DNA of 64,000 nucleotides from Brevundimonas sp. SORGH_AS_0993 (GCF_030818545.1 NZ_JAUTAH010000001.1:2609001-2673000), one strand, 5' to 3'; positions 1 through 64,000 are shown, counted from the stretch's first letter. Program-made: numbers and translations. The notes: generated by a model not told the origin, from the sequence alone.

Positions 1-1
1 C

Positions 2-625
2 GAGGCGATGATGCGGGAGATCGCGACGATCGCGCGATCCCTCGACCTGCCGCTGAACGCCGATGTCGAGGCAGGCTATGGGGCGAGCACGACTGACGCG
101 GCCGAGACGGCGCGCCAGGCCTGGGCGGCGGGCGCCGTCGGGATCAATTTCGAGGACGCCGACTACGCCGCTCCTGGCGAACTGACGACGATTTCGGCGC
201 AACAGGCTCGCATCGCCGCCATCCGCGAGGCCGCGCCGGATCTGGTGATCAACGCACGCACGGATGTCTTCCTGCTTGGGCTGGGCGACGACGAGGACCA
301 TCGCATCCATATGGCGATCGAACGGGGACGCGCCTGGCTGGACGCCGGGGCGGACGTGGTCTTTCTGCCCGGAACGACGGATCGCGCCATCGTCCGCAGA
401 CTGGCTGACGGAATCCGCGGCCCGATCAGTTTGATGGCGGGTCCCGATGCGCCGACCGCGAAGACCTTGTTCGAGGCGGGCGCATGCCGGATCAGCACCG
501 GACCCTATCCGATGCAGGCGATGCTTGAGCGATTGAAGACCTTGGCCGACGGATTGGTCGACGATTGGGCGGTCATGAAGCCCGCCGGGGACGGTCTTAC
601 GAAGATCGGCTCGGTCTTCGGCTGA
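2..625 (+). CDS. PEP mutase / isocitrate lyase family protein (5' end outside window)
   Basis: The gene is cut by the window start; the frame is already open at base 2 and the first in-window ATG at base 8 need not be the real start. About 205 C-terminal residues of a TIM-barrel enzyme are visible. The segments LNADVEAGYG, GINFEDAD and INARTDVFL match the metal-binding and active-site strands of the phosphoenolpyruvate mutase / isocitrate lyase superfamily (carboxyphosphonoenolpyruvate mutase-like and 2-methylisocitrate lyase-like members). I cannot tell which carbon-phosphorus or carbon-carbon bond reaction it performs. It stands alone, 60 bases before an antiporter gene on the same strand. 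Confidence 0.85.
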   Translation, partial: EAMMREIATIARSLDLPLNADVEAGYGASTTDAAETARQAWAAGAVGINFEDADYAAPGELTTISAQQARIAAIREAAPDLVINARTDVFLLGLGDDEDHRIHMAIERGRAWLDAGADVVFLPGTTDRAIVRRLADGIRGPISLMAGPDAPTAKTLFEAGACRISTGPYPMQAMLERLKTLADGLVDDWAVMKPAGDGLTKIGSVFG

Positions 626-685
626 ACGGGCTCGCATTATCGGCTCCGCTTCCCCAATATCAGCGGCGAAGAGACAGGGAATAAG

Positions 686-2545
686 ATGGCCGAGGCGACG
701 ACGGGACTGGATCTGGGCGCGGCGGCCGCCCTGCTGGCGGCGGGCGTGATCGCCGTGCCGGTGTTCAAGCGCGTCGGCCTGGGCTCGGTGCTGGGCTATC
801 TGGCGGCGGGCCTGGCCATCGGTCCCTTCGGCCTGAAGCTGTTCCGCGAGCCCGAGACCATCCTGCACGTCGCCGAGTTCGGCGTGGTCATCTTCCTGTT
901 CATCATCGGGCTGGAGATGCGGCCCAAACGCCTTTGGGGCTTGAGGAAGGAAATCTTCGGCCTTGGCGCGGCCCAGGTTCTGTTCTGCGGCCTGATCCTG
1001 ACCGTCACGGCCATGCTGGCCGGCTTCTCCGCCCCCGTGGCCTTCGTCGGCGCCATGGGCTTTGTCCTGTCGTCCACCGCCGTCATCATGCAGATGCTGG
1101 AAGAGCGGGGCGAGATCGCGGGCGGGCCGGGCCAACGCGCCGTCTCGATCCTGCTGCTGGAAGACCTGGCCATCGTGCCGCTCCTGGCCATCGTCGCCGT
1201 CCTGGCCTCGGTGACGGGACAGGCGACCGACCATGCGCCGCCGCTGTGGCAGACCGTCGGCTTCGCCGTCGCGGCGGTCGGCGGGGTGCTGCTGGCGGGC
1301 CGCTATGCGGTCAATCCGATCTTCCGCCTGCTGGCCCGTTATGGCGGACGCGAGGTGATGACGGCCGCCGCCCTGCTGGTCGTGGTCGGCGCCGCCTGGG
1401 CCATGTCTCTGGGCGGGCTTTCCATGGCCATGGGCGCCTTCCTGGCCGGGGTGCTGCTGTCCGAATCCACCTTCCGGCATCAGCTCGAAGCCGACGTCGA
1501 GCCCTTCCGCGCCATCCTGCTGGGCCTGTTCTTCCTCAGCGTCGGCATGTCGCTGGATATGTCGGTGGTGATCGCCGACTGGCGTCTGGTCATCGGCGGC
1601 GTCGTGGTCTTCATGTTGGTCAAGGGCGTGGGCATCTATGCGGTCGCGCGCCTGTTCAAGGCGTCGCATCACGAGGCGGTCGAGCGTGCCGGCCTGTTCG
1701 CGCAAGGGGGCGAGTTCGCCTTCGTCCTCTATGGCGCCGCCGTCGCCGCCGGCCTGTTCGACGCCCGGATCGGGGCGATGATGTCGGCGGTGGTCATCCT
1801 GTCGATGGCCCTGACGCCGCTGACCTCGATCCTGATCGCGCGCCTTCTGCCCAAGCCGACACTGTCGGCCGAGGACGCCGACGGCGTGGACTTCGCCAAG
1901 GACCTGCGCGGCCAGGTGCTGATCATCGGTTTCGGCCGGTTCGCCCAGGTGGTGTCCCAGCCCCTTCTGGCCCGCGACGTGGACGTGTCGATCATCGAGA
2001 ACGACGTGGAGATGATCCAGGCCGCCTCCCAGTTCGGGTTCAAGGTCTATTACGGCGACGGCACCCAGCTGCACACCCTGCGGGCGTCCGGCGCGGAAGA
2101 GGCCGAGATCGTGCTGGTCTGCGTGGACAAGCCCGAGGCCGCCGACCGCATCGTCGAACTGGTCAAGTCCGAGTTTCCGACCACCCGGATCATGGCCCGC
2201 GCCTTCGACCGGGGGCATTCGATGCGCCTGATCCAGGCCGGGGTGGACTACCAGATCCGCGAGACGTTCGAGTCCGCGCTGAAGTTCGGCGAACGCGCCC
2301 TGGTCGAACTGGGTCTGGACGAGCGTGAGGCGGCCGAGACCATCGGCGACGTGCGCCGCCGCGACGACGCGCGTCTGGATCTGCAACTGACCGGCGGGCT
2401 CAAGGCCGGCCGCCAGCTGATGCGCGGCAATATGCCGACGCCGCAACCCGCACCCTACATCAAGCCGCGCCGCGAAGGCCGCCTGCTGAACGAGGACGAG
2501 GCAGGCCCGCCGTCGCCGGTCGCGGGCGAGCCGGTGGGCGACTGA
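686..2545 (+). CDS. CPA2-family cation:proton antiporter with TrkA-N domain (Kef-type)
   Basis: A 619-residue inner-membrane protein. Residues 1 to about 390 form roughly twelve hydrophobic segments of the Na+/H+ exchanger fold, including IIGLEM and FALSSTAV-like segments (here FVLSSTAVIMQ) typical of KefB/KefC. Residues about 405-520 form a Rossmann-type TrkA-N (RCK) domain beginning GQVLIIGFGRFAQ, which in Kef systems binds nucleotides or glutathione and gates potassium efflux coupled to proton entry. A polar tail of about 100 residues follows. The ATG lies after GACAGGGAATAAG. No KefF/KefG-type ancillary gene is adjacent, so the substrate (K+ or Na+) is inferred only from the family. Confidence 0.9.
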   Translation: MAEATTGLDLGAAAALLAAGVIAVPVFKRVGLGSVLGYLAAGLAIGPFGLKLFREPETILHVAEFGVVIFLFIIGLEMRPKRLWGLRKEIFGLGAAQVLFCGLILTVTAMLAGFSAPVAFVGAMGFVLSSTAVIMQMLEERGEIAGGPGQRAVSILLLEDLAIVPLLAIVAVLASVTGQATDHAPPLWQTVGFAVAAVGGVLLAGRYAVNPIFRLLARYGGREVMTAAALLVVVGAAWAMSLGGLSMAMGAFLAGVLLSESTFRHQLEADVEPFRAILLGLFFLSVGMSLDMSVVIADWRLVIGGVVVFMLVKGVGIYAVARLFKASHHEAVERAGLFAQGGEFAFVLYGAAVAAGLFDARIGAMMSAVVILSMALTPLTSILIARLLPKPTLSAEDADGVDFAKDLRGQVLIIGFGRFAQVVSQPLLARDVDVSIIENDVEMIQAASQFGFKVYYGDGTQLHTLRASGAEEAEIVLVCVDKPEAADRIVELVKSEFPTTRIMARAFDRGHSMRLIQAGVDYQIRETFESALKFGERALVELGLDEREAAETIGDVRRRDDARLDLQLTGGLKAGRQLMRGNMPTPQPAPYIKPRREGRLLNEDEAGPPSPVAGEPVGD

Positions 2546-2555
2546 AGGACGTCGC

Positions 2556-2638
2556 GTGAAGAGTGTCAGTGAGCAAGGGGTGAGCGTTCGCACGCCGTCC
2601 GTGTTGCCGCTCACCCCTTGCTCACTACCACTATTCAC
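2556..2638. repeat. Palindromic intergenic repeat, family A copy 1
   Basis: Two 30-base arms at 2556-2585 and 2609-2638 are almost perfect inverted complements (GTGAAGAGTG... and ...CACTATTCAC) around a 23-base loop. The core of the left arm is AGTGAGCAAGGGGTGAGC. The same arms recur at 3736-3820 and 61292-61368, with a relic at 31626-31670, so this is a dispersed repeat and not just a terminator. It lies between the antiporter and nuclease genes. Confidence 0.85.
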
Positions 2639-2691
2639 CCACCTCCGATCATGCTCTTAGGAGCCGACACCCCCCTCGTCAGAGCCCCTTC

Positions 2692-3711
2692 ATGAAACGT
2701 CTCGCCATCGCCGCCCTGGCCCTCGTCGCGGTCGCCGCGCCGGCCGTCACCGTCACCGCCTGGGGCAACACCGGCCACCGCCTGATCGGCGTGGCGGCGA
2801 TGCGGGCCCTGCCGGACGATCTGCCGGCCTTCCTGCGCACCCCCGGCGCCATCGCCGACGTGGGCGAACTGGCGCGCGAGCCCGACCGCTGGAAGGGCGC
2901 CGGCCAGCCGCACGACCGCGAACGCGACACCGCCCACTTCGTCGACCTGGACGACCAGGGCCGCGTCTTCGACCAGCGGGGCATGAGCCTCAACGACCTG
3001 CCGCGCCTGAAGTCCGAATATGACGCCGCCCTGACCAAGGCCGGTCTGGACGTCAACGACGCCGGCTATCTGCCCTACGCCATGATGGATGCCTGGCAGC
3101 AGCTGGGCCGCGATTTCGCCTACTGGCGCGTGCTGAACGCCGCCGAGAAGCGCGAGACCAATATGGAGCGTCAGGCCTGGTATCGCGCCGATCGCATCCG
3201 CCGCGAGGCCCTGATCCTGCGCGACATCGGCGTCATGGGCCACTATGTCGGCGACGGCTCGCAACCGCATCACACCAGCATTCACTACAACGGTTGGGGC
3301 GACTTCCCGAACCCGGAAGGCTTCACCAACTCGCGCCAGACCCACGCCCTGTTCGAGGGCGAGTTCACCAACCGCGTCGCCCGTCTGGACGCCATCGAGG
3401 CCGCCATGCCGGCCGCGAACCTGGACGGTTTCGACGTCAAGGCGCGCACGGTCTCCTATCTGACCACGACGCTCGGCACGGTGATCCCCTTCTATCGGCT
3501 GGAAAAGGCCGGCGGTTTCCGCGACGCCGACCCGCGTGGCGCGGCCTTCGTCAACGAACGTCTGGCGGCGGGCGCGGGCGAACTGCGCGACTTCATCATC
3601 ACCGCCTGGACGACCTCGGGCAGCGCCTCCATCGGCTGGCCCGCCGTCAAGGTCGCCGAGGTCGAGGCCGGAACCGCCGACCCCTGGATCGCCATGGTGG
3701 GCGAGGACTGA
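2692..3711 (+). CDS. S1/P1-type zinc-dependent nuclease family protein, secreted
   Basis: A 339-residue protein with a signal peptide (KRLAIAALALVAV...), probably cleaved just before Trp24; S1/P1 nucleases use their N-terminal Trp as a zinc ligand. The family pattern is visible: W-G-x-x-G-H at 24-29, AHFVDLD near 82, GHYVGDGSQPHH near 183-194 (H-x3-D-x5-H) and THALFE near 222, where the usual last Asp is Glu. Known members cleave single-stranded nucleic acids or phospholipid-like phosphodiesters in the periplasm or outside the cell. The substrate here is not determinable. The gene is flanked closely on both sides by family A palindromes, 53 bases upstream and 24 bases downstream. Confidence 0.8.
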   Translation: MKRLAIAALALVAVAAPAVTVTAWGNTGHRLIGVAAMRALPDDLPAFLRTPGAIADVGELAREPDRWKGAGQPHDRERDTAHFVDLDDQGRVFDQRGMSLNDLPRLKSEYDAALTKAGLDVNDAGYLPYAMMDAWQQLGRDFAYWRVLNAAEKRETNMERQAWYRADRIRREALILRDIGVMGHYVGDGSQPHHTSIHYNGWGDFPNPEGFTNSRQTHALFEGEFTNRVARLDAIEAAMPAANLDGFDVKARTVSYLTTTLGTVIPFYRLEKAGGFRDADPRGAAFVNERLAAGAGELRDFIITAWTTSGSASIGWPAVKVAEVEAGTADPWIAMVGED

Positions 3712-3735
3712 TTTCGGCCTTGGTGAGCGGTGGGG

Positions 3736-3820
3736 GTGAATAGTGCTAGTGAGCGAGGGGTGAGCGGGCCGTGCGCGCATCGACGCCTCGGCTCACCTCT
3801 TGCTCACTAGCACGCCTCAC
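3736..3820. repeat. Palindromic intergenic repeat, family A copy 2
   Basis: Arms at 3736-3765 and 3791-3820 read GTGAATAGTGCTAGTGAGC... and ...GCTCACTAGCACGCCTCAC, with a 25-base loop unlike that of copy 1. Arms are conserved, loops are not. It ends 14 bases before the next start codon, so a hairpin in the 5' leader of the methyltransferase mRNA is expected if transcription reads through. Confidence 0.85.
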
Positions 3821-3834
3821 CTATAGCAGCGCCA

Positions 3835-4620
3835 ATGCCTGATCTGATCCCCCCCGCCGTCATCCTCGACAAGTCGCAGATGGCCGAGAACATCGGCGCC
3901 GTCGCGCGGGTGATGGCCAACTTCGGCCTGTCGGACCTGCGCCTGGTCAGCCCTCGGGACGGCTGGCCCCAGGAACGGGCCTGGGCCACCGCCTCGGGCG
4001 CCGACTGGGTGCTGGACGGCGTGCGGGTGTTTGACAGCGTCGCCGAGGCCATCGCCGACCTGAACACTGTCTTCGCCACCACCGCCCGCCCGCGCGAGAC
4101 GCGCCAGCCCGTGCGCACCCCGCGAGAGGCCGGCCGTGTCCTCTATGACGACACCGCCTCGGGCCTGAAGACCGGCCTCTTGTTCGGCGGCGAACGGGCC
4201 GGGCTGGAGACGACCGACATCGCCCTGTGTTCGGGCATTGTCACCATTCCCATCGACCCGAAACATCATTCGCTGAACCTGGCCCAGGCGGTGGCGATCA
4301 ACGCCTATGAATGGCGCACCCTGATCCTGGACGCCCCGCCGCCGCGTTTCCGCGAGGGTGAGGCGCCCGCCTCCAACGCCCTGCTGGTCGGCATGTACGA
4401 ACATCTGGAGGAGGAGCTTGAGAACGGCGGCTTCTTCTATCCGCCCGAGAAGAAGCGCTCGATGAGCCAGAACCTGCGCGTCATGCTGGGCCGCGCCGCC
4501 TTCTCGGAGCAGGAGGTCGCCACCATGCGCGGCGCCATCCACGCCCTGTCGCGCGGCCGCGGCCGGGTCCTGGCCAAGCTGGCGGCCGAGCGGGCGGCCA
4601 AGGCCAAGACGGACGAATAG
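3835..4620 (+). CDS. trmJ: TrmJ-like SPOUT RNA methyltransferase
   Basis: A 261-residue protein of the TrmH/SpoU class (SPOUT trefoil-knot fold). The knot motifs appear in order: an N-terminal Asn/Arg region (AENIGAVARVMANFG, motif 1), LLFGGERAGL (motif 2) and IPIDPKHHSLNLAQAVAI (motif 3), which bind S-adenosylmethionine. This arrangement, with a C-terminal extension of about 100 residues, matches TrmJ, which methylates the 2'-O of nucleotide 32 in certain tRNAs. The substrate is inferred from the family. The start is only 14 bases after a family A palindrome; a C-type palindrome follows the stop. Confidence 0.85.
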   Translation: MPDLIPPAVILDKSQMAENIGAVARVMANFGLSDLRLVSPRDGWPQERAWATASGADWVLDGVRVFDSVAEAIADLNTVFATTARPRETRQPVRTPREAGRVLYDDTASGLKTGLLFGGERAGLETTDIALCSGIVTIPIDPKHHSLNLAQAVAINAYEWRTLILDAPPPRFREGEAPASNALLVGMYEHLEEELENGGFFYPPEKKRSMSQNLRVMLGRAAFSEQEVATMRGAIHALSRGRGRVLAKLAAERAAKAKTDE

Positions 4621-4634
4621 GGGGTTCGTCTCCT

Positions 4635-4667
4635 CCGTCATCCTCGGGTCGAGCCCGAGGATGACGG
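4635..4667. repeat. Short perfect palindrome (family C)
   Basis: A 14-bp perfect stem CCGTCATCCTCGGG / CCCGAGGATGACGG with a 5-base loop, placed 15 bases after the trmJ stop. GTCATCCTCGGG-type palindromes are common dispersed repeats in alphaproteobacterial genomes. No T-run follows, so termination is not evident. Confidence 0.7.
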
Positions 4668-4697
4668 CGGTGGAACAGACGGCGTAGGAAACTTCTC

Positions 4698-4832
4698 ATG
4701 AAGCTGGCCCTCGTTTATCCCCTCGCTGCCCTGGCGGAGATCGGCGGCTGTTTCGCCTTCTGGGCCTGGCTGAAGCTGGATCGTTCGCCGCCCGGCGTCG
4801 CCTGCCTGAACACCACGCCTTACTTCTTCTTT
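4698..4832 (+). pseudogene. ynfA: ynfA (UPF0060) remnant, truncated
   Basis: The first 33 or so codons, starting [18 protein letters not shown] and running to WAWLKLDRS, match the N-terminal transmembrane helix of the small YnfA/UPF0060 inner-membrane protein, which normally has about 105-110 residues and four helices. After this point the frame runs into unrelated sequence and then into a large palindrome at 4833-4995, where it continues as an arginine-rich shadow to 5003. Helices 2-4 are not found downstream. Best read as a gene destroyed by deletion or by insertion of the repeat. Confidence 0.7.
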
Positions 4833-4995
4833 CGTCATCCTCCGGCGCGAAGCGACCGGGGGACCCAGCGGCGCCGAAGGCGATGCGTCCGCCGCACGAT
4901 GTTGAAGCGCTACTCTCCGCGACAGGTTCGCGCTCCCGCGCGCCGCTGGGTCCCCCGGTCTGCGCCGCGAAGGCGCGGCTTGCCGGAGGATGACG
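4833..4995. repeat. Large two-tier palindrome (family D) at the end of the ynfA remnant
   Basis: Outer arms CGTCATCCTCCGG (4833-4845) and CCGGAGGATGACG (4983-4995) enclose a second perfect 19-bp inverted pair, CCGGGGGACCCAGCGGCGC (4856-4874) and its complement (4940-4958). The middle is about 65 bases. Structured like other GTCATCC-ended dispersed repeats. From 4996 to 5218 no gene is seen; that stretch holds three near-identical 9-mers ATTCAGACG at 5152, 5161 and (as ATTAGACGG) 5171. Confidence 0.75.
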
Positions 4996-5170
4996 AGAAA
5001 TAGGGCGTAGCCGTCCTATCCGCGTGACATCAGTCCAACGATTTCAACACCCTGCCGCCCGCCAGCGTCATCTTCCTGCCCATGCCCCAAAACCGTGCGA
5101 TCCTGTCTCGGTTCGTCCGCAGGTGACGCGCCGCACGGCCGGGGAGGGGCAATTCAGACGATTCAGACGA

Positions 5171-5205
5171 ATTAGACGGTGTTTTTCTCATGCGACCGTC
5201 TGAAT
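5171..5205 (-). terminator. Possible hairpin downstream of the TonB-like gene
   Basis: ATTAGACGGT (5171-5180) pairs with ACCGTCTGAAT (5195-5205). It lies just past the stop of the minus-strand gene at 5219 and could end that transcript, but no clear U-tract follows on that strand. Confidence 0.35.
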
Positions 5206-5218
5206 GGGCGCCGGCGCC

Positions 5219-6055
5219 TCAGCCTGCGCCCAACAGGTCCGACCAGCGCCAGCTGCCCTTGCCCAGGGCCAACTGTGCCCCGCCGGGGCGGTCTTCCAGC
5301 TTCAGCACCGCAAGACCCGTCATCCGCTGGCTCTTGCACTCGGCCGGGGCGAAGGCGACCTCCAAAGCGATGGCCTGGCGGACGCCCGCCAGACCTTTGC
5401 CCGCCTGGTTGCGACTTTGCAGCCAGTCGCCGTTCCAGACCAGGATGGCGCGTCCGTTCGCGTCCATGTCCTGGGACGCGGCGATGACGGCGCGGCGCAC
5501 GGCGTGGTCGTCGCGCACGGCGTCCTGGACCCAGCGCACCATGTCGCACGATCCTCCGCCCGATCCGGGACCCGAGCCGGTCCCGCCTGAGCCGCCCGAT
5601 CCGCCCACGCCCGTTCCGCCGCCGCCGCCCGGACCTGCGCCGACCGTCATGGCCCCGGCGATCTGGGCCGCGCCCAGCAGGGGCAGGGGCGGACCCGGCG
5701 GGGCGGGCACGGCGGGCAGGGGTTCGACGTCCGGCGGGCGTTTGCTCACCACCAGTCGCGGTCGCGCCGCCGCCACGGCCGGCGGTCGCCGCTGGGGCGC
5801 GGGCTTGGGCGGCGCGGCCGCCTGGGCGGCGGCGGCCGGCGCATCGGGTTCGGGCGAGGGGGCGGGCGCGATCACGCGGGCGGGCGGGGGAGGCGGCGGC
5901 GGAGGCGGCTCGACCAGTTCGACCATCATGGGCAGGGTCTGCGGCGTCTCGACAATCGGCTCAGCACCGCCGTGCATCAGCAGCGCCAGCCCCAGATGCG
6001 CGGCCAGGATCGGCGTCGCCGCCAGCGCCCATCGCCGTGTCCGCGCCGGTCTCAA
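5219..6055 (-). CDS. TonB-like proline-rich membrane-anchored protein
   Basis: A 278-residue protein. A single N-terminal hydrophobic helix (about residues 10-26) is followed by MMVELVEPPPPPPPPP, a Pro/Ala-rich spacer to about residue 130, a Gly-rich stretch (about 135-165) and a C-terminal globular part containing two Cys. The N-terminal half looks like a TonB energy-transducing protein anchored in the inner membrane, but the canonical TonB C-terminal fold (with its YP motif) is not seen. It may instead be a Caulobacteraceae-specific periplasmic protein. The gene is monocistronic and divergent from the OmpA lipoprotein gene. Confidence 0.6.
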   Translation of the reverse strand: MRPARTRRWALAATPILAAHLGLALLMHGGAEPIVETPQTLPMMVELVEPPPPPPPPPARVIAPAPSPEPDAPAAAAQAAAPPKPAPQRRPPAVAAARPRLVVSKRPPDVEPLPAVPAPPGPPLPLLGAAQIAGAMTVGAGPGGGGGTGVGGSGGSGGTGSGPGSGGGSCDMVRWVQDAVRDDHAVRRAVIAASQDMDANGRAILVWNGDWLQSRNQAGKGLAGVRQAIALEVAFAPAECKSQRMTGLAVLKLEDRPGGAQLALGKGSWRWSDLLGAG

Positions 6056-6431
6056 TCGCCCATCCGTGATGTGGCCGGCAGCCTGTGTCGCATGGTCATC
6101 GCAACGAAACGCCTGTAAAAAATCACGACAGGCCGTTCAAAACATCCGCGCGCGTCAGGAAAGAGGCGCTGGGCCGAATACAACCGGGCGGCGTTTCAGA
6201 TTTCATTGAGATCAGCCGGCCCGCCATCCGGCGCAGCCGTCGGCGGACCAACGCCGCGTCTCGCCCGTCGGTTCCATAATCTGAAAAGAATACGCGAAAT
6301 CCGGGCGCCGGCTTATGGTCAAGCTGACATCTTCCCGCCCAAAGCACGTCATTACTCCGCCTTTCAGCCTACGCCATTTTCATCTGGCGCATGAACTGGG
6401 CGTGGCGCCCCCGGCAAGAAGGAGACAGAAC
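6056..6431. other. Divergent intergenic region, no gene seen
   Basis: This 376-base stretch separates the minus-strand TonB-like gene and the plus-strand OmpA lipoprotein gene and should hold both promoters. Its centre is lower in GC than the flanks. It holds several short arginine-rich ORFs with no recognisable protein, and a strong AAGGAGA ribosome binding site at its right edge. Confidence 0.5.
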
Positions 6432-6983
6432 TTGAGCAGATCGAAACTCAGGATGGCGGTCGTCGGCGGCGCCCTCATCGCCCTAGGCTTTGCGGCCAGC
6501 GGCTGCGCCAGCCATCGTTTCGTGCGTGATCAGGTCGAAGTCGTCGACAACCGCGTGACCCAAGTGGAAGGCACGGCAGGCCAGGCCCTGCAACGCGCCA
6601 ACGACGCGCACAAACTGGCCGAGGGCAAGTTCCTCTATCAGGTCGTGCTGTCCGACGATTCCGTGAAATTCCCCACCGACGCGGCGGCCCTGTCGCCCGA
6701 GGCCGAGCAGCGCCTGGCCCAGTTCGCCCAGCGTTTGCAAAGCGAGAACCGCAACGTCTATCTGGAAATCCAGGGCTATACCGACGCCACCGGCACGCCC
6801 CAGCACAACGACCAGCTGGGCGAGCAGCGCGCCGAGGCCGTGCGCCGCTTCCTGAACCGTCAGGGCGTGGCCCTGAACCGCATGGCGACCATCTCCTATG
6901 GTCAGGAGCAGCCGGTCGCCTCCAACGACACGCCGGAAGGCCGTTCGCAGAACCGCCGCGTGACCATCGTGGTCCTGGCCTGA
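6432..6983 (+). CDS. OmpA/MotB-domain peptidoglycan-associated lipoprotein
   Basis: The start chosen is TTG 6432 because AAGGAGA lies 6 bases upstream and translation from there gives a lipoprotein signal with lipobox ASGC (Cys at about residue 23). An in-frame ATG at 6315 would add 39 residues that do not resemble a signal. A short helical segment (about 30-65) precedes an OmpA C-terminal domain (about 70-180) with IQGYTDATGTPQHNDQLGEQRAEAV and GRSQNRRV, the peptidoglycan-binding signature. It should tether the outer membrane to the cell wall. Length is 183 residues. It is a single gene. Confidence 0.85.
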   Translation: MSRSKLRMAVVGGALIALGFAASGCASHRFVRDQVEVVDNRVTQVEGTAGQALQRANDAHKLAEGKFLYQVVLSDDSVKFPTDAAALSPEAEQRLAQFAQRLQSENRNVYLEIQGYTDATGTPQHNDQLGEQRAEAVRRFLNRQGVALNRMATISYGQEQPVASNDTPEGRSQNRRVTIVVLA

Positions 6984-7043
6984 TCGCCTCGACGTCGAAC
7001 ACCGGAACGGCGGCCGCCTTCGCAGCGGCCGCCGTTTTCGTCA

Positions 7044-7745
7044 CTACAGCGTGTCCAGGAAGGCCGGCACGGCCTGCGTCGCCGGCCCGTAAACGCCTTC
7101 GTCGAACAGGCGCGCGCCGGACGTCGGCTCCAGATTGATCTCCACCGTCCGCGCCCCGGCATACCGCGCCGCCTGCACGAACCCCGCCGCCGGATAGACC
7201 GCGCCCGAGGTGCCGATGGAGACGAACAGGTCGCAAGCCTCCAGCGCCCGCTCGATCCGCGCCATGTCCAGCGGCATCTCGCCGAACCAGACGATGTGCG
7301 GCCTTATCCGCCCCTGCGGATGATGGGGCGAGGGCTGGTCCGCCGCCATGTCGCCCGGCCAGTCCATCACCACGCCCGAACGAGTGCAGCGGCCCTTCAG
7401 CAGTTCGCCATGCATGTGGATCAGGCCGAACCCGGCCGCCGGCGGCGTGTCGGCATGGGCCCGGTCATGCAGGTCGTCGACGTTCTGCGTCACCAGCAGG
7501 AAGTCCCCCTCCCACCGCGCCGCCAGATCGGCCAGCGCCCGGTGCGCCGCATTGGGCTGGACCTCAGCCAACTGCCGCCGCCGCCGATTGTAGAAGTCCT
7601 GCACCAGGGCCGGGTCGGCCGCATACCCCTCCGGCGTCGCCACATCCTCGATCCGATGCCCACACCACAAACCGTCCGACGCCCGAAAGGTCGGCACGCC
7701 GCTCTCGGCCGATATCCCGGCCCCGGTCAGGACGACGAGGTTCAT
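7044..7745 (-). CDS. cobB: Sir2-family NAD-dependent protein deacylase (CobB-like)
   Basis: A 233-residue class III sirtuin. Seen: [14 protein letters not shown] (NAD binding), TQNVDDLH (86-93), the catalytic His at about 112 in MHGEL, and Tyr52/Arg55 in FYNRR, the pair that in CobB and SIRT5 favours succinyl- and malonyl-lysine. One Cys (120) sits where zinc-binding sirtuins start their Cys cluster, but the second pair is replaced by a Pro/His/Gly stretch before [11 protein letters not shown]. It should remove acyl groups from lysines in the cytoplasm. The ATG overlaps the stop of the upstream LysR gene (ATGA), so the two are translationally coupled. Confidence 0.9.
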
Positions 7746-8650
7746 TCCGGCGTTCTCCATTCCGGCGTTCTGCGGACGGGCGACAGCCGATCCTGCAGCC
7801 AGTCGATCATGGCGCGCACCTTGGGCGGGACGTGGCGGGGATGCGGATGGACGGCCCAGACGCCTTCGTCCGGCGGTCGGGCGTCGTCCAGCAGGGAGAC
7901 GAGGGCGCCCGAGGCCAGGGCGTCCGTCACATAGAAGTCCGGCAACTGGCACAGGCCCAACCCCTGCAGCGCCGCATCCAGCACCGCCGCGCCCGAGTTG
8001 CAGCGCCAGCGGCCGCTGGGGCGCAGGGCCACTTCCCGCCCCGCCTCGGTGAAGCGCCAATGTTCGGCCGAGCCGAGCAGCCCGTCGTGGCTGGCGATCT
8101 CGGAAAGGTCGCGCGGCGCGCCTCGCTTCTCCAGATAGTCGGGGCTGGCGCACAGGATCAGCCGCCGCGAGGCCAGCCGCCGCGCCATCAGCCGCGAGTC
8201 GGTCAGATGGCCGAACCGCACCGCCAGGTCATAGCCGTCGCCGACCAGGTCTCGCAGCCGGTTGTCCAGGTCCAGGTCGATCCGCAGTTCCGGGTTCTGG
8301 CGGGCGAAGGCGTTGACGGCGGGGGCGACGAACCGCTCGCCATACGACACCGAACAGGTCATCCGCAGCAGGCCGCGCGGCGCCTGGTCGTCGGGCTGGA
8401 CGGCGGCCAGGGCCTCGTCCCTTTCGTCGATCAGACGGCGGCAGCGGGCCAGGAAGTCGCGGCCCGCGTCTGTCAGCTCCACCCGGCGGGTCGTGCGGTG
8501 AAGCAGGCGGGTCTGAAGCCGGTCCTCCAGCCGCGCGATCTCCCGGCTGACAGCCGAGGTCGACAGGCCCAGCCGACGCGCGGCGGACGAGAAGCTGGCC
8601 TGTTCGGCGACAGCGGTGAATTCGTCGATCCCGTCCCAGCGGCTGCTCAT
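7742..8650 (-). CDS. LysR-family transcriptional regulator
   Basis: A 302-residue regulator. The N-terminal winged helix (residues 1-65, [23 protein letters not shown]) binds DNA; residues about 90-290 are the periplasmic-binding-protein-like effector domain ([20 protein letters not shown]). It most resembles the large subgroup of LysR proteins that control nearby oxidoreductases. The last codons are a short duplication ([22 protein letters not shown] occurs twice at about 7743-7770), and the stop overlaps the sirtuin start. The divergent neighbour is adhC, 190 bases away, which makes adhC or cobB plausible targets; this is inference. Confidence 0.88.
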
Positions 8651-8782
8651 GCGGATGAAGCAGCATGATTATCCCTGTCAGGCAATAATGTTTTGCGTTT
8701 GTCGCCATTTCGACGCCGCACGATCCGGCCTAGAACGGGCGGGAAATCATCGCTTTTGTCCCTCACGCAGCGAGCTTCGTCA

Positions 8783-8800
8783 TCCCCGCGCAGGCGGGGA
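8783..8800. repeat. Short hairpin (GTCATCCCCGC type) in the lysR-adhC gap
   Basis: TCCCCGC and GCGGGGA form a 7-bp stem with a GCAG loop inside a CGTCATCCCCGCGCAGG-type sequence, another widespread dispersed palindrome, here only half preserved. It lies in the presumed 5' leader of adhC. The rest of 8651-8840 shows nothing I can name. Confidence 0.5.
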
Positions 8801-8840
8801 CGCGCGGCGAGCGATAGGGCCCTCCGGAGAATCGAGCATC

Positions 8841-9947
<1,107 letters not shown>

Positions 9948-10011
9948 TCGACTTGCGGAGCGTCTGGGTTCGTTGTTTATAGAAACGGACCTGGATCAGG
10001 GAGGTTCGATC

Positions 10012-10398
10012 ATGTTCACCCACGTCACCGTCGGCGCCGACGACGTCGAGGCTTCGCGCCGCTTCTACGACGCCGCCCTGGGGGCGCTGGGCGTCGAGCC
10101 GGGGCAGGGGCCGGACCTCAAGGGGCGCTATTGGTGGCGGACGCGGCTGGGCGCCTTCGCGGTCGGCAAGCCGATCGACGGCGAACCGGCCTGCCACGCC
10201 AACGGCGGCACCATTGGCTTCTACGCCAAAAACGCCGACGCCGTTCGGGCCTTCCATGACGCCGGCGTCGCCGCCGGCGGCCGCGCCATCGAGGACCCGC
10301 CCGGCGAGCGTCAGGGGCCGTTCGGGCCGATGATCCTGGCCTATCTGCGCGATCCGTCGGGCAACAAGATCTGCGCCATGCACCGAAAGAGCGTCTGA
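10012..10398 (+). CDS. VOC-superfamily (glyoxalase/bleomycin-resistance-like) protein
   Basis: A 128-residue single vicinal-oxygen-chelate domain protein (FTHVTVGADDVEASRRFYD ... LRDPSGNKICAMH). The start is ATG 10012 behind CAGGGAGG. Metal-ligand positions typical of VOC proteins, such as the early His and late Asp/Asn, are partly visible. Its stop touches the fghA start (TGAATG at 10396-10401), so it is co-translated within the glutathione-dependent formaldehyde pathway. A role with a glutathione or glyoxal-type adduct is tempting, but nothing in the sequence proves it. Confidence 0.8.
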   Translation: MFTHVTVGADDVEASRRFYDAALGALGVEPGQGPDLKGRYWWRTRLGAFAVGKPIDGEPACHANGGTIGFYAKNADAVRAFHDAGVAAGGRAIEDPPGERQGPFGPMILAYLRDPSGNKICAMHRKSV

Positions 10399-11232
10399 AT
10401 GGAAACCATCAAGACCCACGCCGTCCACGGCGGAACCCTGCGCTATCTGAAGCACGACAGCACAGCGACCGGTACGCCGATGACCCTGTCGGTCTTCACG
10501 CCGGGCGGACCGGGGCCGTTTCCCGTGCTGATCTGGCTGTCGGGCCTGACCTGCACCGAGGACAATTTCACCACCAAGGCCGGCGCCTATCGGGCCGCCG
10601 CCGAGCATGGCCTCATCGTCGTGGCGCCGGACACCAGCCCGCGCGGCGAAGGGGTGGCCGACGATCCGGCCTATGACCTGGGCCAGGGCGCGGGCTTCTA
10701 CGTCGATGCGACGCAAGGCCCCTGGGCGCCGCATTTCCGCATGGAAACCTATGTCACGGACGAGCTGATCGGCCTGATCGACGCGAACTTCCCTACGACC
10801 GGGGCGCGGTCGATCAGCGGCCATTCCATGGGCGGCCACGGCGCCCTGACGTTGGCCCTGAACCATCCCGACCTGTTCCGCTCGGTCTCGGCCTTCGCCC
10901 CCATCTGTTCGCCGACCCGCTGCCCCTGGGGCGAAAAGGCGTTCACCGCCTATCTAGGGCAGGATCGCGCCGCCAGGGACCGCCACGACGCGGCGAAACT
11001 GATCGCGGCCGGGGCCGCGCGCGGGGTCTATGACGACATCCTGGTGGACCAGGGCGACGCCGACAGCTTCCTGACCGACCAGCTGAAGCCCGAACTGCTG
11101 CAAGCCGCCGCCGACGCCGCCGGCCAGAAGATGACGATCCGCATCCAGCCCGGCTACGACCACTCCTACTTCTTCATGGCCAGCTTCATCGCCGACCACA
11201 TCGCCTTCCACGCCGAACGGCTGAAGGGTTGA
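10399..11232 (+). CDS. fghA: S-formylglutathione hydrolase
   Basis: A 277-residue alpha/beta hydrolase of the esterase D family. The nucleophile is Ser143 in GHSMGG; the acid and base are likely Asp near 221 (QGDADSF) and His near 255 (GYDHSYFF). LSGLTCTEDNF is a family hallmark. It hydrolyses S-formylglutathione to formate and glutathione, the second step after adhC two genes upstream. The start directly abuts the preceding stop. Confidence 0.95.
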   Translation: METIKTHAVHGGTLRYLKHDSTATGTPMTLSVFTPGGPGPFPVLIWLSGLTCTEDNFTTKAGAYRAAAEHGLIVVAPDTSPRGEGVADDPAYDLGQGAGFYVDATQGPWAPHFRMETYVTDELIGLIDANFPTTGARSISGHSMGGHGALTLALNHPDLFRSVSAFAPICSPTRCPWGEKAFTAYLGQDRAARDRHDAAKLIAAGAARGVYDDILVDQGDADSFLTDQLKPELLQAAADAAGQKMTIRIQPGYDHSYFFMASFIADHIAFHAERLKG

Positions 11233-11272
11233 GCGTCTGTCCCGCCGCGCCGGGCGGTGCTAAGGCGGCGGC

Positions 11273-11497
11273 ATGACCGCTCTCGACGCCTATGAACCGA
11301 TGTTCGCCGCCCTCTGCCGCGAGGTGGGCTTCTGCCTGCACGAAAAGGGCCGGCGCCGCGTGGTCGAGGCCCTGCCCAAGGGGCTGGACGCCGCGGTCAA
11401 GGCCGTCTTCGCCGCCGAAGGGGTGGACGAACCCAATGCGCCGGGGGACCTGAAGCGCGCCGTGCGCGACTGTCTGAAGTCGAACTTGCCAGCTTGA
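11273..11497 (+). CDS. Small conserved-looking hypothetical protein
   Basis: A 74-residue soluble protein of mixed charge (YEPMFAALCREVGFCLHEKGRRR...), 40 bases after fghA on the same strand. No membrane segment or known motif is seen. Codon usage, with GC-rich third positions, fits a real gene. It may be the last gene of the formaldehyde operon, or independent. Function unknown. Confidence 0.55.
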   Translation: MTALDAYEPMFAALCREVGFCLHEKGRRRVVEALPKGLDAAVKAVFAAEGVDEPNAPGDLKRAVRDCLKSNLPA

Positions 11498-11604
11498 CCG
11501 TTGGCGGCGGATAAGGCGGAACGAAACTCCGCACTGTCGCTTGGGTTTCACGAACGGGCGCCTATGTGCAGCCCATCAAGATCTGTCGGAAAGAGGAACC
11601 TCCC

Positions 11605-12216
11605 ATGGCCTTCACCCTGCCCCCGCTGCCCTACGCCTATGACGCCCTGGAGCCGGCCATCGACAAGGAGACGATGACCTTCCACCACGACAAGCACCAC
11701 CAGACCTATGTCGACAACCTGAACAAGGCCGTGGACGCCGACGCCGCCCTGCAGGGCCAGTCGCTGGAAGACCTGTTCGCCAACATCTCCAAACTGCCCA
11801 AGGCCGTGCGCAACAACGGCGGCGGCCATTGGAACCACAGCCTGTTCTGGGAACTGCTGGCGCCACAGGGCCAGACGGGCGAGCCCTCGGCCGAGTTGGC
11901 CGCCAAGATCGACGCCGACCTGGGCGGGCTGGACAAGTTCAAAGCCGATTTCGACGCCGCCGGCGCCGGCCAGTTCGGCTCGGGCTGGGCCTGGCTGATC
12001 CTTCAGGACGGCAAGCTGAAGATCACCTCCACCCCGAACCAGGACAATCCCCTGATGGACGTGGTCGAGGAGAAGGGCGCGGTCCTGCTGGCCGCCGACG
12101 TGTGGGAACACGCCTATTACCTGAAGTACCAGAACCGCCGCGCCGACTATCTGAAGGCCTTCTGGTCGGTGGTGAACTGGAACAAGGTCAACGCCCTGTT
12201 CGACGCCGCCAAGTAA
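11605..12216 (+). CDS. sodB: Fe/Mn superoxide dismutase
   Basis: A 203-residue protein. Metal ligands are visible: His27 (TFHHDKHH), His in WNHSLFW (about 78), and Asp/His in DVWEHAYY (about 165/169). GSGWAWL and the N-terminal [13 protein letters not shown] follow the iron-type pattern, but metal choice cannot be settled from these motifs. It converts superoxide to oxygen and peroxide in the cytoplasm. ATG 11605 was chosen because homology starts there and GAGGAACC precedes it. It ends before a strong hairpin shared with the convergent small gene. Confidence 0.93.
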
Positions 12217-12241
12217 GGCGGCCCTGAATCGAAGACTGTGA

Positions 12242-12269
12242 CGCCCGCCGGAGACCGCTCCGGCGGGCG
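12242..12269. terminator. Bidirectional hairpin after sodB
   Basis: CGCCCGCCGGAG and CTCCGGCGGGCG form a 12-bp GC stem with a 4-base loop, 26 bases after the sodB stop and just beyond the stop of the convergent minus-strand gene. The short T-rich run that follows fits a terminator. Confidence 0.7.
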
Positions 12270-12275
12270 TTCTCG

Positions 12276-12497
12276 TCAGATGCGCAGGTCGACGGCGCGC
12301 CAGATGCGGTCGTTCATCCGTTCGGCGTGATGCTGGCGCACCGCGCGACGCTGACGCAGCATCTCGTGAATGCCGTCGGCCAGATCCAGCAGTTGATGGT
12401 CGCTCAACGGTTCGACCAGATCGACCAGCTTGCGTTTCAGGGTCTCGAAGCCGCGGTCGGACAGGCCGGCCTGAAAGCTGTTCTTGTCGGTTCGCAT
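12276..12497 (-). CDS. Small helical hypothetical protein
   Basis: A 73-residue protein, strongly charged and probably all-helical (FETLKRKLVDLVEPLSDHQLLDLADGIHEMLRQRR). The start at 12497 is supported by a strong AGGAGG about 6 bases upstream on the minus strand; the frame is open further to 12620 but without comparable support. No motif I recognise. It faces sodB tail-to-tail and shares the terminator hairpin. Confidence 0.6.
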   Translation of the reverse strand: MRTDKNSFQAGLSDRGFETLKRKLVDLVEPLSDHQLLDLADGIHEMLRQRRAVRQHHAERMNDRIWRAVDLRI

Positions 12498-12745
12498 TTC
12501 AATCCTCCTTTCCTCCCTCGGCGGTGTCGTGTGCAGAGGGAAGGGAGAGATTGCGGCATGGTTCCGCGCCATCGTGCTTAACGGCCCGTCCGGCTTGACT
12601 CCGAAGGTCCGCATGGCCATAAGCGCCGCCTTCCACGTCTCGGTTCGCCGCAGGCGGGATTGATGACGGAAGATGCGTGGACCGCCGTTGAGATCGCATT
12701 CCCAATCCAGGGGACGCCGGGCCGCATCGCTGAAAAGAGAATAGA

Positions 12746-13363
12746 ATGTCCAAGCGCCACAGCGCCAAATACAAGATCGACCGCGCCATGGGTGAAAACC
12801 TGTGGGGCCGCGCCAAGTCGCCGGTCAACAAGCGCTCCTACGGCCCCGGCCAGCACGGTCAGCGCCGCAAGTCCAAGGTTTCCGACTTCGGCCTGCAGCT
12901 GAAGGCCAAGCAGAAGCTGAAGGGCTACTACGGCAACATCACCGAAAAGCAGTTCGCCAAGACCTATGACGAGGCGACGCGCCGCAAGGGCAACACCTCG
13001 GAAAACCTGATCGGCCTCTTGGAATCGCGCCTGGACGCCGTCGTCTATCGCGCCAAGTTCGTCCCGACCGTCTGGGCCGCCCGCCAGTTCGTCAGCCACG
13101 GCCACGTCCTGGTCAACGGCAAGAAGGTGGACATCGGCTCCTATCGCGTGAAGCCGGACGACGTCGTCTCGGTGAAGGAAAAGTCGCGCAACATGGCCCT
13201 GGTGCTGGAAGCCCAGCAGTCGTCGGAACGCGACGTGCCGGACTATCTGGAACTGTCGGACCGTTCGTTCGCCGTTCGCTACGTCCGCGTCCCGGAACTG
13301 TCGGACGTGCCGTATCCGGTGAAGATGGAACCGAACCTGGTCGTCGAATACTACGCTTCGTAA
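12746..13363 (+). CDS. rpsD: 30S ribosomal protein S4
   Basis: A 205-residue protein that begins [21 protein letters not shown] and carries the S4 RNA-binding domain (about 95-160, [27 protein letters not shown]). It is an early-assembling 16S rRNA-binding protein and often a translational autoregulator. As in many alphaproteobacteria it stands outside the S10/spc/alpha ribosomal operons. The gene-free 250 bases upstream hold its promoter; a strong terminator follows. Confidence 0.97.
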
Positions 13364-13379
13364 GCGGAGCTTTCTTCAG

Positions 13380-13413
13380 AGCGGCTATCGGCCTTCGGCC
13401 GACTTGAGCCGCT
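13380..13413 (+). terminator. Hairpin after rpsD
   Basis: AGCGGCT ... AGCCGCT encloses an inner TCGGCC/GGCCGA stem. It is followed 20 bases later by a classical terminator, so this may be a first pause structure. Confidence 0.5.
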
Positions 13414-13430
13414 TCTGGATTTGAGTTTGG

Positions 13431-13465
13431 AGGGCCTCGGATTCGTCCGGGGCCTTTCGTTTTTA
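13431..13465 (+). terminator. Rho-independent terminator of rpsD
   Basis: GGCCTCGGA and TCCGGGGCC form a 9-bp stem (one T-G wobble) with a TTCG tetraloop, followed by TTTCGTTTTTA. Typical intrinsic terminator. Confidence 0.85.
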
Positions 13466-13553
13466 TATCCTGTTCCCTCGACGGGCGAACAGGCGCATTC
13501 TCGGCCGGTTCAGGCTTCGAGGCAGGGGAGGTCGTCTGTTGCGCGACTCCATC

Positions 13554-13919
13554 ATGAAACGCTTGGCTGTGATCGCCGCCGCATCGGCCAGCCTGGCCGC
13601 TTGCGCGAGCGACGGCGAACCGACCGTCTCCACCGTCGGCATGCCCGGCGCCCTGGAGCCGATCCACGCCGCCGCCTTCACCAAGGACCAGGCCGTCTTC
13701 TGGGTCAGCTCCAACGGCTGCACACGCAAGGAAGACCTGATCCCCATCGTCAGCCTGCAGGGCGGCAACGCCGTCATCACCCTGCGCCGCATCGACGAGG
13801 ACAAGTGCCGCGACAACCGCGCCGAAGGGGTCGAGCTGAAGTGGTCGTTCGAGGAACTGGGCCTGAAGCCCGGCTCTCCCGTCAGCGTCAACAACCCCTA
13901 CCAGCTGCCCCAGACCTGA
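13554..13919 (+). CDS. Putative lipoprotein, paralogue of the gene at 15317
   Basis: A 121-residue protein with a lipoprotein signal (MKRLAVIAAASASLAAC; Cys at about 17). The mature part contains SNGCT, ITLRR, a second Cys, and EGVELKW...LGLKPGSP. The same order (SNGCT, ITLRR, Cys, DGVELRW, LGLAPGTP) occurs in the protein at 15317-15697, so they are paralogues. The two Cys may form a disulfide in the periplasm. A TTG at 13539 would add five residues. Function unknown; it probably faces the periplasm from either membrane. Confidence 0.7.
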   Translation: MKRLAVIAAASASLAACASDGEPTVSTVGMPGALEPIHAAAFTKDQAVFWVSSNGCTRKEDLIPIVSLQGGNAVITLRRIDEDKCRDNRAEGVELKWSFEELGLKPGSPVSVNNPYQLPQT

Positions 13920-13937
13920 AGCGCCGCGCCTGAGGGG

Positions 13938-15041
13938 TCAGAGCGACCGACCGTAGTCGGGCCAGCGGCCTCTGGCGGCCATGGCGTATTGCGCCGGCAA
14001 GTCCTCGGGCGCGCCCAGGGCGACGGCCGCGTGACGCGGCCAGTTCGGATCGTCCAGCGCCGCGCGGGCGATGGCCACCAGGTCCGCCTGACCCGACGCC
14101 ACGACAGCTTCGGCCTGTTGCGGATCGAAGATCAGACCCACCGCCATGACCGTCGCCTCGGGTGCGGCGGCCTTCATCGCCTCGGCGAACGCGACCTGAT
14201 AGCCGGGCTGGTCGCCGGGAATGGCGGCGCGCGGAACGTTGCCGCCGCTGGTCAGGTGCAGATAGTCGTAGCCCAGGGCGTGCAGAGCCTGGCCGAAGGC
14301 CATGACCTCCTCCAGGCTCACCCCGCCCTCGATCCAGTCCGAGCCGTTGAAGCGCGCGCCCAGGGCCTTGGTCCGGGGCCAGGCGTCGCGGAGAGCCTGG
14401 GCCACCCTGAGCGGAAAGCGCGCCCGGTTCCGGGCCGAGCCGCCATAGGCGTCGGTCCGCTGGTTCGACAGGGGCGACAGGAATTCGCACAGCAGATAGC
14501 CGTGGGCGGCGTGCAGTTCGACCAGGTCGAACCCGGCCCGGTCGGCGCGGCGGGCGGCCTGGACGAAGGCGTCGACCACCCGGTCCATGTCCGCCTCGGT
14601 CATGGCCGTGGGCGTGTGCCAGTCGTCGCGGAAGGGCAGGGCCGAGGGGGCGAAGGTCTCCCAGGCCCCATCGTCGGCCGACAGGGCGCCGCCGCCCTTC
14701 CATGGCGCGCTGGTCGAGGCCTTGCGCCCGGCGTGGGCCAGCTGCACCCCGATGGGCGTGTCGGAATAGGTGCGGATTCCCTTCAGGATGTCGGCGAAGG
14801 CTTCGGCCTGGGCGTCGTTCCACAGGCCGGTGTCGTCCGGGGTGATGCGGCCGGCCGCCTCCACCCCCGTCGCCTCCACGATGACCAGGCCGGCGCCGGA
14901 GACGGCCAGTCGGCCCAGGTGCTGGGCGTGCCAGGGCTGGGCCACACCGTCGACGGCCGAATACTGGCACATGGGCGCCACGACGATGCGGTTCTTCAGC
15001 GTCAGCGGCCCGACGCGGCGGGGTGAAAACAGCAGGCTCAT
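13938..15041 (-). CDS. Old yellow enzyme family NADH:flavin oxidoreductase (YqjM/XenA-like)
   Basis: A 367-residue FMN-binding TIM barrel. APMCQYSA carries the Cys (about residue 25) typical of the thermophilic-like/YqjM class; HAGRKAS, HAAHGYLLCEFLSP and the substrate-binding His pair are present. Such enzymes reduce activated alkenes, quinones or nitro compounds using NAD(P)H. It is encoded opposite to the two paralogous lipoprotein genes that flank it, and its 3' end lies 18 bases from the first one. The physiological substrate is unknown. Confidence 0.92.
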   Translation of the reverse strand: MSLLFSPRRVGPLTLKNRIVVAPMCQYSAVDGVAQPWHAQHLGRLAVSGAGLVIVEATGVEAAGRITPDDTGLWNDAQAEAFADILKGIRTYSDTPIGVQLAHAGRKASTSAPWKGGGALSADDGAWETFAPSALPFRDDWHTPTAMTEADMDRVVDAFVQAARRADRAGFDLVELHAAHGYLLCEFLSPLSNQRTDAYGGSARNRARFPLRVAQALRDAWPRTKALGARFNGSDWIEGGVSLEEVMAFGQALHALGYDYLHLTSGGNVPRAAIPGDQPGYQVAFAEAMKAAAPEATVMAVGLIFDPQQAEAVVASGQADLVAIARAALDDPNWPRHAAVALGAPEDLPAQYAMAARGRWPDYGRSL

Positions 15042-15203
15042 GGGCAGTGTCCGAACGGCGAGGAGGATTTCCAGCTAAGCCCTCTCGGGCCGCGATCAAG
15101 CCCGGGCCTGTCCGATTGTTCATCTGCCTTGCCGCGAATTAACGTGCCTTGGACCCCGCCGGCGCGCCAAGTAAGGGTCAAGCTTCAACTGGGGAACACA
15201 CCA

Positions 15204-15317
15204 ATGCTTCGTCTCGCTCTCGCCATCGCCATCGCCGCCCCGCTGCTGTCGGGCTGCATCATCGTCTCGACCGAAAAGCCGACCACCCGCGTCGTCACCG
15301 CGCCCGCGGGTCAGTGA
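15204..15317 (+). CDS. Very short lipoprotein (37 aa)
   Basis: A 37-residue protein made almost wholly of a lipoprotein signal (MLRLALAIAIAAPLLSGC) plus a 20-residue polar tail. GGGGAAC lies 8 bases upstream of ATG 15204. Its TGA overlaps the ATG of the next lipoprotein gene by one base (TGATG at 15315), so the two are translationally coupled. The signal closely resembles that of the next protein (APLLS[GA]C), which suggests local duplication. It may be a real mini-lipoprotein or a coupled leader. Confidence 0.6.
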   Translation: MLRLALAIAIAAPLLSGCIIVSTEKPTTRVVTAPAGQ

Positions 15318-15697
15318 TGCGCGCCGTCGTCAAGGGACTGGTGATCGCGGCCCTGGCCGCGCCGCTGCTGTCGGCCTGCGTCATCTATGACAGCGACGCC
15401 GGGGAAAAGATGGTGGTCAACGTCTCGCGCAACGACGCGCCCGTCGGGGAGGCGATCCGTCAGGCCCGCTTCGTCGACGGCGCCCTGGTCGCGCGGATCG
15501 ATTCCAACGGCTGCACCCAGGCGTCGGACTTCGAGGTCCTGGTGTCGGACAGCTCGCCCGCCGAGATCACCCTGCGCCGGACCAAGCCGGACCTGTGCAA
15601 GGCCCTGGCGCCCGACGGCGTGGAACTGCGCTGGACCTACGCCGACCTGGGCCTGGCGCCCGGCACGCCGGCGCGGATCATGAACCCGCTGAAATAG
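15317..15697 (+). CDS. Putative lipoprotein, paralogue of the gene at 13554
   Basis: A 126-residue protein with lipobox LLSAC (Cys about 21). Shares SNGCT, ITLRR, DLC, DGVELRW and LGLAPGTPARIMNP with the protein at 13554-13919. Coupled to the 37-residue lipoprotein by a one-base overlap. Its 3' end overlaps the convergent thioesterase gene by 20 bases. Function unknown. Confidence 0.72.
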   Translation: MRAVVKGLVIAALAAPLLSACVIYDSDAGEKMVVNVSRNDAPVGEAIRQARFVDGALVARIDSNGCTQASDFEVLVSDSSPAEITLRRTKPDLCKALAPDGVELRWTYADLGLAPGTPARIMNPLK

Positions 15698-16118
15698 CTT
15701 CGAACACGCTCAGCATCGCGGGCGGAATACGCTGCGGCCTCAGGGTCGCGGCGTCCACCAGCACCCATTCGGTGACGCCCTGGGCGCAGACGCGGCCCTG
15801 GGCGTCCTCGATGCGGACATAGCGATCGAAGCGCGGCCCCTGCGGCTGGCCGACCCAGGTGCGGGCGACCACGCCGGTCGCGCCGGGTTCGATCCCGCGC
15901 AGATAGTCGATTTCGTGCCGGGTCGCGACCCACGACCATTTCGCCCGCGTCGCCTCGTCGAAGCGCGCGTTCCAGTGGGCCGTGCCCGCGTCCTGCAGCC
16001 AGCCGACATAGACGACGTTGTTGACGTGTCCGTTGGCGTCGATGTGTTCCGGCCGGACCTCCAGCGGAACGACGAAGACCTCTCGGTCCTCGCGCGGCGT
16101 CAGGAGGGCGCGGGCCAT
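15678..16118 (-). CDS. Hotdog-fold acyl-CoA thioesterase (4-hydroxybenzoyl-CoA thioesterase-like)
   Basis: A 146-residue single hotdog domain. HIDANGHVNNVVYVGWLQDA is the catalytic signature (Asp plus GHVNN) of the 4HBT/YbgC group. Expected to hydrolyse a small acyl-CoA in the cytoplasm; the chain is not predictable. Its start overlaps the stop of the monothiol glutaredoxin gene by one base, so it belongs to that operon. Confidence 0.85.
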   Translation of the reverse strand: MARALLTPREDREVFVVPLEVRPEHIDANGHVNNVVYVGWLQDAGTAHWNARFDEATRAKWSWVATRHEIDYLRGIEPGATGVVARTWVGQPQGPRFDRYVRIEDAQGRVCAQGVTEWVLVDAATLRPQRIPPAMLSVFEAISAGS

Positions 16119-16468
16119 CAGACCTCGCCCAGGACGACGCCCTTTTCGGCCATCAGGGCCTGAAGCTCGCCCGCCTGGAACATCTCGCGGATGATGTCCG
16201 AACCGCCGACGAACTCGCCCTTCACATAGAGCTGGGGAATGGTGGGCCAGTCGGTGAAGGTCTTGATGCCTTCGCGCAGGGCCTCGTCCTGAAGCACGTC
16301 CACGCCGACGAAGGCCGCGCCGACATGGTCCAGGATCTGCACCGCCAGGGAGGAGAAGCCGCAGCGCGGCTGGTCCGGCGTGCCCTTCATGAACAGCACC
16401 ACGTCGTGCTGGGCGACGGTGTCGCCGATGAAGGCGTGGACGGGGTCGGCGGAGGCGGTGTCGGTCAC
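16118..16468 (-). CDS. grxD: Monothiol glutaredoxin, Grx4/GrxD type
   Basis: A 116-residue protein with the CGFS active site (Cys36), KGTPDQPRCGFS, WPTIPQLYVKGEFVGG and GGSDIIREM. Members bind a [2Fe-2S] cluster between two monomers with glutathione and deliver clusters, usually with a BolA partner. A bolA gene lies 1 kb upstream in the same transcriptional direction, separated only by an aldo/keto reductase-like gene, so the three and the thioesterase probably form one unit for iron-sulfur handling. Confidence 0.95.
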   Translation of the reverse strand: MTDTASADPVHAFIGDTVAQHDVVLFMKGTPDQPRCGFSSLAVQILDHVGAAFVGVDVLQDEALREGIKTFTDWPTIPQLYVKGEFVGGSDIIREMFQAGELQALMAEKGVVLGEV

Positions 16469-16551
16469 GGTTAAGGGCCTTTCGTGAAGCCCGTCAGCTA
16501 GGGAGGCCGGGGGCTCAGGTCAAGGCGCGAGGCCGTGATCCGGCGGCGGCG

Positions 16552-17454
16552 TCAGGCCGCATCGCTGGCGATCACGCGACCCATTTCGATCTGGGCGGCC
16601 AGGCCGGGAGGCATGTCGCGCTCGGGAACCGCGGTCAGGAGCGCCAGTTGCTCGACATCGGCGGCCCGCACGATGACGCTGGAAACCGACGGATCGCTGA
16701 GCACATAGCCCAGGCAGATGGTCTCGGCCGTCCAGCCCTGGGTGCGATACAGAAAGCCGAAGGCGTCCTTCTGCGGCGTGTCCGGCGGACGTTTGGCCTT
16801 GCCCAGGCCGAACAGGCCCTTCTTGAAGAGCGGCTCGTCCGGAGAACGCCGCCGCCGGTCGTGGAAATAGTCGTAGGCGAAGACCGCCATATCCTGTTGG
16901 CGGGCCGTGCGGATGCGGTTGCGGATGCGCCAGTCGACGTTGATGTCCAGCGGCGTGGCCAGGACGTCGAAGGCGCCGGTGGAGACATAGGCGTCCATCA
17001 CTTGGCCGCCGCCCGCCACGCCCAGCAGCTTGACCCGCCCGGTCGCCCGCAGGGTCTTCAGCGCCTGGAGCGACGCCTGGGGCAGTTCATGCTCGCCCGG
17101 CTCCTGCAGCAGGGCCAGATCGATCCAGCCCAGGCCGGAGAAATGCAGGGCGCGGTCGATGGCGCCGGTCATGCCCTCGGCCGAAAAGTCCCGATCCGGA
17201 CCCCGGCCGTAGCCGACGCCCAGGGTCAGGATCACGCACACCAGGCTGCGCTCGACATAGGACAGGGCCTCGCCCAGCACCTCGGCGGCGACCGGGTCGG
17301 CGGTCTCCAGCCGGAAGGTGTTCACCCCGGCCTCCAGGGCGGAATAGATCAGCTCCAGCGCCGCCTTGCGCCCGCGCGCCAGGGCTTCGTCGCCGAAGCT
17401 CAGGGTGATGCTGGAAACGGCGGAGCTGGTCGCGCCGAAGGGACGATAGCGCAT
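16552..17454 (-). CDS. Aldo/keto reductase-like protein lacking the catalytic tetrad
   Basis: A 300-residue protein with the aldo/keto reductase barrel layout (MRYRPFGATSSAVSSITLSFGD at the N-terminus, GRVKLLGVAGG, VSSVIVRAADVEQL at the C-terminus). The Asp/Tyr/Lys/His tetrad appears lost: the DTADxY segment reads ETADPVA, TKVG reads TLGVG, and the LLHRP segment reads LLQEP. NADPH binding may persist, but ordinary carbonyl reduction is doubtful. It sits between bolA (3 bases away) and grxD, so a structural or regulatory role in iron-sulfur handling is possible; this is inference. Confidence 0.75.
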   Translation of the reverse strand: MRYRPFGATSSAVSSITLSFGDEALARGRKAALELIYSALEAGVNTFRLETADPVAAEVLGEALSYVERSLVCVILTLGVGYGRGPDRDFSAEGMTGAIDRALHFSGLGWIDLALLQEPGEHELPQASLQALKTLRATGRVKLLGVAGGGQVMDAYVSTGAFDVLATPLDINVDWRIRNRIRTARQQDMAVFAYDYFHDRRRRSPDEPLFKKGLFGLGKAKRPPDTPQKDAFGFLYRTQGWTAETICLGYVLSDPSVSSVIVRAADVEQLALLTAVPERDMPPGLAAQIEMGRVIASDAA

Positions 17455-17457
17455 GAT

Positions 17458-17694
17458 TCAGCCTTCCGGAGCGGCGGTTTCGAGCGCCAGGGCGTGCAGT
17501 TCGCCGCCCATCTGGCCCTTCAGGGCCGCATAGACCATCTGGTGCTGGCGCACGCGCGGCACGCCGGCGAAGGCGGTCGAGACGATGCGCGCGCGATAGT
17601 GGTCGCCGTCGCCCGCCAGATCCTCGATCGCGATCTCCGCATCGGGGAAGGCGTCGACTAGATGCTGTCGCAGGGTTTCGACGGACATGGGCAT
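17458..17694 (-). CDS. bolA: BolA-family protein
   Basis: A 78-residue BolA domain with a class-II KH-like fold (LRQHLVDAFPDAEIAIEDLAGDGDHYRARIVSTAF..., RQHQMVYAALKG). The conserved His in RQHQMVY is the cluster ligand shared with monothiol glutaredoxins. It forms a heterodimer with CGFS glutaredoxins in other organisms. Short length fits the BolA2/IbaG type. First gene of the presumed bolA-AKR-like-grxD-thioesterase unit. Confidence 0.9.
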   Translation of the reverse strand: MPMSVETLRQHLVDAFPDAEIAIEDLAGDGDHYRARIVSTAFAGVPRVRQHQMVYAALKGQMGGELHALALETAAPEG

Positions 17695-17762
17695 GGGCGG
17701 CTCTGGACGGACTTCGGGCGGTCTTTCGGCGCATAATCTGCCGCAGAAACCTTAATGGCTGC

Positions 17763-18290
17763 CTACGCCCCGGCGCACGGCCGTTCGAACAGCTGGACCG
17801 AATGATCCTTGTAGATCGCGGTCGCATAGGCGCGGTAGCCGACGCGCGCCGCCAGCTTCAAGGACGCCAGGTTTTCCGGCGCGATCATGCAGACGGTGCG
17901 CGGGGCCCCAAGAACGCGGTCGGCCCAGCCCAGCACGGCCGTCAGGGCCTCGGCCGCATAGCCCCGCCCCTGAAAGGCCGGCGCCACGCCCCAGCCCAGT
18001 TCGGGCGCATCGAAGGGCGGGTCCAGGTCGCGGCGATAGTCGAACACGCCCACGCTGCCGACATAGTCGCCGCCGTCGCGCAGCCGGACGCTCCAGTTCC
18101 CGTGGCCCCGCGCCGCCCAGTGGCCCAGGTCGCGCAGCAGGCGGAACCAGATCTCTTCCTCCGACAGGGCGCGGCCCATGATGTGGCGCGTGAAGTCCTC
18201 GTTCTTCCACAAGGTCAGCAGGTCGGTCAGGTCGCCGAGGGTGGCGGGCGTAAGGACCAGGCGGTCGGTGGTCAGCCGGTTCCGCGACAT
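17763..18290 (-). CDS. GNAT-family N-acetyltransferase (RimJ/RimL-like)
   Basis: A 175-residue acetyltransferase of the RimJ/RimL-like subgroup: TDRLVLTPATLGDLTDLLTLW at the N-terminus, GVAPAFQGRGYAAEAL for acetyl-CoA binding (about 105-120), and ENLASLKLAARVGYRAYA at the end. May acetylate N-terminal amines or small molecules. Only 4 bases separate it from the upstream coiled-coil gene, so they are likely co-transcribed. The substrate is unknown. Confidence 0.88.
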   Translation of the reverse strand: MSRNRLTTDRLVLTPATLGDLTDLLTLWKNEDFTRHIMGRALSEEEIWFRLLRDLGHWAARGHGNWSVRLRDGGDYVGSVGVFDYRRDLDPPFDAPELGWGVAPAFQGRGYAAEALTAVLGWADRVLGAPRTVCMIAPENLASLKLAARVGYRAYATAIYKDHSVQLFERPCAGA

Positions 18291-18294
18291 GGTT

Positions 18295-19095
18295 TCACAC
18301 CGTAAGCGTCAGCAGGCCGCCGCCCAAGGTCCGGCTGGCGTCCTCGACGGCCTTCTGCGTCTCTGCCACGGCCTGTTTGGCCGCGCGGTCGTCCGCGTCG
18401 CTCCGCGCCGTCGCCGGGCGTCTGGCCAGGGCCTTGAGGGCGTCGGCCAGACGACGCGCCTCGCTCAGAAAGTCGCGGTCGGCCTGGGCGGCGGCGTTGC
18501 GGCTCGCCGTCTCGGCCGTGCGGGCCTCGGCCTCCTGCGCCATGCGGCGATAGGGATTGGTCTCGGTCGCGGCCGTTTTGTCCGCCTTGTCGGCTTCGGC
18601 TTCGGCATCGGGCTCGGAGCCGGTTTTGGCGTCGGTTTCGGCGTCGCCGGCCGTTGTCGTCTGGCCGGACTGATCATTCGGCGTCTGCTGCGAGGCCGCG
18701 ACCGTCGAGTCTCCCGCCTGGGCCTCGGCCTGGGTGGTCTGGGCGGCCGCCTTCGTGCCGTCGGCCAGGTCCTGCGGGGCGCCGCCCGTCCCGGCGTAGG
18801 CGCTGACCGCCGCCTTCAGCTCTCGCGCCAGTTGGGCCACGGCCTTGGGATCAACGGGGCTGGTCATCTTCAGCATCTGCAGCCGGGCGCGGATCTGGTC
18901 CACCTTCTGTTTGGCGGCGGCCTTGCGTGCGTCGGATGCAGCGCTCGTCCGCTGTTTCAGCGTCGCCAGGGCCGATTGCGCCTCGCGCAGCCGCGTCGTC
19001 GCCCGATCGTTCTCGGCCGCCTGCCGTTCGGCGCGCCCCTCCGCCAGTCGGTTCACGGGCAGGCTGGACGTGGGGGGAACCGAGGACAGGGTCAT
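18295..19095 (-). CDS. Alanine-rich helical hypothetical protein
   Basis: A 266-residue protein with no signal peptide or membrane helix. Residues about 18-95 and 180-250 are strongly helical and likely coiled coil (AERQAAENDRATTRLREAQSA...), separated by a low-complexity Ala/Thr/Asp/Glu linker (about 110-175). No catalytic motif seen. It is translated just before the GNAT acetyltransferase gene, 4 bases apart. Not recognised; could be a scaffolding or surface-associated protein. Confidence 0.65.
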   Translation of the reverse strand: MTLSSVPPTSSLPVNRLAEGRAERQAAENDRATTRLREAQSALATLKQRTSAASDARKAAAKQKVDQIRARLQMLKMTSPVDPKAVAQLARELKAAVSAYAGTGGAPQDLADGTKAAAQTTQAEAQAGDSTVAASQQTPNDQSGQTTTAGDAETDAKTGSEPDAEAEADKADKTAATETNPYRRMAQEAEARTAETASRNAAAQADRDFLSEARRLADALKALARRPATARSDADDRAAKQAVAETQKAVEDASRTLGGGLLTLTV

Positions 19096-19141
19096 GGGGA
19101 AAAGGTGGCGGATCAGGCTTAACGATCGGTGAAATCCCGCC

Positions 19142-19888
19142 TCACATCAGGCCCAATTGCTTGAAGCTGGCCACCCCGTCGCGGCCGACGACCAGGTGGT
19201 CGTGGACCTCGATGTTCAGCGGTCGGCCGGCCTGCACCACCTGTTTGGTCATCTCCACGTCGGCGCGGCTGGGCGTTGGATCGCCAGAGGGGTGATTATG
19301 GAGCAGAATCAAGGCACTGGCCGACAGCTCCAGCGCGCGCCGCACCACCTCGCGCGGATAGACCGGTGCATGGTCGACCGTGCCCCGGTTCTGCACCTCG
19401 TCCAGGATCAACTGGTTCTTCTTGTCCAGGTAGATGACCCGGAACTGCTCGCGCGGCTCGTGCTGAAGAGCCACGCGGACATAGGCCAGCAGCGCCGTCC
19501 ACGACGAGATGACCGGCCGTTTCTCCGTCGGCTCGCGCGCGATCCGTCGCGTCACGTCGAAGATCAGTTGAAGGTCCAGCGCCACCGCCCGCGTCGCCTT
19601 GCCGACGGCGTATCTCATGGACCGCGCCACCTGACCCTCGATCGCCTCGTGACTGGCCGCCCCGATCCCCTCCAGCCCGCCGAACCGCGCCAACAGGTCC
19701 TTGGCCAGCGGCTTGGTGTCCTTGTAGGGCACGCTGCGGAACAACAGCAGCTCCAGCAGCTCGTAGTCGGGCAGGGCGTCCAGCCCGCCCTTCGCCGCCC
19801 GTTCGCGCAGACGGTCCCGATGCCCGCCGTGGCGGGGCCTGGTCTTGGATGCGGGCGCATCCGGGCCCGGCGGCGTATGGTCGAGCAT
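19142..19888 (-). CDS. radC: RadC/MPN-domain protein
   Basis: A 248-residue protein. A helix-hairpin-helix-like N-terminal part (ALPDYELLELLLFRSVPYKDTKPLAKDLLARFGGLEGI) precedes the JAB1/MPN metal site, LILLHNHPSGDPTPSRAD (H-x-H ... S ... D), which is intact. RadC was once assigned to DNA repair, but its biochemical role is unclear. The start at 19888 was chosen because GGAGGGG lies just upstream and the 16 extra residues available are atypical. Single gene. Confidence 0.92.
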   Translation of the reverse strand: MLDHTPPGPDAPASKTRPRHGGHRDRLRERAAKGGLDALPDYELLELLLFRSVPYKDTKPLAKDLLARFGGLEGIGAASHEAIEGQVARSMRYAVGKATRAVALDLQLIFDVTRRIAREPTEKRPVISSWTALLAYVRVALQHEPREQFRVIYLDKKNQLILDEVQNRGTVDHAPVYPREVVRRALELSASALILLHNHPSGDPTPSRADVEMTKQVVQAGRPLNIEVHDHLVVGRDGVASFKQLGLM

Positions 19889-19973
19889 GTCCCCTCCGCT
19901 CTCGCACAACCTGTGCGGAATGCGAGGCGGGATCAAGGGTGCGCTTCTACATCCAAGCTACGCCGGACAACAA

Positions 19974-20027
19974 TTGGGGAGCGTCCTTCCGGGTTCGTCC
20001 TTCGGACGCCCCGGAAGGACGCTCCAA
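19974..20027. repeat. Perfect-stem palindrome between radC and map
   Basis: TTGG(G)GAGCGTCCTTCCGGG (19974-19993) pairs with CCCCGGAAGGACGCTCCAA (20009-20027), with a 15-base loop containing its own GTCC/GGAC. Long, GC-rich, no T-run. Probably one more dispersed palindrome family; no second copy was seen in this window. Confidence 0.65.
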
Positions 20028-20052
20028 TCGTGAGGCGCAGAGACGCTTCGCG

Positions 20053-20871
20053 TCAGTTCGGCCGGAACAGCCCCGCCGGTGACGCCGTGAAGATTTCCAG
20101 TCCGTCTTCCGTCACCCCGATGGTGTGCTCGCACTGGGCGGACAGGGACTTGTCGCGCGTCACGGCGGTCCAGCCGTCGGACAGGACCTTAACGTGCGGC
20201 TTGCCCAGGTTCACCATCGGCTCGACGGTGAAGAACATGCCCGGTTTCAGCGTCGCGCCCTCGCCCTTGCGGCCATAGTGCAGGACGTTGGGGCTGTCGT
20301 GGAAGACCCGGCCGATGCCATGGCCGCAGAAGTCGCGCACCACGCTCATGCGCTGGGCCTCGACGAACTTCTGGATGGCGAAGCCGATGTCGCCGAACGT
20401 ATTGCCCGGCTTGACCTGTTCCAGCCCGATCTCCAGCGACTGATAGGTGACGTCGATCAGCTTTTTCGCCCGGGCGTTGATTTCGCCCACCGCATACATC
20501 CGGCTGCTGTCGCCGTGCCAGCCATCGACGATGACGGTGTGGTCGATGTTGACGATGTCGCCGTCCTTCAGAACCTTGTCGCCGGGAATCCCATGACAGA
20601 CGACGTGGTTGATGGAGGTGCAGACCGTCTTCTCGTAGCCCTTGTAGCCCAGGCAGGCGGGCAGGCCGCCGTGGTCCAGGGTGAATTCCCGAATCAGGTC
20701 GTCGATGGCGCCGGTCGTCACGCCCGGCTTCACATGGGCGGCGATCATGTCCAACGCCTCGGCCACCAGACGACCGGCCTTGCGCATGCCCTCGAAATCC
20801 TCGGGCGCGTGGATGCGGATGGCGCTGGAACGGACCAGGACGTCGGTTTCCAGTTCGGGCGTTTCGTACAT
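20053..20871 (-). CDS. map: Methionine aminopeptidase, type I
   Basis: A 272-residue enzyme. The five metal ligands can be placed in NIDHTVIVDGWHGDSS (two Asp), GHGIGRVFHDSP (His), FTVEPM (Glu) and QCEHTIGVT (Glu). It removes the initiator Met from nascent proteins. A 20-residue N-terminal extension precedes the usual start of homology (IRIHAPEDFEGMRKAG). Essential cytoplasmic enzyme in most bacteria. Confidence 0.96.
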   Translation of the reverse strand: MYETPELETDVLVRSSAIRIHAPEDFEGMRKAGRLVAEALDMIAAHVKPGVTTGAIDDLIREFTLDHGGLPACLGYKGYEKTVCTSINHVVCHGIPGDKVLKDGDIVNIDHTVIVDGWHGDSSRMYAVGEINARAKKLIDVTYQSLEIGLEQVKPGNTFGDIGFAIQKFVEAQRMSVVRDFCGHGIGRVFHDSPNVLHYGRKGEGATLKPGMFFTVEPMVNLGKPHVKVLSDGWTAVTRDKSLSAQCEHTIGVTEDGLEIFTASPAGLFRPN

Positions 20872-21214
20872 GGGGGTCTTCGATCAGGCTTTGAGGCGGG
20901 GCGCGATGCAGATGGCCCTTATATCACGGATGCACAAGGCGACCTTGGGGCGAGCGAAGGCGGCAAAGAAATCCGCCCAGGGCGCGCGGCAAGCCGGCCA
21001 CGCTGCGAAACTTCGGGATTAGGGGACCGCTTCTTGCCGCAACGGAACCTCTCGGTGGTGTGATCGTGTGCAGCTTTTGCGACACAGTTTCGCCCGGATC
21101 GGAGCAGAGAGCGGCCATGCATGCAACGCTTTCCGGTCGAAAGCGCTGTGGCGCCGTCTCTCCCCGACACCCCACCGCCGCGTCGATGGCGGGGGCCTTT
21201 ACTTAGGAAGTAAC
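20872..21214. promoter_or_regulatory. Divergent promoter region map / fadL-like gene
   Basis: A 343-base region between divergent genes with no supported ORF. Near its right end CCCCACCGCC (21170-21179) can pair with GGCGGGGG (21188-21195), giving a hairpin in the 5' leader of the porin mRNA, 20 bases before its start codon, followed by CCTTTACTTAGGAAG with the ribosome binding site. This could act as a leader terminator or translation-control hairpin; promoters were not resolved. Confidence 0.4.
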
Positions 21215-22567
21215 ATGACCTCCAGGAATATCGCTCGCATGGGCGGCATCGCCCTGACCACCGCCCTGCTGGCGGGCGTCGCCGCGCCCGCCATGGCCGG
21301 CTCCTTCTACGTTCAGGAACAATCGACCCGCGGCCAGGGCCGGGCCAACGCCGGCGTCGGCGCCGACAAGGGCGTCCAGTCGCTGTGGTGGAACCCCGCC
21401 GCCATCGCCGGAACCCAGCGCGAAGTCTATACGGGCCTGCACGGCCTGATCCTGGATTCCAGCGTCGACGACCGCGGTTCGACCCTGACCTACAACGTTC
21501 CTGTCACCGGCGTCGGCCTCGTCAGCCGCACCTATCCGGTCAACGGCGACCCGCATGTCCATGACGTGGTCGAAAGCGGCGTCGTGCCGAACTTCGCCGT
21601 CTCGACCCCCATCGGCGACCGCTTCAACATCGGCCTGGCGGTCCAGGCGCCGTACAACTTCACCACCAAATATCTGCCGGACGACTTCGCCCGTTACGAC
21701 GCCCTGACGTCCGAACTGCGCTCGGCCAACATCAGCCTGGTCGGCGCGATGAAGGTCACGGACTGGCTGGACGTCGGCGCCGGCTTCGACGCCCAGTACG
21801 CCAAGGCCACCCTGTCGTCGGCCCTGCCGAACGCGCCGATCCCGGCCGTCCTGTCGCCGGCCTATGTCGTGTCTCCGTCGACGGACGGCCGTAATCAACT
21901 GGAAGGCGATGGCTGGAACTACGGCTGGAACGCCGGCGCCCAGATGCATTTCGGCAAGCTGGACCTGGGCCTGTCCTACCGTTCGGAAATCAAGCACGAG
22001 CTGGATGGCACGGTGAACATCTCGGGCCTGACCGGGGTTCTGGCCGGCGCCAACGTCTCGGCCGACGGCGCGGCCAGGTTCACCACGCCGTGGTACGCCA
22101 CCGTTTCGGCCCGCTACGCCGTCAACGACCGCCTGACCCTGAACGCCCAGGTCAACCAGATCGGCTGGAGCAAGTTCGACGCCATCCGCATCAACTACGG
22201 TGCGACCGGCGCCTCGACCATCGTTCAGGACTACGACGACGTCACCACCGGCGCGCTCGGCTTCGACTACAAGATCGACCCGACCATGACCTTCCGCGCG
22301 GGCGTGGGCTATGACCCGACCCCGACCCCGGACGATCACCGCACCGCCCGCATCCCCGACGGCGACCGCTGGCTGTACGCCGCCGGCCTGTCCAAGACGG
22401 TCGGCTCCATGACGTTCGACGGCGCCGTCACCTACATCGATATCGACACGGCGACGATCAACGACACCCGCGACGTCTATGGCAACGGCCTGGTCGTCTC
22501 CAGCCTGCGCGGCGAGGCCAAGGGCAATGGCGTCGGCTTCTCGCTGGGCGCGACCTGGAACTTCTAG
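21215..22567 (+). CDS. OmpP1/FadL-family outer membrane protein
   Basis: A 450-residue protein. The signal peptide ends APAMAG (cleavage at about residue 28), and the mature protein starts with the FadL-family sequence SFYVQEQSTRGQGRANAG. The rest is alternating beta strands ending in Phe (ATWNF), the usual C-terminal outer-membrane barrel signature. Members take up long-chain fatty acids and other hydrophobic compounds. ATG 21215 is preceded by AGGAAG. A strong terminator follows. Confidence 0.9.
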   Translation: MTSRNIARMGGIALTTALLAGVAAPAMAGSFYVQEQSTRGQGRANAGVGADKGVQSLWWNPAAIAGTQREVYTGLHGLILDSSVDDRGSTLTYNVPVTGVGLVSRTYPVNGDPHVHDVVESGVVPNFAVSTPIGDRFNIGLAVQAPYNFTTKYLPDDFARYDALTSELRSANISLVGAMKVTDWLDVGAGFDAQYAKATLSSALPNAPIPAVLSPAYVVSPSTDGRNQLEGDGWNYGWNAGAQMHFGKLDLGLSYRSEIKHELDGTVNISGLTGVLAGANVSADGAARFTTPWYATVSARYAVNDRLTLNAQVNQIGWSKFDAIRINYGATGASTIVQDYDDVTTGALGFDYKIDPTMTFRAGVGYDPTPTPDDHRTARIPDGDRWLYAAGLSKTVGSMTFDGAVTYIDIDTATINDTRDVYGNGLVVSSLRGEAKGNGVGFSLGATWNF

Positions 22568-22593
22568 GTCCGTTCAGCCCCGGCTGACATGAC

Positions 22594-22626
22594 AACGGCG
22601 GCGCCCGCAAAGGCGCCGCCGTTTTT
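22594..22626 (+). terminator. Rho-independent terminator of the fadL-like gene
   Basis: AACGGCGGCGCC / GGCGCCGCCGTT 12-bp perfect stem with a 6-base loop, followed by TTTCG. Very strong hairpin 27 bases after the stop. Confidence 0.88.
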
Positions 22627-22657
22627 CGTTGCGCTGCGTCGCGGCGGATCATTCCAC

Positions 22658-22782
22658 CGTCGTTCCGGGGGCGCAGGACGAGCCCGGAACCAGGAGGCGC
22701 GCATCTGGCCTCGGGCGCGTTCAGCAGCGCGACCGAGGCTCTGGCTTCCGGGTTCTTCGCTTCGCTCAGCCCCGGAATGACG
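22658..22782. repeat. Two-tier dispersed palindrome (GTCATTCCGGGG type)
   Basis: Outer arms CGTCGTTCCGGGG (22658-22670) and CCCCGGAATGACG (22770-22782); inner GCCCGGAACC near 22682 and TTCCGGGTTC near 22746. Same architecture as the repeat at 4833-4995 but different sequence. It fills most of the gap between the porin and helicase genes. Confidence 0.65.
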
Positions 22783-22834
22783 AGTTGGAAAGGCGGCGGT
22801 CCCTCGATCCGCTGCGCTTACGGGCCGGTCGAGT

Positions 22835-24356
22835 TCACCCCTTCGCCGCGCCATAGCCCTTGCCGCCGTTCGAGGGGCGGCGACGGGGGCGGCGCTTCAT
22901 TTCGCCGACCGGACGGGGCTCTTGCTGGCGCGTATCGGACGGACGCGGTTCGCGGGGGGCCGTCTTCTCGCCGGCCATGGGGTTGTAGGTCTTTTCCGGG
23001 CGGGGCGCCGCCGCCTCGACGCCGGGGCGGTTGCGGCGCTGGCGGTGCGGCTGGCCGCCGCCTTCCGGGCGCACGCCGTCGCGGTGCGGAACCCGGCGGC
23101 CACGGCCGCCCCGTCCCTGACCATGACCGCCCTCGTTGCGCTCGCCGCCTTCGCGGTCCGGCAGGGTCGCCTTCTTGGCCACGCCGGCGGCCATGATGGA
23201 GGCGTCCAGCGCCGCCAACTGCTTGTCGTTGCGGCGATCCGCGGCCGGGATCTTCTGGCGCGTGACCTTTTCGATGTCGCGCAGCAGCTTCATCTCGTCG
23301 CCGGCCACGAAGCTGACGGCGGTGCCGTCCTTGCCCGCCCGCGCGGTGCGGCCGATGCGGTGGACATAGCTTTCCGGCACATGCGGCAGTTCGAAGTTCA
23401 CGACGTGCGAGACGCCGTCCACGTCGATGCCGCGCGCGGCGATGTCTGTGGCGACCAGCACCCGCAGCTTGCCCTTCTTGAAGGCGTCCAGGGTGCGCTC
23501 GCGCTGGGGCTGGGACTTGTTGCCGTGGATGGCGCCGGCCTCGACCCCGCCGGCCTCCAGATAGGCGGCGACCTTGTCGGCGCCGTGCTTGGTCTTGGTG
23601 AAGACCAGGCAGCGCTTGTATTCCGGATCGCTGAACATCTCGGTCAGCAGGGCGCGTTTCTTGCCCTGTTCGATATAGACGACCGACTGGCTGATGCGCT
23701 GCACCGTGGTCGATTGCGGCGTGACCTGGACCTTGACCGGGTCCTTCAGCAGTTCGCCCGCCAGCTTGCCGATCTCGGTCGGCATGGTGGCCGAGAAGAA
23801 CAGGTTCTGGCGGCGCGCCGGCATCCGACTGACGATCTGGCGGATCGGCTTGATGAAGCCGAGGTCCAGCATCTGGTCGGCCTCGTCCAGGACGAAGATT
23901 TCGGTCGAGGACAGGTCCAGGGTCTTCTGCTGGATGTGGTCCAGGAGGCGGCCCGGCGCGGCGACCAGAATGTCCAGACCCTGTTGCAGGGCGCGCTCCT
24001 GGGCGCCGTATTTTCACGCCGCCGAAGATGACCGCGACCCGGAAGCCCAGATGGGCGCCATAGGCTTTAAAGCTGTCGCCGATCTGGGTCGCCAGCTCGC
24101 GCGTGGGCGACAGGATCAGGGCGCGGGTGGTGCGGGGCGCGGGCGGGGTGCGGTTTTCGGCCAGGCGATGCAGGATCGGCAGGGCGAAGGCGGCGGTCTT
24201 GCCGGTGCCGGTCTGGGCGATGCCCAAAAGGTCCTTGCCCAGCATGACGTCGGGGATGGCCTTTTCCTGGATCGGCGTCGGCTTCACATAGCCGGTGGAG
24301 GCCAGGGCCTGAAGGAGGGCCTTGTTCAGGCCCATGGAGTCGAAGGTGATGCTCAC
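22835..24356 (-). pseudogene. rhlE: DEAD-box RNA helicase (RhlE-like) with a single-base frameshift
   Basis: The N-terminal part (from GTG 24356, SITFDSMGLNKALLQAL) carries the Q motif PTPIQ, AQTGTGKT and PTRELA. The frame breaks at GGVK near 24014, where the minus strand reads GTGAAAATACGG; removing one A gives GGVKYGAQERALQQGLDIL and joins the next frame, which continues through APGRLLDH, DEAD, FSATMP, HIGRTARAG-type (HRIGRTARAG) and a basic RGG-like tail to 22835. Everything else is intact. Either a recent inactivation, a sequencing or assembly error in the A4 run, or (less likely) frameshifting. Functional helicases of this kind remodel RNA in the cytoplasm. Confidence 0.85.
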
Positions 24357-24545
24357 AGCAATGTCTTTCGCGTTCGGCGACGCGCATCGGCCATGGCATG
24401 ACGCCGTCGGGCCGCGCACCGCCAGTCCCGACAGAGCCTCAAGCAAGAGGCCCGCGGGGTGGATCGGGCGCCGCCCCGCGTGTCCGGGCAGCGAATGAAT
24501 ATGAGGAGCCGGCGGCTGCTACAGTCAGGTCCGAAAGCGGACCCA

Positions 24546-24610
24546 CACGCGCTGGAGACGCCGGAGATCGCGATTGTGCGATGCCGCGCAGATGCGCCCT
24601 CCAGCGCGTG
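24546..24610. repeat. 12-bp inverted repeat in the helicase upstream region
   Basis: CACGCGCTGGAG (24546-24557) and CTCCAGCGCGTG (24599-24610) are perfect complements, 41 bases apart. They lie in the 285-base gap 24357-24641 which otherwise holds nothing recognisable. Could be a structured leader or an operator. Confidence 0.45.
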
Positions 24611-24641
24611 AAGTCAAGGTCGGCCCGATCAGGCCGTCCCG

Positions 24642-25526
24642 TCAGCGACGGGCGCGGCTTTCCAGCTCGCCGATGCGGCGGTCCAGATAGGCGCTGTCGT
24701 CGGCCGATACGCTGAGCCGCGCATAGGCCGCTTCCAGCCGCTGCAGGTCGCCCAGTTCGACGCGGATGTCGGCCGCCTCGGCGCGGGCGATGCGGCCGGC
24801 GCGTTCCGAGGTCGTGACGGCGGTGTCCAGGGCCGCCAGGCGCTGGCGGGCCGTCATCGCCGGGGCCGTGGCGTTGGGGCCGTCCCCGACGCGCGTATCC
24901 AGGGCGTCCAGTCGGCTGTCCAGATCGGCGCGCTCGCTGGCGCTCAGGACGCCGTCGGCCTGGTAGCGCGCCTCCAGCTGGATCACGGCCTGATAGTCGG
25001 CCTTCAGGCGCGTGGCCTCCGTGCGGGTCAGGCGACGCGCGGCGACGGCGGCGTCCACCCGGCTGTCGAAGGCGGCGCGGCCGGCGGCGGCCCCGCCCGT
25101 CTCGCCATAGCCGGCCGCGCCGGAATCCAGCGTCTGGATCAGGGCGTTGTAGCGGCTGTTCAGATCGGCGCGCTCCTGGGCGGTGATCCGGCCGTCGGCG
25201 GCGTAGCGGGTCTCCAGGTCCACCAGGCCGGTGTAGTCGGCGCGCAGCCGCGTCCCCGCCGAGACGGACACCGTGCCGGCGCGCACGGCGGCGTCGATCC
25301 GGCCGCCGAACTGGCTCTGGCCGTCGCGCAGGGGGCGCTGGCCGCGCAGCCAGGCCTGATCCATCGCCGATAGGCCCAGCCGGTCGCCGAACAGGGCGCC
25401 GACAAGCGCGCCCAGCTGGTCTTCGGGCCGGGGCGTGGTCTGGGCGGAGGCGGCGCCGGCCGCGAAGGCGGGCAGGGCGACGGAAAGGGCGGCGATGGCG
25501 CAGGTCAGGCGGGCGGGGCGGGACAT
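24642..25526 (-). CDS. Secreted helical-repeat protein with EF-hand-like DGxI..E segments
   Basis: A 294-residue protein with signal peptide (ALSVALPAFAAGAASAQ). The mature part contains two clear copies of a helical unit: LETRYAADGRITAQERADLNSR and, about 100 residues later, LEARYQADGVLSASERADLDSR, each followed by an Asp/Thr-rich helix. A third, weaker unit is near the C-terminus. The DGxIxxxERxDL segments resemble the loop-helix portion of EF-hands, though the full calcium loop is not clear. Probably periplasmic; function unknown. Confidence 0.65.
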   Translation of the reverse strand: MSRPARLTCAIAALSVALPAFAAGAASAQTTPRPEDQLGALVGALFGDRLGLSAMDQAWLRGQRPLRDGQSQFGGRIDAAVRAGTVSVSAGTRLRADYTGLVDLETRYAADGRITAQERADLNSRYNALIQTLDSGAAGYGETGGAAAGRAAFDSRVDAAVAARRLTRTEATRLKADYQAVIQLEARYQADGVLSASERADLDSRLDALDTRVGDGPNATAPAMTARQRLAALDTAVTTSERAGRIARAEAADIRVELGDLQRLEAAYARLSVSADDSAYLDRRIGELESRARR

Positions 25527-25594
25527 GGACGGCTCTTCGAATGTTGACGTTTGCTGGAAAACGGCGACATCGGCGGATGGTTGCGCGGGCGCGC

Positions 25595-26374
25595 TCACCC
25601 CCAGGCGCGCCAGCCCATCCAGGCGGCCATGGCGATCATCATCAGGTTCTCGGTCAGGGACAGGAAGCCCAACGGCACATTGCTGTCGCCGCCGACGCAG
25701 GCGCACCTCAGCTCGCGCTTCTGGATATAGACCGCCTTGAACACCGACCAGGCGCCGACGATCCCGACGAACATCGCCGCGGGAACCGACAGCCAATGCA
25801 GCACCCCCGCGACCATCAGCACGCCTGCGCCCAACTCCACGAACGGATAGACATAGGCGTAGGACACCCAGCGCCGCGCCAGCACGTCATACCCCAGGAA
25901 CATTGTGGCGAACCCGTCCAGGTCGCGCAGTTTCAGCATCGCCAGGGCGCACATGGAGAAGGCGACGAACCATTCCGGCGTCCGCGGGTTCGCAAGGGTT
26001 CCGCCCGCGAAACTGGCGGCGGCGGCCATCAGGGCGGTGACGGCGAAGACGACCAGAACCGGCGTATAGGTCTTGCGGTCCTTGTCCCTGACCGGCTTGC
26101 CCAGGAACCGGCGCAGATCGTCGTAGCCGCCGATGCGTCGCCCGTCGATGAAGGTCTGGGGCGTCGTCTTGACCCCGTGTTCGGCCTTGAACGTCTCCGT
26201 CTCCTCTCGCGTCGTCAGCCAGCGGTCGTCGACCGCATAGCCTTCGCTTTTCAGCAGGTGGCGCGCCCGCAGGCCCCAGGGACAGACGTGCTTGTCCATC
26301 ACCATGCGATAGAGGACGGCGGTTTTGGCGGGGGTCATGTCTGTGGTCATGTCTGTGGTCATGTCTGTGGTCAT
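25595..26374 (-). CDS. Glutaredoxin-MauE fusion, membrane thiol-redox protein
   Basis: A 259-residue protein. Residues about 18-95 form a glutaredoxin-like domain with a single-Cys CPWG site (MDKHVCPWGLRARHLL) and TPQTFIDGRRIGGYDDLRRFLG. Residues about 110-255 form four to five membrane helices of the MauE/DoxX type (ATMFLGYDVLARRWVSYAYVYPFVELGAG) with CAC in the last loop. It probably passes electrons or handles a thiol-bound metal at the inner membrane. The N-terminus is three MTTD repeats (four possible ATGs), encoded by a 12-base tandem repeat. Divergent from a MerR regulator. Confidence 0.8.
   Translation of the reverse strand: MTTDMTTDMTTDMTPAKTAVLYRMVMDKHVCPWGLRARHLLKSEGYAVDDRWLTTREETETFKAEHGVKTTPQTFIDGRRIGGYDDLRRFLGKPVRDKDRKTYTPVLVVFAVTALMAAAASFAGGTLANPRTPEWFVAFSMCALAMLKLRDLDGFATMFLGYDVLARRWVSYAYVYPFVELGAGVLMVAGVLHWLSVPAAMFVGIVGAWSVFKAVYIQKRELRCACVGGDSNVPLGFLSLTENLMMIAMAAWMGWRAWG
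26336..26374. repeat. 12-base tandem repeat covering alternative start codons
   Basis: CATGTCTGTGGT occurs three times in a row (26336, 26348, 26360) followed by CAT; on the minus strand this gives ATGACCACAGAC x3 and a fourth ATG. Change in copy number would keep the frame and add or remove four residues and a start codon. Confidence 0.9.
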
Positions 26375-26418
26375 GGGGGGGGCGGTCCTGCGACTTGGCC
26401 TTTTCAGGGTCTGACCCC

Positions 26419-26449
26419 ATGTGGGGTGCGGACCATGGTACGGAGTCAA
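26419..26449 (-). promoter_or_regulatory. Candidate MerR-type promoter/operator
   Basis: On the minus strand TTGACT (26449-26444) is followed by CCGTACCATGGTCCGC, an imperfect dyad centred on ACCATGGT, as in mer-type promoters (TTGACTCCGTAC...) where MerR untwists an overlong spacer. The -10 box is poor. It points at the glutaredoxin-MauE gene and lies next to the merR start. Confidence 0.5.
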
Positions 26450-26452
26450 GGC

Positions 26453-26839
26453 ATGACGGAGACGACCATCGCGGGCCTGGCCCGCGCCGGCGGCGTCGGG
26501 GTGGAGACGGTGCGCTACTATCAGCGGCGCGGCCTGATGCCGAAGCCGGACGGGGCGCGCGGCGTGCGGCGTTACGGTCCGGCCGAGATTCGGCGTCTGC
26601 GCTTCATACGCGCCGCCCAGGGCGCGGGCTTCACCCTGGAGCAGATCGGCGAACTGCTGGCGCTGGATGCGAGCCACGACCATGCTCAGGCCCGCGCGCT
26701 GGCCCAGGCGCGGATCACCGACCTTGACCGCCGGATCGCCGAACTTCAGGCGGCGCGCGACGCCCTGACGGCCCTGGCCGCGCGCTGCGCCGACGCCGCA
26801 AATGGCCCTTGTCCGATCCTTACGGCGTTCGAAGGCTGA
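26453..26839 (+). CDS. MerR-family metal-type regulator
   Basis: A 128-residue regulator. Winged HTH (residues 1-70, VETVRYYQRRGLMPKP) and a dimerisation helix precede the metal loop CADAANGPC (Cys-x7-Cys) ending PIL. Position about 75-80 has Ser (LDASHDH) in place of the third Cys of mercury MerR. Cys-x7-Cys plus Ser is the pattern of the monovalent-metal sensors such as CueR, while the CPIL ending recalls MerR. So it likely senses a thiophilic metal (Cu, Ag, Au or Hg). Divergent from the glutaredoxin-MauE gene, its likely target. Confidence 0.85.
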   Translation: MTETTIAGLARAGGVGVETVRYYQRRGLMPKPDGARGVRRYGPAEIRRLRFIRAAQGAGFTLEQIGELLALDASHDHAQARALAQARITDLDRRIAELQAARDALTALAARCADAANGPCPILTAFEG

Positions 26840-26848
26840 TGGTCGGCG

Positions 26849-27178
26849 TCAGTCCTGCACCTTCTCCGTGATGAAGTGGCGGCCCTGGCGGTCTTCGATC
26901 TCCACCACCCACAAATCGGGGTCGTAGCCGCTCTGGCGGGCGATATAGGCGTCCAGTTCGCTTTCGCTGTCGCTGACGACGGGCTGGATCCACAGGCGGT
27001 CGCCGTCCACGCCGAAGGCTTCGGTGTAGAGGCGGGCGGTGCGGATCGAGGTGTCGAACACCTTGACGATGACCGAGCCGGCGCGCGCGTCGCCCTTCTT
27101 CACGACGGTCGCATAGGCGCCTTCGATCTCGGCGCGGCGGATCAGGGCGCCGACCCACAGGTCGCTGGACAGAAGCAA
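26849..27178 (-). CDS. DUF1491 family protein
   Basis: A protein of about 109 residues. SSDLWVGALIRRAEIEGAYATVVKKGDARAGSV...DPDLWVVEIEDRQGRHF matches the alphaproteobacterial DUF1491 family from end to end. No start ATG is near; TTG 27178 is the most economical start and the frame is open upstream to 27379, where it overlaps the next gene on the other strand. Function unknown; likely a small cytoplasmic protein. Confidence 0.75.
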   Translation of the reverse strand: MLLSSDLWVGALIRRAEIEGAYATVVKKGDARAGSVIVKVFDTSIRTARLYTEAFGVDGDRLWIQPVVSDSESELDAYIARQSGYDPDLWVVEIEDRQGRHFITEKVQD

Positions 27179-27235
27179 TTCGCTAACCCTGCTCGAACAC
27201 GGAACCCCAACCCCTGGCGGGCTAAGGGTCGGGGC

Positions 27236-28108
27236 ATGAGGATAGGCCCTTCCCCCCGTCGGACCCAAGCGCGCTTTTCGGCGCTGCTGTCGGCCGTGCT
27301 GATCGCCGCCGTCCCGGCCTCGGCCCTGGCCGGCCCGGCGGACCGCTATTACGAGCGCAGCTTCGTCGTCGCCGCCCACCAGCGCTGCAACCTGTTCCGG
27401 CCCCAGTTGGCCGCCGCCCTGAACGCCGCCGCCTGGCAGGCGCGCGGCGCGGCCCTGCGCGCCGGGGCCGACGACCGCCAGATGGCCGAGACCGCCGCCC
27501 GCGCCCGCGCCCGCGCCGCCGTGACCCCGTGCGCCTCCGGCGACCTGAAGACGGTCAAGGGCCGGGTGGAGACCGCCTTCGCCGGCTGGTCGCGCACCGC
27601 CCGCATGGTGTTTCCGGGCCAGAGGGCCGACTGGACGGCCGACCGCGCCGCCTACGCCCGCCCCACCTGGCGCCTGGTCCAGACCGGCCGCACCGGCGCC
27701 TCGCCCGTTCGCTTCGGTGTGACGGGCGGCCTGAACCGGCCCGATCAGCTGGCGGCCGTGGTGTCCTGGCAGGGGCGGTCGCGCCCGACCGGGGTTCGCC
27801 TGGTGCTGCGCGACAAGGCGGTTGCGCCGCGTCCCTGGCTGGCGCGCGAACTGCCGCCCGTGGCCCAGCGCCGCGTCTTCTGGGCCGCCGGCGTCGCCTC
27901 GGCGGAAGACAGCCTGCTGGCCGAAGGCCGCGAGACGGGCCAGGCCTGGACCTTTCCCGCCGCCGCCGCCGACGCCCTGACGGGCCTGGACCCGCGCGAG
28001 GTCTTCACGGTCGAGTTCGTCTTCCGCGACGGCAGCGTGACCCGCTCGCTCTTCGAAGTCGGCGACTTCGCCGCCGGCCGCGCCTTTCTGGCGATGGGCC
28101 GGGTTTAG
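27236..28108 (+). CDS. Secreted hypothetical protein
   Basis: A 290-residue protein with a signal peptide (ARFSALLSAVLIAAVPASALAG). The mature part has an N-terminal helical, Ala-rich segment with two Cys (residues about 50 and 100) and a beta-rich C-terminal part (FGVTGGLNRPDQLAAVVSWQGR, VRLVLRDKAV, EFVFRDGSVTRSLFEVGDF). No catalytic motif recognised. Single gene, divergent from the DUF1491 gene. Exported, probably periplasmic. Confidence 0.65.
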   Translation: MRIGPSPRRTQARFSALLSAVLIAAVPASALAGPADRYYERSFVVAAHQRCNLFRPQLAAALNAAAWQARGAALRAGADDRQMAETAARARARAAVTPCASGDLKTVKGRVETAFAGWSRTARMVFPGQRADWTADRAAYARPTWRLVQTGRTGASPVRFGVTGGLNRPDQLAAVVSWQGRSRPTGVRLVLRDKAVAPRPWLARELPPVAQRRVFWAAGVASAEDSLLAEGRETGQAWTFPAAAADALTGLDPREVFTVEFVFRDGSVTRSLFEVGDFAAGRAFLAMGRV

Positions 28109-28210
28109 GGGCAGGGTTCAAGAGGCGGGGCGGCTCCCTTGCCGAGGTTTCTTTGACTTCTATATCGGGCTGGACCGTGTTCCCGTGGTCAGTGCGAAAA
28201 GGCAGAGGAC

Positions 28211-29233
28211 ATGACGACCAGCAACAGGCGGGTGCTGTTGGCCCAACGACCGACGGGCCTGCCGACCCCGGCTGATTTCCGGATCGATGAGGGGCCGGTT
28301 CCGGACCCGCGCGACGGCGAGGTTCTGCTGCAGATTCTCTACCTGTCGCTGGATCCGTATATGCGGGGCCGGATGAGCGCGGCGAAATCCTATGCCGACC
28401 CGGTTGAGATCGGCGGGGTGATGGAAGGCGGAACGGTGGCGCGCGTCGTCCGCTCTCGCCATCCCGATTTCGTCGAAAATGACATCGTGCTCTCGCATTC
28501 GGGCTGGCAAAGCTACGCCGTTTCGAATGGCGAGGGCCTGCGCAAGCTGGACCCTAGCCACGCGGCGGTCAGCACGGCGCTTGGCGTCCTGGGGATGCCG
28601 GGCTTTACCGCCTATGCGGGCTTGTTGACGATCGGTCGTCCAAAGCCCGGCGAAACGGTCGTCGTCGCCGCCGCCAGCGGGGCGGTGGGCGCGACCGTGG
28701 GACAGATCGCCCGCATCAAGGGCGCGCGGGCGGTCGGCATCGCCGGGGGCGCCGACAAATGCGCCTTCGTGCGTGACGAACTAGGTTTCGACGCCGTGGT
28801 CGATCATCGGGCGCCCGATTTCGCCGTGCAGCTCAAGGCGGCCTGCCCGGACGGAATCGACGTCTATTTCGAGAATGTCGGCGGTCACGTCTGGGACGTG
28901 GTTTTCCCGCTGCTCAATCCCTTCGCCCGAGTGCCGGTCTGCGGCCTGATCGCCCAGTACAACGACGATCCGGCCATGGCGTCCGGTCCCGACCGGCTGC
29001 CGGGGGTGATGCGCGACGTGCTCACCAAGAGCCTGACGGTGCGAGGGTTCATCCAGCGCGAGTTCACAGACCAGCGACCGACCTTTTACGAAGAGGTCGG
29101 AGGCTGGATCCGAGAGGGTCGGATCAAATACCGGGAAGATATCGTGGTCGGGCTGGACAAGGCGCCCGAGGCTTTCATCGGCCTGCTTCAGGGCCGGAAC
29201 TTCGGCAAGCTTGTGGTCCAGGTGGCGACCTGA
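28211..29233 (+). CDS. Zinc-independent medium-chain NADP-dependent oxidoreductase (CurA/LTB4DH-like)
   Basis: A 340-residue protein. No zinc-ligand Cys is present. The hallmarks are SLDPYMRGRM near the N-terminus, LGMPGFTAYAGLL and the nucleotide-binding VVAAASGAVGATVGQIA, all typical of the leukotriene B4 12-hydroxydehydrogenase / CurA group that reduces alpha-beta unsaturated ketones and aldehydes with NADPH. DVYFENVGG and FARVPVCGLIAQYN complete the fold. The substrate is unknown. AGAGGA precedes the ATG. Confidence 0.92.
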   Translation: MTTSNRRVLLAQRPTGLPTPADFRIDEGPVPDPRDGEVLLQILYLSLDPYMRGRMSAAKSYADPVEIGGVMEGGTVARVVRSRHPDFVENDIVLSHSGWQSYAVSNGEGLRKLDPSHAAVSTALGVLGMPGFTAYAGLLTIGRPKPGETVVVAAASGAVGATVGQIARIKGARAVGIAGGADKCAFVRDELGFDAVVDHRAPDFAVQLKAACPDGIDVYFENVGGHVWDVVFPLLNPFARVPVCGLIAQYNDDPAMASGPDRLPGVMRDVLTKSLTVRGFIQREFTDQRPTFYEEVGGWIREGRIKYREDIVVGLDKAPEAFIGLLQGRNFGKLVVQVAT

Positions 29234-29263
29234 GACGGAAGGCGACCGTCCTTCAATCTGCGT

Positions 29264-31024
29264 TTAGACGGGAACGGGGCCCGGAAGGCCGGCCTCTTCC
29301 TCCGCCGGTTCGAACGGCAGGGCGGGGGGCGAGCGGACGGGCAGGCGGACGACGATGGCCGTGCCTTCGCCCAGGGTGCTGTCGATGGTCATGCGCCCGC
29401 CGTGCAGTTCGGTCAGGCTGCGGACCAGGGACAGGCCCAGGCCGGTCCCTTGCGCCCTCTGGTCGGCGCCGCCGGCCTGTTCGAACGGGCGGCCCAGGCG
29501 CTGCAGGTCTTCGGGCGCGATGCCGACGCCGGTGTCCGACACCGCCAGCTCCAGGTCCGGGCCGACGCCGTCCAGGGTGGCCGTCACCGATCCGCCCGCC
29601 GGGGTGAACTTCACCGCATTGGACAGAAGGTTCAGCGCGATCTGCTTCAGGGCGCGGGGGTCGGCGTGGACGGGCAGGGCTTGCGTCGGCAGGACGGCGG
29701 CCAGATGCACCCCCTTGTCGTCGGCTTGCAGCCGCAACAGGGCCACGGCCGCCGACACCGCGTCGCGCGCGTCGAAGTCGGTCTGGGCCAGTTGATAGCG
29801 TTCGGCCTCGATCTTGGCCATGTCCAGCACGTCGTTGATCAGGTCCAGCAGATGGCCGCCCGCCTGGTGGATGGATTCGGCGTAGTCGGCGTAGCGGTCG
29901 GGCAGCGGGCCGAACAGGCGCTGGCGCATGATGTCGGCGAAGCCCAGGACGGCGTTCAGGGGGGTGCGCAGCTCGTGGCTCATATTGGCCAGGAAGCGGG
30001 TCTTGCCCGCGCTCTGGGCCTCGGCCTCGGCGCGGGCGTTCTCCAGCCGCAGCTCGCGGGCGAACTGGGCCGTGCCGTCGAAGGCCTGGGCGATCAGGCG
30101 CACGGGCGCGTCCGGCCGCGCGAACCGGCGCAGGACCAGCACGACCCGCCGATCCAGGGCCGTGCGGGGGGTGAACAGGATTTCGGTCGCCTGGCCGGCC
30201 AGGGCGCGCGACAGGGCCGCCGTCACCGCCGGACGCTCGGGCGCATGGACGGTGGAGACCAGGCCCTGGTCGCTCAGGGCCGAGACCGACACGGCCGGGG
30301 GCGCGGCGCCCCAGTGGGCCAGGGCCCGGCCCGCCCCATCCAGCACCAGGGTCAGGCCCGGCTGCGCGCCCATGAGGGCGGTCAGGCGGGCGGTCTCGGC
30401 TTCGGCCGCCTTCAGACGGCCCTGCCGCGCGCGCCAGGCCAGGCGCAGGGCGGCGAGCAGGGCGATCAGCACAAGAAGGCCGGAAACCGTCGCCAGACCC
30501 GGCGCAGAAGAGGTCGGATTGATCCAGGTCGAGATCAGGCCCGACAGCAGGGGCAGGGCCGCCCCCACGACGCCCGCCCGCGTCAGTCGATCGTCGCCGA
30601 CGCGGGGGTGGTCCAGGGCGATCCCGGCGGCCAAGGGCAGCAGCACCAGGCCCGGAACCGCGCCGGTCACGCCCCCCGTCAGACCCGCCGCCGCCGTCGC
30701 CGCCAGCAACCAGGCCCCCATCAACACGACTCGCAGACCGGCGCCGTCGCGCGCCGCCAGCGCCACGCCCAGCACGCCGGGCAGGGCCGTCAGCAGCAGG
30801 GCAGCCTGGGTCGTCGGCGTCAGGACCAGACCCGGAACGAACGGGGCGCCCAGGGCCGTCAGCGTGACCGCCGCCGCCCATCCCGCGTGCCACGCCGCCG
30901 TCAGCGAGGCGCCCGCCAGACCTTCAGACGCCAGACCTTCGCGCGCCAGACCGTCAGGCGAAAAGGCGCGCGCGTCGGGCGCGTGGCGGTCCTCCTGAAA
31001 GCGGTGATGCTGGTGAATGTTCAA
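29264..31024 (-). CDS. DivJ/PleC-type membrane sensor histidine kinase
   Basis: A 586-residue protein. Four to five membrane helices (about 45-190), a PAS-like segment (about 215-300), then HisKA with FLANMSHELRTPLNAVLGFADIMRQRLFGPLP and HLLDLINDVLDMAKIEAERY (about 340-400), and an HATPase with NLLSNAVKFTP and GTGLGLSLV. This layout, length and dimerisation-domain sequence fit Caulobacter DivJ (which phosphorylates DivK and PleD); PleC is an alternative. It lies 2 kb from ctrA, the end point of that pathway. The start is TTG 31024. Residues near 23-40 come from a 15-base imperfect tandem repeat (30918-30962). Confidence 0.75.
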   Translation of the reverse strand: MNIHQHHRFQEDRHAPDARAFSPDGLAREGLASEGLAGASLTAAWHAGWAAAVTLTALGAPFVPGLVLTPTTQAALLLTALPGVLGVALAARDGAGLRVVLMGAWLLAATAAAGLTGGVTGAVPGLVLLPLAAGIALDHPRVGDDRLTRAGVVGAALPLLSGLISTWINPTSSAPGLATVSGLLVLIALLAALRLAWRARQGRLKAAEAETARLTALMGAQPGLTLVLDGAGRALAHWGAAPPAVSVSALSDQGLVSTVHAPERPAVTAALSRALAGQATEILFTPRTALDRRVVLVLRRFARPDAPVRLIAQAFDGTAQFARELRLENARAEAEAQSAGKTRFLANMSHELRTPLNAVLGFADIMRQRLFGPLPDRYADYAESIHQAGGHLLDLINDVLDMAKIEAERYQLAQTDFDARDAVSAAVALLRLQADDKGVHLAAVLPTQALPVHADPRALKQIALNLLSNAVKFTPAGGSVTATLDGVGPDLELAVSDTGVGIAPEDLQRLGRPFEQAGGADQRAQGTGLGLSLVRSLTELHGGRMTIDSTLGEGTAIVVRLPVRSPPALPFEPAEEEAGLPGPVPV

Positions 31025-31185
31025 ACGACGGGCTGTGGTTCTTTCCGGGGATCAAACTACCCCCGGCCTTGAGTCGGCGCGAGGCCGCTCCCCCCTGAGG
31101 CGACTCTTCCGAGGGCGTTCACCATGAATTTCAGGGGACAAAGCCGATGGTTGTCGTTAACGGCCGCCGGGCCTATCTGGCGCCC

Positions 31186-31629
31186 ATGACCGATCGCACC
31201 CCCCCGACCGACAGCCTGGACCAGACCCTGGCCGCGCTGATCGAGGATTTCGACCTCTTGGGCGACTGGGAGCCGCGCATCGAATATGTCATCGAAATGG
31301 GCAAGGACCTGGCCCCGCTGGACGCGGCCGACCGGACCCCGGCCAACAAGGTGCCCGGCTGCGCCGCCCAGGTCTGGCTGGCCGTCCACCCCGCCGACGA
31401 CGGCCGGCTGTGGTTCGCCGCCGACAGCGACAGCGCCCTGTCCAAGGGCAATATCGCCCTGCTTCTGAAACTCTATTCCGGCCGCACCCCGGCCGAAATC
31501 CTGGCCTTCGACGCCAGGGCCGCCCTGGACCGCCTGGGCCTGCCCTCGGCCCTGACCCGCCAGCGCGCCAACGGCCTGAACAGCATGGTCGGCCGGATCC
31601 GAGAGGCCGCGCTGGCGGCGGGTTCGTGA
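31186..31629 (+). CDS. sufE: SufE-family Fe-S assembly sulfur acceptor
   Basis: A 147-residue protein. The sulfur-accepting Cys is in VPGCAAQVWL (about Cys59); GDWEPRIEYVIEMGKDLAPL and RANGLNSMVGRI are family features. It takes sulfane sulfur from a cysteine desulfurase. ATG 31186 fits the usual length; ATG 31147 in frame would add 13 residues. It is not beside the other suf genes here. Divergent from the DivJ-like kinase; its stop codon lies inside a repeat relic. Confidence 0.9.
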   Translation: MTDRTPPTDSLDQTLAALIEDFDLLGDWEPRIEYVIEMGKDLAPLDAADRTPANKVPGCAAQVWLAVHPADDGRLWFAADSDSALSKGNIALLLKLYSGRTPAEILAFDARAALDRLGLPSALTRQRANGLNSMVGRIREAALAAGS

Positions 31630-31670
31630 GGGGTGCGCGCGCCATTCACCCCTCACGATTGACGCTTCAC
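31626..31670. repeat. Family A repeat relic between sufE and the DUF6456 gene
   Basis: The right-hand part (complement of GTGAAGCGTCAATCGTGAGGGGTGAATG) resembles the family A arm in minus orientation; the other arm is reduced to GTGAGGGGTG. The stop codons of both flanking convergent genes lie within it. Confidence 0.5.
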
Positions 31671-32380
31671 CCGATCCCGTAATGCTCGGCCAGGGCCTGA
31701 AGGGCCTGGCGCAGCAGGGTCTTGCCTTGGCGGCGGCGCAGACCCAGGCCGGTTTCGGCGAGTTTCAGACTGTCGCCGTGGATGCAGATGCGGCTCAGGA
31801 TCGGGCGCAGGCGCGGGCCGACGGCGCTCAGGGCCTCTTCGATCCGGCGGGCGGCGGCCAGGGCCTGATCGCCGGGCTCGACCCGGACCGATCCGCCCGA
31901 TCCGGCGTGCGGCAGGGCGTCCCAGCGCATGGTCAGGGACGGGCCGCGCCGGGCTGCTTCGACATCGGACCGCAGCCGTTCGCCGGCGGCGACGTCGGCG
32001 GGCGTCAGCCAGGGTCGGCCCGAGACGTCCTTGCGCCGCGCCAGCCAGGCGATGGGGCTTTCGCCCAGATTGGCGGCCTTGAGGACCAGGCGGCCCGCCT
32101 CGTCCATCACCTGACGTTCCCCCAGGATCACGCCGGGTCGGCCGGGCGGCGCGGCGGCCGCTCGCTCTGGCGCGGCGACGCGCGCGATCCAGCCGCCCTG
32201 GTCGCGGGGCTTCAGGCCGGGCGTCTGGATCAGGGCGCGGAATTCGTCCTCGCTGAGGCGCAGGCTGACCCGCCCGCGCCGGTCCGGCCCCAGACGCAGG
32301 GCGTAGTCGGCCCCGTCCTGACCCAGCCAGGCGCCGGGCCGTCCCAACAGGGCGCGGGCGCGTTCGACCGCCCGGCTCAT
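31667..32380 (-). CDS. DUF6456 domain protein
   Basis: A 237-residue protein. The C-terminal half (SPIAWLARRKDVSGRPWLTPADVAAGERLRSDVE ... TMRWD ... RKTLL-like RQGKTLLRQALQALAEHYG) matches the alphaproteobacterial DUF6456 domain, which probably contains a DNA-binding helix near the end. The start ATG overlaps the stop of the HTH gene upstream (ATGA, 32377-32380), so the two are co-translated. Located just upstream of ctrA on the other strand. A regulatory role is likely but unproven. Confidence 0.75.
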   Translation of the reverse strand: MSRAVERARALLGRPGAWLGQDGADYALRLGPDRRGRVSLRLSEDEFRALIQTPGLKPRDQGGWIARVAAPERAAAAPPGRPGVILGERQVMDEAGRLVLKAANLGESPIAWLARRKDVSGRPWLTPADVAAGERLRSDVEAARRGPSLTMRWDALPHAGSGGSVRVEPGDQALAAARRIEEALSAVGPRLRPILSRICIHGDSLKLAETGLGLRRRQGKTLLRQALQALAEHYGIG

Positions 32381-32736
32381 CGCTGCAACTCGCACGGCGG
32401 CGCCTGATAGAGGTCGTCGATACAGACCTCCAGCCGGCTCAACAGGTCGTCGATCGGCTGACGGTCGCGTTCGTCCTCGGCCCAGCGGCAGGCCTTGCCC
32501 GCCGTCGCCCGGTTCATGCCGAACACGTCGGCCACCCGCTCCAGCGTCCAGCCGAAGGCGATGTGCGACAGATACATGGCCAGCCAGCGCGCCCGCGACC
32601 CGCCGGGGTCCAGCCGCCCGCCGCCCACCATCTGTTCGGGCCGCGTCCCCGTGCGCGCCGCCACCAGATGCACCGCCAGCCCCGCCTTGATCCGGTCTTC
32701 CTGCGAAACCGGCGCCCTGTACGCCTCCAACATCAC
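32377..32736 (-). CDS. DnaA domain IV-like helix-turn-helix protein
   Basis: A 119-residue protein. The central part, SRARWLAMYLSHIAFGWTLERVADVFGMNRATAGKACRWAEDERD, has the architecture of the DnaA C-terminal (domain IV) helix-turn-helix, but there is no AAA+ ATPase domain. Such stand-alone proteins occur in alphaproteobacteria and may bind DnaA-box-like DNA or act as ordinary regulators. Translationally coupled to the DUF6456 gene and divergent from ctrA, 379 bases away, so one or both may act on cell-cycle promoters; inference only. Confidence 0.7.
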   Translation of the reverse strand: MMLEAYRAPVSQEDRIKAGLAVHLVAARTGTRPEQMVGGGRLDPGGSRARWLAMYLSHIAFGWTLERVADVFGMNRATAGKACRWAEDERDRQPIDDLLSRLEVCIDDLYQAPPCELQR

Positions 32737-32790
32737 GCCCTCGTCCTTTCTGACTGTCCGACGGGGCTCATTCTAAGTCCGCCGGCTTCC

Positions 32791-32818
32791 CGCGATAGGA
32801 ATAAAATCCTATATCGCG
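32791..32818. promoter_or_regulatory. AT-rich palindrome in the ctrA upstream region
   Basis: CGCGATAGGA ATAAAA TCCTATATCGCG: an imperfect inverted repeat with an AT-rich centre in an otherwise GC-rich sequence. Possible operator for the divergent HTH gene or for ctrA. Confidence 0.45.
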
Positions 32819-32947
32819 TCAAAATCGGTCGTAGCGCCTTATGGTACTTGAGGTTGTGTTCGGCCAAATGCGCGCGATCAGAGGGCGAAGGCCGGGACGC
32901 AGACGGGACGCAGTCGGAGCGAGGGGTGATCATGGTTAATAAATTTC

Positions 32948-33004
32948 GAATCGTTGACTCGCGACTCTCGACGCCGATTCGCAAATCAGCCTAGGATTCG
33001 ACTC
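32948..33004 (+). promoter_or_regulatory. Cluster of six GANTC (CcrM) methylation sites upstream of ctrA
   Basis: GANTC sites at 32948 (GAATC), 32956 (GACTC), 32963 (GACTC), 32976 (GATTC), 32995 (GATTC) and 33000 (GACTC): six in 57 bases, the last two abutting. GANTC is the target of the cell-cycle methyltransferase CcrM. In Caulobacter the ctrA P1 promoter is controlled by the methylation state of such a site. The cluster ends 112 bases before the ctrA start codon. Confidence 0.85.
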
Positions 33005-33016
33005 AATCCGATGGCG

Positions 33017-33048
33017 TTAACCCTTCTTAAGGTTTTCGCGTCTTAACC
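33017..33048 (+). promoter_or_regulatory. Candidate CtrA-binding half-sites in the ctrA promoter
   Basis: TTAACC at 33017 and 33043 with TTAAGG at 33027. TTAACCcttcTTAA gives TTAA-N6-TTAA, one base short of the CtrA consensus TTAA-N7-TTAA. GGTTAA also occurs at 32934. This fits autoregulation as known in Caulobacter. Confidence 0.5.
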
Positions 33049-33115
33049 TGCGAACAAGGTTACCCGGCCGTTCGCCAGGGTAGTTACCGCTAAGCTATGG
33101 CCTGGAGGGGCACGA

Positions 33116-33817
33116 ATGCGCGTCCTGTTGATTGAAGACGATCACGCAACTGCCCAAAGCATCGAGCTGATGCTGAAGTCCGAAGGCTTCAACGTTTACA
33201 CCACCGATCTGGGTGAGGAAGGCATCGATCTGGGCAAGATCTATGACTACGACCTCATTCTGCTGGACCTGAACCTGCCGGACATGAGCGGCCTGGAAGT
33301 GCTGCGTCAGTTGCGCGTGGGCAAGATCAACACCCCGGTCATGATCCTGTCGGGCAGCCACGAGATCGAAACCAAGGTCAAGACCTTTGGCGGCGGCGCC
33401 GACGACTATCTGACCAAGCCCTTCCACAAGGACGAGCTGATCGCCCGCACCCATGCGGTGGTGCGTCGCTCCAAGGGTCACGCCCAGGCCATCATCCACA
33501 CCGGCGACATCGCCGTGAACCTGGACGCCAAGACGGTGGAGGTGAACGGCCACCGCGTGCACCTGACCGGCAAGGAATACCAGATGCTGGAGCTGCTCTC
33601 GCTCCGCAAGGGCACGACCCTGACCAAGGAAATGTTCCTGAACCACCTGTATGGCGGCATGGACGAGCCCGAGCTGAAGATCATCGACGTCTTCATCTGC
33701 AAGCTGCGCAAGAAACTGGCCACCGCCGCCGACGGCAAACACTATATCGAAACCGTCTGGGGCCGCGGCTACGTCCTGCGCGATCCGGCGGAAGCGGGCC
33801 AGAGCGTCGCCGCCTGA
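33116..33817 (+). CDS. ctrA: CtrA cell-cycle response regulator
   Basis: A 233-residue OmpR-type regulator. The receiver domain has Asp51 as phosphoacceptor ([16 protein letters not shown]) and the conserved Lys in [13 protein letters not shown]; the C-terminal winged helix (about 125-225) has [32 protein letters not shown] and [11 protein letters not shown]. The extreme C-terminus is VAA, as needed in Caulobacter for ClpXP proteolysis. It controls replication initiation, flagella, pili and division genes by binding TTAA-N7-TTAA. Near-identity to Caulobacter CtrA motifs makes this secure. ATG follows GGAGGGGCACGA. Terminator downstream. Confidence 0.98.
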
Positions 33818-33846
33818 TTGGCGTCTGACCTCAAGCCAGTTTGTTA

Positions 33847-33879
33847 GGCCCGCCGGGGACGGCGGGCCTTCTTCTTTTT
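33847..33879 (+). terminator. Rho-independent terminator of ctrA
   Basis: GGCCCGCCG / CGGCGGGCC 9-bp stem, GGGA loop, then TTCTTCTTTTT. Confidence 0.9.
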
Positions 33880-33889
33880 GGGGCCGTCG

Positions 33890-34966
33890 TCAGTCCTGGA
33901 ACCCCGCCGCCAGGGCTGCCGCTATCGGATTGGGGCGGCCGAAGCTGTCGAAGGGCAGGGGCTTGTCGCGGCCGTCGTCCTTGGCGCCCTGGCGATACCA
34001 GCTGTCGGTGTCGCGCAGACCCCAGACGGTGAAGGCGAACTGCTGGACCTTGGGCAGGGCGGCGAAGGCCGAGGCCAGTTCGGTGACGCGCGCGCCCTGG
34101 GCCGCCAGACGGTCGGCCTGACCACGGAAATCCAGCCGCCTGTCGGTCCTCAGGGTGCAGTCCAGCTCCGACACATGGATCGGCAAGCCGAACTGACCGA
34201 TCTTGCGCATATAGGCGGCGATGACGCCTTCGGGGATGTCGATCCACAGGTGGGATTGCAGGCCCAGCCCCTGCAGCGGACAGCCGGCCTTCAGCAGCCG
34301 CTCGACCAGTTTCAGGAATTGCGCGCCCTTGGCCGGCACGCTTTCCTGATTGTATTCATTGAGAAACAGGACGGCCTGCGGGTCCGCGATCCGGGCCTTT
34401 TCGAAGGCGCGCAGGATATAGCCGTCGTGGCCGTATCGCGCCGACCAGTGGCAGTCGCGCATGCCCGAACCGTCGTCCAGGATCGGCTCGTTGACCACGT
34501 CCCAGCTGCGGACCTTGCCGCGATACCGGCCGGCCATGGCGGCGATATAGCCGTCGAAGGCCCGGTCGAAGGCGGCGCCCGTCAGGCCCGAAAACGCCTC
34601 GGCCCCTTGCGAATACCAGATCAGGGTGTGGCCGTGCATCGCCATGCCATTGGCCTGGGCGAAGGCGGCGATGCGGTCGGTGCGGTCGAAGTTCGGGCGG
34701 CCCAGGCCGTTCGCCAGGACATATTCCATCTTCATCTCCCACTCGGGCGTGAGCTGGGAGACGTTGGCGCGGGCCAGGGCGACCCAGTCCGGGTCGTCGA
34801 TCTGCATGGCCTTGATCGCCGTGCCGAACGGGGCGGGCGAGACCGACTTCAACGGCGGAACCACAGGCGGCGTCGGCTCGGCGGCGGCGAAGCGGTCGCA
34901 GGCGGCGAGGCCCCCCGCGCAGAGCGCGAGCGGGGCGGCGAGGAGGGTGCGTCGGTTCGGCGTCAT
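33890..34966 (-). CDS. GH10 endo-1,4-beta-xylanase, Tat/lipoprotein-type signal
   Basis: A 358-residue enzyme. The N-terminus has twin Arg (PNRRTLLAAP) and a lipobox LAAC (Cys23), so export may use Tat with lipidation. The GH10 barrel shows TPEWEMKME, HGHTLIWY, the acid/base Glu in WDVVNEP and the nucleophile Glu in HVSELD, and WGLRDTDSWY near the end. It cleaves xylan backbones. The start at 34966 was chosen to give the signal; 18 more in-frame residues exist upstream. It stands alone between ctrA and fliJ. Confidence 0.93.
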   Translation of the reverse strand: MTPNRRTLLAAPLALCAGGLAACDRFAAAEPTPPVVPPLKSVSPAPFGTAIKAMQIDDPDWVALARANVSQLTPEWEMKMEYVLANGLGRPNFDRTDRIAAFAQANGMAMHGHTLIWYSQGAEAFSGLTGAAFDRAFDGYIAAMAGRYRGKVRSWDVVNEPILDDGSGMRDCHWSARYGHDGYILRAFEKARIADPQAVLFLNEYNQESVPAKGAQFLKLVERLLKAGCPLQGLGLQSHLWIDIPEGVIAAYMRKIGQFGLPIHVSELDCTLRTDRRLDFRGQADRLAAQGARVTELASAFAALPKVQQFAFTVWGLRDTDSWYRQGAKDDGRDKPLPFDSFGRPNPIAAALAAGFQD

Positions 34967-35009
34967 GCCGTTCCCGCCCCCGCAGGGAGAGGAAGAAGGC
35001 TGTCGGTCG

Positions 35010-35420
35010 TCAGACCGCACGCTTCCGCAGGCCCAGTTCGTCGAAGGCGGCGGTTTCGCGCCTGGCGATGGCGATCAGCGTGTTCAGGCGGGTGGTTTCG
35101 GCCACATGCTCGAACTTCTTCAGCTCTTCGAAGGCGCCGGTCAGGGCGTCGCGGGCGCCGGCTTCCTCGGCGTCCAGAGCCGACAGATCGGATTCGGCGA
35201 CGGTCTTCCGGGCCTTCCAGCCGTTCAGATAGGCGCCCAGCATCAACCCCGCGTCGGCGTCGTGACGGGCGCGGTCGCGTTCGGCCTCCGCCTCGGCGTC
35301 CAGCACGGCGATGCGGATCTCGGCCTGGCTGCGGCGTTCGGCGATCTCGGCCAGGCGCTTCTGCAGCGTCTCGACCTCATAGTTGGAGATGCGGATCAGG
35401 GATTGGGCCCAGGCGGTCAT
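35010..35420 (-). CDS. fliJ: FliJ-like flagellar export protein
   Basis: A 136-residue, fully helical coiled-coil protein (QSLIRISNYEVETLQKRLAEIAERRSQAEIRIAVLDAEAEAERDRAR...), 130 bases downstream of fliI in the same direction. The FliJ family is poorly conserved; identity rests on length, coiled-coil form, N-terminal pattern and its place next to fliI. FliJ links the FliI ATPase ring to the FlhA export gate. A family B palindrome fills the gap between fliI and this gene. Confidence 0.8.
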   Translation of the reverse strand: MTAWAQSLIRISNYEVETLQKRLAEIAERRSQAEIRIAVLDAEAEAERDRARHDADAGLMLGAYLNGWKARKTVAESDLSALDAEEAGARDALTGAFEELKKFEHVAETTRLNTLIAIARRETAAFDELGLRKRAV

Positions 35421-35452
35421 GCGGTCACGATGCGGTTCGAGAGGTTAAGAAT

Positions 35453-35562
35453 GAGTGGCGGGTGACGAGTGGCGAGTGGCGAGTTCTCGGCGTTGGCCGA
35501 GCGACCGGCCGGTGAACAGCGGAACTGACCCGAGCGCCCTCGCCACTCGTCACTCGCCACTG
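35453..35562. repeat. Family B palindrome between fliI and fliJ
   Basis: Left arm 35453-35483 (GAGTGGCGGGTGACGAGTGG...) and right arm 35539-35562 (CTCGCCACTCGTCACTCGCC...) with a 55-base loop. The right arm forms the last four codons and stop of fliI (HSGE then TGA on the minus strand). Confidence 0.85.
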
Positions 35563-36899
35563 TGGATCATGCCCTGGTTCAGGATGGCCTCCAGCCGAAC
35601 GAAGGAGTCTTCCAGACGGGTCGCATCGTCCTTGTCCTGCCCCAGGAAATCCTCCAGCGCGGGGTTCAGGGCGATGGCCCGGTCCACGATGGGGTCGGCG
35701 CCGGTCCGGTAGGCGCCGATCTTGATCAGCTCTTCCATATTGGCATAGGCCGACAGGCACTGGCGGGCGCGCTTGTTCAGGTCGCGCTCGGGCGGTGTCT
35801 GACAGGCGGGCATGGTCCGGCTGACGGACTTCAGCACGTCGATGGCGGGAAAGCGCCCGCGCTCGGCGATCTTGCGGTCCATGACGATATGGCCGTCCAG
35901 AATGCCTCGAACGGCGTCGGCGATCGGCTCGTCATGGTCGCCGCCGTCCACCAGAACGGTGAACAGGGCGGTGATGGGGGCCGCCGTCGTGCCGTCCGGC
36001 CGGATCGGCCCCGGCCCGGCCCGCTCCAGCAGCTTGGGCAGTTCGGTGAAGACGGTGGGGGTGTAGCCCTTGGTGGTCGGGGGCTCCCCGGCGGCCAGGC
36101 CGATCTCGCGCTGGGCCATCGCAAACCGGGTGACGCTGTCCATCAGGCACAGCACCTCCAGGTCCTGGTCGCGCAGATATTCGGCGATGGCCATGGTCAT
36201 ATAGGCCGACTGGCGGCGCTTCAGGGCCGGTTCGTCACTGGTGGCGACCACGACGACGGCGCGTTTCAGCCCCTCTTCGCCCAGGGTCTCTTCGACGAAC
36301 TCGCGCACCTCGCGGCCCCGTTCGCCGATCAGGCCGACCACCACGGCATCACAGGTGGCTTGCTTGGCCAGCATGGACAGCAGCACCGACTTGCCCACGC
36401 CCGATCCGGCGAAGATGCCCAGGCGCTGGCCCCGGCAGGTGGTGGTGAAGACGTCCATGGCCCGCACGCCCAGGTCCAGACGCTCGCCGACCCGGCCGCG
36501 CGAATGGGCCGGGGGTGGGGGCGCGCGCAGAGGGTAGGGGGCGGGGCCTTGCGGCAGCGGTCCCTTGCCGTCGATCGGCTGGCCGAAGGCGTCGATGATC
36601 CGGCCCAGCCAGGCGGTGGTGGGGCGCACGCTGGCGGCCTGGTCGATGATGCGGATGTCGGCGCCGGGGGCCACGCCCTCGACCGGACCGAAGGGCATCA
36701 GCAGGGCCTTGGAGTCGCGGAAACCGACGACCTCGGCCGGCAGGGGATCGTGGCCGCGCCGCCCGATCTCGGCCCGCGCCCCGACCGCCAGACGCGACAG
36801 GCCGCCGCGCGATTCGATCAGCAGGCCCGACACGCCCGCCACCTTGCCGGTGACGACCAGCGGGTCGATCGCTTCGACGGCGGCGACGAGATTACGCAA
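35550..36899 (-). CDS. fliI: Flagellum-specific ATPase FliI
   Basis: A 449-residue type III secretion ATPase. Walker A is [12 protein letters not shown] (about 163-174); the Walker B region is [45 protein letters not shown] and [22 protein letters not shown] are family hallmarks. It forms the cytoplasmic hexamer that helps feed flagellar subunits into the export gate. The last residues HSGE are encoded by the family B palindrome. Two GTTAACCAC motifs lie upstream (CtrA-type), consistent with cell-cycle control of early flagellar genes. Confidence 0.95.
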
Positions 36900-36920
36900 G
36901 CGGACGACCCCGAAAACAGT

Positions 36921-36949
36921 GGTTAACCGTTTGCGCCATCGTGGTTAAC
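36921..36949 (-). promoter_or_regulatory. Two direct CtrA-type half-sites upstream of fliI
   Basis: On the minus strand GTTAACCAC occurs twice, 22 bases start to start, 22-50 bases before the fliI start codon. TTAACCA is the CtrA half-site; the usual pair is 11 bases apart, so these are two helical turns apart. Confidence 0.55.
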
Positions 36950-36981
36950 GCGGGATGAAGCCGGGGACGTCGGGGGGCGGC

Positions 36982-37884
36982 TCAGACGGTTTCGGACACC
37001 ACCCGTTCGGCCCGCGTGGTGGCGATGGCGCCGACCGAGGCGGCCACGATGAACAGGATGGCCAGCCACTGCTGGGCGGTCAGATGCTCGTGCAGTATGG
37101 CCAGGGCCGCCAGGGCGCCGACCGCCGGTTCGGCGCTCAGCACCACGCCGAAGGTGCGCTTGGGGATGGCGCGCATGGCGAACATTTCAAACGTATAGGG
37201 CAGGGCGCTGGAGAACAGGGCCACCGCCGCCCCGGCCAGTAGCAGGGCGGGGTTCAGCAGGGCCGTCCCCGCATGGACCAGGCCGAAGGGCACGACCACC
37301 AGGGCCGCCACGCTCATGCCCGTCGCCACCGTCTGGCCCGGATGCAGATGCGACAGCCGCTTGCCGAACACGATGTACAGCGCCCAGAACAGGCCCGCGA
37401 GCGCCGCCAGGGCCATGCCGCCGGGGTCCAGGGCGTCCGCCCCGCTCCGGATCGGCAGCAGCAGGGCCAGCCCCGCCGCCGCAAAGCCGATGCAGGCGAA
37501 ATGGACGGGCTTTCTGGAATGGATCAGGGCCAGGGCCAGCGGCCCCATGAACTCGATGGCGATGGCCAGGCCCAGGGGAATGGTCCGCAACGACATGTAG
37601 AAGCTGAGGTTCATCGCCCCCATGACCGCGCCGTACAGGGCCACGCCGATCAGGTCCTGACGGTTCAGGCGCGCGCGCCAGGGCCGGAACACCAGAACCA
37701 GCAACAGGGCCGACAGACCGACGCGATAGGCCGAGACGCCTTGCGCCCCCACCAGGGGGAACAGGGTCTTGGCGAAGGAGGTGCCGCACGCCAGGGTCGC
37801 CATGCCGGCGAACAGGGCCGCATAGGGGATCAGGCGTCCCATCTGGGGCGAGGTCAGGCGGGATTTCAGGGCCATGGTCGTCAT
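36982..37884 (-). CDS. EamA/RhtA-type exporter (DMT superfamily)
   Basis: A 300-residue inner-membrane protein with ten predicted helices in two EamA halves. LGLAIAIEFMGPLALAL, FWALYIVFGKRLS and ALPYTFEMFAMRAIPKRTFGVVLSAEPAVGALAAL match the RhtA (threonine/homoserine efflux) subgroup well. Divergent from an Lrp/AsnC regulator 84 bases away, a common pairing for amino-acid exporters. The substrate is inferred. Confidence 0.9.
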   Translation of the reverse strand: MTTMALKSRLTSPQMGRLIPYAALFAGMATLACGTSFAKTLFPLVGAQGVSAYRVGLSALLLVLVFRPWRARLNRQDLIGVALYGAVMGAMNLSFYMSLRTIPLGLAIAIEFMGPLALALIHSRKPVHFACIGFAAAGLALLLPIRSGADALDPGGMALAALAGLFWALYIVFGKRLSHLHPGQTVATGMSVAALVVVPFGLVHAGTALLNPALLLAGAAVALFSSALPYTFEMFAMRAIPKRTFGVVLSAEPAVGALAALAILHEHLTAQQWLAILFIVAASVGAIATTRAERVVSETV

Positions 37885-37968
37885 GAGGCTTGAATAGCCG
37901 GTTCCGGCTTGCGCTTCTCGCCGATTTCCGGCCTGATTGCGCCTGAAATCGTCACGAAAGGACAGTCC

Positions 37969-38451
37969 ATGACGAATTTCGTCGCGCTGGACGATTTCGA
38001 CCGCAAGCTGCTGGCCCGCGTCCGGCGCAACACCCTGGAGCCGGCCCGGGTGACGGCCGAGGCGGTGGGCCTGTCGGAATCGGCGGTGCTGCGTCGCCTG
38101 CGCCGTCTGCGGGCCGAAGGGGTCATCGCCGCCGACGTGGCCCTGATCGACCCGGCCCGCCTGGCGCCGCGCATCGTCGTTCAGGTGCTGGTGGAGATGA
38201 CCACCCAGGACCGCAAGGTGATGGAGACCTTCCAGCGGGCGATGAAGGCCAGCCCCGAGGTCCAGGGCTGTTGGGACGTGACCGGAGAGACCGACTATCT
38301 GGTCATGGTCGCCGTCCCCTCCATGCAGGCCTACGAGGCCTTCGGCATCCGCGAACTGGTCCCCGACAAGGGGGTGCGCGGCTTCAAGAGCATGATCGTG
38401 ATCCGCGAGGTCGTCGGCTTCGACCCTGCGCGAGCGGCGTTGGGGCGTTAG
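37969..38451 (+). CDS. Lrp/AsnC-family transcriptional regulator
   Basis: A 160-residue protein: an N-terminal HTH (LDDFDRKLLARVRRNTLEPARVTAEAVGLSESAVLRRLRRLRAEGVI) and a C-terminal RAM effector domain (about 70-150, VQGCWDVTGETDYLVMVAVPSMQAYEAF). ATG 37969 follows AAAGGACAG; 20 extra in-frame residues lie upstream. It probably senses an amino acid and controls the divergent RhtA-like exporter gene. Confidence 0.92.
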   Translation: MTNFVALDDFDRKLLARVRRNTLEPARVTAEAVGLSESAVLRRLRRLRAEGVIAADVALIDPARLAPRIVVQVLVEMTTQDRKVMETFQRAMKASPEVQGCWDVTGETDYLVMVAVPSMQAYEAFGIRELVPDKGVRGFKSMIVIREVVGFDPARAALGR

Positions 38452-38467
38452 AGCCTGATTCAGGCGC

Positions 38468-38660
38468 TTAGAGCGTTTCGCGGAAGAAGCGGACGACGTC
38501 TCGGTTGAAGTCGCGGTGAAAGGCGGCGCGGTCGAAACCGGGCGTCGGGGTGCAAATCTGCGGCGCGTCGGCGGCGAGGCCGGGCGAGCACGGCGGCAGG
38601 AAGTCGTAGTGGCCCGCGGGGAGGATGGCGTCGGCGCCCGCCTGCCACAGCTGAACCGGG
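38468..38660 (-). pseudogene. C-terminal remnant of a dienelactone hydrolase-like gene
   Basis: The frame ending at 38468 reads IPVQLWQAGADAILPAGHYDFLPPCSPGLAADAPQICTP...FHRDFNRDVVRFFRETL, the C-terminal part of predicted dienelactone hydrolases, with the catalytic-His segment GHYDFL. The stretch that should lie between the ILPA and GHYDFL segments is missing, as is everything N-terminal, so this is a decayed fragment with an internal deletion. It abuts, head-on, a truncated LytTR gene. Confidence 0.65.
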
Positions 38661-39041
38661 ATGCGGACGCCCGCCGACGCGCCGACGGTCGAGGGCGACG
38701 AACCCCCGTTCCCCCGCAATCCGTCCGCGCGGCTGGATCATGACCTGATCTCTCTCCAGATGGAGGATCACTATGTCCGCGTCCACACCGCGCGGGGGTC
38801 TCGGCTGGTGCTGATGCCCCTGTCCCAGGCCGTTGCGGGACTGCAGGGCGTCGAAGGGATGCAAACGCATCGCTCGGGGTGGGTGGCGCGGGCGGCCATC
38901 GTGGGGGTGGTCGAGGAGGGGCGGAACCTGCGGCTGGTTCTGACCGGCGGGCTGACGGCGGCGGTGTCGCGCGCGCGGGTGGCCAGCCTTAGGGCCGCAG
39001 GCTGGCTGCAAGCCGCCACCGCTTGTACCAGCTCGTTTTAG
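38661..39041 (+). pseudogene. LytTR DNA-binding domain, N-terminally truncated
   Basis: From about 38730 the frame encodes a LytTR domain (LISLQMEDHYVRVHTARGSRLVLM, MQTHRSGWVARAAIVGV), the DNA-binding part of LytTR regulators. In Caulobacteraceae such domains usually follow several membrane helices; here the upstream part is gone and the frame starts inside sequence of the hydrolase remnant. An ATG at 38661 could still give a free DNA-binding domain of 126 residues, so a residual function cannot be excluded. Confidence 0.6.
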
Positions 39042-39119
39042 AAATCATCGTCTCGGCCCCCTTGCATGGCGCGCCGAGGCCTTATCTGTTGAGCGCCAGC
39101 CAATCGAGGAGACCGCCCC

Positions 39120-40100
<981 letters not shown>

Positions 40101-40197
40101 ACGGACCCGCGCCGCCCGAACGATCGGCGACGACGGATCGCGCATCCGTCGGCGCGGGCTCACGCACGGTTAACCCGTGTACGCTAGGCTGCGCTCC

Positions 40198-41418
40198 ATG
40201 AGCAACCTCGCGCCCATGATTGTCGAAGAGCCCGCGCCGGACACCCCGGCCAAGGCGCGCCAGGCCCTCCTGAAGCGGCTGGCCGACCTGGTGTCCCTGC
40301 CCGCCAGCCGCGTCAACGCCTTCGAACGGGCGGTGACGGGCGACCTTCTGGTGGAGATGCTGCGCCTGGCCGCGCCGGAAGAGCGTCGGCGCGTGGCCGC
40401 CCGCCTGGCGCCCCTGGCCGAACTGCCCAACAGCGTGACCCGCCTGCTCCTGCGCGACGCGGTGGATATCGCGGGGCTGCTGATCGAACAGTGCGCGGCC
40501 CTGACCGACGCCGACCTCGTGGCCTGCGCGCGTGACGCGGGACCCGAGCATCGTCGTCTGATCGCCGGCCGTCGCAATCTCAGCGAGATCGTCACCGAGG
40601 CGCTCCTGGCCACCGAAGACCCGGAGGTGGCCGAGGTCGTCCTGCGCAACGCCGCCGCGCGCCTGTCCCAGGCGGGGGTGGAGATGGCCGTCGGCCTCAG
40701 CCGCCAGCACCGCCACCTGTGCGCCCCCCTGCTGAAGCGCCCCGAACTGCGTCCGTCGGGCGCCTATGTGATGTTCTGGTGGAGCAATCCGGCCGACCGG
40801 CGCACCATCCTGCAGCGGTTCGCCGTCTCACGCGAAGTCATGCAGGAGGTGTCGGAAGACGTGTTCGTCCTGGCCGCGCGCGAGGACTGGAGCGACCCTG
40901 TCGTGCGCAAGGCCCTGCAGTTCATCGAGCGTCGCCAGCGCAGCCGCGCCGCCGTCGACAAGAGCCCGTTCGAAAGCCTGGAGCAGGCCGTCGCCGTGGC
41001 CGCCCGTGACGGACTGTCGCGCGAAACGGCCGCCGAGATCGCCTTCCTGGCCGGGCTGAAGCCGCTGACCGGCGCCAAGCTGATGGGCGACCCGGGCGGG
41101 GAGCCGCTGGCCATCCTTTGCAAGGCCACGGGTCTGACGCGCCTGGATCTTCTGAACCTGTGGCGGTCCATGCGCCGTCCCGAGGCGACGCCCGAGGGCG
41201 GCCTAAATCCCGATTGGGAACGGGTGCAGATCACCTATGAAATGCTGGCGGTAGATCGCGCCCAGACTGTATTGCGTTACTGGAACTGGACTTTGTCGTC
41301 GGCTTTGACGCCCACGCTTCTGCAGGCGATCCGTGACGGCGACGAAGAAGCGGTGGACGAGTATTCCGCTCCCGCGCGCGCGGCGATGATGGTTCTGGGC
41401 GAAGACTTTCGCCGCTAA
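40198..41418 (+). CDS. DUF2336 protein (first copy)
   Basis: A 406-residue, almost wholly helical protein with HEAT-like repeats (LACDARDAGPEHRRL-type segments, here LVACARDAGPEHRRLIAGRRNLSEIVTEALLATED; ILCKATGLTRLDLLNLWRSMRR). The repeat pattern and C-terminal segment match DUF2336, a family expanded in Caulobacterales and Rhizobiales. No catalytic site. GGTTAACC, a CtrA-type half-site, lies 25-30 bases upstream of ATG 40198. A second DUF2336 gene lies beyond MucR. Function unknown. Confidence 0.82.
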   Translation: MSNLAPMIVEEPAPDTPAKARQALLKRLADLVSLPASRVNAFERAVTGDLLVEMLRLAAPEERRRVAARLAPLAELPNSVTRLLLRDAVDIAGLLIEQCAALTDADLVACARDAGPEHRRLIAGRRNLSEIVTEALLATEDPEVAEVVLRNAAARLSQAGVEMAVGLSRQHRHLCAPLLKRPELRPSGAYVMFWWSNPADRRTILQRFAVSREVMQEVSEDVFVLAAREDWSDPVVRKALQFIERRQRSRAAVDKSPFESLEQAVAVAARDGLSRETAAEIAFLAGLKPLTGAKLMGDPGGEPLAILCKATGLTRLDLLNLWRSMRRPEATPEGGLNPDWERVQITYEMLAVDRAQTVLRYWNWTLSSALTPTLLQAIRDGDEEAVDEYSAPARAAMMVLGEDFRR

Positions 41419-41568
41419 GATCACGCAATCACAAATAGGGCGACCGCGCGCGTAATTACGCATTTCGGCGCCGTGTTGCCATTACGATCGAACAACAGTA
41501 TCAACCCTGTTGTATGGAATCGGCTGTGTTCTCAGTCGAACTGAATATAGCCGAGAGTGAAGCCGCGA
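41419..41568 (+). promoter_or_regulatory. AT-rich mucR promoter region with an inverted repeat
   Basis: An AT-rich island between the DUF2336 and mucR genes. ACAACAG (41492-41498) and CTGTTGT (41507-41513) form a 7-bp inverted repeat. MucR proteins bind AT-rich DNA and usually repress their own gene, so this is a candidate autoregulatory site. A GANTC site (GAATC) is at 41517. Confidence 0.5.
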
Positions 41569-41997
41569 ATGGACGAGAATCCCCAACTGCTCGAAATGAC
41601 GGCCGACATCGTGTCGGCCTATGTCGGCAATAACACGGTCGCCGCCGAAACCCTGCCGTCGCTGATCGCCAGTATTCACGCCGCCCTTTCGGGCGTCACC
41701 GCCGCGCCGGTCGAGCCCGAGCCAGAGCCCAAGGAACCGGCTGTTCCGGTCCGCAAGTCGATCAACCCGGATTTCCTGATCTGTCTGGAAGACGGCCGCA
41801 AGTTCAAGTCGTTGAAGCGTCACCTGCGCACCAAATACGACATGAGCCCCGAAGATTACCGCACCAAGTGGAACCTGCCCAAGGACTATCCCATGGTCGC
41901 TCCGAACTACGCCAAGGCGCGTTCGGAACTGGCCAAGCAGATGGGCCTGGGCCAGGGCGGCCGCAAACCGGCCCGCGCGCCGCGCGCCAAGAAGTAA
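41569..41997 (+). CDS. mucR: MucR/Ros-family zinc-finger regulator
   Basis: A 142-residue protein. The Ros/MucR core is clear: [59 protein letters not shown]. One Cys and the first His of the zinc site are present, while the position of the usual second His is Lys/Tyr, so zinc ligation may be altered as in some MucR members. In Caulobacter, MucR1/2 work with SciP and CtrA to time G1 gene expression. A GTG at 41557 would add four residues. Strong terminator downstream. Confidence 0.93.
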
Positions 41998-42020
41998 GCC
42001 GCCGTCCCCTCGACGCACGA

Positions 42021-42048
42021 ACGCCCGCTTCCGCCAGGAAGCGGGCGT
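42021..42048 (+). terminator. Rho-independent terminator of mucR
   Basis: ACGCCCGCTTCC / GGAAGCGGGCGT 12-bp perfect stem, GCCA loop, then TTCCGTTT. May also serve the convergent DUF2336 gene. Confidence 0.88.
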
Positions 42049-42078
42049 TTCCGTTTGGAGGCTTGGGGTCTGGGCGCC

Positions 42079-43200
42079 CTACGCCGCCTGGGCGGTGCGG
42101 CGCATGCGCCAGAAGCGCAGGGTCCGCAGCGCGGCGTCGCGCGTCAGCTCGCTGTACATCCGCCCATAGGCGGCCGCCTTGCCCATGGGATTGTCTTCCG
42201 ATCCCAGTATGGCCACGGCGTAGGTCATGTAGATGGCGCGGTCCATGTCCGACGCCTTGCAGACCACCGACAGGGCGTCCAGGTCCTTGCGCTCCACGAT
42301 GCTGCGGGCGGTGTGGAAATCCAGGTCCGACAGCTTGGCCAGGGCGATCAGGAAGGGCGTGCGTCCGTTGGAGCGCAGGAAGCGCACCAGCACCTGGGGC
42401 GTCAGCTGGCCGGCGGCGTGCAGTTCGTCCACATAGGCGACCTGTTCGGCGTAATCGGCCGGCAGGGCGCCGTCCTCGGCCGCGACCCGCGTGCGGCCGG
42501 CGCTCAGGGCCGCCTCCAGCAGGTCGGGGTTGATCCGCGCGTTCTGCTCCAGAATCTGCTGACGCAGCCTGGCCTCGACCGTGAAATACATCTCGTTCAG
42601 CAGGTCCAGCGGCAGGGTCTTGCGCTGCACCGTGGCGGCATGAAGCGCCGGATTGAGCTTGGCCCGCTCCACCGCCGTCTCGGACGCGGCCCGCGACAGG
42701 CGCGCGCCGTCGTTGCGAAGCAGGGCGTGCAGGGTGTCGTCGTCGCCGTGTTCCACGATGGCGTCGGACACCGCCTCCGACACCTCGGCCCGGCCGGAGA
42801 CGGCGCGCAGGTGGTCCTGGCTGCGGCTGCGGGCCACCTTGATCAGGTCGTCGTCGGTCAGCATCGGGGAGGCGCGCAGCACCGGCGCGGCCACCTGGGC
42901 CTGGTCGTTGGCCAGACGGCGGATCAGTCGCCGCGGCGCGTTCACCGCGTCGGCGAAGCGGGCGGACAGTTCGGCCCTGACCGCCGCCTCCATCTCGTCG
43001 CACAGTCGGTCCAGCACCTCGCCGTAAAGGGCGATCTCGGCGGCGCCGTGGTCGGTCGCGCCGAAGAAGTGGTCGGTCAGTTCGCGCAGCAGCAGGCGGC
43101 GCTTCTCGCTGGAGCCCTCGCTGGCCAGGGCGATCAACTGGGGCAGGCGGGAGGTCTCGACCGTGGCGACGGCTACGGCGACGTTGGAACGCTCGGTCAT
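42079..43200 (-). CDS. DUF2336 protein (second copy)
   Basis: A 373-residue helical-repeat protein (LPQLIALASEGSSEKRRLLLRELTDHFF ... ILRKDLDALSVVCKASDMDRAIYMTY) of the same DUF2336 family as the gene at 40198. The ends are conserved (VVCKASD.. versus ILCKATG..; TLRFWRMRR). Its ATG overlaps the stop of the upstream Pro/Ala-rich protein gene (ATGA, 43197-43200), so both are made together. Function unknown; the paired copies around mucR suggest a shared cell-cycle or motility context. Confidence 0.8.
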   Translation of the reverse strand: MTERSNVAVAVATVETSRLPQLIALASEGSSEKRRLLLRELTDHFFGATDHGAAEIALYGEVLDRLCDEMEAAVRAELSARFADAVNAPRRLIRRLANDQAQVAAPVLRASPMLTDDDLIKVARSRSQDHLRAVSGRAEVSEAVSDAIVEHGDDDTLHALLRNDGARLSRAASETAVERAKLNPALHAATVQRKTLPLDLLNEMYFTVEARLRQQILEQNARINPDLLEAALSAGRTRVAAEDGALPADYAEQVAYVDELHAAGQLTPQVLVRFLRSNGRTPFLIALAKLSDLDFHTARSIVERKDLDALSVVCKASDMDRAIYMTYAVAILGSEDNPMGKAAAYGRMYSELTRDAALRTLRFWRMRRTAQAA

Positions 43201-44087
43201 GGCAGGGCGTCGGGCTCGGTCTGGGGCAGGGGTCGCACCTGGCCGTCGGCGGTGCGCCCCAGGGCGGGCGGCGCGTCGGGCTGGGCGAGGTCGGCGGAGG
43301 AGGGCGTCTGGCTCATCTCGATCGGCAGGGCGTCGAGATAGGTCTGCTGCGGCGCCGGGATGGCGTCCGGATGGCGGCCGGCCTGGCGGTGGACCGAATA
43401 GTAACGCGCGCCCTGGGCCTGGAACTGAGGCTGGGATCGGGGTTCGGCCTGGAGAGAGGCGATTTGGTCCGGGGCGACGGCCTGGGCTTCCGGCTGGCGT
43501 TGCAGGCGGAAGATGGCGGCGTCGCGGCGGGGCGCCATCGGGTCGACGGTCGCAGGGGCGGCGGCAGGGGCGGGGGCTTCGGCCGAGACGTCGGGCTGCG
43601 TTTGACCCTGCGCCTGGTCCCGCGTCTGGCCCTGCGGCGCCGATGCCGCGCTGGCCGCGACGCCTTGGGCGGGGGACGCTTGAACGGGCTCCGGCTGAAC
43701 GGGGACGGACGGCGCGGGAGCGGCCGATGGGGCCGTGGCGGAAGACGTGACGGACGGAGACGCGCCGGACGGGGACGCGATCCAGGCCGTGGCGGGCGTC
43801 AGGCCCCGATGCGGCGCGCCGGACGAAGCGGAGGCGCGCGTGTCCAGCCGCGCCAGGGGCGGCAGCGCGGCGTCGCGGGCGACGAGAGCGGGCCGTGGAG
43901 GGGCGGTCGTGACGGCCGGCTTGCCGGGCCAGGTCAGATAACGCAGGCCCGCCCCGTTGACCGGCGCCTGTTGGGCCTCGGCCGCGCCGGCGGCGGCGCA
44001 GGCCAGAATCAGGCCGGACGCCAGGATCAGGCCGGACGAGGGGGCGAACAGATGGCGCAAGACGGCGCTCCCGCAGACGAGGATCAC
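43197..44087 (-). CDS. Pro/Ala/Gln-rich exported low-complexity protein
   Basis: A 296-residue protein. An N-terminal hydrophobic stretch (SGLILASGLILACAAAGAAEAQ) is a likely signal peptide; the remainder is mostly disordered, rich in Pro, Ala, Ser and Gln, with short ordered islands near 45-60 and 225-250 (QGARYYSVHRQAGRHPDAIPAP). No domain recognised. Translationally coupled to the DUF2336 gene downstream, which is the best clue to its role. Confidence 0.6.
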   Translation of the reverse strand: MILVCGSAVLRHLFAPSSGLILASGLILACAAAGAAEAQQAPVNGAGLRYLTWPGKPAVTTAPPRPALVARDAALPPLARLDTRASASSGAPHRGLTPATAWIASPSGASPSVTSSATAPSAAPAPSVPVQPEPVQASPAQGVAASAASAPQGQTRDQAQGQTQPDVSAEAPAPAAAPATVDPMAPRRDAAIFRLQRQPEAQAVAPDQIASLQAEPRSQPQFQAQGARYYSVHRQAGRHPDAIPAPQQTYLDALPIEMSQTPSSADLAQPDAPPALGRTADGQVRPLPQTEPDALP

Positions 44088-44141
44088 AAACCCTAGCCTT
44101 TTCCAGCTTAACCGCGCGCTAACGCTGATCGACGGGCGGCC

Positions 44142-45188
44142 TCAGCCCCGGCCGGGCAGATAGGCGTTGGTGAAGGCTTCGCGCCAGTTCAGGCCGGGAT
44201 CATAGACGCCCGCCTGGCTGGTGGCCTCGAAGAAGGCGCGCCAGCGCTCCTCGGTCATGGCGCCCAGGCCGTAGAGGGCCGCGTCCCCGCCGTCGACGAC
44301 CGCATTGTCGCGCAGCCGGTCCCGCGCCTGATCCAGCATGGCCTGGGTCATGTCGGGATTGTCCTGGCGGATCAGGGCGTCGGCGGCCGAGGGGTCGCCC
44401 CGCAGATAGTCGCGCCACCCCTCCGCCGAGGCGGCGACGAAGCTGCGCAGGGCCGCGGCGTTGTCCCGCGCAAAGGCGTTGGGCGCCAGCACCATGGCGG
44501 CGTAGGACGGATAGCCGTCGTCGGCCAGAAGGAAGACCTTGGGCGCGAACCCGCCCTCGCGCTCGACACGATAGGGTTCGGCGGTCAGATAGCCCTGCTG
44601 CACCGCGCGGCGGTCGTCCAGAAACGCCTTCAGGTCGCCGGCGTAGGGCCGCACCTGGGCGTCGGTGAACCCGTATTTGGCCTTCAGCCAGACCCAGAAG
44701 CCGTTCAGCGAGGAGTCGGCCAGCAGGAAGGGTCGGGTTTTCAACTGGGCCAGGGTCTCCAGCGCCGGATCGGGGTGGGCCATCAGGATCTGGGGGTCCT
44801 TCTGGAAGAAGGCCGCGACCGCCTTCACCGGCGCGCCCGAGGCGACCAGGTTCATCGGCACGAAACTGTTGGAGCCCATGCCCAGTTCGACCGCGCCCGA
44901 GGCCAGAAGCTGGGGCATGTTCACCCCCGGCCCGCCCTGCACGATCTGGACGTTCAGCCCGCGCTTCTCATAGGCCCCCGACGCCAGGGCTTGATAGAAG
45001 CCGCCATGCTCGGCCTGGGCGCGCCAGTCGGTGGCGAAGCGCAGCCGCACGCGCCCCTGCTCGTCCACCGGCGCCTCGGCGCGGTCGCAGGCCCTAAGGC
45101 CCAGGCCCGCGCCGCCCAGCACGACGGCGGCCCCCGCCATCAAGGCGTTGCGGCGGGTCAGGAGGGGGCGAATCCCACGCTGGAACAT
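44142..45188 (-). CDS. ABC transporter substrate-binding protein (SsuA/NMT1-like)
   Basis: A 348-residue protein with twin Arg near the N-terminus (LTRRNALMAGAAVVLGGAG), probably a Tat or lipid-anchored signal. The mature part begins RLRFATDWRAQAEHGGFYQAL, the pattern of NMT1/ThiY/SsuA-like proteins that bind pyrimidine precursors, nitrate or sulfonates. No permease or ATPase gene is adjacent in the window, so the ligand is open and the rest of the transporter must lie elsewhere. Confidence 0.85.
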   Translation of the reverse strand: MFQRGIRPLLTRRNALMAGAAVVLGGAGLGLRACDRAEAPVDEQGRVRLRFATDWRAQAEHGGFYQALASGAYEKRGLNVQIVQGGPGVNMPQLLASGAVELGMGSNSFVPMNLVASGAPVKAVAAFFQKDPQILMAHPDPALETLAQLKTRPFLLADSSLNGFWVWLKAKYGFTDAQVRPYAGDLKAFLDDRRAVQQGYLTAEPYRVEREGGFAPKVFLLADDGYPSYAAMVLAPNAFARDNAAALRSFVAASAEGWRDYLRGDPSAADALIRQDNPDMTQAMLDQARDRLRDNAVVDGGDAALYGLGAMTEERWRAFFEATSQAGVYDPGLNWREAFTNAYLPGRG

Positions 45189-45905
45189 GTCTCTGCTTTA
45201 CGGGGCGATGACGGCCTTGGGAAGGCGGCAGGTCAGGAGGGGGCGTTGTCGGGCGACGTCGGCAAGCGAAGGCCCCAATTGAGCGAGGGGACGAAGTCTT
45301 CGGGCGGACCCGTCGGCTTCGTCCCCTCGCCAAGTCCGGGTTGGACTTGGCCGTTCGGGTCTGGACCTCGGCCTGGGCGTCGTCGTGGGGCGAACCCTGC
45401 GAGGACGGTCGGCTGTATCCTGTCGCGCTCAGGGTCTTCGGCGTTCCGCGGATTGCGTCCGCGCCGTCCGTCGATCCCGATCCGGTTCCCCGGCCTGCGT
45501 CGATCCGAGGATTGGACGCGGTCGAGGCCTTGATCCCGCCTGTCGCTCGTTACGGTCGCAAGACCGCCCGAAACGTCGGGTCGGAGAGCCGGGCCGGTTC
45601 GCTTGAGTTCCGGGTCTCCCCGGATTTCCGCGCCGCCGTGTCCCTCGGCCCGTTGACGTTCCGACGAAACCGTCTATGAGGCAAGCGTCCCAGTTCGCCC
45701 CGATGTGCAAGACTGGCCCGGCGGCGGTGGACAAGCCTGTGAATATCGGTGGACGGATCAAATTCGCTGTGGTGGATCAGGTCTTTGGACTGTCCACAAG
45801 AAGGCGATGAATCGCCGCGGCGCGCGCTTTCACACGGTCTGGCCTGCAACGACTCGGCGCGATCCGGGTTTGTCAGGGTCAGTCGCAGGTCCTTGGGGAA
45901 CACGC
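45189..45905. other. Gene-poor 717-base region with two adjacent perfect hairpins
   Basis: No ORF in this stretch looks like a protein gene, and no tRNA or known riboswitch was recognised. Two hairpins stand side by side: GCGAGGGGACGAAG (45283-45296) with its complement at 45317-45330 (14 bp perfect), and CCAAGTCC (45331-45338) with GGACTTGG (45344-45351). The base composition stays GC-rich. It separates a divergent transporter gene and a kinase gene and may hold an unannotated RNA or old remnants. Confidence 0.4.
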
Positions 45906-48806
45906 TTGTCCAAAAACGTTTCCGGGTCGGCTGTTCAGACCGCCTTCGATGCCGTGCAACTGGGCGAGATGTTCGCCCAGGCGCCGGGGTTCATGGCGCT
46001 GCTGGTCGGGCCGGAGCATCGGTTCGTCCTGGCCAACCCCCTCTATCAGCAGGTCGTCGGCTACCGCGAGGTGCTGGGCCGCACGGTGGCCGAAGCCCTG
46101 ACCGAGGCGGCGGACCAGGGCTATGTCGACATCCTGGACCAGGTCTATCGCACCGGGGTCGCGCACCGGGCGGAAAGCGCCCGGTTCGTCCTGCAGACGG
46201 CGCCAGGCGGCCCCGCCGTCGAGCGCTTTCTGGACTTCGTCTATCAGCCGTTGAAGGATACGGCGGGCCAGGTCTGGGGCATCTTCGTCCAGGGCGTGGA
46301 CATCACCGGCCGGCGGATGGCCGACGCGGCCCTGGCCGAGAGCGAGGCGCGCTATCAGGCCGTCTTCGCCGCCATGACCACCGGCTTCTGCGTCATCGAG
46401 ATGAAGTTCGACGCCGACGACCGGCCGATCGACTATCGCATCCTCGAAGGCAACCGGGCCTTCGAGGAGATGACCGGCCTGGCCGATCCCTACGGCAAAT
46501 GGGTCAGCGAGATCGCGCCGGGGCTGGAGCGCCACTGGTTCGAGCTGTACGGCGCGGTGGCCAAGACGGGCGAGCCGGCCCGGTTCGAGAATCCGGCCGA
46601 CATCTTCGGCCGCTGGTACGACGTGCAGGCGCTGCGGATCGGCCGGCCGGGCGCCTACCGCGTGGCCATCCTGTTCAACAACATCACCGAGCGCAAACAG
46701 GCCGAGGCGCGCCAGAAGGCCCTGATCGAGCTGGGCGACGCCATCCGCGACCTGACCGACGCCGGCGAGATCGCCCTGGCCTCGGCCGAGGTGCTGGCCC
46801 GCGCCATGGGCGTCAGCCGCGCCGGCTACGGGGTGATCGACACGGTCGCCGAGACCATCACCATCGAGCGGGATTTCAACCAGCCGGGGGTGAAGAGCAT
46901 CGCCGGGGTGCTGAGCTTCCGCGACTACGGCTCCTATATCGACGACATCAAGGCCGGGGAGACGGTGGCCATCGCCGACGTGACCTGCGACCCCCGCACG
47001 GCCGCCACGGCGGATCAGTTGAAGGCCATCAACGCGGGTTCCTTCATCAACATGCCGCTGATGGAGCAGGGGCGGGTGGTGGCCCTGGTCTTCGTCAACA
47101 ACGCCACGCCCCGCGCCTGGAGCGACGGCGACCTGCAGCTGATGCGCGACGTGGCCGAACGGGTGCGGATGGCCACCGAACGCGCCCGCAGCAGCGCTGC
47201 CCTGCGCGACAGCGAGGCCCAGTTCCGCGTTCTGGCCCAAGCGACGCCGAACCAGATCTGGGCCAGTTGGCCCGACGGGTCGCTGTACTGGTTCAACCCC
47301 CAGATCTATGCCTACACCGGCTCAAGGCCCGGCGATCTGGACGGGCCGGAGGGGTGGCTGAAGAACCTGCACCCCGACGACGCCCAAGCGGCCGTCGATG
47401 CCTGGTCGCGGGCCCTGGCCAGCGGCCAGGTCTATGAGACCGAGTTCCGCATCCGCCGCCACGACGGCGTCTATCGCACCTTCATGGTCCGGGCCGAGCC
47501 GGTCCATGACGAAGAGGGCCGGATCACCCGCTGGGTCGGGGCCAACACCGACATCGAGGACCTGCGCCGTCAGGCGGCCGAACTGGCGCGGTTCAACGAG
47601 ACGCTGGAGGAACAGGTCGCCCAGCGCACCAGCGCCCTGATGCAGGCCGAGGAGGCCCTGCGCCAGAGCCAGAAGATGGAGGCGGTCGGCCAGCTGACCG
47701 GCGGCATCGCCCACGACTTCAACAATCTGCTGGCCGGGATCACCGGCAGTCTGGAGATCATCTCCAGCCGCATCGCCCAGGGCCGCCACAACGACGTGGA
47801 GCGGTTCGCCGCCGCCGCCCAGGGCGCCGCCAAGCGCGCGGCCTCCCTGACCCATCGCCTGCTGGCCTTTTCCCGACGCCAGACCCTGGACCCGCGGCCG
47901 ACCGATCCGAACCGGCTGATCCGGGGGATGGAGGACCTGATCCGCCGCACCACAGGGCCGTCGATCCATCTGGAGGTGGTGGCCAGCGCCAGCCTGTGGC
48001 CCGTCATGATCGACGCGCACCAGCTGGAGAACGCCCTTCTGAACCTGTGCATCAATGCGCGCGACGCCATGCCCGAGGGCGGCCGCCTGACCATCGAGAC
48101 GGCCAATCGCTGGATCGACGCGCGCGCGGCCAAGGCCCAGGACCTGGAGCCGGGGCAGTATGTCTCCATCTGCGTCAGCGACACCGGGGAGGGGATGACG
48201 CCCGAGGTGGCGGCCCGCGCCTTCGAGCCCTTCTTCACCACCAAGCCGCTGGGCCAGGGGACGGGGCTGGGCCTGTCGATGATCTATGGCTTCGTGCGCC
48301 AGTCGGGCGGGCAGGTGCGCATCTATTCCGAGCCCGGCGACGGGGCGATGGTCTGTCTTTATCTGCCCCGCCATCTGGGCGAGGTGGAGGCGGGCGAGCC
48401 GATGGCGGACATCGAACAGCCGCCCCGCGCCCAGGCCGGGGAGACGGTCATGATCGTGGACGACGAGCCGACGGTGCGGATGCTGGTCGCCGAAATCCTG
48501 CACGACCTGGGCTATCACTGCATAGAGGCGTCGGACGGGGCGACGGGGCTGAAGGTCCTGCAATCCCAGGCGCGGATCGACCTTCTGGTCACGGACGTGG
48601 GCTTGCCCGGCGGCATGAACGGCCGCCAGATGGCCGATGCGGCGCGGGCGGTTCGGCCCGATCTGAAGGTGCTGTTCATCACCGGCTACGCCGAGAACGC
48701 GGTGGTCGGCAACGGCCAGCTGGAGCCGGGCATGCACGTCATGACCAAACCCTTCGCCATGGAGGCCCTGGGCGGGCGCATCAGCGAGCTGATCGAGGCG
48801 GGCTAG
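45906..48806 (+). CDS. Hybrid sensor histidine kinase PAS-PAS-GAF-PAS-HisKA-HATPase-REC
   Basis: A protein of about 966 residues with no membrane segment, so cytoplasmic. In order: PAS (about 20-130), PAS (about 145-265), GAF (about 280-430), PAS (about 435-555), coiled segment, HisKA (QKMEAVGQLTGGIAHDFNNLLAGI, about 590), HATPase (NLCINARDAMPEGG, GTGLGLSMIYG), and a receiver domain (MIVDDEPTVRML ... LLVTDVGLPGGMNG). The start used is TTG 45906 with GGGGAA upstream; the frame is open to 45705 but those residues look non-coding. The signal is unknown. Overlaps the convergent esterase gene by 4 bases. Confidence 0.9.
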   Translation: MSKNVSGSAVQTAFDAVQLGEMFAQAPGFMALLVGPEHRFVLANPLYQQVVGYREVLGRTVAEALTEAADQGYVDILDQVYRTGVAHRAESARFVLQTAPGGPAVERFLDFVYQPLKDTAGQVWGIFVQGVDITGRRMADAALAESEARYQAVFAAMTTGFCVIEMKFDADDRPIDYRILEGNRAFEEMTGLADPYGKWVSEIAPGLERHWFELYGAVAKTGEPARFENPADIFGRWYDVQALRIGRPGAYRVAILFNNITERKQAEARQKALIELGDAIRDLTDAGEIALASAEVLARAMGVSRAGYGVIDTVAETITIERDFNQPGVKSIAGVLSFRDYGSYIDDIKAGETVAIADVTCDPRTAATADQLKAINAGSFINMPLMEQGRVVALVFVNNATPRAWSDGDLQLMRDVAERVRMATERARSSAALRDSEAQFRVLAQATPNQIWASWPDGSLYWFNPQIYAYTGSRPGDLDGPEGWLKNLHPDDAQAAVDAWSRALASGQVYETEFRIRRHDGVYRTFMVRAEPVHDEEGRITRWVGANTDIEDLRRQAAELARFNETLEEQVAQRTSALMQAEEALRQSQKMEAVGQLTGGIAHDFNNLLAGITGSLEIISSRIAQGRHNDVERFAAAAQGAAKRAASLTHRLLAFSRRQTLDPRPTDPNRLIRGMEDLIRRTTGPSIHLEVVASASLWPVMIDAHQLENALLNLCINARDAMPEGGRLTIETANRWIDARAAKAQDLEPGQYVSICVSDTGEGMTPEVAARAFEPFFTTKPLGQGTGLGLSMIYGFVRQSGGQVRIYSEPGDGAMVCLYLPRHLGEVEAGEPMADIEQPPRAQAGETVMIVDDEPTVRMLVAEILHDLGYHCIEASDGATGLKVLQSQARIDLLVTDVGLPGGMNGRQMADAARAVRPDLKVLFITGYAENAVVGNGQLEPGMHVMTKPFAMEALGGRISELIEAG

Positions 48807-49789
48807 CCGGCTGAACTGGCGTCAAGTCTGGCGTCCAGCCAGCGGCGGATGGCGATGCGGGCGCCGCGCGCGGCGGGGCCGCCGAAATGCAGGAAGCCGT
48901 GGGGAGTCTCGGGCACGCGGATCAGGTCGGCCTCCGACGCCTCGCCCCAGCGGGTGGCCATCAGAAGACTGTCCTCGAACAGGGGGTCGTATTCGCCGGC
49001 CAGGAGCAGGGCGGGCGGCAGGCCGGTGAGGTCGGCGTAGAGCGGCGAGACATCGGGCTGGCGCAAGGCGTCCTCGTCGCGGTCGGGGGCCAGGCGCGCC
49101 AGGTCGGCCCGCATGGTCGGGCCGTCGAACAGCAGGGTCTCGGGTCCGGCCGCGCGCACGCTCTCGGTCCCCGACAGATCGAAGACGCCATAGGCGAAGA
49201 CGCAGCCCTTGATCCTGTCGATCAGCCCCTTGTCGCGCAGGGCCAAGGCCGTCAGGGCCGCCAGATGGCCGCCTGCGGATTCGCCCGCGATGAACAGGGG
49301 CGCGGCCCCCAGCCGGTCCACGTTCGTCACGGTCCAGAAGGCGGCGGCCAGACAGTCGGCGATGGCCGCCTCGATATAGACGCCGCGCCGCTCGGACAGC
49401 AGGCGATAGTCGACCGAGACGACGCAGAAGCCGTGGCGCGCCAGATGGGCGTTCAGCCGGTCGTTCAGCCCCGCGCTGCCCAGCACCCAGCCGCCGCCGT
49501 GGACGTCCAGCACCACCGCCCGGGGCGGCTGGGCCGGATGCAGGATGCGCAAGGGCACGGCAGGGTCGCCCTCGGTCCGGACGATCTCGACCGTCACGCC
49601 GCGCTTGCGCAGGCGCGGGACCGTGACCCGCCCCGCCGCCGCGTCCAGCCAGGCCGACAGCCGCTGACCCGCCTCGACCCGCCAGGGATCGGTCCGCAGG
49701 CGCGGCGCACGCGCCAGCATGGCGTCGATCCGTCGCACGGCCGCCTGCTGCGGCGGATCGAACTGGACGGTGTGGACGCGCAGGGTCAT
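48803..49789 (-). CDS. Alpha/beta hydrolase, acetyl esterase/HSL family
   Basis: A 328-residue enzyme of the hormone-sensitive lipase family: oxyanion-hole HGGGWVLGS, nucleophile Ser in GESAGGHLA, the acid Asp in the EYDPLFEDS segment and the base His in PHGFLHFG. It hydrolyses short acyl esters in the cytoplasm. Single gene. Confidence 0.92.
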   Translation of the reverse strand: MTLRVHTVQFDPPQQAAVRRIDAMLARAPRLRTDPWRVEAGQRLSAWLDAAAGRVTVPRLRKRGVTVEIVRTEGDPAVPLRILHPAQPPRAVVLDVHGGGWVLGSAGLNDRLNAHLARHGFCVVSVDYRLLSERRGVYIEAAIADCLAAAFWTVTNVDRLGAAPLFIAGESAGGHLAALTALALRDKGLIDRIKGCVFAYGVFDLSGTESVRAAGPETLLFDGPTMRADLARLAPDRDEDALRQPDVSPLYADLTGLPPALLLAGEYDPLFEDSLLMATRWGEASEADLIRVPETPHGFLHFGGPAARGARIAIRRWLDARLDASSAG

Positions 49790-49855
49790 GTCTCTGCAGT
49801 GGGCAGGCGGGCCAGGGGTTTCAAGAGCCGGCCGTGCTGGGCTAGGCTGGGATCC

Positions 49856-50029
49856 ATGAAAAAGCTGACCCCTTTCGGCGTGGTGCTGGTTTGCGGCCTG
49901 ATCGGCCTGCTGACCGGCAAGTTCGGCCTGTGGTTTCCGTTGGGCTTGGCCGCGGCGGCGATCGTCGCCGTGGCTCAGACCTACGCCGCCAGGGGAAAGG
50001 CGAAGGACGAGGCGAAGACCCCCGACTAA
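49856..50029 (+). CDS. Small two-helix membrane protein (57 aa)
   Basis: A 57-residue protein: MKKLTPFGVVLVCGLIGLLTGKFG and WFPLGLAAAAIVAVAQTYAA form two hydrophobic helices, followed by a charged tail KAKDEAKTPD. It looks like a real small inner-membrane protein. No family recognised. Its 3' end is 9 bases from the convergent ABC-F gene. Confidence 0.6.
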   Translation: MKKLTPFGVVLVCGLIGLLTGKFGLWFPLGLAAAAIVAVAQTYAARGKAKDEAKTPD

Positions 50030-50038
50030 GCCCCGTCT

Positions 50039-51964
50039 TCACCCCGCCAGGGCCGCCTTCTTCTCTTCCAGTTCGAGCCATTCCATCTCGGCGGAGTCCA
50101 GCTCGGCGCGGGCCTTTTCGGCGGCCTTCATGGCGACGTCGAAAGCCTTGGGGTCGCGGGCGTAGAGGTCGGGGTCGGCCAGGGTCGCGTCGTGTCTGGC
50201 GATGACGCCAGGCAGGGTCTCGATCAGTTTCTCGACTTCCTCCAGGCGGCGGGCGTCCTTGTAGGAGAGTTTGGGGGTCTTCTTTTGAGTGGCGAGGGTC
50301 CTTTCCGCGCCAGACGTGTCCTCCGCCTTCTTCTTCTCGCCGCTGGCCACTCGGGACTCGCCGCTCAGGAAGCCCGGATTCTGGCGCAGGAAGTCGGTCC
50401 AGCCGCCGGGGGTCTCCACGATGTCGCCGCGCCCGTTCAGGGCCAGGGTGGAGGTCGCCAGACGGTCGATGAAGTCGCGGTCGTGGGAGACCAGGATCAG
50501 GGTGCCGTCATAACCCTCCAGCAGCTCTTCCAGCTTGTCCAGCGTATCCATGTCCAGGTCGTTGGTCGGTTCGTCCAGGATCAGCAGATTGGCCGGCTTC
50601 GCCAGGGCGCGGGCCAGCAGCAGACGGTTGCGCTCGCCCCCCGATAAGGTCGAGATCGGCTGGCGCAGCTGGGCCTCGGAAAAGAGGAACTCCTTGGCGT
50701 AGGCGGCGACGTGTTTGGACACGCCGCGCACCAGGATCGAGTCCCCGCCGCCCGGCGTCAGGGCGTCCCACAGGGTCATGTCCGACTTCAGCCCCGCGCG
50801 CGACTGGTCCAGATAGACCGGCTCCAGATTGGCGCCCAGGCGCACCGTGCCCTCGTCGGGCGCCAGTTCGCCCAGCAAGGTCTTGACCAGGGTGGTCTTG
50901 CCCGCCCCGTTGGGTCCGACGATGCCCAGACGGTCGCCGCGCATGATGCGGGTGGTCAGGTTCCTGAACAGGGTGCGGCGGGAAGGAAGTGGCGAGTGGC
51001 GAGTGACGAGTGACGAGGGGGATGGGGCGAGGGTCGGGGTCTCGGCGCCGGCTTCACTCGCCACTCGCGCCTCGCCGCTCGCCACTGTGTCGAACCCCTT
51101 CGACACCCCCTTGATCTCGGCGACCAGCTTGCCGGAGGCGGCGCCGGAATCGACGCCCAGGGACAGTTCGCGCGGGACGTCCTTCATCTTCTCGGCGCGT
51201 TCGGCGCGCAGGGCCTGGAGGGAGCGGGCGCGGCCCTCGTTGCGGCTGCGGCGGGCGGTGATGGAGGAGTAGAAGGTGGCCGTCTCGCGCTCGATGGTCT
51301 TGGTCAGGCGGCGCAGGGATTCGGCCTCTTCCTCCAGCGTCTTGGCGGCCCAGTCGTCGAAGTCGACGAAGCCCTTGTTCAGGGTGCGGACGCGGCGGCC
51401 CTCCAGCCAGTGGACGGTGTCGGTGACGCGGTTCAGGAAGGCGCGGTCGTGGCTGACGACCAGAAGCGCGAACCGGGCCGAGATCAGCTCGGTCTCCAGA
51501 AGCTCGATGGCCAGGATGTCGAGGTGATTGGTCGGTTCGTCCAGCAGCAGCAGGTCGGGCTCCTCGGCGAAAGCCTTGGCCAGGGCCGCGCGCCGGGTCT
51601 CGCCGCCCGACAGCCCTTGCGTGGACTTGGCGGGGTCGAGGCCGAAGGTGGTCAGCCAGGACTCGGCGGTCCAGGGCTCGGCCTCGCCGGAGGCGGCGTA
51701 GTCCAACAGGGTGTCGCCGACGATCAGCGGCTCCTGCGGCACATAGGCGAAACGGGTGGCGGACTGGACCGAGCGGTCGCCGCTGTCGGGCTCGATCAGG
51801 CCCATGACCACCTTCATCAGGGTGGACTTGCCCGCCCCGTTCCGGCCCACCAGGGCGGCGCGGCTGCGTGGTTCGACGGCCAGATCGACGCCGTCGAAGA
51901 GGGGGCGCTGGCCATCCTGAAGGCGGACGTCCTTGAGCGCGACGAGAGGGGGTCTGGCTGCCAT
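50039..51964 (-). CDS. uup: ABC-F ATPase (Uup-like) carrying two in-frame palindromic insertions
   Basis: A protein of about 641 residues (an ATG at 51973 would add 3). Two ABC domains: the first has Walker A GRNGAGKSTLM (about 40) and LSGGETRRAAL; the second has VGPNGAGKTTLVKTLLG (about 345) and LSGGERNRLLLARAL; a C-terminal coiled segment follows. There are no membrane helices, as in ABC-F proteins that act on ribosomes or DNA. Residues about 293-325 (GEARVASEAG... SSLVTRHSPL) and 532-559 (SGESRVASGE...) come from family B palindromes inserted in frame: one in the loop just before the second Walker A strand, one in the linker to the C-terminal coil. Confidence 0.9.
   Translation of the reverse strand: MAARPPLVALKDVRLQDGQRPLFDGVDLAVEPRSRAALVGRNGAGKSTLMKVVMGLIEPDSGDRSVQSATRFAYVPQEPLIVGDTLLDYAASGEAEPWTAESWLTTFGLDPAKSTQGLSGGETRRAALAKAFAEEPDLLLLDEPTNHLDILAIELLETELISARFALLVVSHDRAFLNRVTDTVHWLEGRRVRTLNKGFVDFDDWAAKTLEEEAESLRRLTKTIERETATFYSSITARRSRNEGRARSLQALRAERAEKMKDVPRELSLGVDSGAASGKLVAEIKGVSKGFDTVASGEARVASEAGAETPTLAPSPSSLVTRHSPLPSRRTLFRNLTTRIMRGDRLGIVGPNGAGKTTLVKTLLGELAPDEGTVRLGANLEPVYLDQSRAGLKSDMTLWDALTPGGGDSILVRGVSKHVAAYAKEFLFSEAQLRQPISTLSGGERNRLLLARALAKPANLLILDEPTNDLDMDTLDKLEELLEGYDGTLILVSHDRDFIDRLATSTLALNGRGDIVETPGGWTDFLRQNPGFLSGESRVASGEKKKAEDTSGAERTLATQKKTPKLSYKDARRLEEVEKLIETLPGVIARHDATLADPDLYARDPKAFDVAMKAAEKARAELDSAEMEWLELEEKKAALAG
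50287..50367. repeat. Family B palindrome inside the ABC-F gene (C-terminal linker)
   Basis: 81 bases, 27 codons. Left arm GAGTGGCGAGGGTCC...; right arm CTCGCCGCTGGCCACTCGGG... Arms are degenerate but recognisable. The reading frame of the host gene stays open (SGESRVASGE ... ERTLATQKKT). Confidence 0.75.
50988..51086. repeat. Family B palindrome inside the ABC-F gene (before domain 2)
   Basis: 99 bases, 33 codons. Left arm AGTGGCGAGTGGCGAGTGAC... (50988-51017), right arm CACTCGCCACTCGCGCC... (51055-51086). In frame with the host gene. Confidence 0.85.
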
Positions 51965-52041
51965 CGCGGCCATATAGAGGAGGGGCCGGCGATCCGCCAC
52001 GATCTTGGACGAAACGCCCCATCGGTAACTGAAAATTTCAG

Positions 52042-54483
52042 ATGTGCGGCTTCTATTGTCCCATGCCCCAGATGCGCGCCCATGTCCCTCTGCGAGAATC
52101 CCGCCAGACATCGGACCTGGCCAGCCCGTTCGACCGCCTGACCCATCTGGCCTGCAACATCTTCTGCACGCCGCACGCCATGGTGTCGATCGTCGATGGG
52201 GAGCGGACGGAGTTCCATTGTCACACCGGCCCGGGCCGCGACGCCCTGCCGTGCGAGATGACGCTCAGCCCCGAGATGATGGCCCAGGGGGCCGACGCCG
52301 TGATGATGGTCGAGGACGGCCGGACGGATCCGCGCACCCGGGACCATCCGATGGTGGTGGGGCCGCCCTATCTGCGCTTCTTCGCCGGGGTGACGATCGT
52401 GGATCGGTTCGACCGGGCGGTCGGCGCCATCGGGGTGATGGACAGCCGGCCGCGCAAGGCCCTGTCGCAGCGCGAGGTCGAGACGCTGCGGATGCTGGGG
52501 CGGATGGCGTCGGAAGTCTTCGCCCAGGCGGATTCGGTCAGGCGTCAGAGCGAACAGCTGGAGCTGATGCGGCTGACCGAGGAATTGGCGGGCGTCGGCC
52601 AGTGGCGGGTCGACGTGAAGACGCGCCGGATCCTCTGGAGCGACGAAATCTATCGCATCTTCGGCCTGGATCGGGCGACCTTCCACCCGACGGTGGACGA
52701 GATCCTGACTCTATACGTCGAAGAGGATCGGGGCGTTCTGGAAGCGGCGTTGGGGCGCTGCCTGAACGAGGGCGTCGGCTACAAGCTGCGGTCGCGCGTG
52801 CGTCGGGCCGATGGCGAAATCCGCGTGCTGGAGGCCCAGGCCGACTGCGAGCGCGGACCCGATGGCGAGGGCGCCGCGGTGTTCGGCGTCCTGCGCGACG
52901 TCACCGACGAGGAAGATTCCAAGAAACAGTTGGCCGAAAGCGAGGACCGCTATCGCCTCCTGGCCGACCGATCCAGCGACCTGGTGCTGTGCCACAGGGT
53001 GGACGGAACCCTGACCTATGTATCGCCGTCCATCGCTCGGTTCGGGATGAAGCGCGAAGAGGTGGTGGGGCAGTCGCTGCTGAAGTTCGTGCATCCCGAC
53101 GACCGGCCGCTGCTGCTGAATCACCTGGTGGTCTATCTGACCAGCGGGGCGAAGGGCGACATGCCGCCCGTGCGCTTCCGCGCCCAGAGGCCCGACGGGT
53201 CGGTGCTGTGGGTCGAAAGCCGCGTCTCCAGCATCCGCGACGCCGACGGACGGGTGGTCGAGTTCCAGAACCAGTGCCGGGACGTGACCGAGACCAAGGG
53301 GCTGGAAGACGCCCTGACGCAGGCGCGGGACCGGGCCGAGGCCGCATCGCGCGCCAAGTCGGAGTTCCTGGCCAACATGAGCCACGAGCTGCGCACCCCC
53401 CTGACCAGCGTGATCGGCTTCGCCGGCCTGTTGAACGACAGCGCCGAACTGGGACCCAGGGACCGCGACCGGGTGCGGAAGATCGCGGCGGCCAGCGAGA
53501 GCCTTCTGGCGGTCATCAACGACATTCTGGACTATTCCAAGCTGGAGGCGGGGGCGGTGCGGCTGGACCCCCAGCCGTTCCGCCCGCGCGACCTGGCCGA
53601 GACCACGGCCGGAATCGTCGAGGGCCAGTGCGAGGCCAAGGGGCTGAGCCTGCGTGTCGAGGTCGATCCGGCCGTGCCCGAGGCGCTGAACGGCGACGCG
53701 GGACGCCTGCGACAGGTGACGCTGAACTTCCTGTCCAACGCGGTGAAGTTCACGGCCGAGGGAGAGGTGGCGCTGCACCTGAGCCTGGCGGAGGGACGGC
53801 TGAGGATCGCCGTGCGCGACAGCGGCATCGGCCTGACGCCCGAAGTGGCTGAGACCCTGTTCGACCGATTCATGCAGGCCGACGCCTCGACCACGCGCCA
53901 GTACGGCGGGACCGGCCTGGGTCTGGCGATCAGCCGGCGGCTGGCCGAGGTGATGGGCGGCGCGGTCGGGGTGGACAGCAAGATGGGCGAAGGCTCGGTC
54001 TTCTGGATCGAGGTTCCGCTGGAGATCGCCGATCCGGCGGCCGTGGACGTGGAGGCGCCCGAGGCGGCGCAAGGGCCGACCGGCGCCCTGCGGGTGTTGA
54101 TGGCCGACGACGTGGCGGCCAATCGCGAGCTGATGACCGCGATCATGGAGAGCCTGGGCGTCAACCTGGAGACGGCGACGGACGGGGTCGAGGCGGTCGC
54201 GGCCGCTAAGACCGGTCTTTACGACCTGATCCTTATGGACCTGCACATGCCCAATATGGACGGGCTGGAAGCGTCGCGGCGCATCCGGGCCATGGAGGGC
54301 CGGGTGGGACGCACGCCGATCGTCGCCCTGACGGCCAATGTCCAGCCCGATCAGATCGAAGCCTGTCGCGCGGCGGGGATGGACGCCCACGTCGGCAAGC
54401 CGATCCGCCCGACCGAGCTGCTGACCGCCATCAATGCGGTCATGGCGGCCCGACCCGTTGAGACGGACGCCGCCGCGGCGTAA
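52042..54483 (+). CDS. Hybrid sensor histidine kinase GAF-PAS-PAS-HisKA-HATPase-REC
   Basis: An 813-residue cytoplasmic protein; ATGs at 52063 and 52072 are alternative starts. GAF domain (about 25-170, FDRLTHLACNIFCTPHAMVSIVDGERTEF), two PAS domains (about 180-290 and 300-420), HisKA (EFLANMSHELRTPLTSVIGF), HATPase (NFLSNAVKFTAEG, GTGLGLAISRR) and a receiver (VLMADDVAANREL ... LILMDLHMPNMDG). Divergent from the ABC-F gene and 9 bases before the YcgN-like gene. The signal and cognate regulator are unknown. Confidence 0.9.
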   Translation: MCGFYCPMPQMRAHVPLRESRQTSDLASPFDRLTHLACNIFCTPHAMVSIVDGERTEFHCHTGPGRDALPCEMTLSPEMMAQGADAVMMVEDGRTDPRTRDHPMVVGPPYLRFFAGVTIVDRFDRAVGAIGVMDSRPRKALSQREVETLRMLGRMASEVFAQADSVRRQSEQLELMRLTEELAGVGQWRVDVKTRRILWSDEIYRIFGLDRATFHPTVDEILTLYVEEDRGVLEAALGRCLNEGVGYKLRSRVRRADGEIRVLEAQADCERGPDGEGAAVFGVLRDVTDEEDSKKQLAESEDRYRLLADRSSDLVLCHRVDGTLTYVSPSIARFGMKREEVVGQSLLKFVHPDDRPLLLNHLVVYLTSGAKGDMPPVRFRAQRPDGSVLWVESRVSSIRDADGRVVEFQNQCRDVTETKGLEDALTQARDRAEAASRAKSEFLANMSHELRTPLTSVIGFAGLLNDSAELGPRDRDRVRKIAAASESLLAVINDILDYSKLEAGAVRLDPQPFRPRDLAETTAGIVEGQCEAKGLSLRVEVDPAVPEALNGDAGRLRQVTLNFLSNAVKFTAEGEVALHLSLAEGRLRIAVRDSGIGLTPEVAETLFDRFMQADASTTRQYGGTGLGLAISRRLAEVMGGAVGVDSKMGEGSVFWIEVPLEIADPAAVDVEAPEAAQGPTGALRVLMADDVAANRELMTAIMESLGVNLETATDGVEAVAAAKTGLYDLILMDLHMPNMDGLEASRRIRAMEGRVGRTPIVALTANVQPDQIEACRAAGMDAHVGKPIRPTELLTAINAVMAARPVETDAAAA

Positions 54484-54492
54484 GGACCGCCC

Positions 54493-54954
54493 ATGAGCGC
54501 CGCCGCACCCTATTGGGAAACCAAGACCCTGGCCCAGATGTCGCCCGCCGAGTGGGAGGCGCTGTGCGACGGCTGCGGCCTGTGCTGCCTGGTGCGGTTT
54601 GAGGACGAGGACACGGGCGAGGTCATCCCCACGCGGGTGCATTGCAAGCTGTTCGATCCGGACGCCTGCGCCTGTTCCGACTATGTCAACCGCAAGGCCC
54701 ATGTGCCGGACTGCATCAAGCTGACGCCCTACAATATCGAGGCGCTGGAATGGATGCCCAAGTCGTGCGCCTATCGCCGGCTGCACGAGGGCCGGCCGCT
54801 GGCGCGGTGGCATCACCTGATCTCGGGCAGCCGCGAGACGGTGCACAAGGCGGGCGTTTCGGTGCGGGGGCAGACCATCTCCGAACTGGCCCTGGCCGTG
54901 CCGGAGGACGCGCTGGATTTCGAGGCGCCGGAATGGGCGCTGGAGCGCGGCTGA
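54493..54954 (+). CDS. YcgN-family cysteine-cluster protein (UPF0260)
   Basis: A 153-residue protein with many conserved Cys: [35 protein letters not shown] and CAYRRLHEG, ending [21 protein letters not shown]. This is the UPF0260/YcgN signature, probably a zinc or iron-sulfur site. Ten bases separate it from the hybrid kinase, so they are likely co-transcribed. Biochemical role unknown. Confidence 0.9.
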
Positions 54955-55087
54955 GACGGCGCCGGGCGCCAGGTCGCGGCGGCCTGGGCGCGCAATGACG
55001 CTGGTATGATACGTTTCAAAACAAGAACTTAAGATTTTCTCGCGGGCTTTTGCGCGCCTGAGTACGCTGGTCCGTTAGGGTTTGGGC

Positions 55088-55510
55088 ATGGCGGGAAAAG
55101 ACGAGATGACGGACGGCACGGCGGAGGGGACGGCGGACTGGCTGGGGCCGCTGTTCGCGCGGCTGAAAAGGGCGGTCGAACGCGCCGCCGAGGCCGTCTG
55201 CACCGACGAGGACCTGGACGCGGACGCGGCCGAGAAGCTGGCGCGGCGCGTCGGCGTGATCGCCCGCGCGGCCAAGCTGGTCGAGGCCATCCGTCCCCGC
55301 ATCGAGGCCGACAGCGAAGAGGACGAAATGGGTGGACGATCCTACGACCCGGAAGAAACCGAGCGCGTGCGCGCCCGACTGGAAGCCAACTGCGAACGGA
55401 TGGACGCCCTTCTGGAGATCAAGCAAGCGGAAGCCGTGGAGCGACGAAGACTTGCGGCGGCTGGATCGGGCGACGCGCCTGCATCGGCATCAACTGAACC
55501 CCCAGGGTGA
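55088..55510 (+). CDS. GTA gp1-like (small terminase-position) protein
   Basis: A 140-residue acidic helical protein (GPLFARLKRAVERAAEAVCTDEDLDADAAEKLARRVGVIARAAKLVEAIRPRIE...). It is the first gene of the GTA cluster and overlaps the large terminase gene by about 59 bases, the position of gp1 in Rhodobacter and Caulobacter gene transfer agents, recently understood as a small terminase. Identity rests on position and helical character. An in-frame TTG at 55082 is an alternative start. Confidence 0.7.
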   Translation: MAGKDEMTDGTAEGTADWLGPLFARLKRAVERAAEAVCTDEDLDADAAEKLARRVGVIARAAKLVEAIRPRIEADSEEDEMGGRSYDPEETERVRARLEANCERMDALLEIKQAEAVERRRLAAAGSGDAPASASTEPPG

Positions 55511-56651
55511 CGACTGGCGGACCTGGCTGCTGCTGGGCGGGCGCGGGGCGGGCAAGACCTTCGCCGGATCGGTGTGGATCGACGCGATCGCCCGAAATGC
55601 GCCCGGCAGCCTGTTCGCCCTGGTGGGGCCGGCCCTGCACGACGTGCGCGAGGTGATGGTGGAGGGGGCGTCGGGGATCAAGGCCCTGGCCGAACCGGGC
55701 GACCGGCCGCGCTGGGAGGCGGGACGCAGGCGGCTGGTCTGGTCCAATCATTCGGCGGCCTACGCCTTTTCGGCCGAGGACCCGGACAGTCTGAGAGGCC
55801 CGCAGTTCCACCATGGCTGGGCCGACGAATTCTGCGCCTGGCGCCGGCCCGAGGCCGTGCTGGCGAACCTGAGGTTCGGGCTGCGGCTGGGGGGCGACCC
55901 CAAGCTGGCGGTGACGACCACGCCCCGGCCGATCCCGGCCCTGCGGCGGCTGATGGCCGAGGGAGGGACGGTGATCGACCGGGCCGGGACGACGGTGAAC
56001 GCCGGGAACCTGGCGCCCGGCTTCCTGGCGCATCTGAAGGCCGTCTATGGCGGGACGCGGCTGGAGGCGCAGGAGCTGGACGGGGTGGTGGTGGAGGGCG
56101 AAGGCGCCCTGTTCCGCGCCGCCGAGCTGAAACGGGCGCGCGGCGCGCGGCCCCCGACGCTGGAACGGGTGGTGGTGGCGGTCGATCCGCCGGCCAGCGC
56201 CCACGGCGACGCCTGCGGCATCGTGGTGGCGGGACGCAAGGAGGGGCGGGCCTTCATCCTGGACGACCGGACGGCGCGCGGCCTGTCGCCCAAGGGATGG
56301 GCCGAGGCGGCGGTTCGGGCGGCCGAAGACCACGGCGCGCAGGAGGTGGTGGCCGAGGTCAACCAGGGCGGGGAGATGGTGCGGACCATCCTGGCCCAGG
56401 CCGGGTGCCGGGCGGCGGTGACGATGGTTCACGCCGCCCGGTCCAAGGCCGCGCGGGCCGAGCCGGTGGCCCTGCTGTACGAACAGGGGCGGGTGATCCA
56501 CTGCGGCGACTTTCCCGCCCTGGAGGAAGAGATGCTGGCCCTGGGCGGCGAGGGCGGACCCAGCCCCGACCGGGCCGACGCCCTGGTCTGGGCGGTGACG
56601 CGGCTGCTGCTCCAACCCGGCGGGCAGGGGCCGAGCATAAGACGGCTCTAG
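55452..56651 (+). CDS. GTA large terminase / DNA packaging ATPase
   Basis: A protein of about 399 residues. Walker A LLGGRGAGKT (about 27-36), a Walker B-type region SLFALVGPALHDVREVMVEG with HHGWADEFCAWRRPE, and a nuclease region near AVDPPASAHGDACGIVVAG and EVNQGGEMV. This is the phage terminase_6 / GTA gp2 family that packages DNA headfuls. The start is inferred as TTG 55452; the frame is open from 55332 but those residues look like a shadow of the overlapping gp1 gene. Confidence 0.9.
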   Translation: MRRLDRATRLHRHQLNPQGDDWRTWLLLGGRGAGKTFAGSVWIDAIARNAPGSLFALVGPALHDVREVMVEGASGIKALAEPGDRPRWEAGRRRLVWSNHSAAYAFSAEDPDSLRGPQFHHGWADEFCAWRRPEAVLANLRFGLRLGGDPKLAVTTTPRPIPALRRLMAEGGTVIDRAGTTVNAGNLAPGFLAHLKAVYGGTRLEAQELDGVVVEGEGALFRAAELKRARGARPPTLERVVVAVDPPASAHGDACGIVVAGRKEGRAFILDDRTARGLSPKGWAEAAVRAAEDHGAQEVVAEVNQGGEMVRTILAQAGCRAAVTMVHAARSKAARAEPVALLYEQGRVIHCGDFPALEEEMLALGGEGGPSPDRADALVWAVTRLLLQPGGQGPSIRRL

Positions 56652-56675
56652 CGGCCGTAATAGGTGGAGAAGACG

Positions 56676-57860
56676 ATGGTTTCGATCCGATGGCCGTTCG
56701 GCCAGGCGGGGCGCATGCGCGCGCCCTCATCCGCGCCCGAGGCGAAGGAGAGCCGGGCGGGCGGGGTGATCGCCCTGTCGGGCGTGGGGCGGCCGCGTTG
56801 GACGCCCAACGACTACGCCAGCCTGGCGCGCGAGGGGTATCAGAAGAACGCCGTCGCCTATCGCTGCATCCGCATGATCGCGGAGGCGGCGGCCTCCGCC
56901 CCGTTCGCGGTGTTCGTGAAGGGGGCGCGCGACGACGATCATCCGCTGGCGAAACTGATCCGCAAACCCAATCCCGAGCAGTCGGGCGCCGAGCTGATGG
57001 AGGCGGTCTATGGCGCGCTGCAGGTGTCGGGCAACGCCTATGTCGAGGCGACCGGAGACGGCGACGGCGACGGGGCGCCGGACGAGCTGTGGGCCCTGCG
57101 GTCGGACCGGGTGAAGGTGGTCCCTGGCCGGTCGGGATGGCCCGAGGCGTGGGATTACTCCGTGGACGGACGGTCGGTGCGGATCGGGCGGGCGGCCGAC
57201 GGCTGGGCGCCGGTGATGCACCTGAAACTGTGGCATCCGCTGGACGACTGGTACGGGCTGTCGCCGCTGGAGGCGGCGGCGCAAGGGGTGGACGCGCACA
57301 ATGCGGCCGGCGCCTGGAACAAGGCCCTCTTGGACAATGCGGCGCGGCCGTCGGGGGCGCTGATTTACGGGGCGCGGAACGGCGAGCGGCTGACGGACGG
57401 GCAGTTCGAGGCGCTAAAAGACCAACTTTCGGGTGTCTACGCCGGGGCGACGAACGCCGGGCGGCCGATCCTGCTGGAAGGCGGAATGGACTGGAAGCCG
57501 CTGAGCCTGACGCCGGCGGAGATGGATTTCACGATGGGCAAACACGCGGCGGCGCGCGAGATCGCCCTGGCCTTCGGGGTTCCGCCGCAGCTGCTGGGGA
57601 TCCCCGGCGACGCGACCTACGCCAACTACCGAGAGGCGAACGCGGCCTTCTGGCGCCAGACGGTGATCCCGCTGGTCAGGAAGGCGGCCGGGGCGATGAC
57701 GGGCTGGCTGGGCGAGCGGTTCGCCGGATGCGAGATCCGGGCGGACCTGGATGCGGTCTCGGCCCTGCAGCCCGAGCGCGACGCCCTGTGGGCGCGGCTG
57801 GAGGCGGCGAGCTTTCTGACGGACGAGGAACGCCGGCGGATGGCGGGGCTGGGAAGTTGA
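56676..57860 (+). CDS. HK97-family portal protein (GTA gp3)
   Basis: A 394-residue portal protein. YQKNAVAYRCIRMIAEAAASAPFAV, GNAYVEAT, LWHPLDDWYGLSPLEAAAQ, HNAAGAWNKALLDNAARPSGAL and LLGIPGDATYANYREANAAFW are standard HK97 portal segments. It forms the dodecameric ring through which DNA enters. ATG 56676 follows GGAGAAGACG; a GTG at 56664 is possible. The stop TGA is the edge of a family B palindrome. Confidence 0.95.
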   Translation: MVSIRWPFGQAGRMRAPSSAPEAKESRAGGVIALSGVGRPRWTPNDYASLAREGYQKNAVAYRCIRMIAEAAASAPFAVFVKGARDDDHPLAKLIRKPNPEQSGAELMEAVYGALQVSGNAYVEATGDGDGDGAPDELWALRSDRVKVVPGRSGWPEAWDYSVDGRSVRIGRAADGWAPVMHLKLWHPLDDWYGLSPLEAAAQGVDAHNAAGAWNKALLDNAARPSGALIYGARNGERLTDGQFEALKDQLSGVYAGATNAGRPILLEGGMDWKPLSLTPAEMDFTMGKHAAAREIALAFGVPPQLLGIPGDATYANYREANAAFWRQTVIPLVRKAAGAMTGWLGERFAGCEIRADLDAVSALQPERDALWARLEAASFLTDEERRRMAGLGS

Positions 57861-57949
57861 GTGGCGAGTGGTCAGTGGCGAGAAGATGATGGGGGAGGGC
57901 GGCGCGGACACCTCGCCACTCGCCACACGTCACTCGCCACTCGCCACTC
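57859..57949. repeat. Family B palindrome after the portal gene
   Basis: Left arm 57859-57882 (GAGTGGCGAGTGGTCAGTGG...) and right arm 57912-57949 with several CGCCACT units. It carries the portal stop codon at its left edge and ends 13 bases before the next ATG. Confidence 0.85.
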
Positions 57950-57962
57950 CAGGGAGGCGACA

Positions 57963-58193
57963 ATGACCGAACATCAAATCCGGCGCGTGCCGACGGCGCT
58001 GTTGATCGCTGTCGTGGTGCAGACGGTGGGCGGCCTGGTCTGGGCCGGGGGCGCGGCGGCGCGGATCGCGACGCTGGAGCAGCGGGTCGGGGAACAGAGG
58101 CTGGTCGCCGAACGGCTGGCGCGGCTTGAGGTTCAGGGCGAGGCGACGGCGGCGGCCGTGGAGCGGATCGAGCGGCGGTTGGAGGGGGAATGA
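57963..58193 (+). CDS. GTA gp3.5-like small membrane protein
   Basis: A 76-residue protein: one transmembrane helix (TALLIAVVVQTVGGLVWAGGAA) followed by a coiled-coil tail (RIATLEQRVGEQRLVAERLARLEVQGEATAAAVERIERRLEGE). Occupies the place of ORFg3.5 between portal and protease in GTA clusters. Overlaps the protease gene by 4 bases (ATGA, 58190-58193). A GGGAGG ribosome site precedes ATG 57963. Role unknown. Confidence 0.75.
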   Translation: MTEHQIRRVPTALLIAVVVQTVGGLVWAGGAAARIATLEQRVGEQRLVAERLARLEVQGEATAAAVERIERRLEGE

Positions 58194-58672
58194 GTGGCGA
58201 GTGGCGAGTGACGAGTGACGAGAAGGAAGGGTCAGGGCGGCGCGGCTCGCCACTGACCACTCGCCACTCGCCACTCCTTATAGAAGGCTACGCCTCGCTG
58301 TGGGGCGTGGCGGACCTGAACGGGGACGTGGTGCAGGCGGGGGCGTTCGCCGACAGCCTGGCGCGGACGGGAGCCGAAGGGGTGCGGATGCTGAACCAGC
58401 ACGACGCGCGGGCGCCGGTCGGGGTCTGGGAGCAGATCGTCGAGGATGCGTGCGGCCTGTTCGTCCGTGGGCGGATCGAAGACTGGTCGGCCGAGGCGCG
58501 GTTCGCCGGGGCGTTGAGCCGGGCGGGGGCGCTGGACGGGCTGTCGATCGGATACCGCACGGCGCGGGCCCGACGTCAGGGACGCTTAAGGGTGCTGAGC
58601 GCGGTCGAGCTGTGGGAGGTGTCGCTGGTGACGTTCCCGATGCTGCCGGGGGCGCGGTTCAGTTTGGCTTGA
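58190..58672 (+). CDS. HK97-family prohead protease (GTA gp4) with palindrome-encoded N-terminus
   Basis: A 160-residue protein. The protease fold starts at IEGYASLWGVADLNGDVV (about residue 31); catalytic His in MLNQHDAR and Ser in GLSIGYR are visible, followed by ELWEVSLVTFPML. Residues 1-29 (MSGEWRVTSDEKEG...TRHSPL) are encoded entirely by a family B palindrome (58192-58276), which also provides the codons right after the start codon. It matures the capsid by cleaving scaffold segments. Overlaps the convergent minus-strand gene by 14 bases. Confidence 0.9.
   Translation: MSGEWRVTSDEKEGSGRRGSPLTTRHSPLLIEGYASLWGVADLNGDVVQAGAFADSLARTGAEGVRMLNQHDARAPVGVWEQIVEDACGLFVRGRIEDWSAEARFAGALSRAGALDGLSIGYRTARARRQGRLRVLSAVELWEVSLVTFPMLPGARFSLA
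58192..58276. repeat. Family B palindrome forming the protease N-terminus
   Basis: Arms at 58192-58222 and 58246-58276, each 31 bases and nearly perfect complements. This is the best-preserved copy and a good reference for the consensus: five units of AGTGGCG/AGTGACG per arm. Confidence 0.9.
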
Positions 58673-59477
58673 GGGCCTGGAAGGCGCCGTTGCGGTCGAG
58701 GGTTTCGGCGAGGGCGGCCATCTGGGCGCGGCCCTTCTTGCCGTGGAGATAGCGCAAGGCCCAGCCGGCGAGCACCAGGCCGAAGATCCAGCCGACGTGC
58801 AGGACGAGGTGGGCGAACAGGATGAAGACGGCCGCCAGCGCATAGGCGCCGAGATAGACCAGGGCCAGCTGGCCGCCGCGCGAGGCGGTGGGGTTGGACA
58901 GGCCGGCGATCATCTCGGCCAGGTCCGGCGAGGCGGCGGCGGACGGCAGGGCGTGATCGGAGGGCTTGGACTCGGTCCGGGGCGAGGGCTTCGTCTGAGC
59001 CTTCGGTACGGATTGCGCGGGGACCGCAGCGGCCGGTCGGGCGGCGGGCTTCGATCTGGGCGCGACGGGTTCGACGGGCTGACGGGCGGGGCGGTAGAGG
59101 ATGGACTGACCGCGTTCGTCGACGATGAAGACCTCTTCGAAAGCGGTGGTGGAGAAGTCGATGGCGCGGGTGTCTTGGCCGTAGCTTTGGCCATGCAAGA
59201 CCGTCAGACGGCCCTGGCGCAGTTCGACCTGGAAGCCGACCGGATCGCGCAGGTCGCCGACCATGGCGTGGACCGTGCCGAACAGGCCGGTGGCGTCCGG
59301 ATTGGCGGCCGGACGGTTCGCATCGACGACCATCTGCGAATAGAGGCCCGCGCCCGTGTTGCGGCGCAGGCCCGGCGAGCTGGCGGCGACCTGGGCGGCC
59401 AGATCGGGCACGCGGTCGCCCATCTGCCAGACCAGGGCGTCCATGACGGCGCTTTCGAGGGGCGTCAGATGGGACAT
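58659..59477 (-). CDS. Membrane-associated hypothetical protein inserted in the GTA cluster
   Basis: A 272-residue protein on the opposite strand to the GTA genes. The N-terminal part (about 1-125, HLTPLESAVMDALVWQMGDRVPDLAAQVAASS ... FSTTAFEEVFIVDERGQSILYRP) is soluble; a Pro/Ala/Lys linker (about 130-180) leads to two membrane helices near the C-terminus (LALVYLGAYALAAVFILFAHLVL, GWIFGLVLAGWALRYL). Not recognised. It lies 6 bases before another minus-strand gene, so they form a two-gene insert between protease and capsid. Confidence 0.65.
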   Translation of the reverse strand: MSHLTPLESAVMDALVWQMGDRVPDLAAQVAASSPGLRRNTGAGLYSQMVVDANRPAANPDATGLFGTVHAMVGDLRDPVGFQVELRQGRLTVLHGQSYGQDTRAIDFSTTAFEEVFIVDERGQSILYRPARQPVEPVAPRSKPAARPAAAVPAQSVPKAQTKPSPRTESKPSDHALPSAAASPDLAEMIAGLSNPTASRGGQLALVYLGAYALAAVFILFAHLVLHVGWIFGLVLAGWALRYLHGKKGRAQMAALAETLDRNGAFQALKPN

Positions 59478-59483
59478 CAGATG

Positions 59484-59867
59484 TCAGTCCGTTTGGGCGC
59501 CCGCCGTCTTCTCCATCTCGGCCTTGAGCGCCTGCATTTCGGTGGAGATGGCTTCGATCTCGGCGGTGCATTGCTCCTGCGTGATCGTCGCTGCCCGTTC
59601 TGACGCCTTGCCCTTGTCGTAGGCCGCCAGAAGGAAGGCCGAAGCCGCCCGCTTCTGAGGGTCGCTTTCGTTCGCCATGGCCGCTCGCACCTGCGCGCCG
59701 ACTTCGGGCGGGAACTGACGCTCGCAGGTTCCCAAGGTCTCGAACATTCGGGTCATGCCGCTGAAGATCTGACTGACTTGCGCCGCCTGTTCGGGAGGCA
59801 GTCGGGAGACATCAGGTTGCGACTGAACCAGAAGCGCGCCGGAAAGGGCCAGGACGAGCGTGAGCAT
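59484..59867 (-). CDS. Exported hypothetical protein inserted in the GTA cluster
   Basis: A 127-residue protein with a signal peptide (MLTLVLALSGALLVQSQ) and a helical mature part with two Cys (TCERQFPPE, EQCTAEIEAIS), probably disulfide-linked in the periplasm. The start at 59867 gives the signal; the frame is open further to 59930. First gene of the minus-strand pair. Function unknown; not a known GTA gene. Confidence 0.6.
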   Translation of the reverse strand: MLTLVLALSGALLVQSQPDVSRLPPEQAAQVSQIFSGMTRMFETLGTCERQFPPEVGAQVRAAMANESDPQKRAASAFLLAAYDKGKASERAATITQEQCTAEIEAISTEMQALKAEMEKTAGAQTD

Positions 59868-59994
59868 GTGAGACGATCCCTGAAAGAGCAGGATCGGTAG
59901 CACGGTTTCGCGGGCCTGCCAGCCGTTCAATCACAGGTTTCGGGCGCGGGCCCGGATCGTCGCGTCTGACGAAGACGCATTCACCGGAGAGACC

Positions 59995-61233
59995 ATGAAA
60001 GAGACCAAACAGGCGTCGGGGCAACCCGAGGCGGGCGTCGTCGTGCGCGAGATGATGGCGGCGTTCGAGGCGTTCAAAGGGGCGAACGACGCCCGGCTGG
60101 ACCAGATCGAGAAGAAGGCGGCGGCCGACGTGCTGCTGGAGGAGAAGGTGGCGCGCATCGACCAGGCGGTCGCGGCGGCCCAGGCGCGGCTGGATCGGGT
60201 GATGAGCCAGGCGCGGCGTCCGGCCCTGGGCGGCGAACCGGCCCAGCCCGTGTCGGCGCCCGAGGCCAAGGCGGCCTGGGACGGCTATCTGAAGACGGGC
60301 CAGGCCCCGCACGCGACGGCTGGCCTGGAGGTCAAGGCCGGTCTGTCCAGCGGCGCGACCTCGGGCGGCTATGTCGTGCCCTACGAGACCGAGCGGGCCA
60401 TCGAGCGGCGGCTGATGACGGTGTCGCCGATGCGCGAGATCGCCACGGTGCGGACGGTGGCGGCGGGGGTGTTCAAGAAGCCCGTCTCCACCGCGGGGGT
60501 GACGGCTGGCTGGGTGGCCGAGACGGCCGCGCGACCCGAGACCGACCCGGCGACACTGGCCCTGCTGGAGTTTCCGTCGGCCGACCTCTACGCCAATCCG
60601 GCGGCGACCCAGGCCCTGCTGGACGACGCCATGATCGACCTCGACGAATGGCTGGCGGCCGAGGTGGAGGACGCCTTCGCGGCGCAGGAGACCCAGGCCT
60701 TCGTCAACGGCGACGGGACGAACAAGCCGCGCGGCTTCCTGACCTATCCGACGGTGGCGGACGCCAGCCAGGCGTGGGGGCAGATCGGCTATGTCGCATC
60801 GGGCGCGGCGGGCGGTTTCGCGGCCAGCAATCCGACCGACAGGCTGATCGACCTGGTCTATGCGCCCAAGGCCCAGTACCGGCCGAACGGACGGTTCGTG
60901 ATGAACCGGCGCACGGTCTCGGCGGTGCGAAAGTTCAAGGACGCGGACGGCAACTACATCTGGCAGCCGCCGGCGCGCCTGGGCGAGACGGCGTCCCTGC
61001 TGGGCTATCCGGTCACGGAGATCGAGACCCTGCCGGACGTGGCGGCCAACAGCCTGTCCATCGCGTTCGGGGATTTCCAGCGCGGCTATCTGATCGTGGA
61101 CCGGGCCGGTGTGCGGGTGCTGCGCGACCCGTTCACGGCCAAACCCTATGTGCTGTTCTACACCACCAAACGGGTCGGCGGCGGGGTGCAGAATTTCGAC
61201 GCCATCAAGGTGATGAAGTTCGCGGCCGCCTGA
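59995..61233 (+). CDS. HK97-family major capsid protein (GTA gp5)
   Basis: A 412-residue protein. Residues 1-100 are a coiled-coil scaffold (delta) domain rich in Lys/Glu; the capsid core starts at about 110 (GLEVKAGLSSGATSGGYVVPYE), with FVNGDGTNKPRGFL, NRRTVSAVRKFKD and LLGYPVTEIETLPDV typical of HK97 folds. The protease upstream would remove the scaffold. GTA particles of this type package random host DNA. Confidence 0.95.
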   Translation: MKETKQASGQPEAGVVVREMMAAFEAFKGANDARLDQIEKKAAADVLLEEKVARIDQAVAAAQARLDRVMSQARRPALGGEPAQPVSAPEAKAAWDGYLKTGQAPHATAGLEVKAGLSSGATSGGYVVPYETERAIERRLMTVSPMREIATVRTVAAGVFKKPVSTAGVTAGWVAETAARPETDPATLALLEFPSADLYANPAATQALLDDAMIDLDEWLAAEVEDAFAAQETQAFVNGDGTNKPRGFLTYPTVADASQAWGQIGYVASGAAGGFAASNPTDRLIDLVYAPKAQYRPNGRFVMNRRTVSAVRKFKDADGNYIWQPPARLGETASLLGYPVTEIETLPDVAANSLSIAFGDFQRGYLIVDRAGVRVLRDPFTAKPYVLFYTTKRVGGGVQNFDAIKVMKFAAA

Positions 61234-61240
61234 CGGCGGC

Positions 61241-61287
61241 AGTGACGAGTGGTCAGTGGCGAGCGGCGAGGGGTCGCTCGCCGCTGG
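61241..61287. repeat. Truncated family B palindrome after the capsid gene
   Basis: Left arm AGTGACGAGTGGTCAGTGGCG (61241-61270) is intact; the right arm is only CTCGCCGCTGG (61277-61287). It stops 5 bases before a family A palindrome. Confidence 0.75.
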
Positions 61288-61291
61288 TCGC

Positions 61292-61368
61292 GTGAAGAGT
61301 GCTGGTGAGCAAGAGGTGAGCGCTTCGTTCGCGGGTCGCTCACCCCTAGGCGCACGAGCGCCTTTCAC
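61292..61368. repeat. Family A palindrome, copy 3
   Basis: Left arm 61292-61321 (GTGAAGAGTGCTGGTGAGC...) is close to copies 1 and 2; the right arm 61338-61368 is partly decayed. Directly follows a family B element. Confidence 0.8.
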
Positions 61369-61391
61369 TTTCCAGGACATGGAGGTGAGAC

Positions 61392-61658
61392 ATGGCGCAG
61401 CCGGTGACGGTGGCGGAGGCGAAGCTGTTTCTGCGCGTGGGCCACGCGCAAGAGGATGGACTGATCCAGACCTTGATCGAGGCGGCGCAGGCCCGGGTGG
61501 AGGCGGATGCGGGCCTGAGCCTGACATCGACCGCGCCCGCGCCGCTGAGGCTGGCGATCCTGATGCTGACGCTGGCCGCCTATGAGCGGGGCGAGGCGGC
61601 GATGGCGACCACGTCGGTCGATGCCTGGGTGGCGCCCTATCGGGTGGTGCGGCTGTGA
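61392..61658 (+). CDS. GTA gp6-like head-tail connector
   Basis: An 88-residue helical protein (VTVAEAKLFLRVGHAQEDGLIQTLIEAAQARVEADAG) of the phage gp6/connector family (putative phiE125 gp8-like). Forms the first adaptor ring below the portal. GGAGGTGAGAC precedes ATG 61392. Overlaps the next gene by 4 bases (GTGA). Confidence 0.85.
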   Translation: MAQPVTVAEAKLFLRVGHAQEDGLIQTLIEAAQARVEADAGLSLTSTAPAPLRLAILMLTLAAYERGEAAMATTSVDAWVAPYRVVRL

Positions 61659-61963
61659 GCGGGGCGATGCGGATGCTGGCGGGCCTGTACCGGCCTGTCG
61701 AGAGCCAGACCCCCTATGGCGGGCGCAGCGTGACGTTCGAGGCGACGGGGTCGGCCTGGCTGGCGTGCGGCGCGCGAAGGCGGGCCGAACGCGGCGAGGG
61801 CGACGAACGCCGCGCGGTCGAGACGATGAGCGCCGAGACACGGGACGATCCGCGCCTGGAGACGGGGCGGGTGCTGCGTTTCGGCGGGGCGGACTGGCGG
61901 ATCGTGACGCTCGGACCGCTGAGGCCCGGCCGGGTCGCGCTGGAGTTGGAGCGGACGCGATGA
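61655..61963 (+). CDS. GTA gp7-like head-tail adaptor
   Basis: A 102-residue beta-rich protein (GLYRPVESQTPYGGRSVTFEATGSAWLACGARR ... RVLRFGGADWRIVTLGPLRP) matching the phage head-tail joining/adaptor family. The start is GTG 61655 overlapping the previous stop. Coupled also to the next gene by ATGA at 61960. Confidence 0.82.
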   Translation: MSGAMRMLAGLYRPVESQTPYGGRSVTFEATGSAWLACGARRRAERGEGDERRAVETMSAETRDDPRLETGRVLRFGGADWRIVTLGPLRPGRVALELERTR

Positions 61964-62370
61964 GAGATCATGAGAGCGCGCTGCAGAAGGCGTTGCTGGC
62001 GCGGCTGAAGGCCGATCCGGCGTTGGACGCCCTGTTGGACGGGCGGATTTTCGACCAGGCGCCGGAGGGGGCGGAGACGCCCTATCTGGTCCTGGGCCGG
62101 TGCGAGAGCCGGCCGGTGGCGGCCGCCGATTGCGGCGTGGAGCAGCGGCTGACGCTGACCGCCGTGTCGCGCTTCGCCGGGACGGAAGAGGCCAAGGCCG
62201 TAGCCGCCGCCGTGCGCGCCTGTCTGGAGGCGGCCACGCTGGAGGCCGACGGGGTGCGGACGGCGACCCTGAGGACCGTCTTCAGCGATGTGTTCCGGGC
62301 AGGCGACGGGCGCCGGACCTATGGGGTCGTGCGGCTGAGGGCTGTGACTGAGGACGTGGCGAGTGGTTAG
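61960..62370 (+). CDS. GTA gp8-like DUF3168 tail-completion protein
   Basis: A 136-residue protein (SALQKALLARLKADPALDALLDGRIFDQAPEGAETPYLVLGRCESRP ... LTAVSRFAGTEEAKAVAAAV) of the DUF3168 tail terminator family. The last residues VASG and the stop codon are encoded by the start of a family B palindrome. Confidence 0.85.
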   Translation: MRDHESALQKALLARLKADPALDALLDGRIFDQAPEGAETPYLVLGRCESRPVAAADCGVEQRLTLTAVSRFAGTEEAKAVAAAVRACLEAATLEADGVRTATLRTVFSDVFRAGDGRRTYGVVRLRAVTEDVASG

Positions 62371-62465
62371 TGGCGAGTGGCGAGTTGGGTCCGGGGGCGG
62401 ACGTATCGGGATGAACCGTTGCGACGACTTTCCTCGCCACTCGTCACTCGTCACACGCCACTCAC
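62356..62465. repeat. Family B palindrome between gp8-like and tail-protein genes
   Basis: Left arm 62356-62384, right arm 62433-62465, loop 48 bases. Supplies the end of the DUF3168 gene. Confidence 0.85.
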
Positions 62466-62483
62466 GAGCAAAGCGAGGACGAA

Positions 62484-62894
62484 ATGACCGCACAGGCGGG
62501 CAAGGACATATTGCTGAAGATCGAGGGGGCGCCGGAGGTGTACGCCACGGTGGCGGGCCTGAGGGCGCGGACCATTTCGCTGAACGCGCGGACGGTGGAG
62601 GCGACGGACGGCGACAGCGCCGGGCGGTGGCGCGAACTGCTGGCCGGGGCTGGGGTGAAGTCGGCGGCCGTGTCGGGGCAGGGGATTTTCCGCGACGCGG
62701 CGTCCGACGCCCTGGTACGCGAAGCCTTCTTCGACCAGGCGGCCAAACGCTGGCGGCTGATCGTGCCGGACTTCGGCGTTCTGGAGGGGCCGTTCCTGGT
62801 CGCGGCGCTGGAATACGCCGGGACGCACGAGGGCGAGGCGACCTTCGCCCTGAGCCTGGCCAGCGCCGGGGCGATCGGGTTCAGCGCGACATGA
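62484..62894 (+). CDS. Major tail protein, TP901-1 type (GTA gp9)
   Basis: A 136-residue protein (AQAGKDILLKIEGAPEVYATVAGLRARTISLNARTVEATDGDSAGRWRELLAG) with the typical phage tail-tube start and beta-rich body. Forms the tail tube. Overlaps the next gene by ATGA (62891-62894). GAGGACGAA precedes the ATG. Confidence 0.92.
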   Translation: MTAQAGKDILLKIEGAPEVYATVAGLRARTISLNARTVEATDGDSAGRWRELLAGAGVKSAAVSGQGIFRDAASDALVREAFFDQAAKRWRLIVPDFGVLEGPFLVAALEYAGTHEGEATFALSLASAGAIGFSAT

Positions 62895-63178
62895 TCGGCG
62901 CCAATGGGGCGCGGGGCGAGGTGATGGCGTGCCTGGGCGGGACGCCGCGTCGGCTGTGTCTGACCCTGGGGGCGCTGGCGGAGATCGAGACGGGACTGGG
63001 GGTCGAGGGGCTGGCGGCGACGGCCGAGCGGATGAAGGCCCTGTCGGCGCGCGACCTGATGGTGGTGCTGGCGGCCCTGCTGCGCGGCGGCGGAGAGACG
63101 GCGCCGGACGTGGCGGCGGTCGATCCGCGCGCGGCGGCCCAGGCCGTGGCGCGGGCCTTTGCGGCGGTCGCCGCATGA
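62891..63178 (+). CDS. GTA gp10-like tail assembly protein
   Basis: A 95-residue protein (GEVMACLGGTPRRLCLTLGALAEIETGLGVEGLAATAERMKALSARDLMVVLAALLRGGG) of the GTA gp10 / tail tube GTA-gp10-like family. Coupled on both sides by ATGA-type overlaps. Probably works with the next small protein as a tail chaperone pair. Confidence 0.88.
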   Translation: MIGANGARGEVMACLGGTPRRLCLTLGALAEIETGLGVEGLAATAERMKALSARDLMVVLAALLRGGGETAPDVAAVDPRAAAQAVARAFAAVAA

Positions 63179-63351
63179 CCCCCTGGGGGGAGATGCTGCG
63201 GACGGCCGCCCTGCTGGGCGTGGCGCCCGATGCCTTCTGGCGGCTGTCGCTGAAGGAATGGCGGATGCTGACCCAGACGCCGGGCGCGGCGACGCCGATG
63301 GGGCGCAAGACCTTGGCGCAACTGATGGAGGAGTGGCCCGATGGCGGGTGA
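63175..63351 (+). CDS. GTA tail assembly chaperone (rcc01693-like)
   Basis: A 58-residue protein (WGEMLRTAALLGVAPDAFWRLSLKEWRML) typical of the small phage tail assembly chaperone family that follows gp10 in GTAs. Overlaps gp10 (ATGA) and the tape measure gene (11 bases). Confidence 0.88.
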   Translation: MTPWGEMLRTAALLGVAPDAFWRLSLKEWRMLTQTPGAATPMGRKTLAQLMEEWPDGG

Positions 63352-63868
63352 GGACGAACGGCTGGACGCCGTGCCGATCAAGGCGGCCGAGGCGGCCGCC
63401 GCGCTGGAAGCGCTGAAGGCGCCGGCGCAGGAGGCGGCGAGCGCCATCGAGGACGCCTTCGGGCGCGCGGGCGACAGCCTGACCCGGTCGCTGGCGCGGG
63501 CGGCGGCGGACGGGGAGGTGACGCTGGCCGAACTGGCGCGGGCGGTGCTGAACGCCGTCAACTCTGCGGCCGGGACGGGCGCGGGATCGAACGGGGGGCT
63601 GAGCGGCGCGATCCAGGCGGCCCTGTCCAGCTTCGGCGGGGCGCGGGCGGACGGCGGGCCGGTGCTGGGCGGCGGCGCCTATCTGGTCGGCGAACGCGGG
63701 CCCGAGGTGTTTCGCCCGACGACGGGCGGCGAGATCGGACCCGCGAGCGGCGGAGCGGTGACGGTCAATGTGACGCTGGAGGGCGGGACACAGGCCCTGC
63801 TCCGCTCCGAGGCCCAGATCGCCCAGATGCTGGCGCGGGCGGTCAGCCTGGGCGCGCGGAGGATGTGA
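63341..63868 (+). CDS. Short tail tape measure protein (GTA gp11)
   Basis: A 175-residue protein: helical N-terminal half (AAALEALKAPAQEAASAIEDAFGRAGDSLTRSLARAA), a Gly/Ala-rich middle, then GGPVLGGGAYLVGERGPEVFRP, a motif found at the end of many tape measure proteins, and a C-terminal helix. Its short length suits the very short GTA tail. A family B palindrome follows directly. Confidence 0.88.
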   Translation: MAGEDERLDAVPIKAAEAAAALEALKAPAQEAASAIEDAFGRAGDSLTRSLARAAADGEVTLAELARAVLNAVNSAAGTGAGSNGGLSGAIQAALSSFGGARADGGPVLGGGAYLVGERGPEVFRPTTGGEIGPASGGAVTVNVTLEGGTQALLRSEAQIAQMLARAVSLGARRM

Positions 63869-63870
63869 CC

Positions 63871-63955
63871 GGCGAGTGGCGAGTGGTTAGTGACGAGTGG
63901 CGAGCGACGATGCGATGCGGCTTGTCTCGCCACGGATCACTCGTCACTCGCCGCT
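63871..63955. repeat. Family B palindrome after the tape measure gene
   Basis: Left arm 63871-63910 (GGCGAGTGGCGAGTGGTTAG...), right arm 63926-63955. It begins two bases after the tape measure stop codon. Confidence 0.85.
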
Positions 63956-63963
63956 TTTTCAGC

Positions 63964-64000
63964 TCATTCGCCCTTGGGGTTGGGGCCGAAGCGGTTTTCG
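63964..64000 (-). CDS. Possible 3' end of a minus-strand gene (DUF805-like tail)
   Basis: Read on the minus strand, the last bases give ENRFGPNPKGE followed by TGA at 63966-63964. NRFGPDPKG-type endings are common in DUF805 membrane proteins. If correct, a second non-GTA minus-strand gene interrupts the cluster here, before gp12. Only 11 codons are visible, so this is tentative. Confidence 0.4.
   Translation of the reverse strand, partial: ENRFGPNPKGE

What the first reader, a model, noticed from the sequence alone, without database searches (positions are those of the whole stretch)
57859..63955. A palindromic mini-element family (B) with an open reading frame through both arms
Copies at 35453, 50287, 50988, 57859, 58192, 61241 (shortened), 62356 and 63871 share arms built of 5-6 base units AGTGGCG / AGTGACG and a variable loop of about 7-55 bases. 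On either strand one frame is open through both arms: SGEWRV.. on entry and LVTRHSPL.. on exit, while other frames of the arm contain TGA. So an insertion can either add about 30 residues or supply a stop codon. Protein-inserting palindromic elements are known from Rickettsia; I know of no described family with this sequence in Caulobacterales.
Basis: partly seen in the sequence, partly recalled or inferred. Interest (0 to 1): 0.8.

Follow-up and report, generated by a model that had tools for sequence, protein, structure and literature searches.

The report
Seven-base palindromes paired with helix-bundle gene
The palindromes in this Brevundimonas window are real mobile mini-elements whose arms are tandem 7-base repeats, and the same repeats frame a single small helix-bundle gene (the "23S rRNA intervening sequence protein" family, function unknown) elsewhere in the genome, which suggests a little-studied two-part system that also inserts peptides into proteins.

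Summary
Copies occur at all the listed places (50287 is weak), and about 23 genome-wide. The arms are tandem heptamers (AGTGRCG; typically four), not 5-6 base units. Close relatives lack copies at 50988, 57860 and 58192, while flanking DNA is 86-95% identical, so these are insertions. In-frame insertion is shown in an ABC-F ATPase (36 extra residues against four empty orthologues) and at the prohead protease N-terminus, and is likely in MutL and ThiC.

What lies behind them is more interesting. The genome's only PF05635 gene (23S_rRNA_IVP, "four helix bundle protein") sits between two such arms. Across 131 Brevundimonas genomes, 101 of 108 testable IVP genes lie between inverted arms, almost all with period 7. 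The heptamer tracks the IVP tree (16 changes against 80 shuffled). Genomes holding an IVP of one type carry dispersed repeats of that type (five types, p about 1e-7 or lower, uncorrected for phylogeny). IVP is under purifying selection.

Best reading: non-autonomous mini-elements with IVP as trans-acting partner, REPIN/RAYT-like in logic but without Y1 transposase or reverse transcriptase. IVP binding and the transfer chemistry are inferred. I found no paper linking heptamer repeats to IVP genes.

The parts
35454..35561 (.). B mini-element, intergenic, next to a FliI/EscN-type ATPase gene (35550-36899, minus)
50039..52111 (-). ABC-F ATPase (Uup/ribosomal-protection-like) gene carrying two in-frame elements
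   Evidence: Pfam ABC_tran x2 and ABC_tran_CTD, NCBIfam ribo_prot_ABC_F 483 bits
50287..50362 (.). weak, degenerate B element inside the ABC-F gene, in frame (..FLSGESRVASGEKKK..RTLATQ..)
   Evidence: no empty site tested
50988..51086 (.). B mini-element in frame in the ABC-F gene: SKGF-[about 36 aa]-RTLF here against SKGF-NG-RTLF in G128, G016, G024 and G039; G004 has its own in-frame version
57860..57948 (.). B mini-element at the portal / small gene junction; G016 and G039 have only the ATGA stop-start overlap
58190..58672 (+). HK97-type prohead protease (Peptidase_S78) whose N-terminal residues are the element (MSGEWRV...RHSPLLIEGYASLW); L051 has MSTLAIEGYASLW
58192..58275 (.). B mini-element at the protease N-terminus; site empty in G016 and L051; GTGAATC-type element at the same site in L047, L050, L054
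61241..61290 (.). shortened B element after the capsid gene
61294..61360 (.). family A palindrome (AGTGCTGGTGAGCAAGAGGTGAGC) abutting the shortened B copy
62356..62462 (.). B mini-element between tail-completion (gp17) and tail-tube genes; supplies the TAG stop of the upstream gene; site empty in L046, other element types in L045, L047, L051, L052
63871..63955 (.). B mini-element after the 63341-63868 gene
2556..2638 (.). family A palindrome; same system, because A-type arms flank a distinct IVP clade in nine related genomes
3735..3821 (.). family A palindrome

Best explanation
Family B is a set of miniature, non-autonomous mobile palindromes. Each arm is an array of about four 7-nt units (AGTGRCG). 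SHOWN: the copies are insertions, some in frame within proteins. The genome's single IVP gene (PF05635, four-helix bundle) lies between two arms of the same heptamer, in translational overlap (ATGA ... ATGA) between an agmatine-deiminase-type and a CN-hydrolase gene. Across the genus each IVP clade has its own heptamer, with nearly always one gene per type per genome, and genomes with a given type also hold dispersed minis of that type. IVP is under purifying selection. INFERRED: IVP is the trans-acting partner. It recognises the heptamer arrays (direct sequence readout by its oligomer; its homologue Avd acts with a reverse transcriptase in diversity-generating retroelements) and presents the hairpin-forming strand to host enzymes that insert it at new places. 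Insertions persist where they are harmless: short intergenic gaps, stop/start overlaps, and in frame in protein linkers. The AGTGGCG unit is stop-free on both strands in all frames, which suits it to that last case. How strands are cut and joined is unknown.
For: IVP gene between arms, the only IVP in the genome. 101/108 IVP loci have inverted arms above the best of 110 random controls, and 98/105 have best internal period 7. Heptamer class on the IVP tree: 16 changes (minimum 13) against 80 shuffled; nearest IVP in another genome shares the class in 102/108, while same-genome IVPs share it in 2/57. Resident IVP type predicts dispersed repeats of that type after subtracting the IVP locus itself: medians A 4, B 22.5, C 10, E 14, I 4 against 0; p 3e-9, 6e-8, 4e-12, 1e-7, 5e-14. 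dN/dS well below 1 (e.g. 0.026/0.196). Empty sites. In-frame insertion. Heptamer arms round IVP genes in other Alphaproteobacteria, some other Pseudomonadota, Nostoc, Anabaena, Calothrix, Riemerella and Azospirillum.
Against: No binding or mobility was shown. IVP has no known nuclease or polymerase motif. Thirteen of 63 IVP-less genomes still hold at least four B hits, and their copies are no more decayed than in B-IVP genomes, so present-day dependence on IVP is not shown. The B-type IVP sits at one conserved site in 11 of 12 genomes, so the IVP element itself is hardly mobile. Association tests are not corrected for phylogeny. Outside the genus the arms are less regular: 8/20 of one sample pass the same score, and some have 8-nt units.
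Confidence: 0.58

Rival explanations
1. IVP is cargo: heptamer palindromes arise and spread by replication slippage and template switching, or by an unrecognised host activity, and IVP genes are carried between arms without acting on them.
For: IVP has no catalytic motif; minis persist in IVP-less genomes and are no more decayed there; no clear target-site duplication or transposase was found.
Against: Near-universal framing of IVP genes by arms, clade-specific heptamers, type-matched dispersed copies for five types, purifying selection on IVP.
Confidence: 0.25
2. REPINs moved by a RAYT (Y1 tyrosine transposase).
For: Same logic: inverted doublets, single master gene, type matching (PMC3116915).
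Against: No Y1_Tnp match in the closed genome, while five control genomes ring. Arms are heptamer arrays rather than GTAG-tagged REPs.
Confidence: 0.03
3. Retroelement minis copied by a resident reverse transcriptase with IVP as an Avd-like helper.
For: IVP matches bAvd and DGR-Avd models weakly.
Against: No RVT_1 match in G000; RT presence is not associated with IVP in the genus (18/68 with IVP, 17/63 without).
Confidence: 0.07
4. The hairpins are kept as RNA signals (terminators, mRNA-stabilising or RNase III sites) in the GTA operon and are not mobile.
For: Large palindromes of different families recur at the same GTA junctions, e.g. after the capsid gene.
Against: Empty orthologues at 86-95% flank identity, in-frame copies inside coding genes, and arms no more complementary to their own partner than to other copies' arms (0.805 against 0.808).
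Confidence: 0.07

Closest known systems
REPIN/RAYT systems (PMC3116915)
   Same: Dispersed inverted doublets, usually one master gene per type per genome, type-specific pairing of gene and repeat
   Different: Partner is a four-helix-bundle IVP, not a Y1 transposase; arms are tandem heptamers; loops variable; in-frame insertion in proteins
23S rRNA intervening sequences with S23/IVP ORF (e.g. Coxiella IVS, PMC4990558)
   Same: IVP ORF between inverted arms; the Coxiella stem is 28 bp, the length of four heptamers
   Different: Here the elements lie in intergenic or coding DNA; none of 20 IVP loci sampled across the phylum matches an rRNA family; dispersed minis accompany them
G-rich heptamer repeats: GGGAATC in Xanthomonas, GGGGA(C/T)T in Nostoc (PMC4692102); STRRs of cyanobacteria
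   Same: 7-nt tandem arrays, often in inverted pairs in Xanthomonas (70-75 cases), mostly intergenic
   Different: Described as simple repeats not generally associated with mobile elements; no IVP link was made in the passages read
Rickettsia palindromic elements (RPE; reviewed in PMC10969869)
   Same: Palindromic, about 100-150 nt, inserted in frame in unrelated protein genes
   Different: No sequence relation tested; no IVP partner reported; here only a minority of copies is intragenic
CIR of Caulobacter (CcrM-associated; cited in PMC10969869)
   Same: Intergenic repeats in Caulobacterales
   Different: B arms hold no GANTC site; B copies are also intragenic

Membership tests
REPIN/RAYT | RAYT (Y1 transposase) gene in the genome | tested here: not met
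   PF01797 no match in G000; rings in control genomes
REPIN/RAYT | Inverted doublet of a short repeat, many copies, polymorphic between relatives | tested here: met
REPIN/RAYT | GTAG/CGTC-type tetranucleotide-tagged REP | tested here: not met
   arms are AGTGRCG arrays
IVS / IVP elements | IVP (PF05635) ORF between inverted arms | tested here: met
   one copy in G000; 101/108 in the genus. The minis themselves lack the ORF
IVS / IVP elements | location in 23S rRNA, excised by RNase III | tested here: not met
   window copies lie in the GTA cluster; no Rfam match in 20 IVP loci of the phylum or in window 34000-64000; excision not testable
MITE derived from an IS | terminal repeats of a transposase-bearing element in the genome | tested here: inconclusive
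   the related long element carries IVP and no transposase; not all transposase families were searched
MITE derived from an IS | fixed-length target-site duplication | tested here: inconclusive
   TGA/ATGA occurs on both sides at stop-start overlaps but is explicable by selection; none seen at 50988 or 58192
Rickettsia palindromic element | in-frame insertion in protein genes | tested here: met
   ABC-F against empty orthologues; MutL and ThiC by domain layout
Rickettsia palindromic element | sequence of an RPE family | not tested
   no RPE sequences were compared
CIR of Caulobacter | GANTC methylation sites in the repeat | tested here: not met
   0 GANTC in arms of 17 copies

The most novel reading that the evidence does not exclude
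IVP/four-helix-bundle proteins are the dedicated, sequence-specific mobility factors of a phylum-spanning class of heptamer-armed palindromes that move without any known transposase, recombinase or resident reverse transcriptase. The G-rich heptamer repeats of Xanthomonas, Nostoc and other bacteria, and the IVSs of 23S rRNA, would be parts of this one system.
Probability: 0.35. Interest if true: 0.92.

Novelty: new variant of a known kind. Interest (0 to 1): 0.8.

Why it matters
It joins three loose ends: heptamer repeats of unknown origin, the S23/IVP protein family whose function has stayed unclear, and palindromes that insert peptides into proteins. If right, it gives IVP a testable job (reading a clade-specific 7-base code), a simple rule to find the elements in any genome, and a possible new route of DNA mobility. 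It also shows an ABC-F ATPase and a prohead protease, and probably MutL and ThiC, acquiring inserts of about 30-65 residues from such elements.

Tried and rejected
RAYT partner: no Y1 transposase. Resident RT: none in G000 and no association in the genus. Known RNA family: no Rfam match in window 34000-64000 or in 20 IVP loci. Phage carriage: no IVP in the phage collection; the capsid region matches phages only distantly. Pairing under selection in the minis: no excess complementarity within copies. Decay of B copies after loss of B-IVP: no difference (median perfect fraction 0.49 against 0.53). CIR/CcrM repeats: no GANTC in the arms. The reversed-pattern control is uninformative for the E and I patterns, because it rings along with them: reversed AGGGATT and GGGTGTG are rotations of themselves. 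Literature searches found no paper linking IVP to heptamer repeats; only open-licence PMC papers were searched.

Full report
Setting. The window is G000:C1:2609001-2673000 of a closed 2.99 Mb genome grouped with 130 others of its genus. GTA-locus matches and record titles place it in Brevundimonas. The right part holds a phage-like/GTA cluster: portal, prohead protease, HK97 capsid, connector, tail completion, tail tube.

Observation. Each element is an inverted pair of heptamer arrays, about 30 nt per arm (usually four units plus AG), with a variable loop. The 21-mer (AGTGGCG)3 with up to 3 mismatches occurs 25 times in the window against 0.01 expected. Genome-wide the degenerate pattern with up to 2 mismatches gives 76 hits in about 22 places and none for the reversed control; with the weak 50287 copy that is about 23 places. 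Nine of these lie in 30 kb of the GTA cluster.

Reading frame. A unit of 7 is coprime to 3, so every frame of a perfect array reads the same heptapeptide: SGEWRVA, or RHSPLAT on the other strand. Of 12 heptamers tested only AGTGGCG and GGGTGTG are stop-free on both strands; AGTGACG brings TGA.

Insertions. At 57860, G016 and G039 have the bare ATGA stop-start overlap; at 58192, G016 has ATGAGCGCACTGGCC; at 50988, G128, G016, G024 and G039 lack the element. Flanks are 86-95% identical. L046 is empty at 62356 while other relatives hold different palindromes there. The same junctions therefore receive different families in different species.

In-frame cases. The ABC-F protein reads SKGF-DTVASGEARVASEAGAETPTLAPSPSSLVTRHSPLPSR-RTLF against SKGF-NG-RTLF in four relatives; G004 has its own in-frame variant. 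The prohead protease starts MSGEWRV..RHSPLLIEGYASLW against MSTLAIEGYASLW in L051. Elsewhere an element lies in frame in the MutL linker between DNA_mis_repair and MutL_C, and in ThiC; empty orthologues were not fetched for these two.

The long relative. At G000:C1:2518075-2518503 the arms enclose a gene of 131 codons, MSGEWRVASGEVRHYRDLLVWQK..., PF05635 E=5.7e-39. It is the genome's only PF05635 match. It starts at ATGA overlapping the stop of a PAD_porph (agmatine-deiminase-type) gene and ends at ATGA overlapping the start of a CN_hydrolase gene whose first residues are the 3' arm ([16 protein letters not shown]). The only strong solved relative is XCC0516 of Xanthomonas (2gsc). bAvd and DGR-Avd models match weakly.

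Genus survey. 68 of 131 genomes hold IVP. I fetched 110 loci. With the same scan, 101 of 108 testable loci have inverted arms above the best of 110 random controls; 98 of the 105 above the control's 95% level have best period 7. The remainder are mostly family A, the other palindrome family of this window. Units include AGTGGCG, AGTGAGC, AGTGAGT, AGTGGTT, GTGAATC, AGGCAGT, AGGGAGT, AGGGATT, AGGTTCT, AGGGCTT, GGGTGTG and AGGGTCG. On the IVP tree the classes need 16 changes (minimum 13; 80 shuffled). The AGG-type classes form one well-supported group of 61 rows (100/97); the AGTG-type classes lie outside it.

Master gene and minis. Same-genome IVPs share a class in 2 of 57 pairs; the nearest IVP in another genome shares it in 102 of 108. 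Subtracting the IVP locus, genomes with type A, B, C, E or I hold medians of 4, 22.5, 10, 14 and 4 further hits of that pattern against 0 elsewhere. These tests do not correct for shared ancestry. IVP dN/dS is low (e.g. 0.026/0.196, 0.004/0.532).

Beyond the genus. Heptamer arms flank IVP genes in other Alphaproteobacteria and in plasmids of Nostoc, Anabaena, Calothrix, Riemerella and Azospirillum; a few have 8-nt units. In a further sample, mainly from other classes of the phylum, 8 of 20 pass the arm score and others show heptamers by eye. AGGCAGT-armed IVPs of another alphaproteobacterial family mostly find their nearest Brevundimonas relatives among AGGCAGT or AGGGAGT IVPs.

Mechanism. No Y1 transposase and no RT are present in G000. 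The arms of a mini are no more complementary to each other than to arms of other copies, so what is kept is the heptamer sequence rather than pairing. This favours recognition of the array by a protein, and IVP is the obvious candidate; that step is inference.

Known relatives. Rehm et al. describe G-rich heptamers in Xanthomonas and Nostoc, in Xanthomonas often as inverted pairs, and report no general association with mobile elements (PMC4692102). IVSs with S23/IVP are known in 23S rRNA and have been called selfish, with mobility speculated (PMC4990558). REPIN/RAYT supplies the logic (PMC3116915), RPE the in-frame behaviour (PMC10969869). I found no paper that joins heptamer repeats to IVP, in open-licence PMC only.

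Noticed in passing
window 34000-64000 and G000:C1:2674379: Nine of about 23 B copies lie in 30 kb of the GTA cluster (about 1% of the genome); GTA junctions in relatives are also rich in palindromes of several families. Cause unknown.
   Followed up: partly
L045, L052, L055, L068, L102, L106, L107 at the prohead protease N-terminus: Another, non-heptamer palindrome family (CTCCCC...GGGGAG, about 100-190 nt) is inserted at the same place, often in an open frame with the protease.
   Followed up: no
L037 (G000:C1:1659240-1659395): A family A palindrome nested in the loop of a family B element; hit positions suggest the same nesting in G016, G022 and G024.
   Followed up: no
window 61353-61390 and 62463-62483: Sequences after element B at different sites share a tail like GAGCAAAGCGAGG before the next start codon (also in relatives), perhaps part of the element and a ribosome-binding site.
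   Followed up: no
aguA/aguB-type junction, L125-L134, L142, L154, L158 and others: The same junction hosts IVP elements with different heptamers (A, N, B, G types) in different species.
   Followed up: partly
L086, L099, L104: Records titled Pseudanabaena biceps, Bordetella and Porphyrobacter carry Brevundimonas-like GTA clusters, probably contamination or misbinning.
   Followed up: no
L267, L271, L246: IVP genes with 8-nt rather than 7-nt arm units (Gemmatirosa, Picosynechococcus, an alphaproteobacterium).
   Followed up: no
L271, L264: Four-helix-bundle genes sit inside CRISPR-cas operons on cyanobacterial plasmids, probably as harmless intergenic insertions.
   Followed up: no
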